NCBI RefSeq assembly: GCF_002995495.1 | Contig: NZ_PVZV01000011.1 | Coordinates: forward strand, 62,001-126,000 | Source of the DNA: Actinocorallia populi | GTDB taxonomy: Bacteria; Actinomycetota; Actinomycetes; Streptosporangiales; Streptosporangiaceae | DNA length: 64,000 bases | Direction: 5' to 3' | In this document: positions 1-64,000 of the stretch, piece by piece | How positions within the stretch are numbered: the first letter of the stretch is position 1 | Layout: each line of letters starts with the position of its first letter | Notes under the pieces: model-generated | Seen by the model: only the letters and a program-made list of their open reading frames with translations | What the model was told of the DNA's origin: nothing | Database searches by the model: none | Translations under genes and position numbers: made by a program

Positions 1-1
1 G

Positions 2-349
2 CCGATCGCCCTGCTCCTCATGGGCATCCTCGGCCACATCACCGACGACGACGAGGCGCGCTCCCTCGTCCGCCGCCTCACCGACGCCCTGCCCAGCGGC
101 AGCCACCTCGTCCTCTACGACGCCACCAACGTCGTGGACCCGGCGTCCGCCGAGGCCATCGAGATCTGGAACCGCTCCGCCGAGCCCCCCTACATCCTGC
201 GCTCCCCGCAGCAGCTGGAGGGCTTCTTCGAGGGCCTGGAGCTCCTGCCGCCCGGCGTCGTCTCCTGCCCCCTGTGGCGCCCCGCGCCCACCGACATCGG
301 CGAGGCCGTCGAGATCGACGAGTTCGGCGGGGTGGCCCGCAAGCCCTGA
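2..349 (+). CDS. SAM-dependent methyltransferase, C-terminal part (Methyltransf_19/DUF574-like), 5' truncated by window
   Basis: The frame is open from the first bases, so the gene begins outside the window; about 115 C-terminal residues are visible. The stretch MGILGHITDDDEA followed by a segment ending VLYDATNVV looks like the C-terminal half of the actinobacterial class I methyltransferase family often annotated as Methyltransf_19, in which the product of the fold is followed by a CPLWRP-type motif (here SCPLWRPAP near the end). The family is a putative SAM-dependent methyltransferase of unknown substrate. The N-terminal SAM-binding glycine loop is not in view, so function rests on the C-terminal signature only. 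Confidence 0.75.
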   Translation, partial: PIALLLMGILGHITDDDEARSLVRRLTDALPSGSHLVLYDATNVVDPASAEAIEIWNRSAEPPYILRSPQQLEGFFEGLELLPPGVVSCPLWRPAPTDIGEAVEIDEFGGVARKP

Positions 350-393
350 CACATCAGCCGGACCTGATCGGTCGCTCGCATAGTATTCCTGCC

Positions 394-1050
394 ATGCCCG
401 TCCGCCAGGGGAGAACGCGCGAGCCGATCGCTCCCAAGATTCCGGCCTCCCTGGAGCGGGGTGACGCCCTCGAGGAAGACGGGGTGTACCTCTCCACCGA
501 CTTCAGCGACCGCGACCTGTCCGGAACGCGGGCGGACGGCGTCGAGATCGAACGGGCGAGATTCACCGGGACCCGTGTCTCCGGTTGCGTCCTCGACGGC
601 GTCCGCCTGACCGACGTCGTCTTCGAGTCCGCCGACATGGCGAACATGGTGCTGCCGCGCGGCCTCGTCTTCAACACGCTCGTCGACCGCTGCCGCCTGA
701 CGGGGGCGAACCTGCAGGACTGCAGCCTGCGGGAGGTGGTCTTCCAGGGCTGCCGCGCGGACCTGGCCTCGTTCAGGTTCGCGAACCTGCGGAACGTGGT
801 CTTCCGCGACTGCAACCTCCAGGAGGCGAACTTCCAGGAGGCCAGGTTCCAGAGTGTCCGCTTCGAGGGATGTCGGCTGAGCGGAGCCCAGTTCAGCGGC
901 GCCCAGCTGGCGGGGAACCGCTTCTCCCGCTGCGACCTGTCGGGAATCGCCGGGGTGGGCTCCCTGAAGGGCGCCGTCGTGTCCAGCGCCGACGCCCAGA
1001 GCCTCGTCTACGACCTGGCGTCGGCCCTGGGCATCCGCGTGGAGGACTGA
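394..1050 (+). CDS. Pentapeptide repeat protein
   Basis: 218 residues. From about residue 35 to 195 the protein is built of A(N/D)LXX-type five-residue repeats such as ANLQD, ANLRN, ANFQE and AQFSG, with F or L at every fifth position, which predicts a right-handed quadrilateral beta-helix. Such proteins can mimic DNA (the MfpA/Qnr group, which protects gyrase) or have unknown structural roles, and sequence alone does not separate these. An ATG at 394 is preferred over the in-frame opening at 274 because the repeats start soon after it and TAGTAT at 381-386 is a -10-like element only 7 nt upstream, suggesting a leaderless transcript. It is convergent with the phosphatase gene at 1067. Confidence 0.85.
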   Translation: MPVRQGRTREPIAPKIPASLERGDALEEDGVYLSTDFSDRDLSGTRADGVEIERARFTGTRVSGCVLDGVRLTDVVFESADMANMVLPRGLVFNTLVDRCRLTGANLQDCSLREVVFQGCRADLASFRFANLRNVVFRDCNLQEANFQEARFQSVRFEGCRLSGAQFSGAQLAGNRFSRCDLSGIAGVGSLKGAVVSSADAQSLVYDLASALGIRVED

Positions 1051-1066
1051 ACGCCGGGAGCCGGGG

Positions 1067-2311
1067 CTAACAGGTCTGGGGCACGGGCGGAGGGCCCTTC
1101 CATTCCAGGAGCAGGACGGTGGCGTCGTCCTGCAGGGGCTGGTCGTGGTGGTCCAGCAGGGCGCGGACCAGGCGGCGGAGGGTCTCGGGAATGGGAAGGC
1201 CGTCGGCGATGTGGCGGATGACGAAGTCGACGAAGCGCTGCAGGCCGAACTCGCGGCCGTGGCGGTCGCGCGCCTCGACGATGCCGTCGGTGTACAGCAG
1301 GACCCGGTCGCCCGGTTCGAGCTGCTCGGTGCACAGGACGACCGGCAGGTCCATGTCCAGGCCCATGGGGTGCGAGGGCGGGCAGGACAGGCTGGTGGTC
1401 CAGCGGCCGCCGCGGATCACCACCGGAGGGTGGTGGCCGCGGTTGATCCAGGTGAACATGCCGGTGGCGGTGTCCAGGTCGGCCATGATCGCGGTGACGA
1501 ACCGGGTGCGGCTCCCGAACTCCTTCAGCAGGACGGCCTCGATGCACTGGCTGACCTCGTCGAGCGGGGTGCCGTGGCGGCGCTGGTTGCGGCAGGCGGC
1601 CATCGCCAGGTTCGCCGTGATCCCGGCGGCCACGTCGTGGCCCATCGCGTCGAAGACGGCCAGGTGGACGGTGTCGCCGGAGACGGCGTAGTCGAAGGCG
1701 TCCCCGCCGAGCTGGTAGGTCGGCTCCAGCACCGCGCCGATCACCACCCGGTCGCCGGCGAACGTCAGCGGAGGCAGCAGATTCCACTCCATCTCCGCGG
1801 CCACGTTCATCCGCTGGGTGCGCACCAGCCGCGCGTAGGAGTCGCTGTAGGGCCGGGTGCTGACCAGCATCAGGGCGACCAGCGAGGCCAGATGCTCCAT
1901 GCGCTGGACCACCGAGTCCTCGCCCGCCGGCCCGGCGGTGCGCACCCGCATCACTCCCAGCCGCTCGGTGCCGTCCAGCAGCGGCACCCACCAGTACCGG
2001 TCCTCGTCGGCCTTCGCCTCCTCAGGCCCTCTGGTGCCCAGGACGCGCACCTCCTGGAACGCGCGCCCGCCCAGCGTTCCCTCCACCCGCAGCTCGGAGA
2101 CCTCCGGGGCCGCGCCCTCACCGGCGTTCCGGCCGTGGCCGGTCACCAGGCGCAACACGCTCTGCCGGAGATCGACCAGGTAGATCAGCACCTCTTCCAT
2201 GCCCGCCATGCGCGCGTGCGCCGAGACCAGCGAGGGCAGCTGCTCGAAGGTCGCCAGATGGCTGACCTTCAGCAGCCCCGTCAGCATCCGCTCGATACCG
2301 CCGTCGTCCAT
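1067..2311 (-). CDS. GAF-type sensor fused to SpoIIE/PP2C serine phosphatase
   Basis: 414 residues from the ATG at 2311 (GTG at 2320 is also possible; AGGTGGGA lies just upstream of the ATG). Residues ~10-150 look like a GAF sensor domain, and ~185-410 form a PPM/SpoIIE phosphatase domain with the metal-binding signatures GGDAFDY and FDAMGHD and a C-terminal LLYTDGIVEARD motif. Proteins of this type dephosphorylate anti-sigma-factor antagonists (STAS proteins) and so release stress sigma factors in actinomycetes. No anti-sigma or STAS gene lies beside it, so it is an orphan and its target is unknown. Confidence 0.9.
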   Translation of the reverse strand: MDDGGIERMLTGLLKVSHLATFEQLPSLVSAHARMAGMEEVLIYLVDLRQSVLRLVTGHGRNAGEGAAPEVSELRVEGTLGGRAFQEVRVLGTRGPEEAKADEDRYWWVPLLDGTERLGVMRVRTAGPAGEDSVVQRMEHLASLVALMLVSTRPYSDSYARLVRTQRMNVAAEMEWNLLPPLTFAGDRVVIGAVLEPTYQLGGDAFDYAVSGDTVHLAVFDAMGHDVAAGITANLAMAACRNQRRHGTPLDEVSQCIEAVLLKEFGSRTRFVTAIMADLDTATGMFTWINRGHHPPVVIRGGRWTTSLSCPPSHPMGLDMDLPVVLCTEQLEPGDRVLLYTDGIVEARDRHGREFGLQRFVDFVIRHIADGLPIPETLRRLVRALLDHHDQPLQDDATVLLLEWKGPPPVPQTC

Positions 2312-2634
2312 CGGTCCCACCTGCCGTTCCCCTGGAGTTCTTTGGCCGTACCCACCTTTATGGCAATTTCTTATGATGTGAATATGTGTTCTAGGTCATG
2401 CTGCGGGCTCGGTACCGAGATTTCGATGGTATCCGGCGAAACCTGAGGGAGGCCTTTTCGTTCCGCGGACCGGGGGCGGAGCGGATTCCGGTGCGGTGCG
2501 CCGAATTTTCGGTTCGGTATGGATAGGGCCTGGTGCGCTAATGGGAGGATCTTGGAATTTCTCCTGATCGGTAATGGTTTCCGGGCGCGTGGCGGAGGCA
2601 TTCGTGAAGGACGGCCGGCCGCACACGACCGCGG
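2312..2634. other. Gene-free stretch upstream of the SpoIIE-type phosphatase
   Basis: 323 bases with no convincing coding frame. The 2350-2400 part is unusually A+T-rich for this genome and probably holds the promoter of the phosphatase gene. A perfect 12-bp palindrome, CTCGGTACCGAG, lies at 2408-2419. Nothing else was recognised. Confidence 0.4.
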
Positions 2635-3825
2635 TCAGTAGTCCTTGACCGAGTAGGAGGCGACGACCTGGGTGAACTCCTCGGCGCCCGCCTCCGCCAG
2701 GGCCTCGGCGGCCTCGGCGGCGCCGGCGGTCTCCTGGGCGATTTGCGCGCGGCGCTGACGCATGTTGGTGATCGCGACCTGCTGGTTGGCGTGGACGTAG
2801 TCGCGCAGTTCCTTCTCGTAGGCGGTGAAGGCAGTGACGTGGTCGCCGTCGGCGGCCTTGAGCTCACCGGCCAGCACGTAGCCGCCGACCATGGCCATGG
2901 TGGTGCCCTGGCCGGAGAGGGGAGACCCGCAGTAGCCGGCGTCGCCCAGCAGGACGACCCTGCCCTTGGACCAGGAGTCCAGGTGGACCTGGGCGGCCGA
3001 GTCGAAGTGGAAGTCGGGGGCCGAGCGCATCAGTTCCAGCAGGCGCGGCATCTCCCAGCCGTCCCCCGCCAGTTCCCGGGCCACGAGTTCCTTCTGCGCG
3101 CGGACGTCGCGGTGGTCGTAGTCGACCGTCCCGGCGGGGTCGAACATCAGGTAGGCGCGGGCCTCGGTGTTGTCGCGCGCGCTCATCACCATGGCGCCGC
3201 GCAGCCCGCCTCCCGGCATCTGGTGCATGACCTGCCAGTGGTCCAGGCCCAGGAAGTTCGGGACCGTGCAGACCGCCATGCAGGTCCCCAGGTGCCGGAT
3301 GGACACCTCGGACGGGCCGAAGACCAGACGGCGGGTGCGGGAGTGCAGCCCGTCCGCGCCGACCACGAGATCGAAGGAACGCCGCAGACCGCTCTCGAAC
3401 ACGACCCGCACCCCGTCTTCGTCCTGCTCCAGAACGGCGATCGAGTCGTCGAAGAGGTACTCGATCCCGTCCCCGCCCGCCGCCGCGATGATCTTCGCCA
3501 GGTCATCACGCAGGATCTCGACGTCGGCGCTGTCCAGCTCCCCGCCGCTCACCGTGCGCTCCTGGCTCCGGTACACCTCGACGCCGTCACCGTCCACCAC
3601 GGACATGCCCCGCATCCCGGTCCCCTTGGCGCGCACCTCCGCCAGAACCCCCATCCGCTCGGCCACCTCCAGCCCGGGCCCGCGCACATCGACCGCCTGC
3701 CCGCCGGGCCGGATCCCCGCCGCCCGCTCCACGACGGCCACCTCGAACCCGTACCGGTCCAGCCAGTAGGCGAGCGAAGGACCGGCGATACCGGCACCGG
3801 AAACGAGGACACGGGTGTTCTTCAT
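2635..3825 (-). CDS. FAD-dependent aromatic-type monooxygenase (UbiH/Tet(X)-like fold)
   Basis: 396 residues from ATG at 3825, which is preceded by GGAG on the minus strand and starts directly with the FAD fold. Motifs in order: the GAGIAGPSLAYWL dinucleotide-binding loop near residue 10, the VVGADGLHSRTR segment (DG motif) in the middle, and VVLLGDAGYCGSPLSGQG (GD motif) near residue 285. This is a class A flavoprotein monooxygenase that would use NAD(P)H and oxygen to hydroxylate an aromatic or polyketide-like substrate; the substrate is unknown. No biosynthetic neighbours are present. The upstream region has four 11-bp-spaced direct repeats next to a TTGACC -35 element (separate entry), pointing to activator control. 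Confidence 0.88.
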   Translation of the reverse strand: MKNTRVLVSGAGIAGPSLAYWLDRYGFEVAVVERAAGIRPGGQAVDVRGPGLEVAERMGVLAEVRAKGTGMRGMSVVDGDGVEVYRSQERTVSGGELDSADVEILRDDLAKIIAAAGGDGIEYLFDDSIAVLEQDEDGVRVVFESGLRRSFDLVVGADGLHSRTRRLVFGPSEVSIRHLGTCMAVCTVPNFLGLDHWQVMHQMPGGGLRGAMVMSARDNTEARAYLMFDPAGTVDYDHRDVRAQKELVARELAGDGWEMPRLLELMRSAPDFHFDSAAQVHLDSWSKGRVVLLGDAGYCGSPLSGQGTTMAMVGGYVLAGELKAADGDHVTAFTAYEKELRDYVHANQQVAITNMRQRRAQIAQETAGAAEAAEALAEAGAEEFTQVVASYSVKDY

Positions 3826-3888
3826 GAGGACTCCATCAGCTCGGTCATCGCCGGCCGTCCCGGCGACGGTCAAGAGCCTCGCCGCCTG

Positions 3889-3928
3889 CGCTGACCACCC
3901 GCTGATCGATCGCTGACCGCCCGCTGAC
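3889..3928 (-). promoter_or_regulatory. Four 11-bp-period direct repeats upstream of the FAD monooxygenase
   Basis: Read on the minus strand, the heptamer GTCAGCG occurs at 3928-3922, 3917-3911 and 3895-3889, with one variant (ATCAGCG) at 3906-3900. All four are exactly 11 bp apart, so they face the same side of the helix. A -35-like TTGACC follows at 3873-3868. This layout is typical of SARP activators and OmpR/PhoB-type winged-helix regulators; which protein binds is unknown. Confidence 0.6.
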
Positions 3929-4089
3929 AGAACCCGGTGCGCGACGCGAGGGAAGCCGTAGACCGGCGGCCTCCGTCCCTCCAGCCTCACCAGACCGGAA
4001 GCGGCACGGGAGCAGTGCATACCCCGTCCGTCCAGGGACAGCGGGTGGGGTCGAAGTCCTCCGTCACGTGACCGCGCGGGAACGCGGTG

Positions 4090-4791
4090 TCAGGCGTGCG
4101 GTGTCGGGACAGGGACGGATCCCGCTGTAGCGGCCTGCTCCCGCAGTCCGCGGTTCACTCCAAGAACGATCCGCGCGGCCAGGGCCGCCGCGGTGATGGT
4201 GACCGCGCCGTCGGCGACCGCGGCGCAGGCCCGCACGTTGAAGTCCCAGACGCTCTGCGTGTCCAGGTTTCCGGCGATCCTGCCCACGAACCAGGAGAGC
4301 AGGAGGAACATCCACCAGTAGTCGACCAGTGAGGTGGACGTGTGCTCCGGATCGTCGTCGTCCGCGGGGTTGCCGCCGATCCACAGGTCGGCGACGATCC
4401 GGTGCGGGATCACCAGGTTCGCCAGGGGGATAACCCATCCGAAGAACAGCCAGGGCCTACCCCAGCTCTGGGCGTGCCGGCCGAAGGCGTCGACGTCGGC
4501 GCGGGCCAGGAAGAGCCAGACGATGAAGACGGCGGCGCACAGGGGCCAGGTGACGGCAACGCCGATCGCCGCGACGCGGTCCAGGTCGGCGAAGGTCTGC
4601 AGCTGGACGGCGCTGAGATTCAGCAGGTCACCGTGCAGTCCCCGGCTGATCACCAGCCAGGCGACGGCCGAGAACACCTCGATCCCGGCCGGAACCGCGG
4701 TCAACGCCAGCGCTCCCACCACCGCCGGGCCGAGCCTTTCGGCAGGACGCGTCGACCGGTACCGCGCGGGCGGGGGCACAGGGGAATTCAC
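4090..4791 (-). CDS. DUF4328 integral membrane protein
   Basis: 233 residues with four predicted membrane segments (roughly residues 25-50, 75-100, 115-135 and 160-210). The pattern SWGRPWLFFGWVIPLANLV between segments, followed by an acidic loop and an aromatic YWWMF stretch, is the DUF4328 signature found widely in actinomycetes. No function is established for the family. The start is a GTG at 4791 without a good ribosome-binding site. A leaderless transcript is possible but not proven. Its neighbours give no functional clue. Confidence 0.8.
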   Translation of the reverse strand: MNSPVPPPARYRSTRPAERLGPAVVGALALTAVPAGIEVFSAVAWLVISRGLHGDLLNLSAVQLQTFADLDRVAAIGVAVTWPLCAAVFIVWLFLARADVDAFGRHAQSWGRPWLFFGWVIPLANLVIPHRIVADLWIGGNPADDDDPEHTSTSLVDYWWMFLLLSWFVGRIAGNLDTQSVWDFNVRACAAVADGAVTITAAALAARIVLGVNRGLREQAATAGSVPVPTPHA

Positions 4792-4973
4792 GTTGCATGA
4801 TCTATCGAAAAAGCATCATCGGCACCAGGTTTCCGACCATATGAAAAGCATGCCGGAGTAGATGGGTTCGGGTCCGTGTGACGAGGCATGAGGGGCCGCG
4901 TGTAAGGAGACCGGGGCCGGGGCGTTCCGGTTTCACCCATGTGGAAGCGATGCAGCCGTGGTGAGGGGCGGTG

Positions 4974-5005
4974 AACGGCCTCCGGCCGGGTGGCCGGAGG
5001 CCGTT
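4974..5005 (-). terminator. Strong hairpin terminator after the XRE-DUF397 pair
   Basis: Perfect 14-bp arms at 4974-4987 and 4992-5005 around a four-base loop (GGGT), lying 9 bases downstream of the DUF397 stop codon. There is no T tract, which is common for actinobacterial hairpin terminators. Confidence 0.75.
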
Positions 5006-5014
5006 CGGGCGACG

Positions 5015-5212
5015 TCAGGAGCCGGTGCGGAGGTGACGGGTGAAGGAGGCGAAGGCGGTGTGGGAGAAGGCCAGCCTGGGACCGTCGGGGTTCTTGGAGT
5101 CCCTTACCGCGATCACCCCGGGGAGCCCGGCGACCTCGACGCAGTTGTCACCGGAGGGATCGCTGTGGGTGCTCTTGCGCCAGCATGCGGATGACAGGTC
5201 AGGTGTACTCAT
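5015..5212 (-). CDS. DUF397 small protein
   Basis: 65 residues. The motifs WRKSTHSD, GDNCVEVA, VAVRDSK-like (here IAVRDSKNPDG) and a closing FTRHLR are the DUF397 signature. In Streptomyces these small proteins are paired with XRE/DUF5753 regulators, in arrangements related to the whiJ/abaA developmental systems, and are thought to antagonise the partner. The start codon overlaps the XRE stop as ATGA (5209-5212), so the two are translationally coupled. Confidence 0.92.
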   Translation of the reverse strand: MSTPDLSSACWRKSTHSDPSGDNCVEVAGLPGVIAVRDSKNPDGPRLAFSHTAFASFTRHLRTGS

Positions 5213-6021
5213 TCATCCTCCATGATCGTACGGATCAGGTTCTCGGTCTCCTCCGCGGGCAACGCGTCGGACCGGATTACGTTGAACAGTACGGCAAGTC
5301 TCCGGACGACTCCGGGCTCGGTGAGTAGTCGTCCGTTTCCATCAGAACCTTCCATGTAGGCGACGTCTGCGTCTTTGTCGAAGTTGAGGACCTGGAAGCC
5401 GGTGGGGTGAAAGACGCGTGCGCTCTTCGGGATGATCTGGATGGAGATTTTGGAGAGGCTCATCAAGTCCAAGAGCCGCTTGCACTGTCCAAGACGGACG
5501 TCTGGGAGCAAGTCCCTGATGACCGCTTCACGGATCAGCAGGAAGGCCCAGGGAGGGTTCTCCTTCAGGAAGATCGCCTGCCGCTCCAGGCGGATGGCGA
5601 CCAGCTCTTCTATCCTGTCCGGGCGATGGCCCGCACTGAACATCAGCCGCGCATATTCCTCTGTCTGGAAGAGGCCGGGGATCAGCATGGGCTCGTAGAA
5701 GCTGATTCCTGTTGTTCCTTTTTCGGCATCGATCAGCCGGCGGAAACCGCTGGGCATCAGCCCGCGCTTCCGTGCGTCGATGATCTCTTCCCAGAGCCGG
5801 TGGAAGGCGCCTCCGGCCTTGAAGTAGGTGTCGAGATCGTCGGCGAGTGCTTCGGACGGCGTCTTGTCGTAGGTCTCGACCTTCGCCAGCCACTGCGGTG
5901 TGCAGCCGAGGGCCTCGGCGAGTCTGTTGCGGGACAGGCCCGCGGCCTCGCGCCGGGCGCGCATCTCGAGGGCGAACATCTTCTGGGGCCAGAGCGGCTC
6001 GTCTTTGCGTTGAGGTGCCAT
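5209..6021 (-). CDS. XRE-family regulator with DUF5753 C-terminal domain
   Basis: 270 residues from ATG at 6021 with GGGAG upstream on the minus strand. Residues ~18-70 form an HTH_XRE domain (MRARREAAGLSRNRLAEALG, TPQWLAKVE), followed by the DUF5753 domain with the typical ISFYEPMLIPGLFQTEEYAR region and a VRLERQ-like helix (IRLERQAIF). This is the regulator of the XRE/DUF397 pair; homologues control sporulation or antibiotic genes. A perfect 9-6-9 dyad at 6122-6145 in its promoter region is the probable binding site. Confidence 0.92.
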   Translation of the reverse strand: MAPQRKDEPLWPQKMFALEMRARREAAGLSRNRLAEALGCTPQWLAKVETYDKTPSEALADDLDTYFKAGGAFHRLWEEIIDARKRGLMPSGFRRLIDAEKGTTGISFYEPMLIPGLFQTEEYARLMFSAGHRPDRIEELVAIRLERQAIFLKENPPWAFLLIREAVIRDLLPDVRLGQCKRLLDLMSLSKISIQIIPKSARVFHPTGFQVLNFDKDADVAYMEGSDGNGRLLTEPGVVRRLAVLFNVIRSDALPAEETENLIRTIMEDE

Positions 6022-6121
6022 CGGGGTTCTCCCGTGGACGGGTCCGCCGGGATTCCGGGTGTCGGCCACGGAAAGCGGGTGCGGACAGAGGAGTACGCGG
6101 TTCGTGGCCGAGAGTAATCGC

Positions 6122-6145
6122 TTCTTGTGAGGGTGGTCACAAGAA
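6122..6145. promoter_or_regulatory. 9-6-9 inverted repeat operator between the XRE gene and the tiny ORF
   Basis: TTCTTGTGA (6122-6130) and TCACAAGAA (6137-6145) are perfect inverted copies with a 6-bp spacer. The site is 101 bp upstream of the XRE start and 29 bp upstream of the 30-codon ORF, so it could control both directions. On the minus strand the TTGTGA half fits a -35 with GATTAC 17 bp later. Confidence 0.6.
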
Positions 6146-6173
6146 CGCACTCGAAACCCAAGGAAACTCATCC

Positions 6174-6266
6174 ATGAACGAGCAGGAATGCGCACCACTC
6201 CAGCGGAAGCACCCGAACTGGAACATCCGCCCCTTCGCAGGTCAGGGCTGCTACGGGGTGCCTTGA
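6174..6266 (+). CDS. Tiny ORF divergent from the XRE/DUF397 pair (30 aa)
   Basis: ATG at 6174 with AAGGAA 9 bases upstream encodes a 30-residue peptide starting MNEQECAPLQRKHPNW, with NIRPFAGQGCYG near the end. The LxxxxPxWxIR....G.G.Y pattern resembles the beginning of small (~60 aa) proteins encoded next to XRE/DUF397 regulators in other actinomycetes. It could therefore be a real short peptide or a C-terminally truncated member of that group. It lies immediately downstream of the dyad operator. Codon count is too small for a firm call. Confidence 0.45.
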   Translation: MNEQECAPLQRKHPNWNIRPFAGQGCYGVP

Positions 6267-6362
6267 AGCCGCCGACGGCGAGGTGGTACAGGTGGCAGGG
6301 GGCCGTGCCGGTGCTCGGTCGTGGGCTCGGTCCTGTCCGGTGTGGGTAGCGTGCGCTTTGTG

Positions 6363-6788
6363 ATGCGCGGATGGATGGTTTCCCTGCTGCTCGCGGTCGT
6401 CGGTCTGGCCGTGGCCGTTCGGCGGGTGGGTGAGGGGGCGCCTGGGCAGGCCGCCGTCTGGCTGGTGGTGTTCCTTGTGATCGCCGTGGGGCTGTCGCCG
6501 TTGGCCTTTCCCCGGTCGGTCGGTGCGGCGGAGGCGCGGCGCCGCAGTGCGGAGGACGGGCGGCCGATCGTCTACTGGAGGCCGGGGTGCCGGTACTGCC
6601 TGCGGTTGCGGGTTCGGCTGGGGACCGCCGCGCGTCGGGCGCACTGGGTGGACATCTGGCGTGATCCGGAGGGGGCGGCCGCGGTCCGGGCCGTCACCGG
6701 AGGCGACGAGACGGTACCGACGGTGGTGGTGGCGGGCCGGTCACGGGTCAATCCCGATCCCGCGTGGCTACGTCGTCAGCTTCGTTGA
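6363..6788 (+). CDS. Membrane-anchored glutaredoxin/mycoredoxin-like protein
   Basis: 141 residues. Two hydrophobic helices at the N-terminus (about residues 3-18 and 30-48) are followed by a glutaredoxin-like domain that starts with IVYWRPGCRYCLRLR (CxxC active site CRYC) and contains the cis-Pro motif ETVPTVVV. Actinobacterial relatives (mycoredoxins) reduce mycothiol mixed disulfides, and the membrane anchor would place this one at the cytoplasmic face. Its 3' end overlaps the convergent MerR gene by 21 bases. ATG at 6363 is chosen; a GTG one codon earlier is equally possible. Confidence 0.8.
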   Translation: MRGWMVSLLLAVVGLAVAVRRVGEGAPGQAAVWLVVFLVIAVGLSPLAFPRSVGAAEARRRSAEDGRPIVYWRPGCRYCLRLRVRLGTAARRAHWVDIWRDPEGAAAVRAVTGGDETVPTVVVAGRSRVNPDPAWLRRQLR

Positions 6789-7205
6789 ACGGGCCGGGGG
6801 CCGTTCGGGTGCAGGGGGGATGCGGGCGGTGATCCGTTCGCGGGCGTGCTCGCATTCGGCGAAGGTGTGCGGGCAGGCGAGTGCGTGCTCGATGAGGTCC
6901 CTGGCCGCCTGCGCCCGCGAAATGCGCTGGTCGAGTCGCCGGACGTGGCGCTGCAGGAGGTCGCGGTGGTCCATCGGGTCGCCGGTGGACAGCAGCGTGC
7001 GCAGCTCGCCCAGCGTGAAGCCGGCCTCCTTGCCCATCAGGATCAGGGCGACGCGCGCCAGGTCGGCCTGCTCGTACGAGCGTTGGCCGCCCGGGTCCCG
7101 CGCGGGTTCCAGCAGGCCCCTGCTCTCCCAGTGCCGCAGCACATGCGTGGCGAGCCCGAAGCGTTCCGCCAGTTCGCCGATGGCCATTCCGTCGCTTGAC
7201 TTCAT
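6768..7205 (-). CDS. MerR-family transcriptional regulator
   Basis: 145 residues. Residues 7-75 are a MerR winged helix-turn-helix (MAIGELAERFGLATHVLRHWE, GGQRSYEQADLARV). A dimerisation helix follows, and the tail carries ALACPHTFAECEHA, a Cys/His-rich motif that could bind a metal or react with thiols. It is divergent from the metallo-beta-lactamase-fold gene, with only 27 bp between the start codons, so it probably controls both genes. ATG at 7205 is used; ATG at 7187 (MAIGEL) is an alternative. Confidence 0.88.
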   Translation of the reverse strand: MKSSDGMAIGELAERFGLATHVLRHWESRGLLEPARDPGGQRSYEQADLARVALILMGKEAGFTLGELRTLLSTGDPMDHRDLLQRHVRRLDQRISRAQAARDLIEHALACPHTFAECEHARERITARIPPAPERPPARSTKLTT

Positions 7206-7232
7206 GTGTACATTAACCGCCACCCTGACGGC

Positions 7233-7985
7233 ATGATCAAGACATCGATCGCGGTCACCCGCGTGGTCAACTCCTGCGTGCTGCTGGAGCTGGACGGCCA
7301 CGCCGTGCTCACCGACCCGTGGTTCACCGAGCGGTGGTGGTTGCGCCGCGGCGAGCCGCTGGGCCTGCGGATCGGGGACCTGCCCCCGCTCTCGGCCATC
7401 GTCGTCACCAACCCGGCGACCAACCACTGGGATCTGCGCGGGCTGCGCGGCCTGCCGGCCAAGGAGACCACGCCCCTGTACGTTCCGACCCCCGGCATGG
7501 CCCGCCGGGCCAGGCGGCTGGGCTTCCTGCGCGCCGAGCACCTGGGCTGGGGGCGGATCCGCGACATCGCCCCCGGCGTCTCCATGCTGGTCGTGCCCTC
7601 CGGACGGACCCTGGTGTGGCCCAACAACGCCTACGCGTTCGAGGCGGCGGGCGGCAGGGTCTTCTTCGGCGGGGAGATCGCCGAGGTCGGTCCGGTGGAG
7701 GAGTACCGGGCCGGACGGCCGCCGGTGGACCTCGCCGTGCTGCCCGTCAACGGGCTGCGCCCGCTCTTCGGCCCGCGCCTGGTGATGGGCCCGGAACAGG
7801 CCGTCGCGGGGGCGTCCGCGCTCGGCGCGCGGGTGCTGGTCCCGGTGCACGACGCCCACGGGCACGACCCGCTCTCGCGGTTCTTCCGCACCGGGGGCAC
7901 CGCCTCGGACGCCGCGCGGCTGGCCGGTCCCGGCCTGCTCGTGGCGGACCTGCCGACCGGCGAACGGTGGGAGCCGTCCTGCTGA
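7233..7985 (+). CDS. Metallo-beta-lactamase-fold protein with degenerate metal site
   Basis: 250 residues of UlaG-like (beta-lactamase superfamily II) fold: VVNSCVLLELDGHAVLTDPWF near the start, then a VFFGGEIAEVG strand and a PVHDAHGHDP loop. The usual THxHxDH motif is T59-N-P-A-T-N-H65, so only the last His is kept, and the usual GDT is GGE. It may therefore be a non-hydrolytic or altered-metal member. It shares a tiny intergenic region with the MerR gene, suggesting regulation by that protein. The ATG at 7233 is chosen over 7206, which would start inside the shared promoter. Confidence 0.75.
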   Translation: MIKTSIAVTRVVNSCVLLELDGHAVLTDPWFTERWWLRRGEPLGLRIGDLPPLSAIVVTNPATNHWDLRGLRGLPAKETTPLYVPTPGMARRARRLGFLRAEHLGWGRIRDIAPGVSMLVVPSGRTLVWPNNAYAFEAAGGRVFFGGEIAEVGPVEEYRAGRPPVDLAVLPVNGLRPLFGPRLVMGPEQAVAGASALGARVLVPVHDAHGHDPLSRFFRTGGTASDAARLAGPGLLVADLPTGERWEPSC

Positions 7986-8017
7986 GCCCGTTCCCGCCGT
8001 GACGGTCGCCGGGCCGG

Positions 8018-8722
8018 TCAGCCGAGGAGGCGGTGGAGGAAGGCGAGGGTGGTGGTCCAGGCGTGTTCGGCGGATTCGGCGTGGTAGGAGGGGCGGGCGT
8101 CGTTGAAGAAGGCGTGGCCTGCCGGGTAGATGTGTATTTCGGGGTCGATGCCTGCCTGTTCGTTGAGGGCGGCGCGCAGGCGTTCCAGTGCCTCCGGGGT
8201 GATGCTCCTGTCCTTGGTCCCGTAGTGGCCGAGGACCTGCGCTCTCAGGCGGGAGAAGTCGGGGATCTCCTGCATCGCCCCGTAGAAGGACACCGCGGCG
8301 GTGACGCGCGGGTCCGCGGCGGCCAGGCGGAGGACGAAGGCGCCGCCCATGCAGAAGCCGACGGCTCCCACGCCCGTGGAGGTGGTCTCGGGGAGTTCCA
8401 GGAGGTACCCGACGGCTCCGGACAGCAGGCGGACGCCGCGTTCCACGGGCAGCCTGCGGGTCATGCGCCTGGCCTCGTCGGGGTCGTGGGCGACGCTTCC
8501 GCCGAAGAGGTCGGGGGCCAGGGCGACGAAGCCCTCCCGGGCCAGCCGTTCGGTCACGTCGGCGATGTGGTCGTTCAGGCCCCACCATTCCTGGATGACC
8601 AGGACGCCGGGGCCCGAACCCCCGGGCGGCAGGGCCAGATAGCCGTGGGCGGTGCCCTCCCCGCTGGGGAACGCCACGTTCTGCCGGGTCTCCGACCCGC
8701 TCGGTTCAGGCATCTCGGACAT
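8018..8722 (-). CDS. Dienelactone hydrolase family protein
   Basis: 234 residues from ATG at 8722, with GGAAG 6-8 bases upstream. An alpha/beta hydrolase with the DLH signatures IQEWWGLNDH (Glu-containing loop), VGFCMGGAF (Cys nucleophile) and PAGHAFFND (catalytic His). The family hydrolyses dienelactones in aromatic catabolism, but many actinobacterial members have unknown substrates. There are no catabolic neighbours here. Confidence 0.9.
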   Translation of the reverse strand: MSEMPEPSGSETRQNVAFPSGEGTAHGYLALPPGGSGPGVLVIQEWWGLNDHIADVTERLAREGFVALAPDLFGGSVAHDPDEARRMTRRLPVERGVRLLSGAVGYLLELPETTSTGVGAVGFCMGGAFVLRLAAADPRVTAAVSFYGAMQEIPDFSRLRAQVLGHYGTKDRSITPEALERLRAALNEQAGIDPEIHIYPAGHAFFNDARPSYHAESAEHAWTTTLAFLHRLLG

Positions 8723-8907
8723 GGGTCGCTTCCTTTCCCGGCTTCTCCGGCCCCGTTCGAGAGGGTTCCCCGCGAAGGGGCTCCTGACCGGTGTGAAGTC
8801 ACCTGAAGATTCCGAGAGCACCGGTCCCGCGGACGGGAGCGGGTGCGGCGACGCAGCGGTCCATGCCGTTCCCGGCTTCCATCGCCTGACGACCGAGCAG
8901 CGTCGGA

Positions 8908-9888
8908 TCAGGACGGGAGGCGGGAGAGGAGGGCGTCGATCGCGGGCGGGACCGCTCTGCCCGTGGAGAGCCAGTAGGCGGACGCGCCATCGCAGGCGGC
9001 GCGGGCGATGTAACGGTCGGAGGTGCGTCCGGTCACGTCCGTGAGGTGGAGGGAGTCGACGGCTTTGACCGCCTTGAGCCGGGACGGCCACACGCATCGT
9101 CCGGCAGGGCGCCGGTCGCGTTTCTTCAGGGGCTCGCGCAGGGATTCCAGTTCGGTCCGGGTGCCGGTGTGGAAGCGCAGAGTGAGGCGGCCTCGGGCGT
9201 CGGCGGTGTAGCGGCAGGCGCGGACGACGGCTAGAGGCATCGGCAGGGCCTCCGACGGTATGTGCGGGAGGCGCGCGACGACGTCGGGGGCCGGGTGGCC
9301 GAGAAAGCCGTCGCCCGGGTCCGGGAGGGTCGGGCTGCACTCCACGGGCGGCACCGTCCGCGGGTCTGCGGCCGTGTGCTCGGCCCGCCAGAGCCGGGTG
9401 AAGACACGGGTGACCTCGGCGGCGCTGAAGCGGACCGTGTGGTGCGTGGCGACCGCGTCGCGGTTGAACTCGAACGTCATCACGGTCGGCCGGCCGTCGG
9501 GGTAGTGCAGGACCAGGTTCACGAGCGGGAACCCCGGAAGGACCCATGAGTCCTTCGGGTTCCTGCGCGGAAGTCCTTCCAGGGTCTTCTCCAGCTCCGC
9601 GAGCCCCTGCGTGAGGCGAAGCGGCGGCTCCAGGGACGACCCCGGGGCGGCTTGGCAGTAGACGGCGTGGCCGGCTCCCGGTTCGATGAACTCCTGCCAG
9701 GAGGAGGGGCCCCACCTTCCGGCGTCCTGCGGCCACGGCTCCTTGCGCTCGTAAAGGCGTGTCGGACAACCGGACGCGTCGAACTCCAGGTTCGGGGCGG
9801 AGGGCTCCCGCACGTAGGCGACCCCGGTGGCGGCACCGGCCACCAGTACCGAGGAAGTCGCGGCGACCGTCGTCTTCTTGAACCGCAT
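8908..9888 (-). CDS. Secreted or membrane-anchored protein of unknown function
   Basis: 326 residues. A basic N-terminus (MRFKKT) and hydrophobic stretch to residue ~25 form a signal peptide or anchor; no lipobox is obvious. The mature part holds six cysteines (SGCPT, VYCQA, VECSP, RACRY, GRCVW, AACDG), which could form disulfides outside the cell. I do not recognise a family. Confidence 0.7.
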   Translation of the reverse strand: MRFKKTTVAATSSVLVAGAATGVAYVREPSAPNLEFDASGCPTRLYERKEPWPQDAGRWGPSSWQEFIEPGAGHAVYCQAAPGSSLEPPLRLTQGLAELEKTLEGLPRRNPKDSWVLPGFPLVNLVLHYPDGRPTVMTFEFNRDAVATHHTVRFSAAEVTRVFTRLWRAEHTAADPRTVPPVECSPTLPDPGDGFLGHPAPDVVARLPHIPSEALPMPLAVVRACRYTADARGRLTLRFHTGTRTELESLREPLKKRDRRPAGRCVWPSRLKAVKAVDSLHLTDVTGRTSDRYIARAACDGASAYWLSTGRAVPPAIDALLSRLPS

Positions 9889-10141
9889 GAGCCCTCCCCG
9901 GCTGCCTCTCGACGGACCGGGAGGAGACCAGCGTGATCATTCCGAGGGACGTTAACGGCCATGGTCGGGATGGGGCAAGAGCCTGTCCGCAATATGGGTG
10001 AATAAGTGGCACGGACCAGAAGATGGTCGCGGCGGAAGCGGGTTGCCGATCATTTCCATGGACTCCGGCACTTCGTGAGCCGGACGTTCCGGAGATGTCG
10101 TGGACATGGCTCTGGAGCGCGGGTGCCCCCGCGGGCGGAGG

Positions 10142-10531
10142 TCAGACGATGGCGAGGACCTGGCGCCGTGTCACGTAGTACACCGACGGGTTGTGGTTGT
10201 GCGGCCCGTAGCCGACGCTTCCGGCGAGCATCAGATAGGCGCCTGCGGGAACGTCCGACCAGTCGTGGAACCAGGCGTCCTGCTCCACGCCGGTGGCGTC
10301 CCAGATGATGATCGCCTTGGCGCCCCGCCTGGCCCGCTGGTATACGCGGTCGACCACCGCGAGGTGTCCGGCCCGCCCGTCGGTGCGGCGGAGCTCCTCG
10401 ACGGCCTGCCGCCGCTGCGCCTCCCGGACCGCCCGCTGCGCCCGTCGCCGACGGCTCCTCACCACGAGCGCCACGTAGGCACCGATGATCGGCGAGAAGA
10501 AGAGGAAGGGGATGAGCGCGTCGATCACCAC
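10142..10531 (-). CDS. Small single-span membrane protein of unknown function
   Basis: 129 residues from GTG at 10531, chosen because GAGGGGC lies just upstream; the frame also opens further back to 10648. A hydrophobic segment (IPFLFFSPIIGAYVALVV) is followed by a long Arg-rich helix (RRRRAQRAVREAQRRQAVEE) and a C-terminal globular part with KAIIIWDATGVEQDAWFHDW. The TM plus basic amphipathic helix suggests a peripheral or cytoplasmic domain at the membrane. No family was recognised. Confidence 0.6.
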   Translation of the reverse strand: MVIDALIPFLFFSPIIGAYVALVVRSRRRRAQRAVREAQRRQAVEELRRTDGRAGHLAVVDRVYQRARRGAKAIIIWDATGVEQDAWFHDWSDVPAGAYLMLAGSVGYGPHNHNPSVYYVTRRQVLAIV

Positions 10532-10660
10532 GCACGCCCCTCGCCGGCCCGGGTGCGTTTTCCGGCGAGAAGTGCGAATTCTCCGATCACCGTTCTCACT
10601 CTCCGTGCTTCCTGGCGGGCCGACCGTGGCATTGTGGACAATTTTCACACGTATCGCATA

Positions 10661-10673
10661 AAGGAGGTGATCG
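10661..10673 (+). promoter_or_regulatory. Full-length consensus Shine-Dalgarno element without an obvious start codon
   Basis: AAAGGAGGTGATC is the exact complement of the 3' end of 16S rRNA. No ATG or GTG follows at normal spacing; a TTG at 10686 would open a 38-codon frame ending at 10801, immediately before the metH leader. A near-palindrome, TGTGGACAATTTTCACA, lies at 10635-10651 just upstream. Its role is unknown. Confidence 0.4.
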
Positions 10674-10806
10674 ATCTGCGAAGTTTGTCAGGCGGTCCTC
10701 TCGCGAGCGGCCGTGCCATGGCCGCCCGCCGGCCGGGCGCGCGGGAGCGGTGGCCCTCGGGGCGGCCGACCCCTCTTCCCGGGCGTCGCGGTAGGATCTG
10801 ACGTCA

Positions 10807-10897
10807 GGTCGAGAGGCGCTGCAACGGGCGGGCCGCCCGCCACGCTCGGCCTCCCTGCGAAGGAAACAAGGGCGCCTCCCGGATGATGATGGGAGGA
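10807..10897 (+). promoter_or_regulatory. S-adenosylhomocysteine (SAH) riboswitch upstream of metH
   Basis: The conserved core GCGCTGCAACGG and the downstream GCTCGG segment are present in order. P1 is GGTCGAG (10807-10813) with CTCGGCC (10845-10851), 7 pairs including one G-U. P2 is the GGCGG/CCGCC hairpin inside. The pseudoknot helix P4 is AGGCGC (10814-10819) with GCGCCT (10872-10877), 6 of 6 pairs. CCTCCC (10875-10880) can alternatively pair with the metH ribosome-binding site GGGAGG (10891-10896). Ligand binding, by forming P4, would free the ribosome site: a translational ON switch. This fits the known role of SAH riboswitches in activating SAH/homocysteine recycling genes. Confidence 0.85.
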
Positions 10898-10903
10898 GCC
10901 GGA

Positions 10904-14539
<3,636 letters not shown>

Positions 14540-14545
14540 CCACCG

Positions 14546-14582
14546 AACCGGCCCGCTCCCCGGAGCAGGCCGGTTTTTTTCT
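14546..14582 (+). terminator. Intrinsic terminator of metH
   Basis: AACCGGCC (14546-14553) pairs with GGCCGGTT (14568-14575), with an inner GCTCC/GGAGC stem, followed by a run of T. It sits 7 bases after the metH stop codon. Confidence 0.9.
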
Positions 14583-14658
14583 CCCTCGGGATCCGTCCGT
14601 TCGCCCGCCGCTCGGCCGCGTGCGAACGGGACCGCCTCGACCACGCTTCTCCGCACCG

Positions 14659-14769
14659 CCCTGACCGGGCCCGTTCCGTGAAATCCGGGCGGGCCGGATT
14701 TTTTTTCCCGGATCTGTCACATTCGCGGGCCGCACGGGTTCGTCATGGTGACGCACTGAAAACGCCGGA
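14659..14769. repeat. Left ~110-bp direct repeat flanking the DoxX-ECF41 cassette
   Basis: By hand alignment it matches 16121-16230 with 15 mismatches and 3 gap positions. It contains a hairpin (AAATCCGG at 14680-14687, CCGGATTT just after) with an 8-T tail, then TGTCACA and a stretch ending ACGCCGGA. The left copy is the 5' leader of the DoxX-like gene; ACGCCGGA at its end also pairs with TCCGGCGT (14774-14781). Confidence 0.85.
14715..14744 (+). promoter_or_regulatory. Candidate ECF41 promoter for the DoxX-ECF41 operon
   Basis: TGTCACA at 14715-14721 equals the -35 element known for ECF41 sigma factors, and CGTC occurs at 14741-14744. The 19-base gap by my count is longer than I expect for this class, so the -10 assignment is weak. 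Autoregulation by the downstream ECF41 gene is the inference. The right repeat has a changed version, CGTCACG (16176-16182). Confidence 0.45.
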
Positions 14770-14803
14770 CGGCTCCGGCGTTCGCATCCGAGGAGTACCG
14801 CTG

Positions 14804-15151
14804 ATGTCCACCGCTTACACCGTTGTGACCGTTCTGGGCGCCGTGATGGCCGGGTTCTCGGCCGGGTCCGTCTTCTTCCGCGCGCCGTGGGTGGTGCAGC
14901 CGCTGGCCGAGTACGGGGTTCCGCGCTCGTGGTGGAACCTGCTCGGGGCCGCCAAGGCCGCGGGGGCGGTGGGGCTGCTGGTCGGGCTGGCCGTGCCGGC
15001 GGTCGGGATCGCCGCCGGGATCGGGCTGGTGCTGTACTTCACCGGGGCCGTCGTCACCGTGCTGAGGGCCCGCGCGGCTTCGCACGTTCCGTTCCCGCTG
15101 GTGTACATGGCGCCGGTGGTCGCCTCCCTGGCGCTGGGAGCTTTCGCCTGA
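14804..15151 (+). CDS. DoxX-like small membrane protein
   Basis: 115 residues with four hydrophobic segments and the motif MAGFSAGSVFFRAPWVVQPLAEYGVPRSWW typical of actinobacterial DoxX-like proteins (quoted here in part; key residues are the AGSVF turn at ~20-24 and the GVPRSWW at ~43-49). These are often encoded beside ECF41 sigma factors and are thought to be redox-related membrane proteins. GAGGAG precedes the ATG. It is 44 bases from the sigma gene and probably cotranscribed with it. Confidence 0.82.
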   Translation: MSTAYTVVTVLGAVMAGFSAGSVFFRAPWVVQPLAEYGVPRSWWNLLGAAKAAGAVGLLVGLAVPAVGIAAGIGLVLYFTGAVVTVLRARAASHVPFPLVYMAPVVASLALGAFA

Positions 15152-15195
15152 AAAGCGATAAAACTGACATGATCGGCGAGGTGGGAGGCGACAGG

Positions 15196-16080
15196 GTGGA
15201 CGAGCGGGAGTGGCTGACCGGGCACTTCGAGCGGCAGCGGCCGCGGCTGAGGTCGGTGGCGTACCGGATGCTCGGTTCGGTGAGCGAGGCCGAGGACGCG
15301 GTGCAGGAGGCGTGGCTGCGGCTCGACGGCGCGGACACCGGCGAGGTCGAGAACCTCGACGCGTGGCTGACCACGGTGGTGGCGCGGACCTGCCTGAACC
15401 TGCTGCGCGCCCGCCGCAACCGGCGCGAGGATCCGGCCGAGGTGCACATGCCCGACCCGCTCGTCGGCCCCGAGGACGCCGCCCATCCCGAGCAGGAGGC
15501 GGTGCTGGCCGACTCCGTCGGCCTCGCGCTGCTGGTGGTGCTCGACACGCTCACCCCGGCGGAGCGGCTCGCCTTCGTGCTGCACGACATGTTCGCCGTC
15601 CCCTTCGACGAGATCGGTCCGATGATCGAGCGGTCCCCGGCCACGGCCAGGCAACTGGCCAGCCGGGCCCGCCGCCGCGTGCGCGGGCAGGCTCCGGCGC
15701 CCGATCCGGATCTCGGCCGCCAGCGCGCCGTCGTCGACGCGTTCTTCGCCGCGGCCCGCGACGGCGACTTCGAGGGGCTCGTCGCCGTGCTCCACCCCGA
15801 CGTCGTGCTCCGCTCCGACGGCGGCACCGCCCGCGCCCGGCACACCACCGTCCTCACCGGCGCCCGGACCGTGGCCGCGCAGGCCGTCACGTTCGGCGGC
15901 CTCTCCCCGTTCGCCCGCCCGGCTCTCATCAACGGCGCCGCGGGCGTCGTCGTCATCGCCCAGGGACGCCCCCTGTCCGTCATGGGCTTCACCGTCGTCG
16001 ACGCCAGGATCGCCGCCATCGACGTCATCGCCGACCCCGACCGCCTCGCCCGCCTGGACCTCACCCTCCCCGACGCGTGA
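15196..16080 (+). CDS. sigJ: ECF41-type RNA polymerase sigma factor (SigJ-like)
   Basis: 294 residues from GTG at 15196 (GGGAGG 7 bases upstream; the ATG at 15169 is less well placed). Region sigma2 is at ~5-70 (RLRSVAYRMLGSVSEAEDAVQ), sigma4 at ~105-160 (TPAERLAFVLHDMF, FDEIGPMI), and a SnoaL-like C-terminal domain of about 120 residues follows. ECF41 factors lack a separate anti-sigma factor; this fused domain controls them, and the family signatures appear here as SDGGTAR and ADPDRL (NPDKL-like). M. tuberculosis SigJ is the best-known relative. The gene sits with the DoxX-like gene between two direct repeats. Confidence 0.9.
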   Translation: MDEREWLTGHFERQRPRLRSVAYRMLGSVSEAEDAVQEAWLRLDGADTGEVENLDAWLTTVVARTCLNLLRARRNRREDPAEVHMPDPLVGPEDAAHPEQEAVLADSVGLALLVVLDTLTPAERLAFVLHDMFAVPFDEIGPMIERSPATARQLASRARRRVRGQAPAPDPDLGRQRAVVDAFFAAARDGDFEGLVAVLHPDVVLRSDGGTARARHTTVLTGARTVAAQAVTFGGLSPFARPALINGAAGVVVIAQGRPLSVMGFTVVDARIAAIDVIADPDRLARLDLTLPDA

Positions 16081-16120
16081 AGAGACCGCGGACACGCGCC
16101 CGCCCCGACCCCGCCGCCCA

Positions 16121-16230
16121 CCCTGAGCAGGCCCGTTCCGCGAAATCCGGAGCGGGCCGGATTTTTTCCCGGATCCGTCACGTTCGCGGGCCGTGCGGGG
16201 TCGGCGCGGTGCCGCGCTCAAGACGCCGGA
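16121..16230. repeat. Right ~110-bp direct repeat flanking the DoxX-ECF41 cassette
   Basis: Same orientation as 14659-14769 and aligned to it over the whole length. It retains the hairpin with a 6-T tail and can act as terminator for the sigma gene. It diverges most in the half that carries the candidate promoter in the left copy. Confidence 0.85.
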
Positions 16231-16265
16231 GCCGCGTGCCGACCGGAGCCGAAGGGGCCCGGCGG

Positions 16266-16736
16266 TCAGTCCGGGGTGTACTCGGTGGCCTCGGGGAAGG
16301 CGGCGTCGCGGACGACGCGGAGGGCCTCCACGAGAGAGGCGAGCTGTTCGGGGGCGAGCAGGCCGGTGAACCAGCGGTCGACGGCGGCGAGGTAGTCGGG
16401 GAGGGAGCGGGCGAGGCGTTCGGCGCCCTGCGGGGTGAGGACCGCGTAGGTGGTGCGGCGGTCGTCGGGGGAGGACTCGCGGGCGGCCAGGCCGGCGCGG
16501 GCCAGGCGGTCGACCAGGCGGGTGACGCCGCTGGTGGACAGGGAGGTCTGGGCGGCCAGGTCGCTCATGCGCAGCCGGCGGCCGGGCGAGCGGCTCAGGC
16601 GCATCAGGGCGTTGAGGTCCAGGTTGGACAGGCCGTGCTCCCTCATGACGGGCTCCAGTTTGGCCAGCAGGCCTCCGCTGGCCTCGAGGAGCAGGCCCGA
16701 CATGGTGAGGCGGGGGTCGGTGAAGAGGTCGTCCAT
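16266..16736 (-). CDS. MarR-family transcriptional regulator
   Basis: 156 residues from ATG at 16736. The winged helix lies at ~50-115 (LSNLDLNALMRLSRSPGRRL, MSDLAAQTSLSTSGVTRLVDRL, DDRRTTYAVLT wing). It is divergent from the SGNH hydrolase gene, and the 111-bp intergenic region contains two near-perfect inverted 17-bp arms (separate entry). It is therefore the likely repressor of both genes. The inducer is unknown. Confidence 0.9.
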   Translation of the reverse strand: MDDLFTDPRLTMSGLLLEASGGLLAKLEPVMREHGLSNLDLNALMRLSRSPGRRLRMSDLAAQTSLSTSGVTRLVDRLARAGLAARESSPDDRRTTYAVLTPQGAERLARSLPDYLAAVDRWFTGLLAPEQLASLVEALRVVRDAAFPEATEYTPD

Positions 16737-16772
16737 GGGGACGAGCCTATCCCGAGGTGTTTGATGCGGGGA

Positions 16773-16834
16773 TAGTTGACGTGAGGAATAGTTTCGATGC
16801 ATGATTGCGGCGTCAGCATTCCTCGCGTCAACTA
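16773..16834. promoter_or_regulatory. Mirrored 17-bp operator arms between the marR-like and SGNH hydrolase genes
   Basis: TAGTTGACGTGAGGAAT (16773-16789) and ATTCCTCGCGTCAACTA (16818-16834) are reverse complements with one mismatch, 45 bp centre to centre. Each arm contains TTGACG, a good -35, pointing inward. The sites lie 37 bp from the MarR start and 14 bp from the hydrolase start, so one regulator could cover both promoters symmetrically. Confidence 0.7.
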
Positions 16835-16847
16835 ATTGGGAGCGGTG

Positions 16848-17981
16848 ATGACGGAGCAGTGGGTGGCGGGTTTCCGCAGCGCGGTGATCAGCCCTTACGA
16901 GCAGATCAAGCTCAGCGAGCCGCGCGGGTTCGCCGGCCAGACGGTGCGGCAGCCGCTGCGGTTGGCCGGAGGGGGCGAGCGGCTGCGGGTGCGGCTGAGC
17001 AACCGGTACGGGCGGGAGCCGCTGGTGATCGGGGCCGCGCGGATCGCGGTGCGCAAGGCGGGCGACGAGATCGTGCCCGAGACCGACACCGGGCTGCGGT
17101 TCTCAGGCGAGGCGGAAGTGACGGTCCCGGCGGGCGGCGAGCTGGTCGGCGACCCCGTCGAGCTGGCCGTGACGGCCGGCACCGAGCTGATGCTGAGCCT
17201 GTACCTGCCGTCCGAGACCGGCCTGGCGACGTACTCGCACATGCCGATGGAGACGGCCTTCGTGGCGGACGGGAACCTCGCCTCCGCCGCGGGGCTGCCG
17301 GACGCCGAACGCGTCGAGGCGAGGTTCTACGTGACCGGGGTGGACGTGCTCGCCCCCGAGGGCACCGCGGTCGCCGTCGCGTTCGGGGACTCGTGGTTCG
17401 AGGGCGTGGGCAGCACCCCCGACACCCACCGCCGCTCCGTCGACTTCCTCAACGCGCGGCTCGAGCGCGGATGGACGGTCAACCAGGGGATCTCCGGCAA
17501 CCGGCTGCTGACCGACGAGATCGGCGAGCACGCGCTGGCCCGCTTCGAGCGTGACGCGCTGGAGGTGCCGGGCGTGACGCACATTCTGGTGCACTTCGGC
17601 ATCAACGACCTGGGCCTGCCCGGCATGGCGGGCCTGCCGCCCGCGACGGCCGAGGACCTGATCGCGGGGTTCACCGAGCTGGCCCGCCGCGCGCACGCGG
17701 CCGGGCTGAGGATCCTCGCCGCGACCATCGGCCCGTACGCGGGCGCCGTCTACCCGGGGATCAGCACGCCCGAGGGCCTGGCGACGCGGCGGCGCGTGAA
17801 CGAGTGGATCCGCACCGGCGGCGTGTTCGACGCGGTCTTCGACGCGGCGCGGGCGGTCGAGGACCCCGCGGACCCCGACTTCATCCGCCCCGGGTACGAC
17901 GGCGGCGACGGCATGCACCTCAACGACGACGGCGCCCGCGCCATGGCCGAGAGCCTCGACCTCCGGCACCTGCGGCTCTAA
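16848..17981 (+). CDS. SGNH/GDSL hydrolase (esterase-like)
   Basis: 377 residues from ATG at 16848, with TTGGGAG upstream. An N-terminal beta-sandwich (~10-165) precedes an SGNH hydrolase domain with block I AFGDSWFEG, block III FGINDLG and block V DGMHLNDDG (Asp/His). Such proteins deacylate esters of sugars or lipids. No signal peptide is seen, so a cytoplasmic location is likely. Its 3' end shares four bases with the convergent gene at 17978. It is probably repressed by the divergent MarR protein. Confidence 0.9.
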   Translation: MTEQWVAGFRSAVISPYEQIKLSEPRGFAGQTVRQPLRLAGGGERLRVRLSNRYGREPLVIGAARIAVRKAGDEIVPETDTGLRFSGEAEVTVPAGGELVGDPVELAVTAGTELMLSLYLPSETGLATYSHMPMETAFVADGNLASAAGLPDAERVEARFYVTGVDVLAPEGTAVAVAFGDSWFEGVGSTPDTHRRSVDFLNARLERGWTVNQGISGNRLLTDEIGEHALARFERDALEVPGVTHILVHFGINDLGLPGMAGLPPATAEDLIAGFTELARRAHAAGLRILAATIGPYAGAVYPGISTPEGLATRRRVNEWIRTGGVFDAVFDAARAVEDPADPDFIRPGYDGGDGMHLNDDGARAMAESLDLRHLRL

Positions 17982-19189
17982 GGCCTGCCGAGGGACCAGA
18001 CTGCGACGTTCAGGCCGCGGGAGCCCTCCCGGGTGCCCGCGGCCCACAGGGAGCGGGTGCCCGGGATGTGGACGAGCTGCTGGACGTTGTTCTTCTCGGA
18101 CAGGATCCGGCGGGACCAGACGCCCTTGGCCGAGCGGTGGAAGAGGGCGTGGTCGAAGTCCCACTCGTCACCGGAGTCGGAACCCGAGGCATAGGCGTAG
18201 AAGCCGCCGGCGCCGTCGGACGCGTGGCCGCTCAGGAAGAAGTTCTGGATGGAGGCGGGGGCCTCGCCCGTCCAGGTGGCGCCGTTCCAGTGGAGCTGGG
18301 TGAGGGAGGCCTCGCCGGAGGAGCAGGAGCCGCCCTCGCCCGTGATCGCCGAGACCCGGACGTCGTCGCGGCCCAGGACGCCGAGGTCGAGGATCGTGAT
18401 CGGGCGGATGGGCGTGGCCCTGGTCCGCGCCGGTCCGGCGGGCGGCACGTCCGGCCGGACGCGCGTCCAGCCGGCGCCGCCGGAACGGGCGAGGGCCACA
18501 CCGGGCCGGGAGCGGTCGAGGGCGAGGGCCCAGACGTCCCCGCCGGAGGAGGACTCGGCCTTCAGGACGAGGAAGGGCATGGCGTGGCGCCGCCACGTCC
18601 TGCCGTCGAAGTGCCAGGAGGCCGGGCCCTTGCGGTCGATGCCGTACACCTGGACGTCGCGAGGTCCGCGGGCCACGACCTCGTTGACGTAGGCGTTCTT
18701 GAACGTGCGCACGACGGTCCAGCGCCTGCCGTTCCAGCGCAGGACCTTCGACGGCGTCGCGCCCGCACGGGCCGTCGTGAGGTCCGGTACGGGAGACGTC
18801 CTCCGCTCGGCGGGGCAGATGCCGGAGGGCGCGCTGTCCCTGTACTTGTCGAACAGCCCCTCGTTGCCCGTCACGGTCATCCAGACGTTCCTCGCCGAGG
18901 AGGCGTCCGCCTGGCCGGGGATGCCCTTCACGCCGCCGGGCAGCGGGCTGCGGCGCCACGTCTCGCCGTTCCAGCGGAAGGCCAGCGGCCGGATGCCGCC
19001 GCGGTGCTCGCGCATCGCGAACACGAAGGCGCTCCGGCGCGAGGGCGCGACCGCCGAGGTCACCGTCTCGTCGCCCGCGAGCCGGAACGTCTTCGCCGGT
19101 TCGAGCGCGCGGAGCCCGGCCGAGGCCGGGTCCGCGAGCAGGGACGAGGACAGCACTCCGGCGAGGGCGGCGGCGACCAGACGCTTCAC
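17978..19189 (-). CDS. Secreted beta-propeller-like protein of unknown function
   Basis: 403 residues from GTG at 19189, chosen because AGGA lies 6 bases upstream and the protein then begins with a clean signal peptide (KRLVAAALAGVLSSSLLA, cleavage near ADPASA). The mature part repeats short blocks such as FRWNGETW, LRWNGRRW, WHFDGRTW and LHWNGATW, spaced 50-70 residues apart. That is the pattern of blades in a secreted propeller, seen in many actinomycete proteins without known function. It is convergent with the SGNH gene. Confidence 0.75.
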   Translation of the reverse strand: MKRLVAAALAGVLSSSLLADPASAGLRALEPAKTFRLAGDETVTSAVAPSRRSAFVFAMREHRGGIRPLAFRWNGETWRRSPLPGGVKGIPGQADASSARNVWMTVTGNEGLFDKYRDSAPSGICPAERRTSPVPDLTTARAGATPSKVLRWNGRRWTVVRTFKNAYVNEVVARGPRDVQVYGIDRKGPASWHFDGRTWRRHAMPFLVLKAESSSGGDVWALALDRSRPGVALARSGGAGWTRVRPDVPPAGPARTRATPIRPITILDLGVLGRDDVRVSAITGEGGSCSSGEASLTQLHWNGATWTGEAPASIQNFFLSGHASDGAGGFYAYASGSDSGDEWDFDHALFHRSAKGVWSRRILSEKNNVQQLVHIPGTRSLWAAGTREGSRGLNVAVWSLGRP

Positions 19190-19272
19190 AGGCATTCCTG
19201 ACAAAAGGGGGTTCGTGGTCCGACGAACCTACCCCTCGTCTCCCGGCCGCCGCGGCCGCCACGCGGCGCGCC

Positions 19273-19836
19273 TCACAGGTCGGGGGCCGACCAGAGGGGG
19301 AACCAGCGGCCGAGGTCGGACTCGACGGGCAGGACGCCGGCCAGGGCGGCCCTGACCTGGAACTCGAGGTGGTTGTTGCGGCGCTCGTTGGGCAGCGGGG
19401 CGAACGGGTAGAAGGTCCCGCACTTGTAGAGGTAGACCAGGGCCAGGGGGCGGGCGGAGGGGTTGCGGAAGGCGACCAGCGTGCACAGGAGGCGGTCGGC
19501 GAAACCGCCGTCCTGCAGGACGGCGCTCATGGCGCGCAGGTTGTCGACGAGTTCGGGCAGGTCGTCGGGGGCGTGGTGGGCCAGGAGCCAGGTGTAGCCG
19601 CGGGCGTCCTCGGTGAGCGTCATCGTCGGAGCGTCCGGGGTGGCGTCGAGCATGTCCTGCAGTTCCCGGCAGAGCCGTCCGGGATCGGCGTCCTCCGGCG
19701 TGGCGAAGCAGACCGCGCCGACGCCGGTGGGCGCGTAGCCCGTGGTGGTCTGGACGACGGCCGCGGCCTCCGGAAGGACGGACAGGCGGTCCAGGTCGGC
19801 CTTGGCGCGGCCCAGCAGGGTGTCCAGGAAACCCAC
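19273..19836 (-). CDS. pspAB: PspA-associated protein PspAB
   Basis: 187 residues, GTG start with GAGGAG upstream. It begins MGFLDTLLGRAKADLDRL and contains AVCFATPEDAD and AFRNPSARPLALVYLYKCG. This matches the protein encoded behind pspA-pspAA in actinomycetes. Function is undefined but it is linked to the membrane-stress response through the operon. It is the last of three genes, 22 bases after pspAA. Confidence 0.85.
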   Translation of the reverse strand: MGFLDTLLGRAKADLDRLSVLPEAAAVVQTTTGYAPTGVGAVCFATPEDADPGRLCRELQDMLDATPDAPTMTLTEDARGYTWLLAHHAPDDLPELVDNLRAMSAVLQDGGFADRLLCTLVAFRNPSARPLALVYLYKCGTFYPFAPLPNERRNNHLEFQVRAALAGVLPVESDLGRWFPLWSAPDL

Positions 19837-19858
19837 GGAACTTCTCCTCTCTGGGATG

Positions 19859-20137
19859 TCACCCGGGGATGAGGCCCTCGGACGACAGCAGCTCCTTCAC
19901 CTCGTCCAGCGTGGTGTCCTCGTCGGGCAGGACGAGCTCCGACGGGGCGAGCACGTCGGACGGCAGGGGAGAGCCCAGGCGGCGGACGGTCTCCAGCAGC
20001 TCGCGCAGGGACAGCGTGAAGGCCTCCTCGTCGCCCCGGTCGACCGCCGCCTGCAGGACGGAGTCCAGCTCGTTGAGCTCGTCCAGGTGGGCGTCGGTGA
20101 CGCGGTACTGGCCCTCGCCGAAAATCCTGATGATCAT
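19859..20137 (-). CDS. pspAA: PspA-associated protein PspAA
   Basis: 92 residues beginning MIIRIFGEGQYRV, with an acidic body (DAHLDELNELDSVLQ) and a closing DEVKELLSSEGLIPG. It is the known small partner encoded directly after pspA in actinobacteria. The start overlaps the pspA stop as ATGA, so the two are probably translationally coupled. Confidence 0.9.
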   Translation of the reverse strand: MIIRIFGEGQYRVTDAHLDELNELDSVLQAAVDRGDEEAFTLSLRELLETVRRLGSPLPSDVLAPSELVLPDEDTTLDEVKELLSSEGLIPG

Positions 20138-20859
20138 CGTCTTCCTTCCGGTAGCTGCCTCTGCTCGGCCTTCAACCGCTCCAGCTCGACGTCCACGTCC
20201 CGGCCCCGGGTGAGGGAGTCGAGCTCGGCCTGGATGTCGTCGCGGCCCGGCGGGAGGGTGGCGTCCTCCAGCGCGCCGGACGCCAGGAGCTCGTCCAGGG
20301 CGCCGGCGCGGGCCTGCATCTGGTCCGTGCGGTCCTGGACGCGCTGCATGGCCATGCCGACCTCGCCCATCTCCTCGCCGATGCCGCCGACCGCCTCGGA
20401 GATGCGGGTCTGCGCCTCGGCCGCGCTGTAGGTGGCCTTGAGCGTCTCCTTGCGGGTGCGGAAGGACTCGACCTTCGACTGCAGGCGCTGCGAGGCGAGC
20501 ACGAGCTTGTCCTCCTCGGCCTGGAGCGACGCCTCCTGGCTCCGCAGGTCCTCCAGCTGGGAGACGACGCCCGAACGCCGGGCGAGCGCCTCCCGCGCCA
20601 GGTCCTCCCGGCCGGCCTCGAGGGACCGGCGGGCCTGCTCCTGGAGCCTCCCGCTGGACTCCTCCAGCTTCGCGACCTGCAGTTCGACGCGCTTGCGGCT
20701 GGTCGCCACGTCCGCCACGCCCCGCCGGACCTTGTGCAGCATCTCCGATTGCTGCTGGTAGGAGTAGTCCAGCACCTCACGCGGGTCCTCGGCCTCGTCG
20801 AGCGCCCTGTTCGCCTTGGCGCGGAACAGGGTCGCGATCCGTTGCGCGATACCGCCCAT
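20134..20859 (-). CDS. pspA: PspA/IM30 phage-shock membrane-stress protein
   Basis: 241 residues from ATG at 20859 with AAGGAGG 8 bases upstream. It is a long alpha-helical coiled-coil protein with the PspA start GGIAQRIATLFRAKANRALD and the conserved EDPREVLDYSYQQQ (which binds membranes and drives ESCRT-III-like polymerisation). PspA maintains membrane integrity under envelope stress. It heads the operon pspA-pspAA-pspAB. There is no clgR-like gene beside it, unlike in mycobacteria. Confidence 0.93.
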   Translation of the reverse strand: MGGIAQRIATLFRAKANRALDEAEDPREVLDYSYQQQSEMLHKVRRGVADVATSRKRVELQVAKLEESSGRLQEQARRSLEAGREDLAREALARRSGVVSQLEDLRSQEASLQAEEDKLVLASQRLQSKVESFRTRKETLKATYSAAEAQTRISEAVGGIGEEMGEVGMAMQRVQDRTDQMQARAGALDELLASGALEDATLPPGRDDIQAELDSLTRGRDVDVELERLKAEQRQLPEGRR

Positions 20860-21347
20860 GGTGCTCGTCCTCCTTCTCCACCAGATGCCGTAGAAAAGCC
20901 GACTGTCACCCACAGTAATGGTCTTAACGTCACTTGCCAGCTATGTAGCGGTATTGGAGTCGTTAGGCGTGCGGCCCGCGGTCCCGCGTCCTCCCGGAAC
21001 CCCCGGCCGCCGCGCCCTCCCGCGAACATTCCCGGCGGCGGGCGCTCGTCCGCCCTCCGGCGGGCCTTCCCCGGGGCCTAGGGGACGCGGCCCGCACCGG
21101 CACCGGTGTTCCCGGACTGTGCGGGCGAATATTAGTGTTCGTAACGTTATCTGACTCACAGAGGGTGTGTGATGTGGATCTCAAAATGCACGTGTTTGAT
21201 CATCGGATGCGTGCCGGGCGGGGTGCGAAAATCGGGTGCCTACCTGGGGGAACGCCGCCGCGTGAAAGATCGCGGCAGTTTACCGTATGGTCCTGGTAAG
21301 TCATTCCCCAGTGTTTCACCGGGGTTGGCCAAGGGCATCGAAAATGC
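20860..21347. other. 488-bp intergenic region between pspA and the GPGG-protein gene
   Basis: Holds both divergent promoters. A large imperfect inverted repeat has arms at 20969-20985 (GTGCGGCCCGCGGTCCC) and 21081-21097 (GGGGACGCGGCCCGCAC). The A+T-rich segment 21110-21230 has no convincing ORF. A SigB-like promoter lies at 21313-21338 (own entry). Confidence 0.5.
21313..21338 (+). promoter_or_regulatory. SigB-like stress promoter of GPGG-protein gene copy 1
   Basis: GTTT (21313-21316), 16 bases, GGGCAT (21333-21338), matching the GTTT...GGGTAT class used by SigB/SigF-type sigma factors in actinobacteria. The start codon follows 9 bases later. Confidence 0.55.
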
Positions 21348-21497
21348 ATGGCAACTCTACTTTGGATCATCGCGGTCGTCTTCGTCATCGCCGGTCTCTA
21401 CACCCTCCTCGCGCGGCGTGACCTGCTGTGGGGCCTCATCCTCATCGTGGTGGGCTTCCTCATCGGTCCGGGCGGGGTGAGCATTTTCAACGTCTAG
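21348..21497 (+). CDS. GPGG-motif small membrane protein, copy 1
   Basis: 49 residues: MATLLWIIAVVFVIAGLYTL, a charged LARRDLLWG turn, a second hydrophobic helix, and LIGPGGVSIFNV at the end. Two short membrane helices with a conserved GPGG are the signature of this small actinobacterial family, whose function is unknown. A near-identical copy lies at 38822-38971. It precedes an SRPBCC gene by 61 bases in both places. Confidence 0.88.
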   Translation: MATLLWIIAVVFVIAGLYTLLARRDLLWGLILIVVGFLIGPGGVSIFNV

Positions 21498-21558
21498 CGA
21501 TTCGCGTCGACCAGCGCATCGGAAATTCAACGAAGAAGCCGAAGGAAAGGTACGCGAA

Positions 21559-22278
21559 ATGAGCACCATCGAGCAGATCGTCGATGTGGCGGTCCCCGTG
21601 CGGGTCGCCTATGACCAGTGGACGCAGTTCGAGGACTTCCCGAAATTCATGGAAGGCGTCGACCGCATCGACCAGGTCACCCCGACCCGCACCCACTGGA
21701 ACACCAGCATCGCCGGCGTCCGCCGGGAGTTCGACGCCGAGATCACCGAGCAGCGGCCCGACGAGTGCATCGTCTGGCACACCCTCGGCACGCCGCGGCA
21801 GGCCGGCGTCGTGTCGTTCCAGCCGCTCGACCCGGTGAACACCCGGGTGGTGCTGCAGATGCAGTTCATTCCCGAGGGCGTCGTCGAGCAGGTCGGCGAC
21901 AAGCTGAACCTGGTGGAGAGCCGGGTCAAGGGCGACCTGCAGCGCTTCAAGGAGTTCGTCGAGGAGCACGGCCGCTCCACCGGCGGCTGGCGCGGCAGCG
22001 TCGGCACCGACCCGACCCCGGGCTTCGCCGACGCCACCACGCCCGACCTGCGGCCGGACGCCCGCCGTCCCGCCTCGGGCACCCACCCCGCCCCGGACGG
22101 CCTGCCCGCTCCCGGCGACCGGCCGGCCCCGGGCGCCCCGTCCGCTCCGGGCGCGCAGCCCGCTCCCGGCGCCTACCCGGCCCCGGGCGCCCAGAACCCG
22201 GCCCCCGGCGCCCAGCAGCCCGCTCCCGGCCCGTACCCGACCCAGGACCCGCGCGGCAACCCGGGCTCCGGCTTCTGA
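21559..22278 (+). CDS. SRPBCC (cyclase/dehydrase-like) protein with Pro-Ala-Pro-Gly tail, copy 1
   Basis: 239 residues, ATG with GAAAGG upstream. Residues 1-150 form a START/SRPBCC fold (MSTIEQIVDVAVPVRVAYDQ, WTQFEDFPKFMEGV, THWNTSIAGVRREFDAEI, ESRVKGDLQRFKEFVEE), a family that binds small hydrophobic ligands. The last 85 residues are a low-complexity tail of about eight PAPGx repeats, absent from the otherwise very similar copy at 38318. The neighbouring promoter and the CsbD association of the other copy suggest a stress role. Confidence 0.88.
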   Translation: MSTIEQIVDVAVPVRVAYDQWTQFEDFPKFMEGVDRIDQVTPTRTHWNTSIAGVRREFDAEITEQRPDECIVWHTLGTPRQAGVVSFQPLDPVNTRVVLQMQFIPEGVVEQVGDKLNLVESRVKGDLQRFKEFVEEHGRSTGGWRGSVGTDPTPGFADATTPDLRPDARRPASGTHPAPDGLPAPGDRPAPGAPSAPGAQPAPGAYPAPGAQNPAPGAQQPAPGPYPTQDPRGNPGSGF

Positions 22279-22327
22279 CGGGAGCCTCCCGGCCACCCGC
22301 ACTCCTTTCCCAGGAAGGACCCCCACC

Positions 22328-22522
22328 ATGAACCTCACCACCGAACTGCGCCGCCTCACCCGCGGCAACACCCGGACCCGCGGAATCTTCGACCGACATC
22401 ACCGCGGCGGCACGCGCCCGGCGGCCCCGCGCCTGTCGGCCTTCCGCCGGAGCCGTCCCGCCACCGGCCCCCTCGCCCGCCTGAAGGGCCTGGCCGGAAG
22501 GGTCCGCCGGACGCTCCGGTGA
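22328..22522 (+). CDS. Small Arg-rich basic protein
   Basis: 64 residues, about a quarter Arg, with AGGAAGG before the ATG and a strong terminator right after the stop. It follows the SRPBCC gene by 49 bases, in line as a third operon member. I recognise no family; high charge suggests nucleic-acid or membrane binding, which is only inference. Confidence 0.55.
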   Translation: MNLTTELRRLTRGNTRTRGIFDRHHRGGTRPAAPRLSAFRRSRPATGPLARLKGLAGRVRRTLR

Positions 22523-22531
22523 CACAGAACG

Positions 22532-22572
22532 CGGAGGCCGCGGTCATCCATCGGGGGGAACCGCGGCCTCCG
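22532..22572 (+). terminator. Hairpin terminator of the GPGG/SRPBCC operon, copy 1
   Basis: Perfect 13-bp arms, CGGAGGCCGCGGT at 22532-22544 and its complement at 22560-22572, 10 bases after the stop codon of the small basic protein. Confidence 0.85.
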
Positions 22573-22728
22573 GCCATGGCAGGACTCCGCTCACGCGTGA
22601 ACCTTCTCCCGGCCACCGGGTGAGAAGGAAGGAACCGTGCCGAACACCTCGCACGGAGCGCGTGGAGGACGGAGCCGTGGAGAAGCCGGCCCCGCGAGGA
22701 CGCCGCCGCAGGCGCCGCCCGGCCGGCC

Positions 22729-22763
22729 GGGCCTCCCCGCCGGACGCACCGGCGGGGAGGCCC
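22729..22763. terminator. Perfect 15-bp hairpin in the 22523-22907 intergenic stretch
   Basis: GGGCCTCCCCGCCGG (22729-22743) and its exact complement (22749-22763) around ACGCA. It is a second terminator-like structure. The remaining bases from 22573 to 22907 hold no credible gene, apart from the promoter of the next secreted protein. Confidence 0.6.
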
Positions 22764-22907
22764 TTCGTCGTCCCGGCGGTCGCGGACCGGCCGGCGGCCC
22801 TGGAGGGTGGCCGCCCGCCTCCTGCAGAAGGATGCGGATTCTCAGGGTTTTGCCAACTTCGGTCTCTATAGTCGCCCTCGTCAACCGATGCCAACGAGAG
22901 GTTTCCC

Positions 22908-23432
22908 ATGCAGAGCCGTATCGTCATCTCCGCGGTCATGGGGGCCGTGGCCGGGGCGAGCGTCCTGGTCGCGAGCGCGGGAGCGGCTTCCGCGACGACC
23001 CCGTCCTGCGACACCCGGGTGTGGGCCGACGACCTGCAGGGCCGCCCCGCCGGGCTCAGCAAGCACTCCAAGGGCGGCGTGTACCTGTGGCACGCGCGTG
23101 ACGGCTTCCACCTGCGGGTGACGCACCGGTTCAACGACAGGCGCGTGTACGCCGGCTCGATCGTGTCCCCGGTGCGCATCCACGGGGTGGAGCGGATCCG
23201 CAAGGAGTGGCGGGACAGGGTCTGGCTGTCCAAGGACCGCAAGACCCTGCACTTCCGGTTCGTCAACCGCGGCAAGATGGACGGCGTGAACTTCCGGACG
23301 GCGTGCGCGAGCAGCCTGACGGTCACCGCCGCCAAGGGCGGAGGCAGGACGCTGCCGCCCAAGCGCGTCTACCTCGGCGTGGACCGCGTCAATCCCGAGT
23401 CCGTCCCGTTCACCGTCCACCGCCAGGACTGA
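22908..23432 (+). CDS. Secreted protein of unknown function
   Basis: 174 residues, ATG start with GAGAGG upstream. A Sec signal peptide ends near GAASA (about residue 28). The mature protein has two cysteines (PSCDTRVW, RTACASS) likely to pair, and motifs YLWHARDGFHLRVTH and RKTLHFRFVNRGKMDG. No family recognised; probably an exported small beta-rich protein. Confidence 0.8.
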   Translation: MQSRIVISAVMGAVAGASVLVASAGAASATTPSCDTRVWADDLQGRPAGLSKHSKGGVYLWHARDGFHLRVTHRFNDRRVYAGSIVSPVRIHGVERIRKEWRDRVWLSKDRKTLHFRFVNRGKMDGVNFRTACASSLTVTAAKGGGRTLPPKRVYLGVDRVNPESVPFTVHRQD

Positions 23433-23491
23433 CCGCACGCCCGACGCCGCGCCGGGCCCGTACCGTAGGACGGGTGGCGAGGAGGAGCCGG

Positions 23492-24169
23492 ATGAGCCGG
23501 CATCGGATACTCGCGGTGGACGACGATCCCGCGATCCTGCGGGCTCTGCGGCGCGGCCTCACCCTGGAGGGGTTCGCGGTCGAGACCGCGGACGGCGGCC
23601 GCGCCGCGCTGGCGGGCGTGGCGGGGGCGGACGCGATCGTGCTGGACGTCTCGATGCCGGACCTGTCCGGCATCGAGGTGTGCCGGACGTTGCGGGCGCG
23701 GGGCTCGGACGTTCCGGTCCTCATGTTGTCGGCACTGGACGAGGTCGCCGACAGGGTGGCGGGACTGGCGGCCGGCGCCGACGACTACCTGGTCAAGCCG
23801 TTCGACTTCACCGAGCTCGTCCTGCGGCTGCGCGCGCTGCTGCGCAGGGCGGGCGCCGCGCCGGGCGACTCGGTGCGGGAGGGGCCCGTGGCGCTCGACC
23901 CGGCCACCCGGCGGGCCTGGCGCGGGGAGCGGGAGCTGGAGCTGACCCGCCGTGAGTTCGACCTGCTGGAGGTCTTCGTCCGCAACGCGGGGACGGTGCT
24001 GACGCGGGGCGTGCTGCTGGAGGAGGTCTGGGGGTACGACTTCGCGGTCACCGACAACGCGGTCGAGACGTTCGTCGGCTACCTCCGCCGCAAGCTGGAG
24101 GCGGGGGAGGAGCCCCGGATCCTGCACACGGTCCGGGGCGTCGGCTACGTCCTGCGGGAACGGCCATGA
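23492..24169 (+). CDS. OmpR/PhoB-family response regulator
   Basis: 225 residues; ATG at 23492 has GGAGGAG 5 bases upstream. Receiver domain 1-115 with the acidic pocket AVDDDPAILRAL, phosphoacceptor Asp in IVLDVSMPDLSG and VKPFDF Lys. The C-terminal winged helix (~125-225) contains LTRREFDLLEVF and VRGVGYVLRE. The stop overlaps the histidine kinase start (ATGA at 24166-24169). It resembles the MprA/TcrA group; the stimulus is unknown. Confidence 0.93.
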   Translation: MSRHRILAVDDDPAILRALRRGLTLEGFAVETADGGRAALAGVAGADAIVLDVSMPDLSGIEVCRTLRARGSDVPVLMLSALDEVADRVAGLAAGADDYLVKPFDFTELVLRLRALLRRAGAAPGDSVREGPVALDPATRRAWRGERELELTRREFDLLEVFVRNAGTVLTRGVLLEEVWGYDFAVTDNAVETFVGYLRRKLEAGEEPRILHTVRGVGYVLRERP

Positions 24170-25608
24170 GGCTCTCCACCCGGTTCACCCTGTGCGTCGC
24201 CCTGCTGGTGTCGGTGCTGGTGGCGCTGTCGGGGCTCCTGGTGCTGCGGATGGCCGTCGACGGCCTCGCGAAGGAACGCGACCACCGCCTCACCGTCCGG
24301 CTCAGGTCGCTGGAGCCCATGGCCGCCATCTACGCGCGGCGCGTCGTCCGGCGCAACACCGGGGACGCGGCCGGGCAGCGGATCAGCGCGGCGGCGACGG
24401 GTTCGGGCGGTGTCCTCATCGCACCGGCCGGTGCCGAGCCGCTGGTCATCGGCACCGTCCCGGGGGAGCTCCCTGCGCTGTCCGGGGAACCGGCGACCAC
24501 CTCCGACGGGCGGTGGCGCCACGCCGGCACCGGGCTGGGACGCGACGGCGGGCTCGGCACGCTGTGGGTCTTCGAACCGGAGGCCGTGCTGGCGCGGCAG
24601 GCCTCCCGGCTGCGGAACAGGCTGCTGCTCGCGACGCTGGCGGCGATGCTGCTGTCCGCCGCCGCCGGGTACGGGATCGGCCGCGTCGCGGTCCGGCCGC
24701 TGTCCCGGCTGAGCGGCGAGACCTCCCGGATCGATCTGAGCCCCGGTGGCGGAAGGCTCCCCACCTCCTCGGGAGTCACCGAGATCGACGACCTCGCACG
24801 CCTGGTCAACGACCTGCTGGAACGCCGGGACGGGGCGGTCGCGCGCACCGGTGAGGCTCTGGAGGCGGCCCGCGCCTTCGCCGCCACCGCCGCCCACGAA
24901 CTGCGCACCCCGCTGACCAGCATGAGCGCGAACGTCGGCCTGCTGTCCCACCCGGAGCTCCCCGAGGAGGACCGCGAGGAGATCCTCGAGGACCTCGCCC
25001 GGGAGCAGGCCAGGATGCAGCGCCTCATCACCATGCTGCGGCAGCTCGCGCGGGGCGAACTGCTGGATCCGGCCTCCTTCACCGAGGTCGACCTGTCGGC
25101 GCTGGCGGGCCTCGCCGTGGAGGACGCCCGGCGGCGGCACCCCCGCGCCGTGGTCGTCGCCGACCTCCCCGGCCGGGTGGCGGTCCGCGGCTGGCCCGAG
25201 GGGCTGCGCCTCCTCCTGGACAACCTGCTCGACAACGCCGCCCTCCACGGCGCCGACCCCTCGGGCGGCGCCCGCATCGACATCACCCTGCACCCCGCCG
25301 GGGAGACGGCGCTCCTGCGCGTCCGCGACCGCGGCCCCGGCATCCCCCCGGACCACGCCGCCGAGGTCTTCGAGAGGTTCCGCCGCCGCCCCGGCAGCCC
25401 GGGTTCGGGCCTCGGCCTCACCCTCGTCCGGCAGCAGGCGGTCCTCCACGGGGGGACGGCCTTCCTGGCACCGGCCCCTCCGGGCGGCGGCGCCCTCCTC
25501 CACGTGGAGCTGCCGCTCCAGGGCCGGGCGCCGTCCCCGCTGGCCGCCTCGTCCTGGCGCACCACCCGCCCGCCCCCGCCCGCGGAGACCGCGAACGAGG
25601 ACGGGTGA
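24166..25608 (+). CDS. Sensor histidine kinase
   Basis: 480 residues. TM1 at ~8-30, an extracytoplasmic domain to ~145, TM2 at ~150-172, HAMP, then a DHp with H-box FAATAAHELRTPLTSM and a CA domain (N box LLDNLLDNAALHG, G boxes DRGPGIPPDHAAEVF and GSGLGLTLVRQQ). It is the partner of the response regulator it overlaps. A bidirectional terminator follows. Confidence 0.94.
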   Translation: MRLSTRFTLCVALLVSVLVALSGLLVLRMAVDGLAKERDHRLTVRLRSLEPMAAIYARRVVRRNTGDAAGQRISAAATGSGGVLIAPAGAEPLVIGTVPGELPALSGEPATTSDGRWRHAGTGLGRDGGLGTLWVFEPEAVLARQASRLRNRLLLATLAAMLLSAAAGYGIGRVAVRPLSRLSGETSRIDLSPGGGRLPTSSGVTEIDDLARLVNDLLERRDGAVARTGEALEAARAFAATAAHELRTPLTSMSANVGLLSHPELPEEDREEILEDLAREQARMQRLITMLRQLARGELLDPASFTEVDLSALAGLAVEDARRRHPRAVVVADLPGRVAVRGWPEGLRLLLDNLLDNAALHGADPSGGARIDITLHPAGETALLRVRDRGPGIPPDHAAEVFERFRRRPGSPGSGLGLTLVRQQAVLHGGTAFLAPAPPGGGALLHVELPLQGRAPSPLAASSWRTTRPPPPAETANEDG

Positions 25609-25609
25609 G

Positions 25610-25648
25610 CCCCGTTCCGGACCGCCGCCGCGGCCGTCCGGAACGGGG
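25610..25648. terminator. Bidirectional terminator between kinase and Spo0M genes
   Basis: CCCCGTTCCGGAC (25610-25622) and its exact complement (25636-25648), lying between two convergent stop codons. Confidence 0.85.
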
Positions 25649-25654
25649 CAGGGC

Positions 25655-26614
25655 TCAGTCCTCGCCGCCCTCGTCGTCGTCCTCGAACACCTCTTCCACG
25701 ATCTCGGCCGCGACCATGCCGCCGACGAAGCCGACGGCCGCGCCGGCGACGACGCCTCCCACGCCGGGGCCGCCGTGCCCGTGGTGTCCGTGGTGCCCGT
25801 CGTGGTAGGGGTCGTGGGAGTGCTGGAAGCCGGTGAAGGCGCCGCCCTGGGTGAGGGACTCCAGCCAGGAGTGGAGGTGGGAGACCCAGTCGGTGGTGAG
25901 GGCCTCCTCGTGGGAGAGGGTGAAGCGGCCGACGGCGTCGTGGCCGCCGCCGAACGCGCCGCCGCGCTTGTCGGCCTCCAGGACGACGGTGAGGTGCCAC
26001 GGGGTGGCGTGGAAGGTGAGCTCCACCTCGTTGATGCGGCCTTGGTACTGGCCGGGGGGATAGAACTCGATCTCCTGGTAGAAGGGGATCTGCTGCTCGA
26101 CGCCGGCGAGGCGCCCGTGCTCGACGTCGGCGCTCTTGAACTGGAAGCCGAGCTGGGAGAAGGCCGAAAGGACGTGCTGCTGGGACGGGAGCGGCTCGAC
26201 CGTGAGGAGGTCGAGGTCGCCCTTGTCGACGGCCTTGGCCACGGCGAGCTCGGTGCGGACGCCCAGGGTCATGCCGTGCAGGTGGGTGCCGAAAACCGAG
26301 GTCAGCGGGGTCTCCCAGGGCACCTCGAACGTGAAGGGGATGCTCTGGTCCCGGCCCGGCTGGAGGGAGAAGGCGCCCGCGACGTCGACCCGGTGGAACT
26401 CGGCGGCGGTGTTCACCTCCTCCTCGCCGTGTTCGGACTCCATCCGGGTGACGAGGCCGAGCGTGATCCGCTGGATCTCGACGGGGTAGTCCGCCGCCTT
26501 GACGAGCACCTGCCCGTCCAGCGTGCCGCCGGGCCGGCAGACCGGCCGGGTCAGGACGGTGTCGACCGACGGGCCGCCCATGCCGAGGCTGCCCAGGATG
26601 CGTTTGAAGACCAC
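25655..26614 (-). CDS. Spo0M-like sporulation/arrestin-fold protein
   Basis: 319 residues from GTG at 26614 (AGGAGG 8 bases upstream). It starts VVFKRILGSLGMGGPSVDTV and shows VCRPGGTLDGQVLVK, as in Bacillus Spo0M, an arrestin-like two-lobed beta-sandwich protein linked to sporulation and cell division. The C-terminal 60 residues are extra: a His-rich segment (SHDPYHDGHHGHHGHGG), a glycine-rich hydrophobic stretch that could insert in a membrane, and an acidic end (EDDDEGGED). The His run may bind metal. Confidence 0.88.
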   Translation of the reverse strand: MVFKRILGSLGMGGPSVDTVLTRPVCRPGGTLDGQVLVKAADYPVEIQRITLGLVTRMESEHGEEEVNTAAEFHRVDVAGAFSLQPGRDQSIPFTFEVPWETPLTSVFGTHLHGMTLGVRTELAVAKAVDKGDLDLLTVEPLPSQQHVLSAFSQLGFQFKSADVEHGRLAGVEQQIPFYQEIEFYPPGQYQGRINEVELTFHATPWHLTVVLEADKRGGAFGGGHDAVGRFTLSHEEALTTDWVSHLHSWLESLTQGGAFTGFQHSHDPYHDGHHGHHGHGGPGVGGVVAGAAVGFVGGMVAAEIVEEVFEDDDEGGED

Positions 26615-26744
26615 GAGATTCCTCCTGCGCGCTCGCCTTCGGCGGCGCTGACGGGGATGACCGACCAAGATATTATTACACTTGTAGTTTATCAATGCGC
26701 CCGGGAGTTGATCTTCAGACCCGCGTGCCGGTTACCCTCGAAGC

Positions 26745-27674
26745 GTGTGGTCCCCCCGTGCGCCGGAACGTTCCGCCTCCGCTGCCTGGCCCTTCCTGGA
26801 GCCCTTCGTGCCCGGACGTGCCCGTGTCCGTACGCTCGTCGAATCCCGCCGTTTCCAGCGGTTCGTCACCGCGGTCATCCTCGTCAACGCGGCCACCCTC
26901 GGCTGCGAGACCTCGCCTTACCTGCTCGCGGAGTACGGCGGCCTGCTCCACGCGGTCGACCGCATCGCCCTCGGTGTCTTCACCGTGGAGCTGGCGCTGC
27001 GGCTCCACGTGTACCGGAGGCGGTTCTTCTCCGACGCCTGGAACTGGTTCGACCTGGTCATCGTCGTGATGGCGCTGCTGCCGTCCGGCGGCGGCCTGTC
27101 GGTGCTCAGGTCGTTGCGCATCCTGCGGGCGCTGCGGCTGGTCTCGATGATCCCCAGCATGCGGCGGGTGGTCTCGGCGCTGCTCTCGGCCCTGCCGGGC
27201 ATGGCCTCGATCACCGGCCTGCTGGCGCTCATCCTCTACGTCGCCGCCGTCATGGCCACCAAGCTCTTCGCCGCCACCGACCCGGAGCACTTCGGCGACC
27301 TGGGCGCTTCGGCGTTCACGCTCTTCCAGATCATGACGGCGGACGGCTGGTCGGAGATCGCCCGGGGCGTCATGGCCGAGCAGCCCTTCGCCTGGATCTT
27401 CTTCGTCCTCTATATCCTCGCCTCGACTTTCGTCGTATTGAATTTGTTCATCGCCATCACCGTCAGCGCGATGGAGCCGCAGGTCGTCGGGGAGATCCAC
27501 GAGGACCTGGAGCGGCTGGACGAGCGCGAGCAGCGCACGGACACGCTCGTCCTCAGTGAACTGCGCGCGCTGCGCGCCGAGGTGGAGGCCCTGCGGGCGC
27601 GGATCCCTGACGCCGCGGCGGGGGGCCGTACCGCCCCGGAGCCGGAGGGAAGGACCGACGCCCTGCCCGCCTGA
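26745..27674 (+). CDS. Voltage-gated cation channel homologue with unusual selectivity filter
   Basis: 309 residues with six membrane segments. S4 has the periodic arginines LRSLRILRALRLVSM, and the S5-S6 loop carries the filter. It belongs with bacterial NaChBac-type sodium channels, whose filter is TLESW; here the aligned residues are T198-A-D-G-W202. The C-terminus (~240-295) is a charged coiled coil (DLERLDEREQRTDTLVLSEL, then LRALRAEVEALRARI), as in tetrameric NavBac channels. The GTG at 26745 is used and no clear ribosome site is present. Confidence 0.88.
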   Translation: MWSPRAPERSASAAWPFLEPFVPGRARVRTLVESRRFQRFVTAVILVNAATLGCETSPYLLAEYGGLLHAVDRIALGVFTVELALRLHVYRRRFFSDAWNWFDLVIVVMALLPSGGGLSVLRSLRILRALRLVSMIPSMRRVVSALLSALPGMASITGLLALILYVAAVMATKLFAATDPEHFGDLGASAFTLFQIMTADGWSEIARGVMAEQPFAWIFFVLYILASTFVVLNLFIAITVSAMEPQVVGEIHEDLERLDEREQRTDTLVLSELRALRAEVEALRARIPDAAAGGRTAPEPEGRTDALPA

Positions 27675-27684
27675 CCGGCTTTAT

Positions 27685-27744
27685 CAACCATTTGGTTGTC
27701 AACGGGGGCGGATCCGCGTATGCTCTTAATCAACCAACCGGTTG
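27685..27744 (+). promoter_or_regulatory. ArsR-type promoter with two CAACC-N4-GGTTG operators
   Basis: Operator 1, CAACCATTTGGTTG, at 27685-27698; operator 2, CAACCAACCGGTTG, at 27731-27744. The promoter TTGTCA (27696-27701), 17 bases, TATGCT (27719-27724) has its -35 overlapping operator 1 and its start region before operator 2. This is the layout of strong autorepression. Confidence 0.75.
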
Positions 27745-27763
27745 AATACAAGAAGGAGGCAGG

Positions 27764-28129
27764 GTGGCCGAGCTCTCGACGGAGCGGCTCTCCCGGGCGT
27801 TCGCGGCGCTCGCCGACCCCACCCGGCGCGACATCGTGGCGCGGCTCGCGCAGGGTGACGCGACGGTGGGGCAGCTCGCCGAGCCCTACGGGGTGTCCGT
27901 CCAGGCGGTCTCCAAGCACATCAAGGTGCTGGAGGAGGCCGGCCTGGTCAGCCGCTCCCGCGACGCCCAGCGCCGCCCCTGCCACCTGGAAGCCGAGGTG
28001 TTCGACCTCATGACCGGATGGATCGAGCGCTACCGCCGCCGGGCCGAGGAGCGTTTCCAGCGGCTGGACGCGGTGCTCGCAGCGATGGACGACATGCAGG
28101 ACGACGACCAGCAAGGAGTCGCATCATGA
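27764..28129 (+). CDS. ArsR/SdpR-family repressor
   Basis: 121 residues, GTG start with AAGGAGG upstream. Winged helix (FAALADPTRRDIVARL, VSVQAVSKHIKVLEEAGLV). It lacks the metal-binding Cys motif of classical ArsR proteins and belongs to the group that heads operons with AHSA1-type SRPBCC genes. The stop overlaps the next gene as ATGA. Two operators in its own promoter suggest autoregulation. Confidence 0.92.
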   Translation: MAELSTERLSRAFAALADPTRRDIVARLAQGDATVGQLAEPYGVSVQAVSKHIKVLEEAGLVSRSRDAQRRPCHLEAEVFDLMTGWIERYRRRAEERFQRLDAVLAAMDDMQDDDQQGVAS

Positions 28130-28611
28130 CCACGAAGACCCGCGAGACCACCATCGAGGCCGACCCGAACCTGCCGACGATCCGCATCGTCCGCGAGTTC
28201 GACGCCCCGCGCGACCGCGTGTTCCGCGCCTGGACCGACCGGGGGCTCGTCGCCCGGTGGCTGGGTCCCAGGGACCTCGAGATGAGGATCGACGCCTGGG
28301 AGATGGAGACCGGCGGCCGCTACCGCTACGCGTCCGTCCAGGACGGGCAGGAGGTCGCCTCCTTCTACGGCTCCTTCCACGAGGTCCGCCCGGCCGAGCG
28401 CCTCGTGCAGACCTTCACCTGGGAGGGCGCCCCCGACGGCGTCTCCCTGGAGACCGCGACCTTCGAGGACATCGGCGGCGGCCGCACCCGCGTCTGCCTG
28501 CTGTCGGTGGTGGAGAGCATGGAGATCCGCGACCAGATCCTCTCCAGCGGCATGGAGGTCGGCGTCAACGAGGGCTACGAGAAGCTCGACGAGATCCTCG
28601 CCGCGGAGTGA
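28126..28611 (+). CDS. SRPBCC/AHSA1-type protein, first tandem copy
   Basis: 161 residues; the ATG overlaps the ArsR stop. The fold is of the activator-of-Hsp90-ATPase-like type: VREFDAPRDRVFRAWTD, ARWLGPRDLEMR, a complete central sheet with TGGRYRYAS and SFYGSFHEV, then a C-terminal helix with GYEKLDEILA. Ligand unknown. It is a full-length member, unlike the next gene. Confidence 0.9.
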   Translation: MTTKTRETTIEADPNLPTIRIVREFDAPRDRVFRAWTDRGLVARWLGPRDLEMRIDAWEMETGGRYRYASVQDGQEVASFYGSFHEVRPAERLVQTFTWEGAPDGVSLETATFEDIGGGRTRVCLLSVVESMEIRDQILSSGMEVGVNEGYEKLDEILAAE

Positions 28612-28642
28612 TCGGAGCCCTCCGCCGGGCAGGAACCACTGC

Positions 28643-29074
28643 ATGACCACGCCCGCGCGCCGGCACGTCCGGATCGAGACGGATCCGGACGTGCCGGCGA
28701 TCCTCATCGTCCGCGAGTTCGACGCCCCGCCCGACCGCGTCCGCCGCGCCTGGACCGACCCGGCCCTCGCCGTCCGCTGGCAGGGCCCCAAGCACGTCAC
28801 CACCCAGGTCGACCCCGGCCCCGGCCCCGCCCCCACGGGCGACGGCGGCAGGCCCGCGGCGCGCCTCGCCCAGACCTACACCTACGAGGCCGCCCCCGAC
28901 GCCACCTGCCTGGAGACCGTCGCCTTCGAGGCGCTCGGCCCCCGCCGCACCCGCGTCACGTCCCTCTCGGTCATCGACACCCTGGACCACCGCGACCAGC
29001 TCACCACCCGCGGCCTGGAGCGCTGGGTCACCGAGAGCTACGCCGCACTCGACGTCCTCCTGGCCGAGGACTGA
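28643..29074 (+). CDS. SRPBCC/AHSA1-type protein, second, internally shortened copy
   Basis: 143 residues. It is clearly a duplicate of the preceding gene (VREFDAPPDRVRRAWTD; WVTESYAALDVLLAED end). Between residues ~52 and 70 the central strands are replaced by a Pro/Gly linker (DPGPGPAPTGDGG), so the ligand cavity should be altered. Possibly a diverging or decaying copy. Confidence 0.8.
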   Translation: MTTPARRHVRIETDPDVPAILIVREFDAPPDRVRRAWTDPALAVRWQGPKHVTTQVDPGPGPAPTGDGGRPAARLAQTYTYEAAPDATCLETVAFEALGPRRTRVTSLSVIDTLDHRDQLTTRGLERWVTESYAALDVLLAED

Positions 29075-29143
29075 CCTCCTCGGGCCCCGCCCGCCCTTTC
29101 CCCGCACGAGGGAGAACCGCCGGGCCGGATCCCGGCCGCGGTG

Positions 29144-29168
29144 CCGTCCGGCATGGCCTGCCGGACGG
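29144..29168 (+). terminator. Hairpin after the ArsR-AHSA1 operon
   Basis: Perfect 10-bp arms (29144-29153 and 29159-29168) with a 5-base loop, 70 bases after the last stop codon and upstream of the ABC exporter promoter region. Confidence 0.6.
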
Positions 29169-29272
29169 GGTTTCCTACCTTGAAGCGATATGCCGTTTTC
29201 TTATGGACTTCGCCTCCCTGGGATGTCAGGTTGGAGCGCACAGAGGTGAGGCGTTCTGGGGAGGCGGAAGGC

Positions 29273-30223
29273 GTGCCGGGAACAGAGGATGCCGTTCTCC
29301 GCTGCGAGGGCCTGCGCAAGAGCTTCGGGGCGTCGGTGGCGGTCGACGGGCTCGGCTTCCACATCGGGGAAGGCGAGACGTACGGCCTGCTGGGACCCAA
29401 CGGGGCGGGGAAGACGACATCGATCTCGATGATCTCCGGGGTCCTGGCGCGGGACGGTGGAGAGGTGCTCATCGACGGGGAGCCGTTGACGGGCGGGAGC
29501 GTGCGGCTCAAGTCGAAGATCGGCTACGTGCCGCAGGACCTGGCCGTCTACCCGGACCTGACAGGACGGGAGAACCTGCGCTTCTTCGCGCGCCTCTACG
29601 GGCTGAACAGGCGGGATGCGGCGCGGCGGGTCGATGAGGTGCTGGAGGTCGTCGGCCTCTCGGACCGCGCCAAGGACCTGGCGAAGAACTACTCCGGCGG
29701 CATGCAGCGGCGGCTGAACGTCGCGCTCGGGCTGCTGCACCGGCCGCGGCTGCTGATCCTGGACGAGCCCACCGCGGGAGTGGACCCGCAGAGCCGCAAC
29801 TCCATCCTCGACAGCGTCGCGCAGCTGGCGGCGCAGGGGATGGCGATCCTCTACACGACGCACTACATGGAAGAAGCCGAGCGGTTGTGCGACCGCGTCG
29901 GGATCATCGACCAGGGGCGGTTGCGGGCCGAGGGGACGCAGCGGGAGCTGGTCGCGCTCGTGGGGGAGCAGGACCATGTGACGCTGACCGGTGACGGCGA
30001 CCTGGAGGCGCTTTCGGCCCGGCTCGCGGAACTGGACGAGGTGACCGGCGCCGGCGTCACGGACGGGCGGATCGAGGTGTTCACGCACGACGCCCGCGCC
30101 CTCCTGCCCAGGCTGCTGCACGTGGCGGAGGCGGAGGGGACGACGGTCAGATCCGTCCAGGTCGTGGAGCCGGATCTCGAAGCGGTCTTCCTGCACCTGA
30201 CGGGGAAGGCGCTGAGGGACTGA
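29273..30223 (+). CDS. ABC exporter ATP-binding protein
   Basis: 316 residues from GTG at 29273 (GGAGG/GGAAGG upstream). Walker A LLGPNGAGKTTS, Q-loop VPQDLAVYPDLT, signature YSGGMQRRLNVAL, Walker B LLILDEPTAGVD, H-loop TTHYMEE. It has the C-terminal extension of drug/ABC-2 ATPases (CcmA/DrrA type). It drives the two permeases that follow. The exported compound is unknown. Confidence 0.95.
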   Translation: MPGTEDAVLRCEGLRKSFGASVAVDGLGFHIGEGETYGLLGPNGAGKTTSISMISGVLARDGGEVLIDGEPLTGGSVRLKSKIGYVPQDLAVYPDLTGRENLRFFARLYGLNRRDAARRVDEVLEVVGLSDRAKDLAKNYSGGMQRRLNVALGLLHRPRLLILDEPTAGVDPQSRNSILDSVAQLAAQGMAILYTTHYMEEAERLCDRVGIIDQGRLRAEGTQRELVALVGEQDHVTLTGDGDLEALSARLAELDEVTGAGVTDGRIEVFTHDARALLPRLLHVAEAEGTTVRSVQVVEPDLEAVFLHLTGKALRD

Positions 30224-30224
30224 C

Positions 30225-31379
30225 ATGCGCACGGCTCTCCTCATCGCGGGCAAGGACTTCAAGCAGCGTCTGAGGGACAAGACGCTGCTCATGTACGCGC
30301 TGCTCCTGCCCCTGGGGCTGGCGTTCGTGTTCAACCTGGTCTTCGGCGGTGTGGACGAGCAGAGCGCGACGCGGATCGGCCTCCTTGACGCCGACCGCGG
30401 CACCGCGGCCTCCCGTTTCACGGACGGCGTGCTGCGGCCCGTGGAGGCTTCGGGGGCGATCGACCTGCGCACGGTCCAGAGCCGTGAAGAGGGCGAGAAG
30501 CTGGTCGAGGACGGCGACCTGACCGCGCTGTTCGTCATCCCCCAGGGCTTCACGGCGGCCGTCGAGTCGGGTGCGGAGACCGCCATCGTGATCGTCGGTG
30601 ACGAAGGCTCTCCGACGGGCACCTCGGTGGCGCGGGCGATCGCCACCTCCTACACGTCACAGGTCACGACCGTCCGGCTGGCCGTCGCGCTGGCGGGCGG
30701 CGGCGATCCGCAGGCGGTCCAGCAGGCCGTGGCGTCGTCGGAGGCCGTCGCCGTCGAGCGCGTCGGGACCTCCGACAAGCAGCTGGACTGGGGGACCTAC
30801 ATGGCCGCCGGGATGGCGGTGTTCTTCCTCTTCTTCACGGTGCAGTTCGGTGCCTCGGGAATGCTCGAAGAACGGGAGAACGGCACGATGGCCCGGCTGC
30901 TGGCCGCGCCCGTGTCCCGTACGGCGGTCCTCGCGGGCAAGCTCCTGCTCAGCGTGTTCGTCGGTGCGGTGAGCATGGCGCTGCTCATGGCCGCGATGGC
31001 GCTGCTGTTCGACGCGCAGTGGGGAGACCCGGTGGGGCTGGCGCTGGTCGTGCTGACGGGGGTGGTCGCCGCGACCGCGCTCATGGCCTCGGTGGCGGCG
31101 TTCGCGCGCGGGCATGAGGCGGCGAGCAACCGCCAGGCGGTGCTGGCGATCGTCCTGGGCGCGCTCGGCGGCGCGTTCTTCCCGGTGGCGCAGCTCGGCG
31201 GGCTGATGAGCCAGATCAGCAAGATCTCCCCGCACTACTGGTTCCTGCAGAGCCTGGCGGACCTGTCGGGCGGGGCCTCGGTCGGGGACGTGCTGCCGGG
31301 CGTGGCGGTGCTCGCCGCGTTCGCCGCCGTCGCCGGAGGGGTGGCGGTGTACGGCTGGAGAAGGGAGGCGGGCGCGTGA
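30225..31379 (+). CDS. ABC-2 type exporter permease 1
   Basis: 384 residues: TM1 (LLMYALLLPLGLAFVFNLVF), an extracellular domain to ~180, then five TM helices with the ABC-2 motif LEERENGTMARLLAAPVSRT. It starts one base after the ATPase stop. Together with the next permease it probably forms a heterodimer. Confidence 0.93.
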   Translation: MRTALLIAGKDFKQRLRDKTLLMYALLLPLGLAFVFNLVFGGVDEQSATRIGLLDADRGTAASRFTDGVLRPVEASGAIDLRTVQSREEGEKLVEDGDLTALFVIPQGFTAAVESGAETAIVIVGDEGSPTGTSVARAIATSYTSQVTTVRLAVALAGGGDPQAVQQAVASSEAVAVERVGTSDKQLDWGTYMAAGMAVFFLFFTVQFGASGMLEERENGTMARLLAAPVSRTAVLAGKLLLSVFVGAVSMALLMAAMALLFDAQWGDPVGLALVVLTGVVAATALMASVAAFARGHEAASNRQAVLAIVLGALGGAFFPVAQLGGLMSQISKISPHYWFLQSLADLSGGASVGDVLPGVAVLAAFAAVAGGVAVYGWRREAGA

Positions 31380-32548
31380 AGGCGCTCGCGATCGCCGGTA
31401 CCGAGCTGCGGATGATGCTCCGCGACCGCGGCAGCGTGTTCTTCATCTTCCTCATGCCGATGATGCTGATCCTCGTCGTCGGCGTCGCCTTCGGCAGCGG
31501 CGGCGACGCCAGGGTGGGCCTGGTGGTGCAGGACGGCGGACCGCTGGCCGCGCGGATGGCCGCGGAGCTGCGTGAGCTGTCCGGCCTCCGGGTCAGGGTC
31601 GTGTCCGACGTGGAGGATCTCACCGCGGACGTCGAGCGGGGACGGCTGGAGGCCGGAGTCGTCATTCCCGACGGGTACGACCGGGCCGTGCGGGCGGGCT
31701 CGGCGGGCGTCGTGCGGTTCGTGAGCCGGGAAGGGGCCATGGACGGGGTGCGTCTGGGCTTCCGGGTCCAGGCGGTGGCGGGGCAGGAGACCGAACGGCT
31801 GAAGGCCGCCCGCTACGCGGCTTCGCAAGGGGACGGCCCGCTCGACGAGATGCTGGCCCGCGCCGACCGGACGGCGCCCTCCGTTCCCGAGGTGGCGGTG
31901 GAGACCGTCACCGTCGGGGAGGAGCAGATATACGCGGACGCGGAGCAGTTCGACGTGGGGGCGAGCCAGCAGCTCGTGCTCTTCATCTTCCTGACCGCGA
32001 TGAACGGCTCGGTCGCGATGATCGTCTCCCGCAGGCTGGGGATCGCCAACCGGATGCTGGCCACCCCCACCCCGGTGCGCACCATCCTGGCCGGGACGGC
32101 GCTGGCCCGGGTCGGGCTCGCCCTGTTCCAGGGACTGGTGCTCATGATCGGCTCCGCGGCGCTGTTCGGCGTCGGCTGGGGCTCTCCGGCGGGCGCCGCC
32201 GCCCTGCTCGTGGCGTTCTGCCTGGCCGGCGGCGGCGCGGCGATGCTCGCAGGCGCGATCTTCCGGACCGAGCAGCAGGTCAACGGGGTGGGGCTGCTGC
32301 TCTCGCTCGGGCTGGGCGCGCTCGGCGGCTCGATGATGCCGATGGAGTTCTTCTCGCCGGCCCTGCGCACCGTGGCCTTCCTCATCCCGCACGGCTGGGC
32401 CAACGACGGTTTCGCCGTCCTGGTCCTGGAAGGCGGGGGGCTGGGGGACATCCTGGTCAACGTGGGGGTGCTGCTGGCCTACGCGGCGGTGCTGCTGGCC
32501 CTGGGAACCTGGCTGCTGCGCCGCGCCCTGCTGTCGGGGGTGCGCTGA
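31376..32548 (+). CDS. ABC-2 type exporter permease 2
   Basis: 390 residues, GTG overlapping the previous stop (GTGA). Same architecture as permease 1: N-terminal TM, large extracellular domain, five TMs, RRLGIANRMLATPTPVRT coupling-helix segment. A hairpin (ACCCGCGG 32556-32563 with its complement at 32578-32585) ends the operon. Confidence 0.92.
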   Translation: MKALAIAGTELRMMLRDRGSVFFIFLMPMMLILVVGVAFGSGGDARVGLVVQDGGPLAARMAAELRELSGLRVRVVSDVEDLTADVERGRLEAGVVIPDGYDRAVRAGSAGVVRFVSREGAMDGVRLGFRVQAVAGQETERLKAARYAASQGDGPLDEMLARADRTAPSVPEVAVETVTVGEEQIYADAEQFDVGASQQLVLFIFLTAMNGSVAMIVSRRLGIANRMLATPTPVRTILAGTALARVGLALFQGLVLMIGSAALFGVGWGSPAGAAALLVAFCLAGGGAAMLAGAIFRTEQQVNGVGLLLSLGLGALGGSMMPMEFFSPALRTVAFLIPHGWANDGFAVLVLEGGGLGDILVNVGVLLAYAAVLLALGTWLLRRALLSGVR

Positions 32549-32555
32549 CGCCCGG

Positions 32556-32585
32556 ACCCGCGGAGCCGGGGAGGAGGCCGCGGGT
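32556..32585. terminator. Hairpin between the exporter operon and the convergent hydrolase gene
   Basis: ACCCGCGG (32556-32563) pairs with CCGCGGGT (32578-32585); the last base belongs to the hydrolase stop codon. Confidence 0.65.
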
Positions 32586-33364
32586 CAGCGCACCGGGTCG
32601 CTGCCGCGCAGCAGGAGCCTCGAGACCAGCGCGGGGTCGTCGACCATGGGGACGTGGCCGCAACCGGGGAGGCGGAAGTGCCGGGCGTGCGGGAAGCGGC
32701 GGCGGGCCACGGACGACTGGTAGAGGGGGAGGACGAGGTCGTACCACCCCCAGGCGATGGTGACGGGGACGTCGCGGGAGACGGTGGCGCGCAGGGGTTC
32801 GCGCTCCTTGATGAAGCGTTCGACCGTGGGCAGCGCGCGCAGCAGCCCCTGGAAGTCGCCGAGGGCGAGTTCGGGCAGGGCGGTGTGGGGGCGGGCGTGG
32901 ATCCAGCCGAAGGCCAGGGCGCGGCCCGCCTTGGTGGCGATCAGCCGTTCGGAGCGGGTCTCGAGCCGGGCGGCGAGAGCGGTGACCACCTGGAACAGGG
33001 AGCGGGTGTAGGCGAACTCGGCGCCGGAGTTCCAGAACCCGGCGGGGGAGAACACGGTGGCGCTGCGGGCCGCGCCCTGGGCGGCGAGCTCCAGGGCGAG
33101 CCTGCCGCCCAGGGAGTTGCCCGCCACGTGCGGACGGTCAAGACCGAGGTGGTCGAGCAGGAGGCGGATCTCCTTGAGCATGGCCTCGGCGGGTGCGCCC
33201 GGCCCGAGCTCGGGCGACTCGCCGTGTCCCGGCAGGTCCACGAGGACCACCTCGCGCCGTTCGGTCAGCCGGTCCAGCACCGGGTACCAGCCCTGCCTGC
33301 GGTGGGACAGCCCGTGCAGCAGCACCAGCGGCTCGCCCGTCCCGACACGCTCGTAAGCCAGCAT
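32585..33364 (-). CDS. Alpha/beta hydrolase
   Basis: 259 residues from ATG at 33364 (GAGGGAG 6 bases upstream). Oxyanion loop LVLLHGLSHRRQG, VDLPGHGES, nucleophile elbow GNSLGGRL, and catalytic His in GCGHVPMVDDP. It is a typical small-molecule esterase/lipase-like enzyme of unknown substrate. A perfect 9-6-9 dyad lies 34 bases upstream of the start. Confidence 0.9.
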   Translation of the reverse strand: MLAYERVGTGEPLVLLHGLSHRRQGWYPVLDRLTERREVVLVDLPGHGESPELGPGAPAEAMLKEIRLLLDHLGLDRPHVAGNSLGGRLALELAAQGAARSATVFSPAGFWNSGAEFAYTRSLFQVVTALAARLETRSERLIATKAGRALAFGWIHARPHTALPELALGDFQGLLRALPTVERFIKEREPLRATVSRDVPVTIAWGWYDLVLPLYQSSVARRRFPHARHFRLPGCGHVPMVDDPALVSRLLLRGSDPVR

Positions 33365-33397
33365 GTTCGCTCCCTCTTCCACGGCGGGACGACCAGT

Positions 33398-33421
33398 TCA
33401 TCCCAGTGGCAGCTGGGATGA
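33398..33421. promoter_or_regulatory. 9-6-9 dyad upstream of the alpha/beta hydrolase
   Basis: TCATCCCAG (33398-33406) and CTGGGATGA (33413-33421) are perfect inverted copies around six bases. This is a probable operator for a dimeric repressor encoded elsewhere; no regulator gene is adjacent. Confidence 0.55.
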
Positions 33422-33626
33422 TACCGCGCTTGTTGTACGGATTGTCTACTTATAGGGCGCAATTAATTCAGCCACAACTGGCATCAAGTGGGGGGTTGCC
33501 AAGCTTTCAGTGTTCCCGCTGCGTTTGATCATTCTTTTCCGAATTGCCGGAAATTTCGCAATGGAACGATCTACTCTGGCCCGGCGGACGCCCGGACGGC
33601 CGGGCGCCGGGAGAAGGAGTGATCAC

Positions 33627-35120
33627 TTGCGACGCACCACGGGGATACGGCGCTGGGGAGGCCGAGCGGTGACGGCCCTGTCGCTCACGGCCGTCGCGGC
33701 CTACGCGACGGCCGCGGCACCGGCACAGGCACGGGAGCCGGCCGACACCGTACGTCCCGCCGGGGCGGCGGCGCCCGCGACGTCGAAGATCAAGGGCTTC
33801 AACAAGACGCTCAACGGCGGTTCGTGGAACACCAGCCACGTCCAGGGCATCGCGGTCGACCAGAAGAACGGGTTCATCTACTACTCGTTCACCACGCTGC
33901 TGGTGAAGACCGACCTCGAGGGCAAGGTGATCGGCACCCTCGGCGGCTTCACCGGCCACCTCGGCGACCTCGACTTCAACGAGGAGGACGGCCGCGTCTA
34001 CGGCTCCCTCGAGTACAAGGCGCAGGAGGCCTTCTACATCGCGGTCATCGACGTGGACAAGGTGGTCCGGCCGGGAATGGAGGCCCAGAACTCCGAGATC
34101 TTCCAGACGGTGCACCTGGACGAGGTCGTCGACGACTACACCGCCGACATGAACGGAGACGGAGTCTTCGACGGCAATGTCGGCAACACTCCCGACCACC
34201 GCTACGGCGGCAGCGGCATCGACGGCGTCAGCTTCGGCCCGAAGTTCGGCGAGACCGGCGGAAAGCAGTACCTGACCGTCGCCTACGGCATCTACTCCAA
34301 CCTCGACCGCACCGACAACGACCACCAGGTGCTGCTGCAGTACGACATCGCGGACTGGGCCTCCTACGAGAAGCCGCTCAGCGAGACGACTCCGCACCGC
34401 AGCGGCCCGGAGGCGGTGTCCGGCAAGTACTTCGTCTTCACCGGCAACACCCGGTACGGCGTGCAGAACCTGGAGTACGACGGCTTCCTTCAGCGCTGGT
34501 TCATGGGCGTCTACAAGGGGTCCAAGCCCGCGTACCCGAACTACACGCTGTTCGCCGTGGACGCCGCGACGAAGCCCGTGCAGGGGGAGCTCGCCGGTAC
34601 CGGGGGCGAGCAGGGCCGGCTCATCGCACTGGCGAAGGACGGCCGTACCGATGCGGCCACGGGCATCCGCGGCTGGGTGCAGAAGGCCGACGTCGGCATC
34701 GAGTCACTCGGCGACGGGCTGTTCTACCTGGCGAAGGACAGCAAGGTGAACGGCCTGCAGACCGCCGACATCACGCTGCACCGCTGGACGGGCGACCCCG
34801 AAGCCCCGTTCGTGGTGGCGAAAAGCGAGTCCGAGCTGCACCGCGCCCCCGTCTTCACCTCCGGGGAGCCCGCTGACGGGATCCGGGGCCAGGCGTACGA
34901 GCACACCTTCACCGCGTCGGCCTTCCCGAAGGCGGTCTTCAAAGTCGGCGGAGGCAGGTTCCCCGAAGGACTGCGCCTCGACGAGGAGACCGGCGTGCTG
35001 TCGGGCGCCCCGGCGAAGCCGGGGAGGTACGCCTTCACCGTCACGGCCGCCAACGGGGTCGGTTCCGCGGCCTCCCAGAAGGTCATCCTGAAGATCAAGG
35101 GTGGCCCGAAGGCCGGTTGA
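33627..35120 (+). CDS. Large secreted protein with C-terminal putative-Ig domain
   Basis: 497 residues from TTG at 33627, chosen for GAAGGAG 7 bases upstream and because it puts a Tat/Sec-like signal (RRTTGIRRWGGRAVTALSL, cleavage near AQA) at the N-terminus; ATG at 33561 is the alternative. The central region (~60-390) looks like a beta-propeller-type repeat domain, with a calcium-loop-like DMNGDGVFDGN. The last ~80 residues match the He_PIG type (FPEGLRLDEETGVLSGAP). Probably a cell-surface or secreted binding protein. Confidence 0.75.
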   Translation: MRRTTGIRRWGGRAVTALSLTAVAAYATAAAPAQAREPADTVRPAGAAAPATSKIKGFNKTLNGGSWNTSHVQGIAVDQKNGFIYYSFTTLLVKTDLEGKVIGTLGGFTGHLGDLDFNEEDGRVYGSLEYKAQEAFYIAVIDVDKVVRPGMEAQNSEIFQTVHLDEVVDDYTADMNGDGVFDGNVGNTPDHRYGGSGIDGVSFGPKFGETGGKQYLTVAYGIYSNLDRTDNDHQVLLQYDIADWASYEKPLSETTPHRSGPEAVSGKYFVFTGNTRYGVQNLEYDGFLQRWFMGVYKGSKPAYPNYTLFAVDAATKPVQGELAGTGGEQGRLIALAKDGRTDAATGIRGWVQKADVGIESLGDGLFYLAKDSKVNGLQTADITLHRWTGDPEAPFVVAKSESELHRAPVFTSGEPADGIRGQAYEHTFTASAFPKAVFKVGGGRFPEGLRLDEETGVLSGAPAKPGRYAFTVTAANGVGSAASQKVILKIKGGPKAG

Positions 35121-35132
35121 GCGCCCTCTTCA

Positions 35133-35176
35133 CGCTGACGGCCCCCGCGGTGAACGTTCCGTGGGGGCCGTCAGCG
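35133..35176. terminator. Bidirectional terminator between the secreted protein and PepSY genes
   Basis: Perfect 14-bp arms (35133-35146, 35163-35176), 13 bases after the stop of the secreted-protein gene. Confidence 0.85.
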
Positions 35177-35230
35177 CGCCGGCCGGTACGAGGTGCCGGA
35201 CCCGCGCCGCGCGGGGCTCGGCCCGAGCGC

Positions 35231-35821
35231 TCAGTCGTCGCCCTCGTCGTCGGAGTCGACCTGGCTGGAGACGACCTTGCCGTCCACCGCGTCGACGACC
35301 ACCGCGTGCTCGACGCCCTCACCGTTGCGGACCTCGACGTCCCAGGCGGCCGGGACGCGGCCGCCGTCCGCCAGGTCCACCGAGGTGACGGTCCCGGGGA
35401 CGGAACCGAGCGCGGCGGAGGCTGCCTGGACGGCGGAGACCTTGGCCGACTTCAGCGCGTCGGATTCGATCTTGTCCTCCGCCCTGTCCTCGGCGTCGTC
35501 GTCACCGGTGTCCTCGGCCTTCTTCGTGACCTTGCCGGCGGCGTCGATCTCCACCTCGTGCCAGGTCCCGTCCTCGGCCAGCACGTCGAGGTCCCACCCG
35601 GTGCCGCCGTCCTCCAGCTCCACGGAGCCGACGGTGCCCTTGACCGCCTCCTGGGCCTTGGCGACCGCCTGCTCCAGGGTCAGGTCGGTCTTGGCGGGCT
35701 CGCCGGTGACGGTCCGGGTGACCCGGCTGACGGCCTCGTCGTCGGCCACGGCCACGGCGGTCCCGCCGCCCAGGGCGACGACGCCGGCGGCGGCGATCAC
35801 GATCAGGGTGCGCTTCTTCAC
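35231..35821 (-). CDS. Secreted PepSY-domain protein
   Basis: 196 residues, GTG start with AAGGAG upstream. Signal peptide MKKRTLIVIAAAGVVALGGG, then two PepSY-like halves (LTLEQAVAKAQEAVKGTV with GWDLDVLAEDGTWHEVEID; then AVQAASAALGSVPGTVTSV with AWDVEVRNGEGVEHAVVVD). Acidic runs (DTGDDDAEDRAEDK, SDDEGDD) could bind cations. It is divergent from the two-component system and probably its target or accessory sensor. Confidence 0.88.
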   Translation of the reverse strand: MKKRTLIVIAAAGVVALGGGTAVAVADDEAVSRVTRTVTGEPAKTDLTLEQAVAKAQEAVKGTVGSVELEDGGTGWDLDVLAEDGTWHEVEIDAAGKVTKKAEDTGDDDAEDRAEDKIESDALKSAKVSAVQAASAALGSVPGTVTSVDLADGGRVPAAWDVEVRNGEGVEHAVVVDAVDGKVVSSQVDSDDEGDD

Positions 35822-35867
35822 TGCGTGCTCTCCTTCTGCTGGGATGCTTCCACCCTGCCCGAACGGT

Positions 35868-35905
35868 GCTGAAGGTTCGCTGAAGCAACCTGAAGCCCGC
35901 TTCAG
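35868..35905. promoter_or_regulatory. CTGAAG repeats between PepSY gene and response regulator
   Basis: CTGAAG at 35869-35874, 35880-35885 and 35890-35895 (spacing 11 and 10 bp), then the inverted copy CTTCAG at 35900-35905. The helical-turn spacing is what tandem OmpR-family dimers use. The adjacent response regulator is the obvious binder. Confidence 0.6.
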
Positions 35906-35928
35906 GTGCGGTTTGGCAAGCTGGCGGT

Positions 35929-36603
35929 ATGCGACTTCTGATCGTGGAGGACGAACGACGCCTCGCCCTTTCGCTCGCGCGTGGCCTGACCGCCGAGGGG
36001 TTCACGGTGGACGTCGTCCACGACGGGTCCGAGGGGCTGCACCGGGCCACCGAGGAGGAGTACGACCTCCTCGTCCTCGACGTGATGCTCCCGGGCATGA
36101 GCGGCTACCGGATCTGCTCGGCCCTGCGCGCGGCGGGCGACGACACCCCGATCCTCATGCTCACCGCCAAGGACGGCGAGTACGACGAGGCCGAGGGCCT
36201 GGACGTGGGGGCCGACGACTACGTGACGAAACCCTTCTCCTACGTCGTCCTGAGGGCGCGCATCCGCGCGCTCCTGCGCCGCCGGACCCGGGGCGGGTCG
36301 CCCGCGATCACGATCGGGGACCTGACGGTGGAGCCGGACGCCCAGCGCGTCCTGCGCGCCGGGGAGGAGATCACCCTGACCGCCCGGGAGTTCGCCGTCC
36401 TGGAGCACCTCGCGCTGCACGCCGAGCAGGTCGTCTCCAAGCGGGAGATCCTGGAACACGTGTGGGACTCCGCCTACCGGGGCGACCCCAACGTCGTGGA
36501 GGTGCACATCAGCGCGCTGCGCCGGAAGCTCGACATCCCCTACGGGCGCAGGTCGATCGTGACGGTGCGCGGCTCCGGCTACCGCCTGACGGCCGGAGGC
36601 TGA
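35929..36603 (+). CDS. OmpR-family response regulator of the PepSY-linked system
   Basis: 224 residues. Receiver (LIVEDERRLALSLARGL, phosphoacceptor in VLDVMLPGMSGY, TKPFSY Lys) and winged helix (LTAREFAVLEHLAL, TVRGSGYRL). It is followed one base later by the kinase gene. It probably binds the CTGAAG repeats in its own promoter. Confidence 0.94.
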   Translation: MRLLIVEDERRLALSLARGLTAEGFTVDVVHDGSEGLHRATEEEYDLLVLDVMLPGMSGYRICSALRAAGDDTPILMLTAKDGEYDEAEGLDVGADDYVTKPFSYVVLRARIRALLRRRTRGGSPAITIGDLTVEPDAQRVLRAGEEITLTAREFAVLEHLALHAEQVVSKREILEHVWDSAYRGDPNVVEVHISALRRKLDIPYGRRSIVTVRGSGYRLTAGG

Positions 36604-36604
36604 C

Positions 36605-38023
36605 GTGAACCTGAGCTCGGTGCGCGCGCGCACCACGCTGGGCGCCACCGCCGTGGTGGCGCTCGTGCTGGCGGTGACGGGTCTGATCGTGGTCCTCTCG
36701 CTGCGCAGCGACCTGGTGCACACCGCGGATCTGGAGGCCGAGGTCAGCGCCCGCAGGGTCGCCTCCCAGATCGCGGGCGGTGTCGCTTTCGGCGATCTGC
36801 GGCTTCCCGACGAGGACGAACCCGTCCAGGTCATCGGCCCCGGGGGCCGGGTCGTGGCGGCGACGGAGGACCTGTCGTCCGTCGCGGCCGGCGGGCAGGA
36901 CCGGACCCGCCGTGACGACCTGGACGATGACGACGACGAGGACGGTGATCCGGGCAGGGGAGAGGTCTCCACCAACGCCGTCTTCAGCACGCGCGAGGCG
37001 GTGATCGACGGCGTGGCCGGCGAGTACAGGTTCGCCGCCGTGGAGGCCACCGCTCCCGACGGCACGACCGTCCTGGTCTACGCGGGGACGGACCTGACGA
37101 CGACCCGTAACGCGGTCTCCGCCACGGTGCGGACGATGCTCCTGGGCCTGCCGCCGGTGCTGCTCGTCGTCGCCGTGGCCACCTGGCTCGTCACCCGCAG
37201 GGCGCTGCGTCCCGTGGAGGCGATCCGGGGCGAGATGGCCTCCATCACCGAAGCGGGCGACCTGGCCCGCAGAGTGCCCGTCCCGGACTCCCGCGACGAG
37301 ATCGCCCGGCTGGCGGCGACTACCAACCGGACGCTCGCCGCCCTGGAGTCCTCGGTCGAGCAGCAGCGGCGTTTCGTCGCCGATGCCTCCCATGAGCTGC
37401 GCAACCCGATCGCGTCCCTGCGCGCGCAACTGGAGATCGCGCTCGAACACCGGGAACTCCTCGATCTGCCCGGCGCCGTCGAGGACGTGCACCGGTTGCA
37501 GCAGCTCACGACGGACCTGCTCTTCCTCGCCCGCGCGGACGCGGGAGAGGCGCGGCCGCCCGCTTCGGAGATCTCCTTGACGGAGCTCGTGGCGGGCGAG
37601 CTGGCGGCCAGGCCGGACGCCGACAGGGTCCCGATCACCGTTGATCTGGCCGAGGACGTCCGGGTGCAGGGCCACCCCAGGCAGCTCGCCCGCGCGCTGT
37701 CCAACCTGGTGGACAACGCGCAGCGCCACGCTCACTCGGAGGTGAGCGTGGCGCTGCACGCTCGTGGAGGCCGGGCCGTCCTTCGCGTCGCCGACGACGG
37801 GGAGGGCGTCCCTCCCGCCGACCGCGAGCGGATCTTCGGGCGTTTCGTGCGTCGTGACGACGCCCGGACCCGCGACGAAGGCGGTGCCGGCCTCGGTCTG
37901 CCCATCGCACGTGAGATCGTCGTGTCCCACGGAGGCACGCTCCGGGCGGTCGAACCGGCCGCACGGGGTGCCGTCTTCGAGATCACCCTGCCCCTGAATC
38001 CCGCCGTGCCGGCGGAAGGGTGA
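36605..38023 (+). CDS. Sensor histidine kinase with Asp-rich sensor loop
   Basis: 472 residues. TM1 ~13-34, extracytoplasmic domain, TM2 ~178-198, HAMP, H-box VADASHELRNPIASLRAQLE, and G-box GGAGLGLPIAREIV. Residues 104-115 of the sensor domain are almost all Asp/Glu (DDLDDDDDEDGD), a feature reminiscent of cation/peptide-sensing kinases such as PhoQ. It pairs with the response regulator just upstream. Confidence 0.93.
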   Translation: MNLSSVRARTTLGATAVVALVLAVTGLIVVLSLRSDLVHTADLEAEVSARRVASQIAGGVAFGDLRLPDEDEPVQVIGPGGRVVAATEDLSSVAAGGQDRTRRDDLDDDDDEDGDPGRGEVSTNAVFSTREAVIDGVAGEYRFAAVEATAPDGTTVLVYAGTDLTTTRNAVSATVRTMLLGLPPVLLVVAVATWLVTRRALRPVEAIRGEMASITEAGDLARRVPVPDSRDEIARLAATTNRTLAALESSVEQQRRFVADASHELRNPIASLRAQLEIALEHRELLDLPGAVEDVHRLQQLTTDLLFLARADAGEARPPASEISLTELVAGELAARPDADRVPITVDLAEDVRVQGHPRQLARALSNLVDNAQRHAHSEVSVALHARGGRAVLRVADDGEGVPPADRERIFGRFVRRDDARTRDEGGAGLGLPIAREIVVSHGGTLRAVEPAARGAVFEITLPLNPAVPAEG

Positions 38024-38036
38024 TCACGCGAGGCAG

Positions 38037-38078
38037 AGGGAGGGGAGACCGCGGGACCCCCGACACCGCGGCCTCCCT
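38037..38078. terminator. Imperfect hairpin between the kinase and CsbD genes
   Basis: AGGGAGG...CCGCGG (38037-38054) pairs with CCGCGGCCTCCCT (38066-38078) with a 5-base bulge. It is placed between convergent genes. Confidence 0.5.
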
Positions 38079-38085
38079 GGCTCTG

Positions 38086-38277
38086 TCACCGGGTGCTGCG
38101 CCGGATGTCGCGAGCGGCGTCCTTCACGCGCTCGCCGACCTGCTTGGCGCCGCCCCGGAGGCGGTCGGTCTGGCCTTCCGCCTGCATTTCGGGGTCGCGG
38201 TTCTGCCTGCCGAGGTTCTCCTTGGCGCGGCCCTTGCCCATGGTCGCCTTGTTGCGGAGCTTGTCGAGGAAACCCAT
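38086..38277 (-). CDS. CsbD-family stress protein
   Basis: 63 residues: MGFLDKLRNKATMGKGRAKE, GRQNRDPEMQAEGQTDRLRG, GAKQVGERVKDAARD. This is the CsbD fold, a small hydrophilic helical protein that is a SigB-controlled stress marker in Bacillus. It lies 40 bases behind the SRPBCC gene, as the last member of the second GPGG module. Confidence 0.9.
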   Translation of the reverse strand: MGFLDKLRNKATMGKGRAKENLGRQNRDPEMQAEGQTDRLRGGAKQVGERVKDAARDIRRSTR

Positions 38278-38317
38278 GTGACTGTTCCTTTCGCGGGAGC
38301 GGAGGGGCGGGCGGCGG

Positions 38318-38767
38318 TCAGCTGACGTCGCCGCGCCAGGCGCCGGTGGCCTGGCCCCTGCTCTCGATGAAGTCCTTGAAGCGGCGCAGGTCGCCCTTGA
38401 CCCGGCTCTCCACGACGTGGAGCTTGTCGCCTGCCTGCTCGGCCAGCCCTTCGGGCTCGAAGTCCATCTGCAGCATCACCCGGGTGGTGCCGTCGTCGAT
38501 CCGGTGGAAGGTGACGACCCCCGCCTGGCGCGGCTTGCCCAGCGTGTGCCAGGCCACGCGCTCGTCGGGGTGCTGTTCGTCGATCTCGGCGTCGAACTCG
38601 CGGTGGACGCCGGCGATGCTGGTCTTCCAGTGGGTGCGGGTCGGCGTGACCTGCTCGATCCGGTCGACCCCCTCCATGAACTTCGGGAACTCCTCGAACT
38701 GGGTCCACTGGTTGTAGGCCGTGGTGACCGGAACGTCCACCTCGACGGACTGCTCGATGGTGCTCAC
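38318..38767 (-). CDS. SRPBCC (cyclase/dehydrase-like) protein, copy 2
   Basis: 149 residues, GTG start. Very similar over its full length to residues 1-150 of the protein at 21559 (MSTIEQSVEVDVPV, WTQFEEFPKFMEGVDRI, THWKTSIAGVHREFDAEI, ESRVKGDLRRFKDFIE) but without the PAPG tail. Encoded between the GPGG protein and CsbD. Confidence 0.92.
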   Translation of the reverse strand: MSTIEQSVEVDVPVTTAYNQWTQFEEFPKFMEGVDRIEQVTPTRTHWKTSIAGVHREFDAEIDEQHPDERVAWHTLGKPRQAGVVTFHRIDDGTTRVMLQMDFEPEGLAEQAGDKLHVVESRVKGDLRRFKDFIESRGQATGAWRGDVS

Positions 38768-38821
38768 TCTTCTTTCCCACCTTTCTTTTGGACCTTTTTT
38801 GGATTTCCGTGGCCCGCCGGA

Positions 38822-38971
38822 TCAAGGATTGAAGATGCTGACGCCGCCGGGGCCGATGAGGAGCCCGACCACGATGAGAATGATTCCCCACAGCAGGTCG
38901 CGTCGCGCCAGCAGGGTGTAGAGCCCCGCCAGTACGAAGACCACTGCGATGATCCACAGAATTGTCGCCAT
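38822..38971 (-). CDS. GPGG-motif small membrane protein, copy 2
   Basis: 49 residues: MATILWIIAVVFVLAGLYTL, LARRDLLWG, LIGPGGVSIFNP. Nearly identical to the copy at 21348. It heads a GPGG-SRPBCC-CsbD transcript driven by the SigB-like promoter at 38981-39005. Confidence 0.9.
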   Translation of the reverse strand: MATILWIIAVVFVLAGLYTLLARRDLLWGIILIVVGLLIGPGGVSIFNP

Positions 38972-38980
38972 GTTTTTTGC

Positions 38981-39005
38981 CTGCCCTGAGTTTCTTCGCC
39001 TAAAC
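38981..39005 (-). promoter_or_regulatory. SigB-like stress promoter of GPGG-protein gene copy 2
   Basis: On the minus strand: GTTT (39005-39002), 15 bases, GGGCAG (38986-38981), then the ATG 10 bases later. It matches the promoter type and position of the first copy. Confidence 0.55.
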
Positions 39006-39261
39006 GCCGCAATCGGGGACGAAGGGGGCAGGTTGGAGATCAACTCACCACGGGGGCGCCGCGTTTCCGCAGGTCAGCACCTATTCCTGGCGACCGGGGG
39101 TGAAGGTGAAATTTTCCTTGACTGATCCGCTGCTCACCGATCCGGCTCGATAGTGACCGAACCGAGATGTGAGTTGGATTACTTTGGCATGCGGCGGGGA
39201 TTGGCTTGGCCGGGAAATGAGAAAGGTTGGGCGCGCCCGTGCGCGGGCATAGGAGGACACC

Positions 39262-39453
39262 ATGGGCACGAAGAAGAACGATCATGACGGACGGCGGGAC
39301 GAGCCGGAGAGCGAGCGCGCCGCCGAACGGGTGTCGGACGCGCTGGAACGCGGCGTCCCCGAGGAGGAGCTCGACCCCGCCGACGCCGAGCGGACCGCGC
39401 ACGCCACGGTCTCCCCGCAACCGGAGCCGGACGAGCGCCCCGACCGGCCCTGA
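39262..39453 (+). CDS. Small acidic hydrophilic protein
   Basis: 63 residues, ATG with AGGAGG 6 bases upstream. Highly charged and probably disordered (MGTKKNDHDGRRDEPESERA, EEELDPADAERTAHATV). Its stop codon lies within the hairpin shared with the P450 gene. No family recognised. Confidence 0.65.
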   Translation: MGTKKNDHDGRRDEPESERAAERVSDALERGVPEEELDPADAERTAHATVSPQPEPDERPDRP

Positions 39454-39466
39454 ACCGGGTTCAGGG
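39448..39466. terminator. Terminator shared by convergent small acidic protein and P450 genes
   Basis: CCCTGAACC (39448-39456) and GGTTCAGGG (39458-39466) form the stem; both convergent stop codons (39451-39453 and 39461-39463) lie inside it. Confidence 0.65.
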
Positions 39467-40708
39467 GGCCAGCACGACCGGCAGCCGGGCGAAGCCCCGC
39501 AGGGCGAGGCCGCCGTCCCGCACGGGCGGTCCCGCCAGGGCGCAGCGCGGGTGGTCCGCCACCAGCCTCTGCAGGAGGACCTCGAGCGCCAGCCGCGCCA
39601 GGTGGGCGCCCAGGCAGCAGTGCGGCCCCGCCGCGAAGGCCAGGTGCGCGGGCGCCGGACGGGGGGCGCGGGCGACGTCCAGCCGGTCCGGCTCCTCGTA
39701 CAGGCCGGGGTCCCGGCCCGCCGCGCCGAGCAGCGCCAGCACCGTCCGCCCCGGCTCCAGCTGCACACCCAGGAAGGCGAACGGCTCCAGCACCGACCGC
39801 GCGGCCGCCTGCACGGGTGCGTCGTAGCGCAGGAGCTCCTCCACCGCGCCGGGGATCAGCGACGGGTCGCGGCACAGCAGCTCGAACTGGCCCGGCTCGG
39901 CGAGCAGCGCGTGCAGGGCGTTGCCCAGCAGGTGGCCGGTGGTCTCGCCCCCGGCTCCCAGCAGCAGGAGGGCCGCCCCCACCGCCTCGTCCGCGGTGAG
40001 CGCGTCGTCGGCGCGCGAGGCGGCCAGCCGGGAGAGGAGGTCGTCACGGGGCCGGGACCGCCTGGCGGACAGGAGCCCGCCGAGCAGGTCGGCCAGCGCC
40101 GCCTGGGCGTGCGCGGCCCGCGACCGCGCCGGGCGGCCGGCGTCGGAGCGGAAGGCCGCGTTCATCTCCCCGACCAGGGGGAGCAGCGCGGCCCGGTCGG
40201 CTTCGGCGAAGCCCAGCAGGTCGGCGAGCACGTCGACGGGCAGGGGCAGGGCGAGCCCGGTGACGAAGTCGGCGCCGGGCGTCTTCGCCAGCGCCCGCAG
40301 ACGGGCGTCCACCCGGGCGGTGACGGCGCGGCGGAGCCCCTCGACGTGGCGCCCGGCGAAGGCCGAGGAGACCAGCCGCCGCAGCCGGGCGTGCCCGGAC
40401 GGGTCGGCGAACGCCATGCCGTCCTGCACGGTCCGCAGCGCCAGGACCAGCTCGTCCTCGGGGAGGCCGGTCGCGCCGAGGCCGGGCGCCCCGCCCCGGG
40501 CGCCGAGGAGGGGGTGGCGCAGCGCCGCGGCGCAGTCGGCGTGGCGGGTGAGGACGAGGACGCCCTCCCTGGTGAGCAGGACGGGTGCCTTCTCGCGGAG
40601 GCGGCGGTAGCCGGGATAGGGGTCGGCGTCCCGCAGGGCGAGCATGGTCTCGTGGAAGATCCGCTCGGCGCCGGGGGCGGAAAGGGCGCTGCCGGAGACG
40701 GGGGGCAT
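39461..40708 (-). CDS. Cytochrome P450
   Basis: 415 residues. I-helix LLLLGAGGETTGH (AGxET), K-helix EELLRYDAPVQ (ExxR), heme-binding loop FAAGPHCCLGAHLARL with the proximal Cys. It is a soluble bacterial P450 that would need ferredoxin and reductase from elsewhere, as no redox-partner gene is adjacent. Substrate unknown. ATG at 40708 is used. Confidence 0.95.
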   Translation of the reverse strand: MPPVSGSALSAPGAERIFHETMLALRDADPYPGYRRLREKAPVLLTREGVLVLTRHADCAAALRHPLLGARGGAPGLGATGLPEDELVLALRTVQDGMAFADPSGHARLRRLVSSAFAGRHVEGLRRAVTARVDARLRALAKTPGADFVTGLALPLPVDVLADLLGFAEADRAALLPLVGEMNAAFRSDAGRPARSRAAHAQAALADLLGGLLSARRSRPRDDLLSRLAASRADDALTADEAVGAALLLLGAGGETTGHLLGNALHALLAEPGQFELLCRDPSLIPGAVEELLRYDAPVQAAARSVLEPFAFLGVQLEPGRTVLALLGAAGRDPGLYEEPDRLDVARAPRPAPAHLAFAAGPHCCLGAHLARLALEVLLQRLVADHPRCALAGPPVRDGGLALRGFARLPVVLAP

Positions 40709-40787
40709 GGGCCGGTTCTCCTGGGTCGGGGGCGGGTGGAACCGTGTCCCTCAACCTCCTCCCGGGGGCCGGGCCGGTCAAGTGGCC

Positions 40788-40819
40788 CGGCGGCCGCTCC
40801 CGAGGGAGCGGCCGCCGGT
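40788..40819 (-). terminator. Perfect 15-bp hairpin downstream of the Lys/His-rich protein
   Basis: Arms at 40788-40802 and 40805-40819, 16 bases after the stop at 40836 (minus strand). Confidence 0.7.
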
Positions 40820-40835
40820 CTCGGCGGGCGGCGCG

Positions 40836-41390
40836 TCAGGAGGCCCTGACGGTGCCCTTCGGGCGGACGCCCCGGGGCGCGAGCTTGCGCGTCTTGGGCT
40901 TCTGCGCGGGCTTCAGCTCCCGCGGCTTGTAGGTCTCGTGCCGCTTCTTGCTCTTGTGGTTCTTCTTGTTGTCGTACAGGTGGATGTGGAGGTCCTGGCC
41001 CTGCTTCTGCTTGAGCTTCTCCTGCTTGTTGTGCTTGGTGTGCTGCTCGTGCCGGTGCCACTTGTAGGGCTTGAAGGTCCGGTCCTGCAGGTCCCACCAC
41101 TCCGGGCAGTCCTCCAGGCTGTCGATCCGCCCGTCCACGCCGTCGACGAGGTCGCGGAAGCCGTGCCTGTCGGTGTAGGAGCGGTGCTGGAGGTGCCTGG
41201 TGAACTGCACCGAGTCCCGGCGCACCTTCAGCAGCTCATACGGGTGCGCCAGCGAGGACGTACGGTGGCAGATCTTCACCAGGCCCCGGGAACCGTGGCC
41301 GGGGTCGGCCACGGCGACCGCCCCCGAGCCGCCGGCCAGGGCCAGGGCCAGCGCGCCGGCGACCGTGCCGGCGCGTCGAGATGTTCTCAT
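40836..41390 (-). CDS. Secreted Lys/His-rich basic protein of unknown function
   Basis: 184 residues from ATG at 41390 (GGAGGGAG 8 bases upstream). Signal peptide to about ADPGH; a central region with two Cys (KICHRTSS, EDCPEWW); then ~85 residues rich in Lys, His and Gln (KWHRHEQHTKHNKQEK, KKNHKSKKRHETYK). Likely cell-surface or metal-binding; no family recognised. Confidence 0.75.
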   Translation of the reverse strand: MRTSRRAGTVAGALALALAGGSGAVAVADPGHGSRGLVKICHRTSSLAHPYELLKVRRDSVQFTRHLQHRSYTDRHGFRDLVDGVDGRIDSLEDCPEWWDLQDRTFKPYKWHRHEQHTKHNKQEKLKQKQGQDLHIHLYDNKKNHKSKKRHETYKPRELKPAQKPKTRKLAPRGVRPKGTVRAS

Positions 41391-41468
41391 TGCGCGTCTC
41401 CCTCCGCCGCGAGTGATGATCACGCGGCGATCCTCACTTTAGGTAATCGTGGGAACGCGCAGAGCCGT

Positions 41469-41490
41469 GACACGCGGCCGCCCGCGTGTC
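41469..41490. repeat. Perfect 9-bp dyad in the leader of the SDR-like gene
   Basis: GACACGCGG (41469-41477) and CCGCGTGTC (41482-41490) around CCGC, 19 bases before the ATG. It is an operator or a leader hairpin. Confidence 0.45.
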
Positions 41491-41508
41491 GCCGGGTAGG
41501 GGCACCTC

Positions 41509-42144
41509 ATGCAGGTCACCGTGTTCGGCGCCACCGGGCGGATCGGCTGGCTGGTGGTGGAGCGGCTGCTGGCCGACGGGCACGGCGTCGTGGCGTTCGT
41601 CCACGACCCCGGCAGGGTCCGCCGCGCCGACCCGGCCCTGCTGCCGCTGCCCGGACGGCTGACCGACCGGGCGGCGGTGGCCGAGGCGCTGCGGGGCAGC
41701 GGCGCCGTCATCAGCGCGCTGGGCCCCTCCCTGCGGCGGGGCGGGGCGATGGACCTCGCCGACGGCGTCCGGGTGATCGTCACGGCCATGCGGGGCGCCG
41801 GGATCGACCGGTTCATCGGCCTGGCGACCCCCTCGGTCGCCGATCCCCGGGACGCCCCGCACTGGAAGCGCAGGATCCGCCTCCTCATGGGCCGGGCGAT
41901 GTTCCCCCACGCGGTGCACGAGCTGACCGAGATGGTCGACCTGGTCGTCGGCTCGGATCTGGACTACACCCTCGCCAGGGTCGTCGCCGCCGTGGACGGG
42001 CCGCGCCGGGGCACCCTGCGGGCGGGGTTCCTCGGCCGTGACCCGATCGCGATGTCGTCGACCCGTGCCGACATCGCCGACTTCCTCGTCGACCAGCTCA
42101 CCGACCGGCGCTTCTCCCGGGCGATGCCGGTGGTCAGCGGTTGA
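41509..42144 (+). CDS. NAD(P)-binding atypical SDR (NmrA-like) protein
   Basis: 211 residues. Rossmann start MQVTVFGATGRIGWLVVERL with the GATGxxG motif, then ISALGPSLRRGG and the FIGLATPSV strand. No YxxxK pair is evident, as in the atypical, non-catalytic SDR group. It overlaps the convergent PAP2 gene by 11 bases. Confidence 0.85.
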   Translation: MQVTVFGATGRIGWLVVERLLADGHGVVAFVHDPGRVRRADPALLPLPGRLTDRAAVAEALRGSGAVISALGPSLRRGGAMDLADGVRVIVTAMRGAGIDRFIGLATPSVADPRDAPHWKRRIRLLMGRAMFPHAVHELTEMVDLVVGSDLDYTLARVVAAVDGPRRGTLRAGFLGRDPIAMSSTRADIADFLVDQLTDRRFSRAMPVVSG

Positions 42145-42880
42145 GCGGCCGGCCGCCCTCCGGCACGGCGGGGGAGCCGCCCCCCAGCCGGGCCAGCAGC
42201 GGGGCGACCAGCCGGGTGGCCGCCGGGGCGAACATCAGCAGCGCCGCCACCGCGAAGCACGCGCCGAGGACCGTTCCGGCCAGCACGTCGTGCGGGTAGT
42301 GCACGCCCACCGCGACCCGCAGGACCGCGGCGGCCAGCCCGAGGGGCAGGACGAGCGCGGCGAGGCGGGGGCGCAGCACCGCCAGCCCGACCGCGGCGCC
42401 CACCGCCAGGGTGGTGTGGTTGCTGGGGAAGGACCAGTCGCCCAGCTCCGGGCAGGGGGCGACGGCCGCGGCGTCCGTCAGGGCGCGGCACGGGCGCTCC
42501 TGGTAGACGAGCAGCTTCAGCCCCTCGCTGAGCGCGTAGGCGCCCACGGTGCCGACGCCGATCATCATGGTCCCGGCGACGACGGGCGCGTCCCGGCGGC
42601 GGACGGCCAGCGCCCACACCACCACGAGGGTCAGGGCCAGCAGTGCCACGGAGGCCTCGGAGGCCAGCTCCAGCACGGTGTGCAGCCAGTGGGGAGCGCC
42701 CTCCACGGCCTCGGTCATCGACCGGTAGACCGACACCGAGGCGCCGTCCCGGACCCGTACGGGGGTGTCGCCGCCGCTGCCCTGGGGTGCCAGCCAGAGG
42801 GCGCCTCCCGCGCCCACCCCCACCAGGATGAGCGCGGCGGGCAGGTGTCGGCTGAGGTAGTTCCCGGAGTCCAGTGCCAT
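42134..42880 (-). CDS. PAP2-family membrane phosphatase
   Basis: 248 residues with six TM helices. Catalytic motifs: KLLVYQERPC (KX6RP), SFPSNHTT (PSGH-like, with Asn for Gly), RVAVGVHYPHDVLAG (SR-x5-H-x3-D-like). It would dephosphorylate polyprenyl or lipid phosphates at the outer face of the membrane, e.g. undecaprenyl pyrophosphate or phosphatidic acid. Confidence 0.92.
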   Translation of the reverse strand: MALDSGNYLSRHLPAALILVGVGAGGALWLAPQGSGGDTPVRVRDGASVSVYRSMTEAVEGAPHWLHTVLELASEASVALLALTLVVVWALAVRRRDAPVVAGTMMIGVGTVGAYALSEGLKLLVYQERPCRALTDAAAVAPCPELGDWSFPSNHTTLAVGAAVGLAVLRPRLAALVLPLGLAAAVLRVAVGVHYPHDVLAGTVLGACFAVAALLMFAPAATRLVAPLLARLGGGSPAVPEGGRPLNR

Positions 42881-43251
42881 AGGGGCTGATTCTAGGGAAC
42901 AACAGGAGGCTGAATTCTCGGTTAACGCCCAGGTGGGCTGGTATTACGGAAGAATCGGGGCCGCGGGCGGCTCCGGCCCCGGTGCGGCCGACCGGTTCCC
43001 CGCTTCCCCTCGCCCGGCTCCGCGCCGGGCCGTAGGATCGAGGGGGGACGCCTCTCATTGGACCAGGTGTCAAAAGACGCACCGTCATCATATGGAAGCA
43101 AAGCCGATACGGTGTGGTCTGCACCACTTATCTTCGCTCAGTTTTAGCGCGATTAATTACCGTTCCGGGAACAATCTCCCCGGCGCTCCGAGGGCATAAT
43201 CTCGGCCAGCATCTTTCGCCGGCGTAACACCCCCCATTCGCGAGGTAACTG
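42881..43251. other. 371-bp intergenic region upstream of the UbiA-type gene
   Basis: No gene seen. The stretch 43110-43200 is A+T-rich for this genome and carries a CATAAT -10-like element (43194-43199) upstream of the UbiA gene. Confidence 0.4.
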
Positions 43252-44163
43252 ATGGTGACGGCCACTCCCCAGGTTCTCGGCAGGGCCCGGCAATTGTTCC
43301 TGGACCTCTGGGAGATCTCACGCCCCGGCGTCTACGCGGTCTCCCTCGTGCCCTTCTACCTGGGTTACCTGCTGGCCAGCGGAGAGCTGGTCGGACCGGC
43401 CACGGGCCTGCTCGGGCTGGTCATCTGGGGGCCCCTGGTCTGGCTGGCCGTGCTGGCCATCAACGACGCCTACGACCTGGAAGGGGACCTGCTCAACCCG
43501 CGCAAGAACACCCCGCTCACCGCCGGCCGGATCTCCGAGGGCGGGGCCAAGGCCGCCGCCTACGGCGCCGCGGCGCTGGCCCTGCTGCTGTCCCTGGCGG
43601 TGCGCCCGGAGATGGCGCTGGCCGCCCTGGGCTTCCTGGCGTGCGGCTGGATCTACAGCGTCCCGCCGCTGAAGTGGAAGAACCGGGCGGGCCTGGACGT
43701 GCTGAGCAACTGCACCGGGCTCGCGTTCCCGGTGCTGGGCGGCTGGGCCGCGGTCAGGCCGCTCGACGGGTTCCCCTGGGCGGCGGCCGCCGCGGTGCTG
43801 CTGGTGGAGATCGCCCTCTACACCCCCACGATGATCCCCGACATCGAGAGCGACCGGGCCAGCGGGTACACCACCATGGCGGTGCGCATCGGCGCCGGGC
43901 GCACCTACCTGGTGGGGCTGGTCTGCTGGGTCGGCTTCTGGCTGCTGACCGTCGCGATGGCGGCCGTCGGCGAGGTGTTCCCGCAGTGGATGGTCTGGCC
44001 GTGGGCGGTCTGCGCCCCGGTGTTCGTCTGGCTGTACCACAGCGGCCTCAGCAAGGCCCGCGAGCCCAAGGACGTCGGCAGGGGCATGCTGCGGGTCGGC
44101 AAGCTGTTCCTGGTGCCCTGCCTGGTCTTCGCCCTCGCCTACACCGAGGTGATCTCCTTCTGA
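43252..44163 (+). CDS. UbiA-family prenyltransferase
   Basis: 303 residues, ATG with GAGGTAA upstream, eight or nine TM helices. First Asp-rich motif LAINDAYDLEGDLLNPRKN (NDxxDxxxD) and second DIESDRASG. It transfers a prenyl chain to an aromatic or lipid acceptor; acceptor unknown. No menaquinone or carotenoid genes are adjacent. Confidence 0.9.
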   Translation: MVTATPQVLGRARQLFLDLWEISRPGVYAVSLVPFYLGYLLASGELVGPATGLLGLVIWGPLVWLAVLAINDAYDLEGDLLNPRKNTPLTAGRISEGGAKAAAYGAAALALLLSLAVRPEMALAALGFLACGWIYSVPPLKWKNRAGLDVLSNCTGLAFPVLGGWAAVRPLDGFPWAAAAAVLLVEIALYTPTMIPDIESDRASGYTTMAVRIGAGRTYLVGLVCWVGFWLLTVAMAAVGEVFPQWMVWPWAVCAPVFVWLYHSGLSKAREPKDVGRGMLRVGKLFLVPCLVFALAYTEVISF

Positions 44164-44182
44164 CCCGCGCGGCCCGCGGGCC

Positions 44183-45187
44183 TCAGAGCCGGCGGGCGCC
44201 GATCCGCTGCATCAGCGTCGGCCAGAGCTTCTTGGAGACCCGCCGCCACGCCGGCCAGTTGTGCCGGCCGTCGCCGTAGAGCCGCGCGGTGTGCGGGATG
44301 CCCAGCTCCTTCAGGCGCCTGCCGAAGTCCCGGTTGGTCTGCCCGACGGCGCGCTCCCCGAACAGGCCGACGTCGACCGGGCCGACCTTCGGGTCGCCCG
44401 GACCCGGCCGCCCGGTGGTGCCGGCGGAGAAGAAGACGCCCACGCCCCGCAGCCGGGGGGCGAGCACGTAGGGGTCGTGCGCGCGCCAGTTGGCGTCGTC
44501 GACGCCGGGGACGCCGTAGATGGCGGTCGGGTCGTGCAGGTTCGCCGCGTTGGTGACCATGGCCAGCGCGGGCATGCCCGGCGCGGTGAGGTGCAGGATG
44601 CCGCTCAGCGACGCCGCGTAGCGGAAGAGCCCCTTGTGCCGCGCGGCGTAGGAGAGGGAGCCCATGCCCCCCGCGGACACGCCGATCGCCGCGCGCCGGC
44701 CGCCGCCGTGGTAGTTGCGCTCGACGAGCTGGACGACGTCGGAGGTGTGGAAGGTCTCCCAGCGGGGGACCCCGCCCCTGCCGTGGTTGTGCCAGTCGGT
44801 GTAGCTGCCGTCGCTGGCCTCGGGCATGACGACGATCACGCCGTAGCGGCGCGCCCACTTCTCTATGTCGGTGCTGCGCGTCCAGGAGACGTAGCCGTCC
44901 TGGCCTCCGTGGAAGGCGTACAGGACGGGCCAGGTCCGCTTCGTCTTCTTCCGCCAGTTCGCCGGGAGCAGGATCCTGACCTTCACCTGCTCGGCGAGGT
45001 GGGGCGAGCGTACGGTCAGGTCGCGCATGTACCGCCCGAGCTTCTCCTCCCGGACGATCCGCGCCCCGCTCTCGGCGGGCCGCCGCGCGGCGGCCTCCGC
45101 GGGGACGACGCCCAGCAGCGGGGCGACGAGCGCCGCGCCCAGCACGGCCACCGCCCCCGGACCGAGTGATCTGACCGTTGCGTCCAC
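44183..45187 (-). CDS. Secreted esterase (esterase-D/Ag85-like fold)
   Basis: 334 residues, GTG with GAGGAGG upstream. Signal peptide ending AEAAA; alpha/beta hydrolase with WPVLYAFHGGQDGYVSW, YGVIVVMPEASDGSY, nucleophile elbow IGVSAGGMGS, and His in YGDGRHNWPAW. It belongs to the family containing mycolyltransferase-like and feruloyl-type esterases; its substrate is unknown. Confidence 0.9.
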   Translation of the reverse strand: MDATVRSLGPGAVAVLGAALVAPLLGVVPAEAAARRPAESGARIVREEKLGRYMRDLTVRSPHLAEQVKVRILLPANWRKKTKRTWPVLYAFHGGQDGYVSWTRSTDIEKWARRYGVIVVMPEASDGSYTDWHNHGRGGVPRWETFHTSDVVQLVERNYHGGGRRAAIGVSAGGMGSLSYAARHKGLFRYAASLSGILHLTAPGMPALAMVTNAANLHDPTAIYGVPGVDDANWRAHDPYVLAPRLRGVGVFFSAGTTGRPGPGDPKVGPVDVGLFGERAVGQTNRDFGRRLKELGIPHTARLYGDGRHNWPAWRRVSKKLWPTLMQRIGARRL

Positions 45188-45309
45188 GGGGCACCTTCCT
45201 CCTCAGGAGGTAAGAGTGTGCGCGTTGTGGATCTCCGAAGCTATGTACAAAAGTGAGTGATAACGGATGTTTCCCCACTAAGTGCTGAAGGGTCTGCGGC
45301 GCGGCGGCC

Positions 45310-46392
45310 TCAGGCCGGGCCGGGGCGCACGCCCAGCTGGATCGGGGCCAGCCCGTCCAGCAGCCGGTCCAGATGCGCCAGCAGCTCCCCGTGCAGCGGC
45401 CAGTGCCCCGGGTCGTCCCGCAGCAGCGACCCCAGCGCCTCCCGGTGCCCGCGGCCCTCGACCAGCAGGTCATGGGCGGCCTGCCCGTACCTCACCCGGG
45501 ACTCCGGTCCGGGCGCGGTCGCCGTCGCGGCGAACAGCCGGACCGCCCCCGACAGGCAGCGCAGGGTGAGCGCGAGCTGGGTCCGCACGTCCGTCGCCCA
45601 CATGTCCGAGCCGAGCCCCGTGCGGTCGTGCAGCTGCAGCCACGTGCGGTCGGCCATGCACAGGGCCAGCCCGCGCAGCCGGATGGCGCCGTGCTCCAGC
45701 GCGGTCACCGCGGCGCGCAGCGCCTGCGAGGGGCCGCCGGCGATCCTGGCCCTGGGATTGAGGCGGGCGCTCTCCTCGGCCTCGCTGAGCTTGGTCTCGG
45801 TGTCCCTGGCCCGCTCCGACAACCGCCTGCTGCGGCCCAGCCAGGTGGTGGCGTGCACGTTGCCCGGCTCCAGGTGCAGATCGTCGGCGAGGGAGTCCAG
45901 CAGGTCCGCGGTCTCGGACGCCAGGTCCAGCAGGCCCTTCTCGGCGGTCTCCACCCTGACCGGCGAGGTCAGCAGCACGCCGATCAGGCCGACCAGCGCG
46001 CCGATGAACGTCTCGATGATCCGGTCGAGCGCGCCCGCCGGGGTCTGGGAACCCAGCTGCAGGATGAGCATCGCGCTGATCGGCACCTCCAGCACGTGGT
46101 CACCGAGTTTGAACAGCCGCCCCAGCAGCAGCGAGATCGCGATGACCAGGCCGAGGCTCCACCAGCTGAAGTCGATCGGCACCGCCACCACCACCGCGAC
46201 GACCACGCCGGTGGTGACGCTGAGGACGCGCTGGAGGGAGTGCCGGAGCGTCTGGTAGAGCGAGACCTGGACGATCAGCAGTGCGGTCAGGGGCGCCAGC
46301 AGCGGGATCTTCACCTCGGTCAGGACCCCGTCGGCCACCAGGTACGCGGCGACCGCGGTGACCACCAGCCGGACCGAGGTGCCCCAGTTCAC
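45310..46392 (-). CDS. FUSC/aromatic-acid exporter family membrane protein
   Basis: 360 residues: six TM helices in the first 150 residues (RLVVTAVAAYLVADGVLT, LLAPLTALLIVQVSLYQTLR), then a cytoplasmic helical domain. This is the FUSC/ArAE topology, of the type proposed to export aromatic acids. Substrate unknown; there is no operon partner. Confidence 0.85.
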   Translation of the reverse strand: MNWGTSVRLVVTAVAAYLVADGVLTEVKIPLLAPLTALLIVQVSLYQTLRHSLQRVLSVTTGVVVAVVVAVPIDFSWWSLGLVIAISLLLGRLFKLGDHVLEVPISAMLILQLGSQTPAGALDRIIETFIGALVGLIGVLLTSPVRVETAEKGLLDLASETADLLDSLADDLHLEPGNVHATTWLGRSRRLSERARDTETKLSEAEESARLNPRARIAGGPSQALRAAVTALEHGAIRLRGLALCMADRTWLQLHDRTGLGSDMWATDVRTQLALTLRCLSGAVRLFAATATAPGPESRVRYGQAAHDLLVEGRGHREALGSLLRDDPGHWPLHGELLAHLDRLLDGLAPIQLGVRPGPA

Positions 46393-46431
46393 CCTTCCCT
46401 TGATAGGCGATCCGCGGCGCGGGCACCAGGC

Positions 46432-48042
46432 TCAGGAACCGGAACTGGAGGGCTCTTGGCTCCAGTTTGGATCTCCTAAAATCCAGGAGTCCAGCCACAT
46501 CCGGGAGTGCCAGGTGTCGTAGGGGATGGTCTGGGCGGTCAGCACCGGGTACAGGTACCAGAAGTTCAGCAGGACCAGCAGCACGTAGGCGCCCGCGATC
46601 GCCGAGCCGACGGCCCGGCGGGACCGCGGATGCGACCGCTCCGGGCCGATGATCAGCCCCAGGACCAGGACGACGCCCAGCACCATGAACGGGGTCAGCG
46701 GCAGCGCGTAGAACATGAACATGGTGCGGCCGCCGAAGGCCGAGGGGAGCCAGGCGGCCCAGCCCGCCACGTAGGCGGCCAGGACGGCGCCGGCCCGCCA
46801 GTCGCGGTAGACCAGCCACAGGAAGGCGATCACCACCAGGGCCGCGAGCGCCGCCCACCACAGGGCGGGGGTGCCGATGCCGAGGATCTCGCGGGAGCAC
46901 TTGTCCGCGGAGCAGCCGGTGGGCGGCTCGCTGTAGAAGAACGCGACGGGACGGCGCAGGACCGGCCAGTCCCACGGCCAGGACTGGTAGGGGTGCTTGG
47001 AGGTCAGGCCGTTGTGGAACTCCAGGATCTCCCGGTGGTAGCGCACGAGGTCGGGCAGCCCCTCGAACGGGCGCAGCAGCACGTTCTTCGCCGGGGTGCC
47101 CCGGCCCCAGCCGCCGCTGGTGAACAGCCAGCCCGACCAGGTCGCCACATAGGTGACCACCGGCAGGACGCCCAGGCTCAGCAGCGTGGCGGCCCCGTCC
47201 TTGGCCAGCGCCCCGCCCACCGGGAACTGCACACGGGCCGCGCGGCGGGCGCCCACGTCCCACAGGACGACCATCAGCACGAAGACGGCCAGGAACGGCG
47301 CGGCCGACCACTTGGTGCCGCAGGCCAGGCCGAAGCAGAGCCCCGCCAGGACGCGCCAGGGGTGGCCGAGCCAGGGGCCGAGGGAGAAGCCGCGGGACGG
47401 GTCGGCGTCCAGCTTCACCGCCAGGACCCGCCGGGAGCGGTCGCGGTCGGCGACCAGGCAGGCGAAGCCCGCCAGGATCCAGAACATGAGGAAGACGTCC
47501 AGCAGCGCCGTGCGGCTGGTCACCAGGTGCAGGCCGTCCAGGGCCAGCAGCAGGCCGGCCGCGCAGCCCAGCAGGGTGCTGCCGGTCATCCGCCGCGCCA
47601 CCCGGCACAGGATGAGCACCGACAGGGTGCCGGCCACCGCGGCCATGAACCGCCAGCCGAACGGGGTGACCTGGAAGAAGTACTCGCCGATCGCGATCAT
47701 CCACTTGCCGAACGGCGGGTGGGCGATGAACGAGCCGCCGCCCTCCCAGATCTGGTCGGCCTTGCCCTCGAGGAACAGCTCGTCCGCCAGGTGCTCGGGC
47801 TCGCGCACCCAGGAGTGCTCGTAGCCGAACCTCAGCAGCGCGTAGGCGTCCTTGGCGTAGTACGTCTCGTCGAAGACGACCGCGTGCGGTACGCCGAGCC
47901 GGTCGAAGCGCAGGAAACCGGCGAAGACGGTGACGAGCAGCGGACCCAGCCAGCCCCAGAGCGCGCTGCCGGGCACCCGCGGCGCCAGCCTCTCGCGCAA
48001 CGTGGGGGGCGCCGGTGCCGGTTCGGTCTCGGTGACAGCCAC
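46432..48042 (-). CDS. pmt: Protein O-mannosyltransferase (PMT/GT39 family)
   Basis: 536 residues from GTG at 48042. Multiple TMs, catalytic FDETYYAKDAYALLRFG (DE motif) in the first extracytoplasmic loop, and the MIR-less bacterial PMT layout (SRTALLDVFLMFW, HPYQSWPWDWPVLRRP). It transfers mannose from polyprenyl-P-mannose to Ser/Thr of exported proteins. The location divergent from rsmI is the conserved actinobacterial position (Rv1002c in M. tuberculosis). A ribosome site is not evident. Confidence 0.93.
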   Translation of the reverse strand: MAVTETEPAPAPPTLRERLAPRVPGSALWGWLGPLLVTVFAGFLRFDRLGVPHAVVFDETYYAKDAYALLRFGYEHSWVREPEHLADELFLEGKADQIWEGGGSFIAHPPFGKWMIAIGEYFFQVTPFGWRFMAAVAGTLSVLILCRVARRMTGSTLLGCAAGLLLALDGLHLVTSRTALLDVFLMFWILAGFACLVADRDRSRRVLAVKLDADPSRGFSLGPWLGHPWRVLAGLCFGLACGTKWSAAPFLAVFVLMVVLWDVGARRAARVQFPVGGALAKDGAATLLSLGVLPVVTYVATWSGWLFTSGGWGRGTPAKNVLLRPFEGLPDLVRYHREILEFHNGLTSKHPYQSWPWDWPVLRRPVAFFYSEPPTGCSADKCSREILGIGTPALWWAALAALVVIAFLWLVYRDWRAGAVLAAYVAGWAAWLPSAFGGRTMFMFYALPLTPFMVLGVVLVLGLIIGPERSHPRSRRAVGSAIAGAYVLLVLLNFWYLYPVLTAQTIPYDTWHSRMWLDSWILGDPNWSQEPSSSGS

Positions 48043-48166
48043 CCGGCCATCGTAGGGGGGCCGGGCGAGCGCGAGGAGTGGCCCTGTGGAACGCGAGCGC
48101 GCGTCCGGGCGCCGGGGGCCGCCGCGGCGTGCGCCGTCCCGCGGGCGGAGGAAGGAGAATGGACCG

Positions 48167-49003
48167 ATGAGCACAGGCACCCTCATTCTCGCCGCGGCCC
48201 CCATCGGGCGGGCCGACGACGCCTCGCCCCGGTTGCGGGACGCCCTGGCCGGGGCCCCCGTGATCGCGGCCGAGGACACCCGGCGGCTGCGCAGGCTCGC
48301 CGCAGACCTGGGGGTGACGCCGGCGGGCAGGGTCGTCTCCTACTACGACCAGAACGAGCGGGACCGCGCCGCCGAGCTGCTGGGCGACCTGCGCGAGGGC
48401 AGGGACGTCCTGGTCGTCACCGACGCGGGGATGCCCGGGGTCTCCGACCCCGGCTACCGGCTGGTCGTCGAGGCCGTCGCCGCGGACGTCCCGGTCACCG
48501 TCCTGCCCGGCCCGTCGGCGGTGACGACCGCGCTGGTGCTGTCGGGGCTGCCCACCGACCGGTTCTGCTTCGAGGGCTTCCTGCCGCGCAAACCGGGCGA
48601 GCGGGCCTCCCGCCTGGCCGAACTGGCCGACGAGCCGCGCACCATGGTCTTCTTCGAGGCACCGCACCGGCTGGCGGCGTCCCTGGAGGCCTTCGCCGAG
48701 GCGTTCGGCCCGCAGCGCCGCGCCGCCGTCTGCCGGGAGCTCACCAAGACCTACGAGGAGATCCGCCGCGCCCCCCTGGCCGACCTGGCCGCGTGGGCGG
48801 CGGACGGCGTCCGGGGCGAGATCACCCTGGTCGTCCAGGGCGCCCCGCCCCGCGAGACGCTCTCGGACCCCGCCGAGCTCGCCGCGGCGGTGTTCGCCAG
48901 GGAGAGCGCCGGAATCACGCGCAAGGAGGCGATCGCCGAGATCGCCAAGGAGAACAAGGTGCCTAAGAAGGCTGTCTACTCCGCGGTACTAGAGGCGAAA
49001 TGA
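48167..49003 (+). CDS. rsmI: 16S rRNA (cytidine1402-2'-O)-methyltransferase
   Basis: 278 residues, ATG with AAGGAG 9 bases upstream. Tetrapyrrole-methylase fold: AAAPIGRADDASPRL start, EDTRRLRRL, VVTDAGMPGVSDPGYRLV and VLPGPSAVTTALVLSG. It methylates C1402 of 16S rRNA. The final 41 bases overlap the convergent glycosyltransferase-like gene. Confidence 0.95.
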   Translation: MSTGTLILAAAPIGRADDASPRLRDALAGAPVIAAEDTRRLRRLAADLGVTPAGRVVSYYDQNERDRAAELLGDLREGRDVLVVTDAGMPGVSDPGYRLVVEAVAADVPVTVLPGPSAVTTALVLSGLPTDRFCFEGFLPRKPGERASRLAELADEPRTMVFFEAPHRLAASLEAFAEAFGPQRRAAVCRELTKTYEEIRRAPLADLAAWAADGVRGEITLVVQGAPPRETLSDPAELAAAVFARESAGITRKEAIAEIAKENKVPKKAVYSAVLEAK

Positions 49004-50441
49004 CCGGTAGCTCGTCGTCGCGGGTCCGGAGGAAGGCGTATCCGGCGGCGAGCGCGACGACGGGCGTCGCGGTCAGGGCGTACCGGTAGTCGAAGTCGAC
49101 GGTCAGGGGCGGGACCGCCAGCAGCGCGGCTCCGGCGGCCCAGGGCAGGACCGCGGGGGACGGGGACCGGCGCCGGTACCACAGGAAAGCGGGCAGGAGC
49201 AGGGCCGCCGCGAGCACCGGCCCGCGGACCGTGAAGACCTCCTGGTAGAGGCGCATGAACCCGGCGTAGGGCTCGACGATCTCCGTGCCGGTGTCCGGAT
49301 CCACCTGAGGGTCGTAGGCGGTGAGCACGTCCGACGGGGTGCCGCCGCCGAGCACGGGCCATGCCGGAAGGTCGTCGGCCTGCTCGGGGAAGAGGTACTT
49401 GCGGGCCGTGACGGCGGTCGGGTGGTCGTCGCGCTCCCAGCGGAAGGTCCGGACGAAGAGGTCGTAGGCGACCGTCTGGGCGTAGTCGAAGGGCTGCTCC
49501 AGGAGCGCGCGCACGGCGAAGCGCTGGGCGTCCGCGTTGATCCGAGGATCGAACGCCTCGCCGAAGTCCCAGCCGATGGGGGACTCCGCCGCCCATACCT
49601 GGGACGAGGACGCCTTGCGCTCCTCCGGCTCACCGGAAGGACACAGGTATCGCAGGTGCTCAGGGATGTTCTCGCAGTGCACGAAGGCCGCGGTCCGTCC
49701 CCAGAGGAACACGCCGTCCGTCGCGGTGATCCCGTAGCGGCCGTTCTCGGAGTGGAACCAGCCCGCGTAGGCGGCCAGCGGAAGCAGGCCCGCCACGGCG
49801 GCCATCGCCACGGCCCGCCACTTTCGCCGCAGGAGCAGCCAGGCCAGGACGAGCAGCAGCACCGGCAGCCCGATCGTCCTGGTCACCGTGGCCGCCGCCA
49901 GCAGGGCCCCGGCGGCCACGGGCAGGGCGGGATGCCGGCCGGGCCACAGCAACGCCGTCAGCGCGGCGACGACCAGGAAGAGGAAGAGCGTGTCGGAGAG
50001 GACCAGGCTCTCCAGCTGGATGATCCCCCCGTCCAGCAGGACGGGGGAGGCGGCGAGGGCGGCCCATCCCGGTGGCAGGCCGCGCCGGGTGAGCAGCAGG
50101 TAGACCAGGAGGCCGGTGGCCAGGCCCAGCAGGTGCTGGGCGGCCACGACCGCCCCGAAGTCGTGGAAGGGGCGCAGCAGCCACAGGAAGAACCCGTAGC
50201 CGGCGGGCCGGATCGGGTGGGGGAACGGGTCCAGGGCGATCTGGACGTAGTCGTAGCCGTCGTTGAACCAGAGGGCGGGCCGGTAGCCCGCCATGGCGAC
50301 GACCCGCAGGACCGCGCCGGCTGTGAGAACCGCCACGAAGACGCGGTGCCGCCGCAGGACGGAAGGGGGCAGGCCGGCACCGGGCAGGGGGGCAGGGGCC
50401 TTGTCCCCGGCCCTCGGAGGGCTCCGTCGTATCCTGGTCAC
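48963..50441 (-). CDS. GT-C-fold membrane glycosyltransferase-like protein, paralogue A
   Basis: 492 residues with ~10 TM helices. First-loop Asp motif in ALWFNDGYDYVQIAL, and QLESLVLSDTLFLFLV. Similar in length and motifs to the protein at 51928 and, more distantly, to the PMT/GT39 family. Probably transfers a sugar from a polyprenyl-phosphate donor on the outer membrane face. GTG start at 50441, weak ribosome site. Confidence 0.8.
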   Translation of the reverse strand: MTRIRRSPPRAGDKAPAPLPGAGLPPSVLRRHRVFVAVLTAGAVLRVVAMAGYRPALWFNDGYDYVQIALDPFPHPIRPAGYGFFLWLLRPFHDFGAVVAAQHLLGLATGLLVYLLLTRRGLPPGWAALAASPVLLDGGIIQLESLVLSDTLFLFLVVAALTALLWPGRHPALPVAAGALLAAATVTRTIGLPVLLLVLAWLLLRRKWRAVAMAAVAGLLPLAAYAGWFHSENGRYGITATDGVFLWGRTAAFVHCENIPEHLRYLCPSGEPEERKASSSQVWAAESPIGWDFGEAFDPRINADAQRFAVRALLEQPFDYAQTVAYDLFVRTFRWERDDHPTAVTARKYLFPEQADDLPAWPVLGGGTPSDVLTAYDPQVDPDTGTEIVEPYAGFMRLYQEVFTVRGPVLAAALLLPAFLWYRRRSPSPAVLPWAAGAALLAVPPLTVDFDYRYALTATPVVALAAGYAFLRTRDDELPVISPLVPRSRQPS

Positions 50442-50559
50442 CTGATCCAGATCTCGTCCGCGGCCCGGTTGCGGCTTTGCAACGGCGCCGATGTGCGGTC
50501 AGAATGCCCGGCACCATACCTTCACCAGGCCCAGTCGAAATCCTAAGGAGCCCTTTCCC

Positions 50560-51807
50560 ATGGAACTGTCCGTGGTGATGCCTTGTCTGAACGAGGCGGA
50601 GACCGTGGAGACCTGTGTCCGTAAGGCTGTGGGTTTCCTGGAGGAGTACGGGATCGACGGCGAGGTCATCGTCGCCGACAACGGCTCCACCGACGGGTCG
50701 CAGGCGCTGGCCGAGGCGGCCGGCGCCAGGGTCGTGCCGGTGGCGCTCAAAGGCTACGGCAACGCGCTGATGGGCGGCATCCGGGCGGCCAAGGGCACCT
50801 ACGTGATCATGGGAGACGCCGACGACTCCTACGACTTCACCTCGCTCATGCCGTTCGTCGAGGAGCTGCGGACCGGCGCCGACCTGGTGATGGGCAACCG
50901 CTTCGCGGGCGGGATCGACCCCGGCGCGATGCCGCCGCTCCACCGCTACCTGGGCAACCCCGTCCTGTCGTTCGTGGGGCGGTTGTTCTTCGGCTCCAAG
51001 ATCGGCGACTTCCACTGCGGGCTGCGCGGCTTCCGCCGCGACACCGCGCTGGCGCTGGGCCTGCAGTCCTCGGGCATGGAGTTCGCCTCCGAGCTGGTGG
51101 TCAAGATGACCCTGGCCGGGGCGCGGATCTCCGAGGTGCCGACCACCCTGAAGAAGGACGGCCGGTCCCGCCCGCCGCACCTCAACACCTGGCGGGACGG
51201 CTGGCGCCACCTGCGGTTCCTGCTGCTCTACAGCCCGCGCTGGCTGTTCCTCATCCCCGGCCTGGTCTTCATGACGGTGGGCCTGGTCTCCGGGGTGGCG
51301 CTGGCGATCAAGCCGATCGACATCCGGGGCGTGGTCTTCGACGTCGACACCCTGGTGGGCGCCTCGGCGGCGGTGGTGATCGGCTTCCAGGCGGTGGTGT
51401 TCTCCCTGCTCACCAAGGCCTACGGCGTGGCCGAGGGCTTCCTGCCGGCCGACCGCAGGGCCAACTGGCTGCTGAACTCCTGGAGCTTCGAGAAGGGCCT
51501 GGTCGTCGGCGGCGTGCTGGCGGTGGCGGGCCTGGCCGGGGTGGGGGTGTCGGTGGTGCACTGGCACGGCGCCCAGTTCGGCGAGCTCAACGCCCGCGAG
51601 ACCCTGCGCATGGTCGTGCCGTCGGCCACCGCGCTGATGATGAGCTGCCAGATGATCCTGGGCACGGCGTTCCTGTCGATCCTGGGCATCCGCCGCTCCA
51701 GCCACCCGGGCACCGAGGACGGCGCGCACGAGACGCTCACCGTGGCCGACGCCGTGCGCAAGCCGGGCCGTCCCGCGCCCGAGCCGGTCGCGGCGGTGGA
51801 GGACTGA
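50560..51807 (+). CDS. GT2 polyprenyl-phosphate-sugar synthase
   Basis: 415 residues, ATG with TAAGGAG 9 bases upstream. GT2 domain (~1-225): SVVMPCLNEAETVETCV, ADNGSTDGS, IMGDADDSYDF. C-terminal four TM helices. It resembles dolichol-P-glucose/mannose synthases that load a sugar on a polyprenyl carrier. It lies between two GT-C-like genes and is their likely donor supplier. Confidence 0.9.
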   Translation: MELSVVMPCLNEAETVETCVRKAVGFLEEYGIDGEVIVADNGSTDGSQALAEAAGARVVPVALKGYGNALMGGIRAAKGTYVIMGDADDSYDFTSLMPFVEELRTGADLVMGNRFAGGIDPGAMPPLHRYLGNPVLSFVGRLFFGSKIGDFHCGLRGFRRDTALALGLQSSGMEFASELVVKMTLAGARISEVPTTLKKDGRSRPPHLNTWRDGWRHLRFLLLYSPRWLFLIPGLVFMTVGLVSGVALAIKPIDIRGVVFDVDTLVGASAAVVIGFQAVVFSLLTKAYGVAEGFLPADRRANWLLNSWSFEKGLVVGGVLAVAGLAGVGVSVVHWHGAQFGELNARETLRMVVPSATALMMSCQMILGTAFLSILGIRRSSHPGTEDGAHETLTVADAVRKPGRPAPEPVAAVED

Positions 51808-51927
51808 GCCGCCGGAATCGCCGCGTTGCGATAGCGCAACGACCGTGCCGTTCCGTTCGATGGTGAACGTCCGATAAGGGAGATTGGGCGCCCAAAGCTA
51901 CTCTGAGGTGAACCGGGGGGTGAGATC

Positions 51928-53433
51928 GTGATGGAACGACTGAGGCGGCTGCCCGTGCCGCCGGTGCCGAGCCGCGCGGCCCTCCTCGCGTTCGCCGGGC
52001 GCCACCGGGTGCTCCTCGTCCTCCTGGCCCTGGCCGTCGTGCTGCGGATCGTCACGATCCTGGGCTACCGCTGGGCCATCTGGTTCCCCGACTCCTACCC
52101 GTACGTGGACGTGGCGCTGAACCCGCGGCCCGACCCCGTGCGGACCTTCGGCTACCCGCTGCTCCTGATCCTCCTGCGGCCCCTGCACAGCGTGGCCGCC
52201 GTGGTGACCGTCCAGCACCTGATGGGCCTGGCCGTCGCGTGCGTCCTGTACGCCCTGCTGCGCCGGCCCCACCTGTTCGCCAGGGGGCGTGCCCTGCCCG
52301 GCTGGGCCGCGGCGGCGGCCGTCGCCCCGGTGCTGTTCGACGGCAACCAGATCGAGCTGGAGCACCTGCTGCTGTCGGACACCTACTTCCTGCTGCTGGT
52401 GACCGTCGCGGCGGCCCTCGTCCTGTGGGACCCCCGGCCGTCCGTCCGGCAGGTGGCCGTCGCCGGGCTCCTGCTCAGCCTGGCCGCCATCACCCGGACC
52501 ATCGGCATGCCGCTGCTGATCATCATGCTGGTCTTCGTGGTGATCCGGCGGGCCGGCTGGAAGGCGGTCGCCGGCGGGCTGGCCGCGGGAGTCATCCCGA
52601 TCGCCGCCTACTGCGGCTGGTACGCCTCGGTGAACGGCCAGTTCGCGCTCAGCGGCACCGACGGCGTCTTCCTCTACAGCCGCACCATGACGTTCGCCGA
52701 CTGCGACAGGTTCGGCGACAAGCTGCCCGTCGACGCCTACGCCCTGTGCGACAGCACCCCGCCCGACCAGCGTCCCGCCTCCCACTTCTACGTGTGGGAG
52801 GAGAGCCAGATCTTCCGCTACCCCGGCGGGATCTTCGCGCCCTACAAGAGCGACCTGGCCCGCACCTTCGCCAAGGAGGCGATCGCCGCGCAGCCCGGCG
52901 ACTACTTCCAGGCGTTCCTCAGCGACTTCGGCCGGACGTTCCGCTGGGACCGCCCCGTCTACCCCGACCCCAAGACCTACAGCTACTACGTCTTCCCCGA
53001 GACCACGCAGGAGTACTGGCCCGGCAAGGCCGAGACGGTCGCCCCCTACGACGACCAGAGCACGGCCACCCGGGTCGTGGAGCCGTACGCGGGCTTCATG
53101 CGCGGCTACCAGAAGGCCGTCTACCTGCCGGGGACGCTCCTGGGCGTCCTGCTGCTGGCGGGCCTCGGCGGCGTCCTGGCCCGCTGGCGCAACTGGGGCG
53201 GGGTGGCGCTGCTGCCGTTCGGCTACGCCACGGCGCTGCTGGTGGTCCCGCCCGCCACCGTGCTGTTCGACTACCGGTACGTCCTGCCCGCCGTCCCGTT
53301 CGCGGCCGTCGCCGCGGCCGTGGCCCTGCGGGACCTGGACACCTGGCGCCGCTTCCGCAAGGCCCCGCCGGGCGCCGGATCCCAGACCCCCTCCCAGGAA
53401 GCCGAGGAGACGCGCGTCGCCGTCGTGTCATGA
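51928..53433 (+). CDS. GT-C-fold membrane glycosyltransferase-like protein, paralogue B
   Basis: 501 residues, GTG/ATG at 51928/51931. ~10 TM helices; AIWFPDSYPYVDVAL loop, QIELEHLLLSDTYFLLLV and a final LFDYRYVLPAVPF. Homologous along its length to the protein at 48963 (same motif order). Downstream of the GT2 gene and probably cotranscribed with it. Confidence 0.82.
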   Translation: MMERLRRLPVPPVPSRAALLAFAGRHRVLLVLLALAVVLRIVTILGYRWAIWFPDSYPYVDVALNPRPDPVRTFGYPLLLILLRPLHSVAAVVTVQHLMGLAVACVLYALLRRPHLFARGRALPGWAAAAAVAPVLFDGNQIELEHLLLSDTYFLLLVTVAAALVLWDPRPSVRQVAVAGLLLSLAAITRTIGMPLLIIMLVFVVIRRAGWKAVAGGLAAGVIPIAAYCGWYASVNGQFALSGTDGVFLYSRTMTFADCDRFGDKLPVDAYALCDSTPPDQRPASHFYVWEESQIFRYPGGIFAPYKSDLARTFAKEAIAAQPGDYFQAFLSDFGRTFRWDRPVYPDPKTYSYYVFPETTQEYWPGKAETVAPYDDQSTATRVVEPYAGFMRGYQKAVYLPGTLLGVLLLAGLGGVLARWRNWGGVALLPFGYATALLVVPPATVLFDYRYVLPAVPFAAVAAAVALRDLDTWRRFRKAPPGAGSQTPSQEAEETRVAVVS

Positions 53434-53458
53434 CCGCCGTGCAGAGGAGGGCAGGGGT

Positions 53459-53995
53459 TTGAACAGGATCTTCTCGTTCCACATCGTCAGCGTCGACGGC
53501 TACTACCAGGGGCCCGAGGGCGAGTTCGACTGGCCGAACACCGACGAGGGGTTCGACGAGTTCGCGGTCGCGCAGCTGCGGGAGATCGACACGATCGTCT
53601 TCGGGCGCAGGACGTACGAGCACATGGCGGCCTACTGGCCCACCGCCGAGGCGCTGGAGAACGACCCGCTGGTCGCGGCGCTGATGAACTCCTACGCCAA
53701 GATCGTCGTCTCGCACACCCTGACCGCGCCCGGATGGCACAACACCGAGGTGATCACCGACCCGGCGCTGCTGCGGGCCCGGCGCGGCACCCTGGCGGTC
53801 TTCGGCAGCTCGGAGCTGACCACCTCGCTGCTGTCCGCCGGGCTGATCGACGAACTGCGCATCATGATCCACCCCGTGGTGCTGGGAGCGGGCAGGCCGC
53901 TCTTCCACACGGCGGCCCGCAGGCACCCCCTGGCCCTCACCCAGAGCCGCACCTTCGCCTCGGGGAACGTCCTGCTGACCTACCGCCCCACCTGA
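53459..53995 (+). CDS. RibD/dihydrofolate-reductase-like family protein
   Basis: 178 residues, TTG start with GAGGAGG upstream. FHIVSVDGYYQGPEGEFDW, IDTIVFGRRTYEHM, VFGSSELTTSLLSAGLIDEL and HPVVLGAGRPLF are typical of the RibD C-terminal domain. Likely an NADPH-dependent reductase of unknown substrate. Close behind paralogue B. Confidence 0.88.
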   Translation: MNRIFSFHIVSVDGYYQGPEGEFDWPNTDEGFDEFAVAQLREIDTIVFGRRTYEHMAAYWPTAEALENDPLVAALMNSYAKIVVSHTLTAPGWHNTEVITDPALLRARRGTLAVFGSSELTTSLLSAGLIDELRIMIHPVVLGAGRPLFHTAARRHPLALTQSRTFASGNVLLTYRPT

Positions 53996-54010
53996 CCCTC
54001 CCCGGCCCCC

Positions 54011-54240
54011 TTGCCGGGCAGGCGTCGCCCTGCGGGTCGTCCAGTGCGCGTGAGCGGGCGTTCAATCCCCGGGGGGCGCGTCGTCGGGCGGGCGTCGCCC
54101 TGCGGGACATCGAGTGCGAGTGAGCGCGCGCTCACTCGCGGGGCACGCCGTAGGCGGGCGCCGCCCTATGGGACGTTCAGTGCGCGTGAGCGGGCGTTGA
54201 GCCGCCGGGAGCGCGCCGTAGGCGGGTCGTCGCCCTGTGG
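54011..54240. repeat. About 3.3 tandem copies of a 66-70-bp repeat (locus A, upstream of metG)
   Basis: Anchor segment (G)GCGTCGCCCTGCGGG at 54021 and 54091, with variants near 54157 and 54225; periods about 70, 66 and 68 bp. Each unit also carries CAGTGCGCGTGAGCGGGCGT. The same sequence type occurs at 59720-59860 in reverse orientation. Neither strand shows a convincing coding frame here. The unit at 54116-54139 holds a perfect 24-bp palindrome. Confidence 0.8.
54116..54139. repeat. Perfect 24-bp palindrome inside repeat locus A
   Basis: GCGAGTGAGCGC (54116-54127) is followed directly by its reverse complement (54128-54139), with no loop. It would form a cruciform or hairpin and could explain expansion of the array. 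Confidence 0.8.
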
Positions 54241-54283
54241 ATAACGGTTCGGCGGCCTCGGCGGTAAGCCGTAGGCTTGGGGT

Positions 54284-56065
54284 ATGTCCCGTCACATCCT
54301 CACCGCCCCCGCCTGGCCGTACGCGAACGGCCCGCGCCACATCGGGCACGTCTCCGGTTTCGCCCTGCCGTGCGACATGTTCAGCAGGTACCAGCGCATG
54401 CTGGGCAACCAGGTGCTCATGGTCTCGGGGACGGACGAGCACGGGACGCCGATCCAGGTCCAGGCGGACAAGGAGGGCGTGACGGCCCGCGAGCTGGCCG
54501 ACCGCTACAACCGCGTGATCGTCGAGGACCTGCACGGCCTGGGCATGTCCTACGACCTCTTCACCCGGACCTCCACCGAGAACCACTACGCCGTGGTCCA
54601 GGAGATCTTCAAGGGCCTGCACGACAACGGCTACATCTTCCCCACCACCACGATGGGCGCGATCTCACCGTCCACCGGCCGCACCCTGCCCGACCGCTAC
54701 ATCGAGGGCACCTGCCCGATCTGCGGCTACGACGGCGCCCGCGGCGACCAGTGCGACAACTGCGGCAACCAGCTCGACCCGATCGACCTGATCGACCCGG
54801 TCAGCCGGATCAACGGCGAGAAGCCGGAGTTCGTGGAGACCGAGCACTTCATGCTCGACCTGCCGGCCTTCACCGAGGTGCTGGGCCGCTGGCTGCGCGG
54901 CAAGGAGGGCGACTGGCGGCCCAACGTGCTGAAGTTCTCCCTCAACCTGCTGGACGACCTGCAGCCCCGGGCGATCTCCCGCGACCTGGACTGGGGCGTG
55001 CCGATCCCGCTGGACGGCTGGCGCGACCAGCCCAACAAGCGGCTGTACGTCTGGTTCGACGCGGTCGTCGGCTACTTCAGCGCCTCGGTCGAGTGGGCGC
55101 GCCGCTCCGGCGACCCCGAGCGCTGGCGCGAGTGGTGGCAGAATCCCGACGCCCTGGCGTACTACTTCATGGGCAAGGACAACATCGTCTTCCACTCCGA
55201 GATCTGGCCGGCGATGCTGCTGGGCTACAACGGAGAAGGCGCCAAGGGCGGCGAGCCGGGCTCCCTGGGCGCGCTGAAGCTGCCCGACGAGGTGGTCTCC
55301 AGCGAGTTCCTGACCATGGAGGGCAAGAAGTTCTCCTCCTCGCGCCAGGTCGTGATCTACGTCAAGGACTTCCTGGAGCGCTACGACGTCGACGCCCTGC
55401 GGTACTACATCGCGGTGGCGGGCCCGGAGAACCAGGACACCGACTTCACCTGGCAGCAGTTCGTCGACCGCAACAACGGCGAGCTGGTCGCCCAATGGGG
55501 CAACCTGGTCAACCGCAGCGTCTCCATGGCGGCCAAGGAGTACGGCGCCGTGCCCGAGGCCGTGGACCTCACCGAGGCCGACGAGGCGGTGCTGGCCCTG
55601 GCCCGCGACGCCTTCGCGAAGGTCGGCGCGGAGCTGGGCCGCTCCCGGTTCAAGAACGCCATCACCGCGGCGTTCGACGTGGTCCGCGAGGCCAACCGCT
55701 ACCTCGCCGAGCAGGAGCCCTGGAAGATCAAGGACGACCCGGTCCGCAAGGGCACCGTCCTGCACGTGGCGCTGCAGGCGGTCTGGGACGCCAAGACCCT
55801 GCTCACCCCGTTCCTGCCGAACAGCTCCCAGAAGGTGTTCGAGATGCTCGGCGGCGAGGGCGTCTGGTCCGGCATGCCGCGCGTCGAGGAGGTCAGCGAG
55901 GGCGAGCGCGTCTACCCGGTGATCACCGGCGACTACGCCGCGGCCCTGGCCCGCTGGGAGCACAGCCCGCTCGCCGCCGGCACCCCGCTCCAGCGCCCCG
56001 TGCCCCTGTTCCCCAAGCTCGACCAGAGCGTCGTGGAGGAGGAGCTGGCCCGCCTTGGCGCCTGA
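54284..56065 (+). CDS. metG: Methionyl-tRNA synthetase
   Basis: 593 residues. [18 protein letters not shown] (HIGH motif), zinc-knuckle Cys4 ([18 protein letters not shown]), and [12 protein letters not shown] (KMSKS-type motif). It has an anticodon-binding C-terminal domain but no EMAP/tRNA-binding appendix. No ribosome site; TAGGCT ends 6 bases before the ATG, so a leaderless message is plausible. Repeat locus A lies immediately upstream. Confidence 0.97.
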
Positions 56066-56984
56066 CACCTCGCGAACCGGCGACCCGGCCGGGCCCGCCG
56101 AGGCCACCGCTCCCGAGGGCGGGGCCGCCGCTGCTTCCGCCGGAGGCGGCGCGGCCGCGAAGAAGGGCAAGGCCGCCAAGGCGCCCAAGCCCGTGCCGCC
56201 GACTCCGGTGCTGCCGGTGGAGGTCTTCGACAGCCACTGCCATCTGGAGATGCTCGAGATGCCGGTGGCCGAGGCCGTCGAGAGGGCACGGGCGGTCGGG
56301 ATCCGGCGGATCATGACGATCGGCTGCGACGTGCCCTCCTCGGAGTGGGCGGTCAAGGCCGCCTCGGAGCACCCGGACGTCTACGCGGGGGTGGCGATCC
56401 ACCCCAACGACACCAAGGGCGTCACCGGCCGGACCCTGGCCCGGATCGCGGAGCTGGCCCGCGACCCCGGGGTCGTGGCCGTGGGGGAGACGGGCCTGGA
56501 CTACTACCGCGACCACGCCTCGCGCGAGGAGCAGCAGGACTCCTTCCGCGCCCACATCGCCATCGCCAAGGAGACCGGCAAGGCCCTGGTGATCCACGAC
56601 CGCGACGCGCACGACGACGTCCTGCGCCTCCTGGACGAGGAGGGCGCCCCGGAGAAGGTGGTCTTCCACTGCTTCTCGGGGGACGCCGCGATGGCCGGGA
56701 TCTGCGCGGACAAGGGCTACGTGATGAGCTTCGCGGGCAACGTGACGTTCAAGAACGCCCAGCCGCTGCGCGACGCGCTGGCCGTCGCCCCGCTGGACCT
56801 CCTGCTGGTGGAGACCGACGCCCCGTTCATGGCGCCGGTCCCGCACCGGGGCAGGCCGAACGCCTCCCACCTGATCCCGCACACCGTCGAGCTCATGGCC
56901 GAGGTCAAGGGCGTGCCGGTGGCGGAGCTGTGCTCGGCGATCGCCGGAACGGGCGCACGTTTGTTCGGCTTTCCCCCGGGGTAG
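56055..56984 (+). CDS. tatD: TatD-family metal-dependent DNase/hydrolase
   Basis: 309 residues, TTG start overlapping the metG stop by 11 bases. Metal ligands: DSHCHLEM (HxH), [13 protein letters not shown] (Glu), [10 protein letters not shown] and FHCFSGD (His), and VETDAPF (Asp). The first ~55 residues are an Ala/Pro/Lys-rich extension not normal for TatD; a start nearer the [12 protein letters not shown] segment cannot be excluded. Conserved metG-tatD-rpfB synteny. Confidence 0.93.
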
Positions 56985-57085
56985 GCCCGGGAACGCCGGG
57001 AGAGCCGCATCTGACACGCGACAAACCAGCACGTTGTGCTGTTCGACGCTCACGCTCCGCGTCCGACCCCTAATGTTCTGTGATC

Positions 57086-57844
57086 GTGACTCGTAGTGGA
57101 AGGCATGCGGCGGGGCGCCCTCCGAGCAGGGCTCTGCCCCTGGTCGGCGCGGTGCTCCTGGTGGCCCTCGCGGCCGGCGGATGGTCCCTGTTCTCCCACC
57201 CCTCGGAGGCCGAGCAGCTCGCTCTGGCGGGCCAGCAGCACAGCGTGATGCTGCCCTCCCTGCGGACGGTGACCGCCGTCCCGGTGCTGCCCGAGCGCGC
57301 CGAGTCCGCCGCCCGCTCCGCCCACCCCGCCGCCCCCGGATCCGGCTTCGACCACCGCGCCCGGCACCCCGACTTCCCCGTGCCGGCGCCCCACCCCTCG
57401 CTCGGCGTCCCGAAGGCGCCCACCGTCGTGGTCCCCACGCCCAAGGCGCCGGCCCCCGACGCGGGGGTGCCCGAGCTGCTGCCCAAGACCACCGACGGCC
57501 TGCGGGCCCTGACCGACTCCGCCGAGGCCCTCGCCGCCAAGCTGAAGGGCCCCGGCGGCCAGGCCGCGACGCCCCGCCCCGCCGAGGCCGACCCGGCCGG
57601 CCTCAACTGGACGGCCATGGCCCGCTGCACCTCCGACGGCGACCCCAAGGCCGTCACTCCCGAAGGCGCCCACGGCCTCTACCACTTCACCGTGGAAGAG
57701 TGGCGCTCCGTGGGCGGCACGGGCCTGCCCAGCGAGGCCACTCCCCAGGAGCAGACCAAGCGCGCCCAGCTCCTCTACACCCGCGAGGACGGCCGCTGGC
57801 AGTCCCTCTGGCCCGAATGCGGCAGGCACCTCTTCCAGAAGTGA
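57086..57844 (+). CDS. Rpf-like (resuscitation-promoting-factor) protein lacking the catalytic Glu
   Basis: 252 residues. A basic N-terminus and TM anchor/signal (LPLVGAVLLVALAAGGWSL), a Pro-rich linker (~50-170), then an Rpf-like domain (~175-250) with LNWTAMARCTSDGD, GLYHFTVEEWRSVGGTGLP and WPECGRHLF, as in true Rpf domains. The catalytic Glu normally following the first Cys (C-E-S) is Thr182. DUF348 and G5 domains of RpfB are missing. Position equals rpfB in other actinomycetes. TAATGT at 57071-57076 suggests leaderless initiation at GTG 57086 (GTG 57080 possible). Confidence 0.82.
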   Translation: MTRSGRHAAGRPPSRALPLVGAVLLVALAAGGWSLFSHPSEAEQLALAGQQHSVMLPSLRTVTAVPVLPERAESAARSAHPAAPGSGFDHRARHPDFPVPAPHPSLGVPKAPTVVVPTPKAPAPDAGVPELLPKTTDGLRALTDSAEALAAKLKGPGGQAATPRPAEADPAGLNWTAMARCTSDGDPKAVTPEGAHGLYHFTVEEWRSVGGTGLPSEATPQEQTKRAQLLYTREDGRWQSLWPECGRHLFQK

Positions 57845-57956
57845 CACCGGTGGGCGACAGAGAAGCCGCATCCTCCACGACCGCGAGGGCGGCCGCCCGG
57901 AGTCCCGCTGACCCCGGTACGGCCGCCTCCCGTTCCCGAGATGACGGTTGCTCCGC

Positions 57957-59237
57957 TCAGCCGATCGCCTTCAGATCCACGATCACGTATTCGTCCGCCA
58001 GCCGGGTGCTGTACATCCGTGAGCCTGAGCTCTTCATGGTGCTGTAGGAGACCTCGTCGTCCTTCTGCACCAGCTCGATCGATCCGGAACGCCGTGTCCT
58101 GAGATCGTTCAGAAGGAGCAGGGTCTTCTGGTCCGAGCGGGAGACGCTCGCGACGAACCTGTCGAGGGAGGCGGTCTGGTTCGGCGCCACGGCCGGGTGG
58201 CCGGAGACCCTGAACGTCTCGGTTCCGCTCCTGTCCTTGACCAGGGACCCGGCGAGGCACCAGGTGATCCCGCAGTCCCAGTTCTCCTCACCGGGGGAGA
58301 AGGCCGCGGTCTTCTTCTCCCCGGTCTCCAGGTTGCGCAGATCCCGTCCGTTGATCCGGCCCCGGTCCTGCCGGGAGTCGGAGGCCAGGCCGCCCACCCA
58401 GGGCCACTGCACCAGCATCTCCTCCTCGGTGCCCGGAACCGGCTCGGCGGGGCCCCCCGCGACCGGCGCGGTGTAGACCCCGCCCCCGGAACGCGACCAG
58501 TAGAGCTTTCCGCCGGAGACGGTGAGGTCGCCGATCTGGCCGCCGGGGATCTGCCCGGCGGTCATGGCCCCGCCCTCGAAGGGGGCGGCGGCGGGGGTCC
58601 GTTCGACCGTCACGACGGCGGTGCCGCCCTTCACGGGGACGGACCAGATCGTGCTGGTCAGGTCGGTGGAAGTGGTGTGCCAGAAGATCCTTCCCTCGCC
58701 GACGGTGAATCCGGACGCGAAGATCTGGGTGTTCTTCGGCGTCACCACATCGGTGATCCTGGTGGCCTCGCCCGTCGGCAGGTCGTAGGCGTACAGGACC
58801 GAGGGCTTCTCGAAGCCTCCCCAGGAGTTGACCAGGACCGTCCGCTCGTCGATCAGCGTCTGGGGCATGATCTCGGTACCGTCCCGCAGCCTGGCCGGGA
58901 TCCGGTGCACGGCCTCGGGCCACAGCTTCTCGACCGGAGTGGCCCTGAAAGGGCTCTCGGCCTTCTGGCCGGGCCGGGACAGCGGCTGGGCGCCCGGGCT
59001 CGGCGACTCCAGCAGGACTGCCGACCCGCCGTCGTGCGACCACATGCCGAACGCGGTCCCGGACAGGACGAGCGCCATCGCGGCGGCCGCTCCGGTCGTC
59101 CGGACCCGGCGCCGCCTGCGGTACCGGGTCTCCACCCGCTCGAACAGGTCGGAGGCGGGCGCGGGGGCCTTCGCCGCGTGCCGTTCGAGGGCCCGGTTGA
59201 GGGCGCCTTCCAGGTTCTCCACGGGCCGTTCGGTCAT
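57957..59237 (-). CDS. Membrane-anchored propeller protein, probable anti-sigma partner
   Basis: 426 residues; the start overlaps the sigma gene stop (ATGA, 59234-59237). A cytoplasmic N-terminal ~45 residues, one TM helix (TGAAAAMALVLSGTAFGMW), then an extracytoplasmic beta-propeller-like domain (YAYDLPTGEATRITDV, SGGKLYWSRSGGGVYTAPV). The cytoplasmic tail plus TM and coupling to the sigma gene suggest an anti-sigma factor, but no ZAS motif is visible. Confidence 0.75.
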   Translation of the reverse strand: MTERPVENLEGALNRALERHAAKAPAPASDLFERVETRYRRRRRVRTTGAAAAMALVLSGTAFGMWSHDGGSAVLLESPSPGAQPLSRPGQKAESPFRATPVEKLWPEAVHRIPARLRDGTEIMPQTLIDERTVLVNSWGGFEKPSVLYAYDLPTGEATRITDVVTPKNTQIFASGFTVGEGRIFWHTTSTDLTSTIWSVPVKGGTAVVTVERTPAAAPFEGGAMTAGQIPGGQIGDLTVSGGKLYWSRSGGGVYTAPVAGGPAEPVPGTEEEMLVQWPWVGGLASDSRQDRGRINGRDLRNLETGEKKTAAFSPGEENWDCGITWCLAGSLVKDRSGTETFRVSGHPAVAPNQTASLDRFVASVSRSDQKTLLLLNDLRTRRSGSIELVQKDDEVSYSTMKSSGSRMYSTRLADEYVIVDLKAIG

Positions 59238-59860
59238 CGGGCGTCTCCTTCCACGACGGCCGGACTCCAGGTCCGGCGCAGTTTCTCCAGGGCGCGGGAG
59301 GCCTGGCTGCGGACCGTCCCCCGCGAGATGCCGAGCTGGGCGGCGATCTCCTCGTCGCTGAGCACCTCGTAGTAGCGCAGCACCAGGACCGCGCGCTGCC
59401 GTCGCGGCAACGTCTCCAGCGCCCGCCAGAGCAGGTCGTCGGACGGCGGCGGATCGGTGTAGGAGCCCTCGGGGACCAGGTCCGTGAGGGTCTCCCGGCG
59501 GGTGCGCCGCCAGAGCGAGATGTGCTGGCGGGCCATGGTGGTCCGCACGTAGCCCTCGGGATCGCGCTTGTTGATCACTCGCGGCCAGGCTCCCCGGAGC
59601 TTGATCAGGGCGTCCTGGACGAGATCGGCGGCGTCGTGCGGGTTGCCGCTGAGCACGTATCCGTAACGCAGCAGCGCCTGCGCCCGGGAGGCCACGAATT
59701 CCTCATAGGTGGTGTCGTCCACCGTCGAACCCCCGCCTGGCGGCGTGCCGCCGGCGGCTGAACGCGCGCTGATGCGTGCTGAACGGTCCACCGCCGAACT
59801 CCCGCCTGGCGGCGTGCCGCCGGTGGCCGGTCGCGCGCTGACGCGTGCTGAATGATCCAC
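59234..59860 (-). CDS. SigE-family ECF sigma factor with two in-frame N-terminal 23-residue repeats
   Basis: 208 residues if the GTG at 59860 is used (AAGGAGGAC 7 bases upstream). Residues 1-46 are two copies of a 23-residue unit (DHSARVSAR...[16 protein letters not shown]...GGTPPGG). The ordinary sigma domain starts at [15 protein letters not shown] (GTG 59722), with sigma2 [19 protein letters not shown] and sigma4 [20 protein letters not shown]. The repeats are encoded by the 69-bp DNA repeats of locus B. The start may be at either GTG. Confidence 0.9.
59720..59860 (-). repeat. Two tandem 69-bp repeats at the sigma-factor start (locus B)
   Basis: On the minus strand each unit begins GTGGA at 59860, 59791 and 59722 (exactly 69 bp apart; the third GTGGA begins the normal sigma gene). 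The unit carries CAGCACGC, GCGCGCG and CGGCGGCACGCCGCCAGGCGGG. It is recognisably the same repeat as locus A (54011-54240) in the opposite orientation. Because 69 = 23 codons, the insertion keeps the reading frame open. Confidence 0.85.
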
Positions 59861-59946
59861 GGGTGTCCTCCTTCACGACCGGGACGCCGCGGACGCCCCA
59901 ACTGTTGCAGGGGAGAAGCACCCGATCCCTCTGGGAGAATCGAGGG

Positions 59947-60819
59947 GTGGGGGACGACGAGACCGCAGAGCGGGAGACGGCGCTGCTGGGCGCCGCCGAC
60001 ATCCGGGAGATCGCGGCGGCCCTGGGGGTCCGGCCCACCAAGCAGCTCGGGCAGAACTTCGTGGTGGACGCCAACACGGTGCGCCGGATCGTCCGGACGG
60101 CGGAGCTGACGCCCGAGGACGTGGTGATCGAGGTGGGGCCGGGGCTGGGGTCGCTGACGCTGGCACTGCTGCCGGAGGCGGCGCGGGTCGTGGCGGTCGA
60201 GCTGGACCCGGTGCTGGCGCAGGCGCTGCCCGCGACGGTCCAGGGCCGCGCGCCGGGGCTGGCCTCGCGGCTGGAGGTGGTCCACGGCGACGCCATGCGG
60301 ATCGGGGAGGTCCCGGGTCCGGCGCCGACGGCGCTGGTGGCCAACCTGCCCTACAACGTGGCGGTCCCGGTGGTGCTGCACCTGCTGGAGCTGCTGCCGT
60401 CGCTGCGCAAGGGGCTGGTGATGGTGCAGGCCGAGGTGGGCGACCGCCTGTCGGCCGGGCCCGGCAGCAAGATCTACGGGGTGCCGTCGGTGAAGATGGC
60501 CTGGTACGCCCAGGCGCGCCGGGCCGGGAGCGTGGGGCGCGCGGTGTTCTGGCCGGCGCCGAACGTCGACTCGGCGCTGGTGGCCTTCACCCGCCGGGAG
60601 CCTCCGACCACTTCGGCCTCCCGCGAGGAGGTCTTCGCGGTGGTGGACGCGGCGTTCGCGCAGCGGCGCAAGACGCTGCGGGCGGCGCTGGCGGGCTGGG
60701 CGGGCTCCGCGGCGCTGGCCGAGCGGGTGCTGCGCGCGGCGGACGTCGATCCCACCGCGCGTGGTGAGATGCTCGACGTCAATGCATTTGCCCGTATAGC
60801 CGAACATCGTCTGATCTGA
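59947..60819 (+). CDS. ksgA: 16S rRNA dimethyladenosine transferase
   Basis: 290 residues, GTG at 59947 (GGGAG upstream). [27 protein letters not shown] (SAM loop), [16 protein letters not shown] (motif IV) and [14 protein letters not shown]. It dimethylates A1518/A1519 of 16S rRNA. It precedes ispE by 8 bases, the conserved pair in actinobacteria. Confidence 0.97.
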
Positions 60820-60827
60820 GGTCCAGC

Positions 60828-61727
60828 ATGTCCGTGACCGTCAAGGTCCCCGCCAAGGTCAACCTCCAGCTCGGCGTGGGGCCGCTGCGCGACGACGGCT
60901 ACCACGACCTGGTGAACGTCTTCCACGCGGTCTCGCTGTTCGACGAGGTGACCGCGGCGCACGGGCCGCTCGCGGTGACCGTCGCCGGCGCCTCGATCGA
61001 GGGCGTGCCCGCGGGGCCGGACAACCTCGCCGCCCGCGCGGCCCGGCGGCTCGCCGACCACCTGGGCCGGGAGGCCGACGTCCGCCTCCACATCGACAAG
61101 GCCATCCCCGTGGCGGGCGGCATGGCGGGGGGCAGCGCGGACGCCGCCGCGGCCCTGCTGGCCTGCGCCCGGCTCTGGGAGGCCGACGTCCCCTTCGAGA
61201 CGCTCCTGGACCTGGCCGCCGACGTCGGCAGCGACGTGCCGTTCGCGCTGTTCGGCGGCACCGCCCTCGGGCTGGGCCGGGGCGAGCGGCTGACGGCGCT
61301 GCCGTGCGAGGGGGAGTTCCACTGGGTCTTCGCGCTGGCCGACGGCGGGCTGTCCACCCCGGCGGTCTTCGCCGAGTGCGACCGGCTGCGCGCCGCCTTC
61401 GAGCAGGAGGCCGGCTGGCCGCACGAGTCGCCCGAGCTGCTGGCCGCCCTCACGGCCGGCGACGCCAAGGCGCTGGGCGCAGCCCTGGGCAACGACCTGC
61501 AGCCCGCCGCCCTCAGCCTCCGCCCGTCCCTGGGGCGTACCCTGGCGGCAGGACGGGAGTTCGGCGCGCTCGGCGGGCTGGTCTCCGGTTCCGGCCCGAC
61601 CTGCGCCTTCCTGGCCGCCGACGCCGGGCACGCCGCGGAGCTCGCCGCCGCCCTGGACGAGGCGGACGTGGCCCGCGCGCTGGTCACCGCGACGGGCCCG
61701 GTCCCCGGCGCCCACGTCCTGTCCTGA
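60828..61727 (+). CDS. ispE: 4-diphosphocytidyl-2-C-methyl-D-erythritol kinase
   Basis: 299 residues. GHMP kinase: VPAKVNLQLGVGPLRDDGYH, ATP loop PVAGGMAGGSADAAAALL, and SGSGPTCAFLA. It catalyses the fourth step of the MEP isoprenoid pathway. It directly follows ksgA. Confidence 0.97.
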   Translation: MSVTVKVPAKVNLQLGVGPLRDDGYHDLVNVFHAVSLFDEVTAAHGPLAVTVAGASIEGVPAGPDNLAARAARRLADHLGREADVRLHIDKAIPVAGGMAGGSADAAAALLACARLWEADVPFETLLDLAADVGSDVPFALFGGTALGLGRGERLTALPCEGEFHWVFALADGGLSTPAVFAECDRLRAAFEQEAGWPHESPELLAALTAGDAKALGAALGNDLQPAALSLRPSLGRTLAAGREFGALGGLVSGSGPTCAFLAADAGHAAELAAALDEADVARALVTATGPVPGAHVLS

Positions 61728-61790
61728 CCCCGTTCCCGGGCCGCGGGCCGGTCCGCTCCGCCGCGCGGCGGCATTAGCCTGGTGGTTGTC

Positions 61791-63560
61791 GTGAATCTGA
61801 TCAATCTTGAGAACGTCGTCAAGGCCTACGGGCCCCAGCCGCTGCTCGACGGCGTGTCCCTGGGCGTGGAGTCGGGGATGCGCATCGGCGTCGTCGGCCG
61901 CAACGGGGGCGGCAAGTCCACCCTGATGGCCGTCATGGCCCGCCGTCTGGAGCCCGACTCCGGCCGGGTCACCCACACCGGCGGCCTGCGCCTGGCCTAC
62001 CTCCTGCAGCGCGACGAGTTCGCCCCGGACGCCACCGTCCGCTCGGTGGTGCTGGGCGAGCGCGCCGAGCACGAGTGGGCCGGCGACACCCGCGTCCGCG
62101 ACATCCTGGCCGGGCTGCTGACCGGGCTGGGGCTCGACGACCCGGTGGCCGGCATGTCCGGCGGCGAGCGCCGCCGGGTGGCGCTCGCCGCGCTGCTGGT
62201 GCCCGAGTCCGATGTGATCATGCTGGACGAGCCCACCAACCACCTCGACATCGAGGCGATCACCTGGCTGGCCGGCCATCTGAAGGCCCGCAAGGAGTCC
62301 CTCGCGGTGGTCACCCACGACCGCTGGTTCCTCGACGAGGTCACCGAGCGCACCTGGGAGGTGGTGGACGGCCGGGTCGAGCGCTACGAGGGCGGCTACT
62401 CGGCGTACGTGCTGGCCAAGGCCGAGCGGATGCGGATCGCCGACTCCGCCGAGGCCAAGCGCCAGAACCTCATGCGCAAGGAGCTGGCCTGGCTGCGCCG
62501 CGGCCCGCAGGCCCGCACGTCCAAGCCGAAGTTCCGGGTGGACGCCGCGCAGGCGCTGATCGCCGACGTGCCGCCGCTGCGCGACAAGGTGGAGCTGACC
62601 CGGTTCGCCACGGCCCGCCTCGGCAAGACGGTGTACGACGTCGAGGACGTCTCCCTGAGCCTGGGCGACAACCCCGTCTTCCAGCACGTGACGTGGCGGC
62701 TGGGTCCCGGCGACCGCGTCGGCCTGGTCGGCGTCAACGGCAGCGGCAAGACCACGCTCCTGCGGATGCTGGCGGGCTCCGTCCGGCCCGACGGCGGCAG
62801 GATCGTGCGCGGCAAGACGGTCTCGCTGGCCCACCTGTCCCAGGAGATCGCCGAGCTGGACCCCCACCGCCGCGTCCTGGAGTCGGTCGAGGAGATCGCC
62901 CGCCGGATCACCGTGGGCAAGCGCGACTGGACGGCCTCCCAGCTGCTGGAGCGCCTGGGCTTTCGCACCGACGCCCAGTGGAAGCCGGTCGGCGACCTGT
63001 CCGGCGGCGAGCGGCGGCGCCTGCAGCTGCTGCGCCTGCTCATGGGCGAGCCGAACGTCATGCTGCTGGACGAGCCGACCAACGACCTGGACATCGAGAC
63101 CCTCACCGAGCTGGAGGACATCCTCGACGGCTGGCCCGGCACGCTGGTGGTGGTCAGCCACGACCGGTACTTCCTGGAGCGCGTCACCGACGTCGTCTAC
63201 GCCCTGCTGGGCGACGGCACGATCCGGATGCTCACCGGCGGCGTGGAGGAGTACCTGCAGCGGGTGGAGGCGGGCACGGTCTCGGCGGTCCGCAGCGCCC
63301 CCGCCCCCGCCGCGCAGGCGTCCTCCACGGCCGCGGCCCCCGCGTCGCGGACCAAGCTGGACTGGAAGGTCCAAAAGGAGCTGGACCGCCTGGAGCGCAG
63401 GCTGGACAAGCTGGGGCAGCGCGAGGAGCAGCTGCACGCCCAGATGGCCGGGGCCGCCACGGACCACGCCCGCCTGATGGAGCTGGACGGCGAGCTGAAG
63501 GCGGTGCTGGCCGAGAAGGACGAGGTCGAGATGGAGTGGCTGGAGCTCGCCGAGGGCTGA
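61791..63560 (+). CDS. ABC-F family (Uup-like) ATPase
   Basis: 589 residues from GTG at 61791 (MNLINLEN; GTG at 61782 is also in frame). Two nucleotide-binding domains: GVVGRNGGGKST and GVNGSGKTT Walker A loops, SGGERRRVAL and SGGERRRLQL signatures, a Y-loop linker and a C-terminal coiled coil (QKELDRLERRLDKLGQREEQ). ABC-F proteins act on ribosomes, in translation or antibiotic protection. No TM domain. CATTAG ends 4-14 bases before the start codons, so it may be leaderless. Confidence 0.93.
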   Translation: MNLINLENVVKAYGPQPLLDGVSLGVESGMRIGVVGRNGGGKSTLMAVMARRLEPDSGRVTHTGGLRLAYLLQRDEFAPDATVRSVVLGERAEHEWAGDTRVRDILAGLLTGLGLDDPVAGMSGGERRRVALAALLVPESDVIMLDEPTNHLDIEAITWLAGHLKARKESLAVVTHDRWFLDEVTERTWEVVDGRVERYEGGYSAYVLAKAERMRIADSAEAKRQNLMRKELAWLRRGPQARTSKPKFRVDAAQALIADVPPLRDKVELTRFATARLGKTVYDVEDVSLSLGDNPVFQHVTWRLGPGDRVGLVGVNGSGKTTLLRMLAGSVRPDGGRIVRGKTVSLAHLSQEIAELDPHRRVLESVEEIARRITVGKRDWTASQLLERLGFRTDAQWKPVGDLSGGERRRLQLLRLLMGEPNVMLLDEPTNDLDIETLTELEDILDGWPGTLVVVSHDRYFLERVTDVVYALLGDGTIRMLTGGVEEYLQRVEAGTVSAVRSAPAPAAQASSTAAAPASRTKLDWKVQKELDRLERRLDKLGQREEQLHAQMAGAATDHARLMELDGELKAVLAEKDEVEMEWLELAEG

Positions 63561-63564
63561 GCCC

Positions 63565-64000
63565 TCAGTCCCGGTCGAACGGGATCAGCATGGTGCGCAG
63601 GAGGTCGGCCAGGTGCCTGCGGTCGACCTCGCCGAGGGTGGCCAGCAGGTCCCGCTCCCGTTCGATCAGGTCGGTGAAGGCGGCGTCGACCCGCTGCCTG
63701 CCGGTCTCGGTGAGCATGACCTGCACGCCGCGCTTGTCCTGCGGGTCGGGGTGGCGTTCGACCAGCCCGGCGGCGGCCAGCCGGTCGATGCGGTTGGTCA
63801 TGGTGCCGGAGGTCACCAGGGTGGCCCTGAGCAGCTGCCCCGGGTTGAGCTGGTAGGGCGTTCCGGCGCGGCGCAGCGCGGTGAGGACGTCGAACTCCCA
63901 GGACTCCAGGTCATGGGCCAGGAAGACCGCGCGCCTGGCGCGGTCCAGATGGCGCGCGAGCCGGGAGACCCTGCTCAGCACCTGCAGCGGCGTGACGTCG
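63565..64000 (-). CDS. MarR-family regulator, N-terminus beyond window
   Basis: The frame stays open to the window end (VTPLQVLSRVSRLARHLDRA), so the gene starts outside. Winged helix: LESWEFDVLTALRRAG, GQLLRATLVTSGTMTNRIDRL, and DKRGVQVMLT wing. Convergent with the ABC-F gene, 4 bases apart. Confidence 0.9.
   Translation of the reverse strand, partial: DVTPLQVLSRVSRLARHLDRARRAVFLAHDLESWEFDVLTALRRAGTPYQLNPGQLLRATLVTSGTMTNRIDRLAAAGLVERHPDPQDKRGVQVMLTETGRQRVDAAFTDLIERERDLLATLGEVDRRHLADLLRTMLIPFDRD

Follow-up and report, generated by a model that had tools for sequence, protein, structure and literature searches.

A Glu-less Rpf domain at the rpfB locus of Actinocorallia populi and the recurrence of Glu loss among its relatives

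Judged by its sequence, the protein encoded at the rpfB locus of Actinocorallia populi belongs to the Rpf family yet lacks the Glu after the first structural Cys, the catalytic residue by which an active Rpf is defined. It was found in a window of 64,000 nucleotides, the whole stretch of DNA analysed (contig NZ_PVZV01000011.1, positions 62,001 to 126,000 of the forward strand), and all coordinates below are counted from the first letter of that window. We infer, with a probability of about 0.55, that the domain is a catalytically dead pseudo-lytic-transglycosylase, kept for binding peptidoglycan, partner hydrolases or both. The case bears on how Rpf proteins wake dormant cells, by cutting of peptidoglycan alone or through binding and signalling as well.

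The gene and its locus

The original prediction placed the gene in the order metG-tatD-rpf-ksgA-ispE, and Pfam and NCBIfam assignments of the neighbouring genes confirmed this synteny. The features are as follows.

54284 to 56065, + strand: metG, a marker of the rpfB locus (Pfam/NCBIfam)
56055 to 56984, + strand: tatD, a marker of the rpfB locus (Pfam/NCBIfam)
57086 to 57844, + strand: the rpfB-locus gene (252 amino acids), with a basic N-terminal tail and membrane anchor, a Pro/Ala-rich linker and a C-terminal Rpf domain
57593 to 57841, + strand: the Rpf domain as modelled (83 amino acids), lysozyme-like fold (Pfam, AlphaFold2, Foldseek)
59887 to 60819, + strand: ksgA, a marker of the rpfB locus (Pfam/NCBIfam)
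60828 to 61727, + strand: ispE, a marker of the rpfB locus (Pfam/NCBIfam)

The order tatD-rpfB-ksgA-ispE is that of RpfB-subfamily loci, and the tatD/ksgA/ispE setting is the rpfB context of Ravagnani et al. (PMC1084345). The open reading frame begins with GTG at 57086 and ends with TGA at 57842-57844. Its GC content at codon positions 1, 2 and 3 is 0.75, 0.59 and 0.93, a pattern typical of coding genes when the genome is GC-rich. Two genus-mates, G001 and G002, align from the same start, xTRSxRHAAGRPPS, followed by a transmembrane segment. Since these proteins have start, basic tail and hydrophobic segment in common, the window protein is probably membrane-anchored, with an external Rpf domain.

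PF06737 was the sole Pfam match in the protein (E 4.9e-12, residues 174-246), and its score of 46.8 bits against a curated cut-off of 27 assigns the region to the Rpf domain family. The DUF348 repeats and the G5 domain that otherwise characterize the RpfB subfamily were not found in the Pfam scan of the window protein, in agreement with what had been predicted.

Between rpf and ksgA, on the minus strand at 57957-59860, lie genes for an ECF sigma factor of the SigE family and, on a weak NCBIfam match, a possible anti-sigma membrane protein. The same pair is found at the locus in G001 and G002 and beside the rpf of G091, and related genes adjoin rpf in G122. A search with Rfam at the gathering score revealed no riboswitch or other known RNA at the rpf locus.

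Active site, predicted fold and copy number

Four residues of the domain bear on its chemistry.

57626 to 57628, + strand: Cys181, first structural Cys (alignment)
57629 to 57631, + strand: Thr182, codon ACC, at the position of the catalytic Glu (alignments, codons)
57683 to 57685, + strand: His200, codon CAC, at the active-site Gln of the GLYQF motif (alignments, numbering)
57818 to 57820, + strand: Cys245, second structural Cys (alignment)

Thr182 stands directly after Cys181, where an active Rpf has its catalytic Glu, and a phmmer search of the PDB aligned it with that residue in RpfE (4cge) and RpfC (2n5z, 4ow1) of M. tuberculosis. The replacement of Glu by Thr, the retention of both structural Cys and the presence of a GLYHFT core had been read from the sequence beforehand, and all of these held up in the alignments, which for the Glu position included the Rpf sequences of the PDB. 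The Gln of the YQF motif is His200 in the window protein; this Gln is not strictly required, as RpfE has Arg there. As aligned, the domain has lost both the catalytic Glu and the Gln, and the change of both sites would favour inactivity.

The lysozyme-like Rpf fold was predicted by AlphaFold2 with a pLDDT of 95.9 and a pTM of 0.85, compared to a pLDDT of 96.1 for the Glu-bearing orthologue of G002. Since the input was an alignment of relatives, the model shows compatibility with the fold rather than proof of folding. The best PDB matches to the model in Foldseek were RpfC (4ow1), RpfE (4cge) and RpfB (4emn), followed by general lytic transglycosylases. The predicted fold is thus intact, while the chemistry is in doubt.

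When the 8.25 Mb genome, estimated to be 100% complete, was searched for another, intact Rpf with PF06737 and with a clade-specific profile, no second Rpf domain was found. A weak match on contig C8 was rejected as a second copy because it is an SLT_2/SLT lytic transglycosylase. The proposal that the window protein regulates other Rpf enzymes had to be given up for want of a second Rpf domain, and the remainder of the original interpretation, an Rpf fold at the rpfB locus that has lost its Glu and binds without cutting, fits all of the data. Since this is the only Rpf domain of the genome, any partner must belong to another class of hydrolase. The other wall hydrolases present are seven NlpC/P60 domains and an SLT_2 lytic transglycosylase, and these are the candidate partners.

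Recurrence of Glu loss and constraint on the remaining domain

The wider survey sampled 299 genomes of the family that contains Nonomuraea. A PF06737 domain is present in 172 of them and absent from 127. When 200 distinct Rpf-domain sequences from this and other families of the class were read, Glu was absent in 13, all from the Nonomuraea-containing family; three domains that pattern scoring gave as G or S carry CES, and ten scored as '?' carry ESG, so that Glu is kept in these. In all 13 genomes the Glu-less gene is single and of the rpfB type, and it is the only confident Rpf domain. The Glu is replaced by T, V, M, L or Q, distributed as follows.

Window genome: T
Nonomuraea (genus g4), 8 of 28 domain-bearing genomes: V in G005/G211, V in G180/G235, M in G290/G319, L in G124, L in G164
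Genus g31, 2 of 9: Q in G195/G220
Genus g33, 2 of 5: V in G172/G196

The identification of g4 as Nonomuraea comes from the domain of G235, which matches N. wenchangensis NZ_FOHX01000009.1 exactly. Where the flanks of the Glu-less genes could be read, the order is metG-tatD-rpf-(insert)-ksgA, with some stretches stopping short of metG or ksgA. In G235 (L156, Nonomuraea wenchangensis) ksgA lies downstream and neither tatD nor metG occurs upstream in the stretch read, which indicates a rearrangement breakpoint beside the Glu-less rpf.

On a tree of MetG, TatD and KsgA from 50 genomes, made by a quick method with several partial rows, the Glu state changes 10 times, and 6 of these changes are unavoidable given branches whose support is 95% or more. 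A single ancestral loss, which would place all Glu-less rows in one clade, was rejected by the AU test (p 3e-54), as was one clade of the eight Glu-less Nonomuraea (p 3e-9); the groups were named after the data had been seen, and these p-values are indicative. Counts of changes alone give no direction. Since Glu is near-universal elsewhere and its replacements differ between clades, repeated and independent loss appears to be the simple reading. Together with retention of the gene in single copy, such recurrence suggests that the Rpf protein can be kept for something besides wall cutting.

The recurrence also bears on a sequencing, assembly or alignment artefact, which could be suspected because the species is represented by a single genome. 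The conversion of GAG to ACC takes three base changes, so that a sequencing slip is unlikely, the neighbouring Cys anchors the alignment, and twelve other genomes have the same kind of loss, including five sister pairs that share a replacement. We regard an artefact as extremely improbable.

The accessory domains have a distribution of their own. Canonical family members such as L021 have DUF348 repeats, G5 and Rpf, and in G091, which is sister to the window genus, one DUF348 and a G5 are present. Both domains are absent from the window protein, G001 and G002. In the Glu-less proteins of Nonomuraea, g31 and g33 that were scanned, DUF348 was present and G5 was not detected. Since the Glu-bearing G001 and G002 share the absence of DUF348 and G5, it is a genus-level trait that is not tied to the loss of Glu, and these domain architectures indicate that the two losses are separate events.

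Other variants were seen in the same family. A separate Rpf-like group in other genera (L039-L046, L096, L108, L109) keeps ESGG, has no Cys directly before the Glu and ends in YDGC; neither tatD nor ksgA lies beside those of its domains whose flanks were checked. Genus g33 (L038, L165, L166, L163, L164) has a shorter loop behind the Glu position and carries Arg or Gly instead of the YQF Gln, and this holds for its Glu-bearing members too. Among 12 Rpf-less family genomes that were checked, five (L277, L278, L279, L280, L284) have tatD followed directly by ksgA, and rpfB looks cleanly deleted. Intact, Glu-less and absent Rpf states thus coexist in one family, and the many relatives without rpfB indicate that the gene is dispensable there.

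This coexistence could be read as decay in progress, in which Rpf activity is unneeded in the family, relaxed selection first lets the Glu go and deletion of the gene follows, with no function kept. The frequent absence of PF06737, the direct tatD-ksgA junctions, the earlier disappearance of DUF348 and G5 in the window genus and an elevated dN/dS of the window gene (0.6-0.76 to its genus-mates, which are Glu-bearing, with one genome of the window species) would fit. The pattern of constraint argues against it. Pooled over the five sister pairs that share a loss, dN/dS is 0.30 (bootstrap 0.17-0.53; 29 synonymous and 30 non-synonymous changes), well below 1, and 13 Glu-bearing pairs gave 0.22 (0.17-0.27); the Nei-Gojobori method tends to overstate dN/dS in a GC-rich genome. 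None of the 13 Glu-less domains has a stop or a frameshift. Of the columns found invariant (100%) across 35 Glu-bearing domains of the family, L1, W3, A7, C9, G26, Y28, W35, G40, P44, E51, Q52, T53, R55, A56, Q57, L59, W67, C74 and G75 are kept in 13 of 13 Glu-less domains, among them the disulfide Cys, Trp, EQT and RAQ columns. The exceptions are the Glu itself and one substitution at each of two Gly columns. Faster evolution of the window domain was rejected, as it lies at the same protein distance from outgroups as the Glu-bearing genus-mates do. A dN/dS near that of the Glu-bearing pairs and the kept columns indicate that the Glu-less genes are not plain pseudogenes. In the sister lineages these values point to purifying selection after the loss of Glu, on a domain with a degenerate active site and a conserved remainder, and we consider decay unlikely.

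Glu-less domains could also remain enzymes, perhaps slow or of altered specificity, if another acid (Asp186 at C+5, or Asp184 in the window protein) or a different water geometry replaced the Glu. Published Glu mutants can keep activity. In M. luteus, activity is reported to be suppressed by both E54A and E54K (Mukamolova et al., 2006, cited in PMC6534110). In the Rpf of Micrococcus KBS0714, E54A abolished resuscitation, E54K lowered it by 40% and E54Q by 25% (PMC12090717), and in R. erythropolis Rpf-1 activity fell by 11% with E51A and by 86% with Q69K (PMC6534110). These mutants span dead to nearly wild-type, so loss of the Glu need not kill, and the natural Q-types of G195 and G220 might keep some function. 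Groove residues are conserved, and Asp at C+5 is found in 12 of 13 Glu-less and in 21 of 35 Glu-bearing domains of the family (Fisher p 0.04, a test that ignores relatedness). However, replacement by one shared acid was rejected: the enrichment at C+5 is mild, no acid is common to all Glu-less proteins and confined to them, C+5 being Asn in G319 and Asp184 occurring in the window protein only. The window domain has in addition lost the active-site Gln. Retained catalysis therefore seems rather doubtful to us.

A proposed role and comparison with known systems

The binding role that we favour would run as follows. In the window genus an rpfB orthologue would have been reduced to membrane anchor, linker and Rpf domain, with the lysozyme-like fold and the Cys pair retained and the Glu that protonates the glycosidic bond, and in the window protein the Gln of the substrate cleft, gone. 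Such a domain would cut peptidoglycan poorly or not at all. It may be kept because binding to glycan strands, to hydrolase partners such as NlpC/P60 endopeptidases, or to both persists; in mycobacteria an interaction of RpfB with RipA has been reported (PMC6736417). Seated in the membrane, the protein would then serve as a subunit for targeting or regulation, much like the DipM-type inactive LytM regulators.

A broader proposal, which we hold tentatively, is that, besides catalysis, RpfB senses glycans or scaffolds other wall hydrolases, that this second, non-catalytic task suffices for retention of the gene, and that the protein has turned into a pseudoenzyme repeatedly in this family. If so, the Nonomuraea-containing family would be a natural set of separation-of-function variants of RpfB. 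Within a single genus, Nonomuraea for example, Glu-bearing species and their Glu-less sisters offer a direct comparison for roles of RpfB besides cutting. A search of the open-access literature, with most subscription journals outside it, revealed no published natural Rpf that lacks the Glu.

Among known systems, RpfB of M. tuberculosis (Rv1009) resembles the window protein in its tatD-rpfB-ksgA-ispE locus, membrane-anchored N-terminus, C-terminal Rpf domain and two Cys. The window protein differs in that it has no DUF348, no G5 and no catalytic Glu, and His in place of the active-site Gln. The short Rpfs RpfC and RpfE (4ow1, 2n5z, 4cge) are the nearest solved structures by sequence and fold and also lack accessory domains, but both have the Glu and lie at a different locus. 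The inactive LytM regulators DipM, EnvC and NlpD are an analogy in working, in each of which a wall-hydrolase fold persists under selection despite a degenerate active site; the dead hydrolase domain of DipM activates other hydrolases, a lytic transglycosylase and an amidase (PMC10336132). Their M23 peptidase fold is unrelated, and the regulatory role is experimental in their case and only proposed for the window protein. SpsB/YabE of Firmicutes occupies the same genomic position and is an RpfB-like protein that ends in a different C-terminal domain (PMC1084345). There the Rpf domain has been replaced by an unrelated one, whereas in the window protein it has been kept in altered form.
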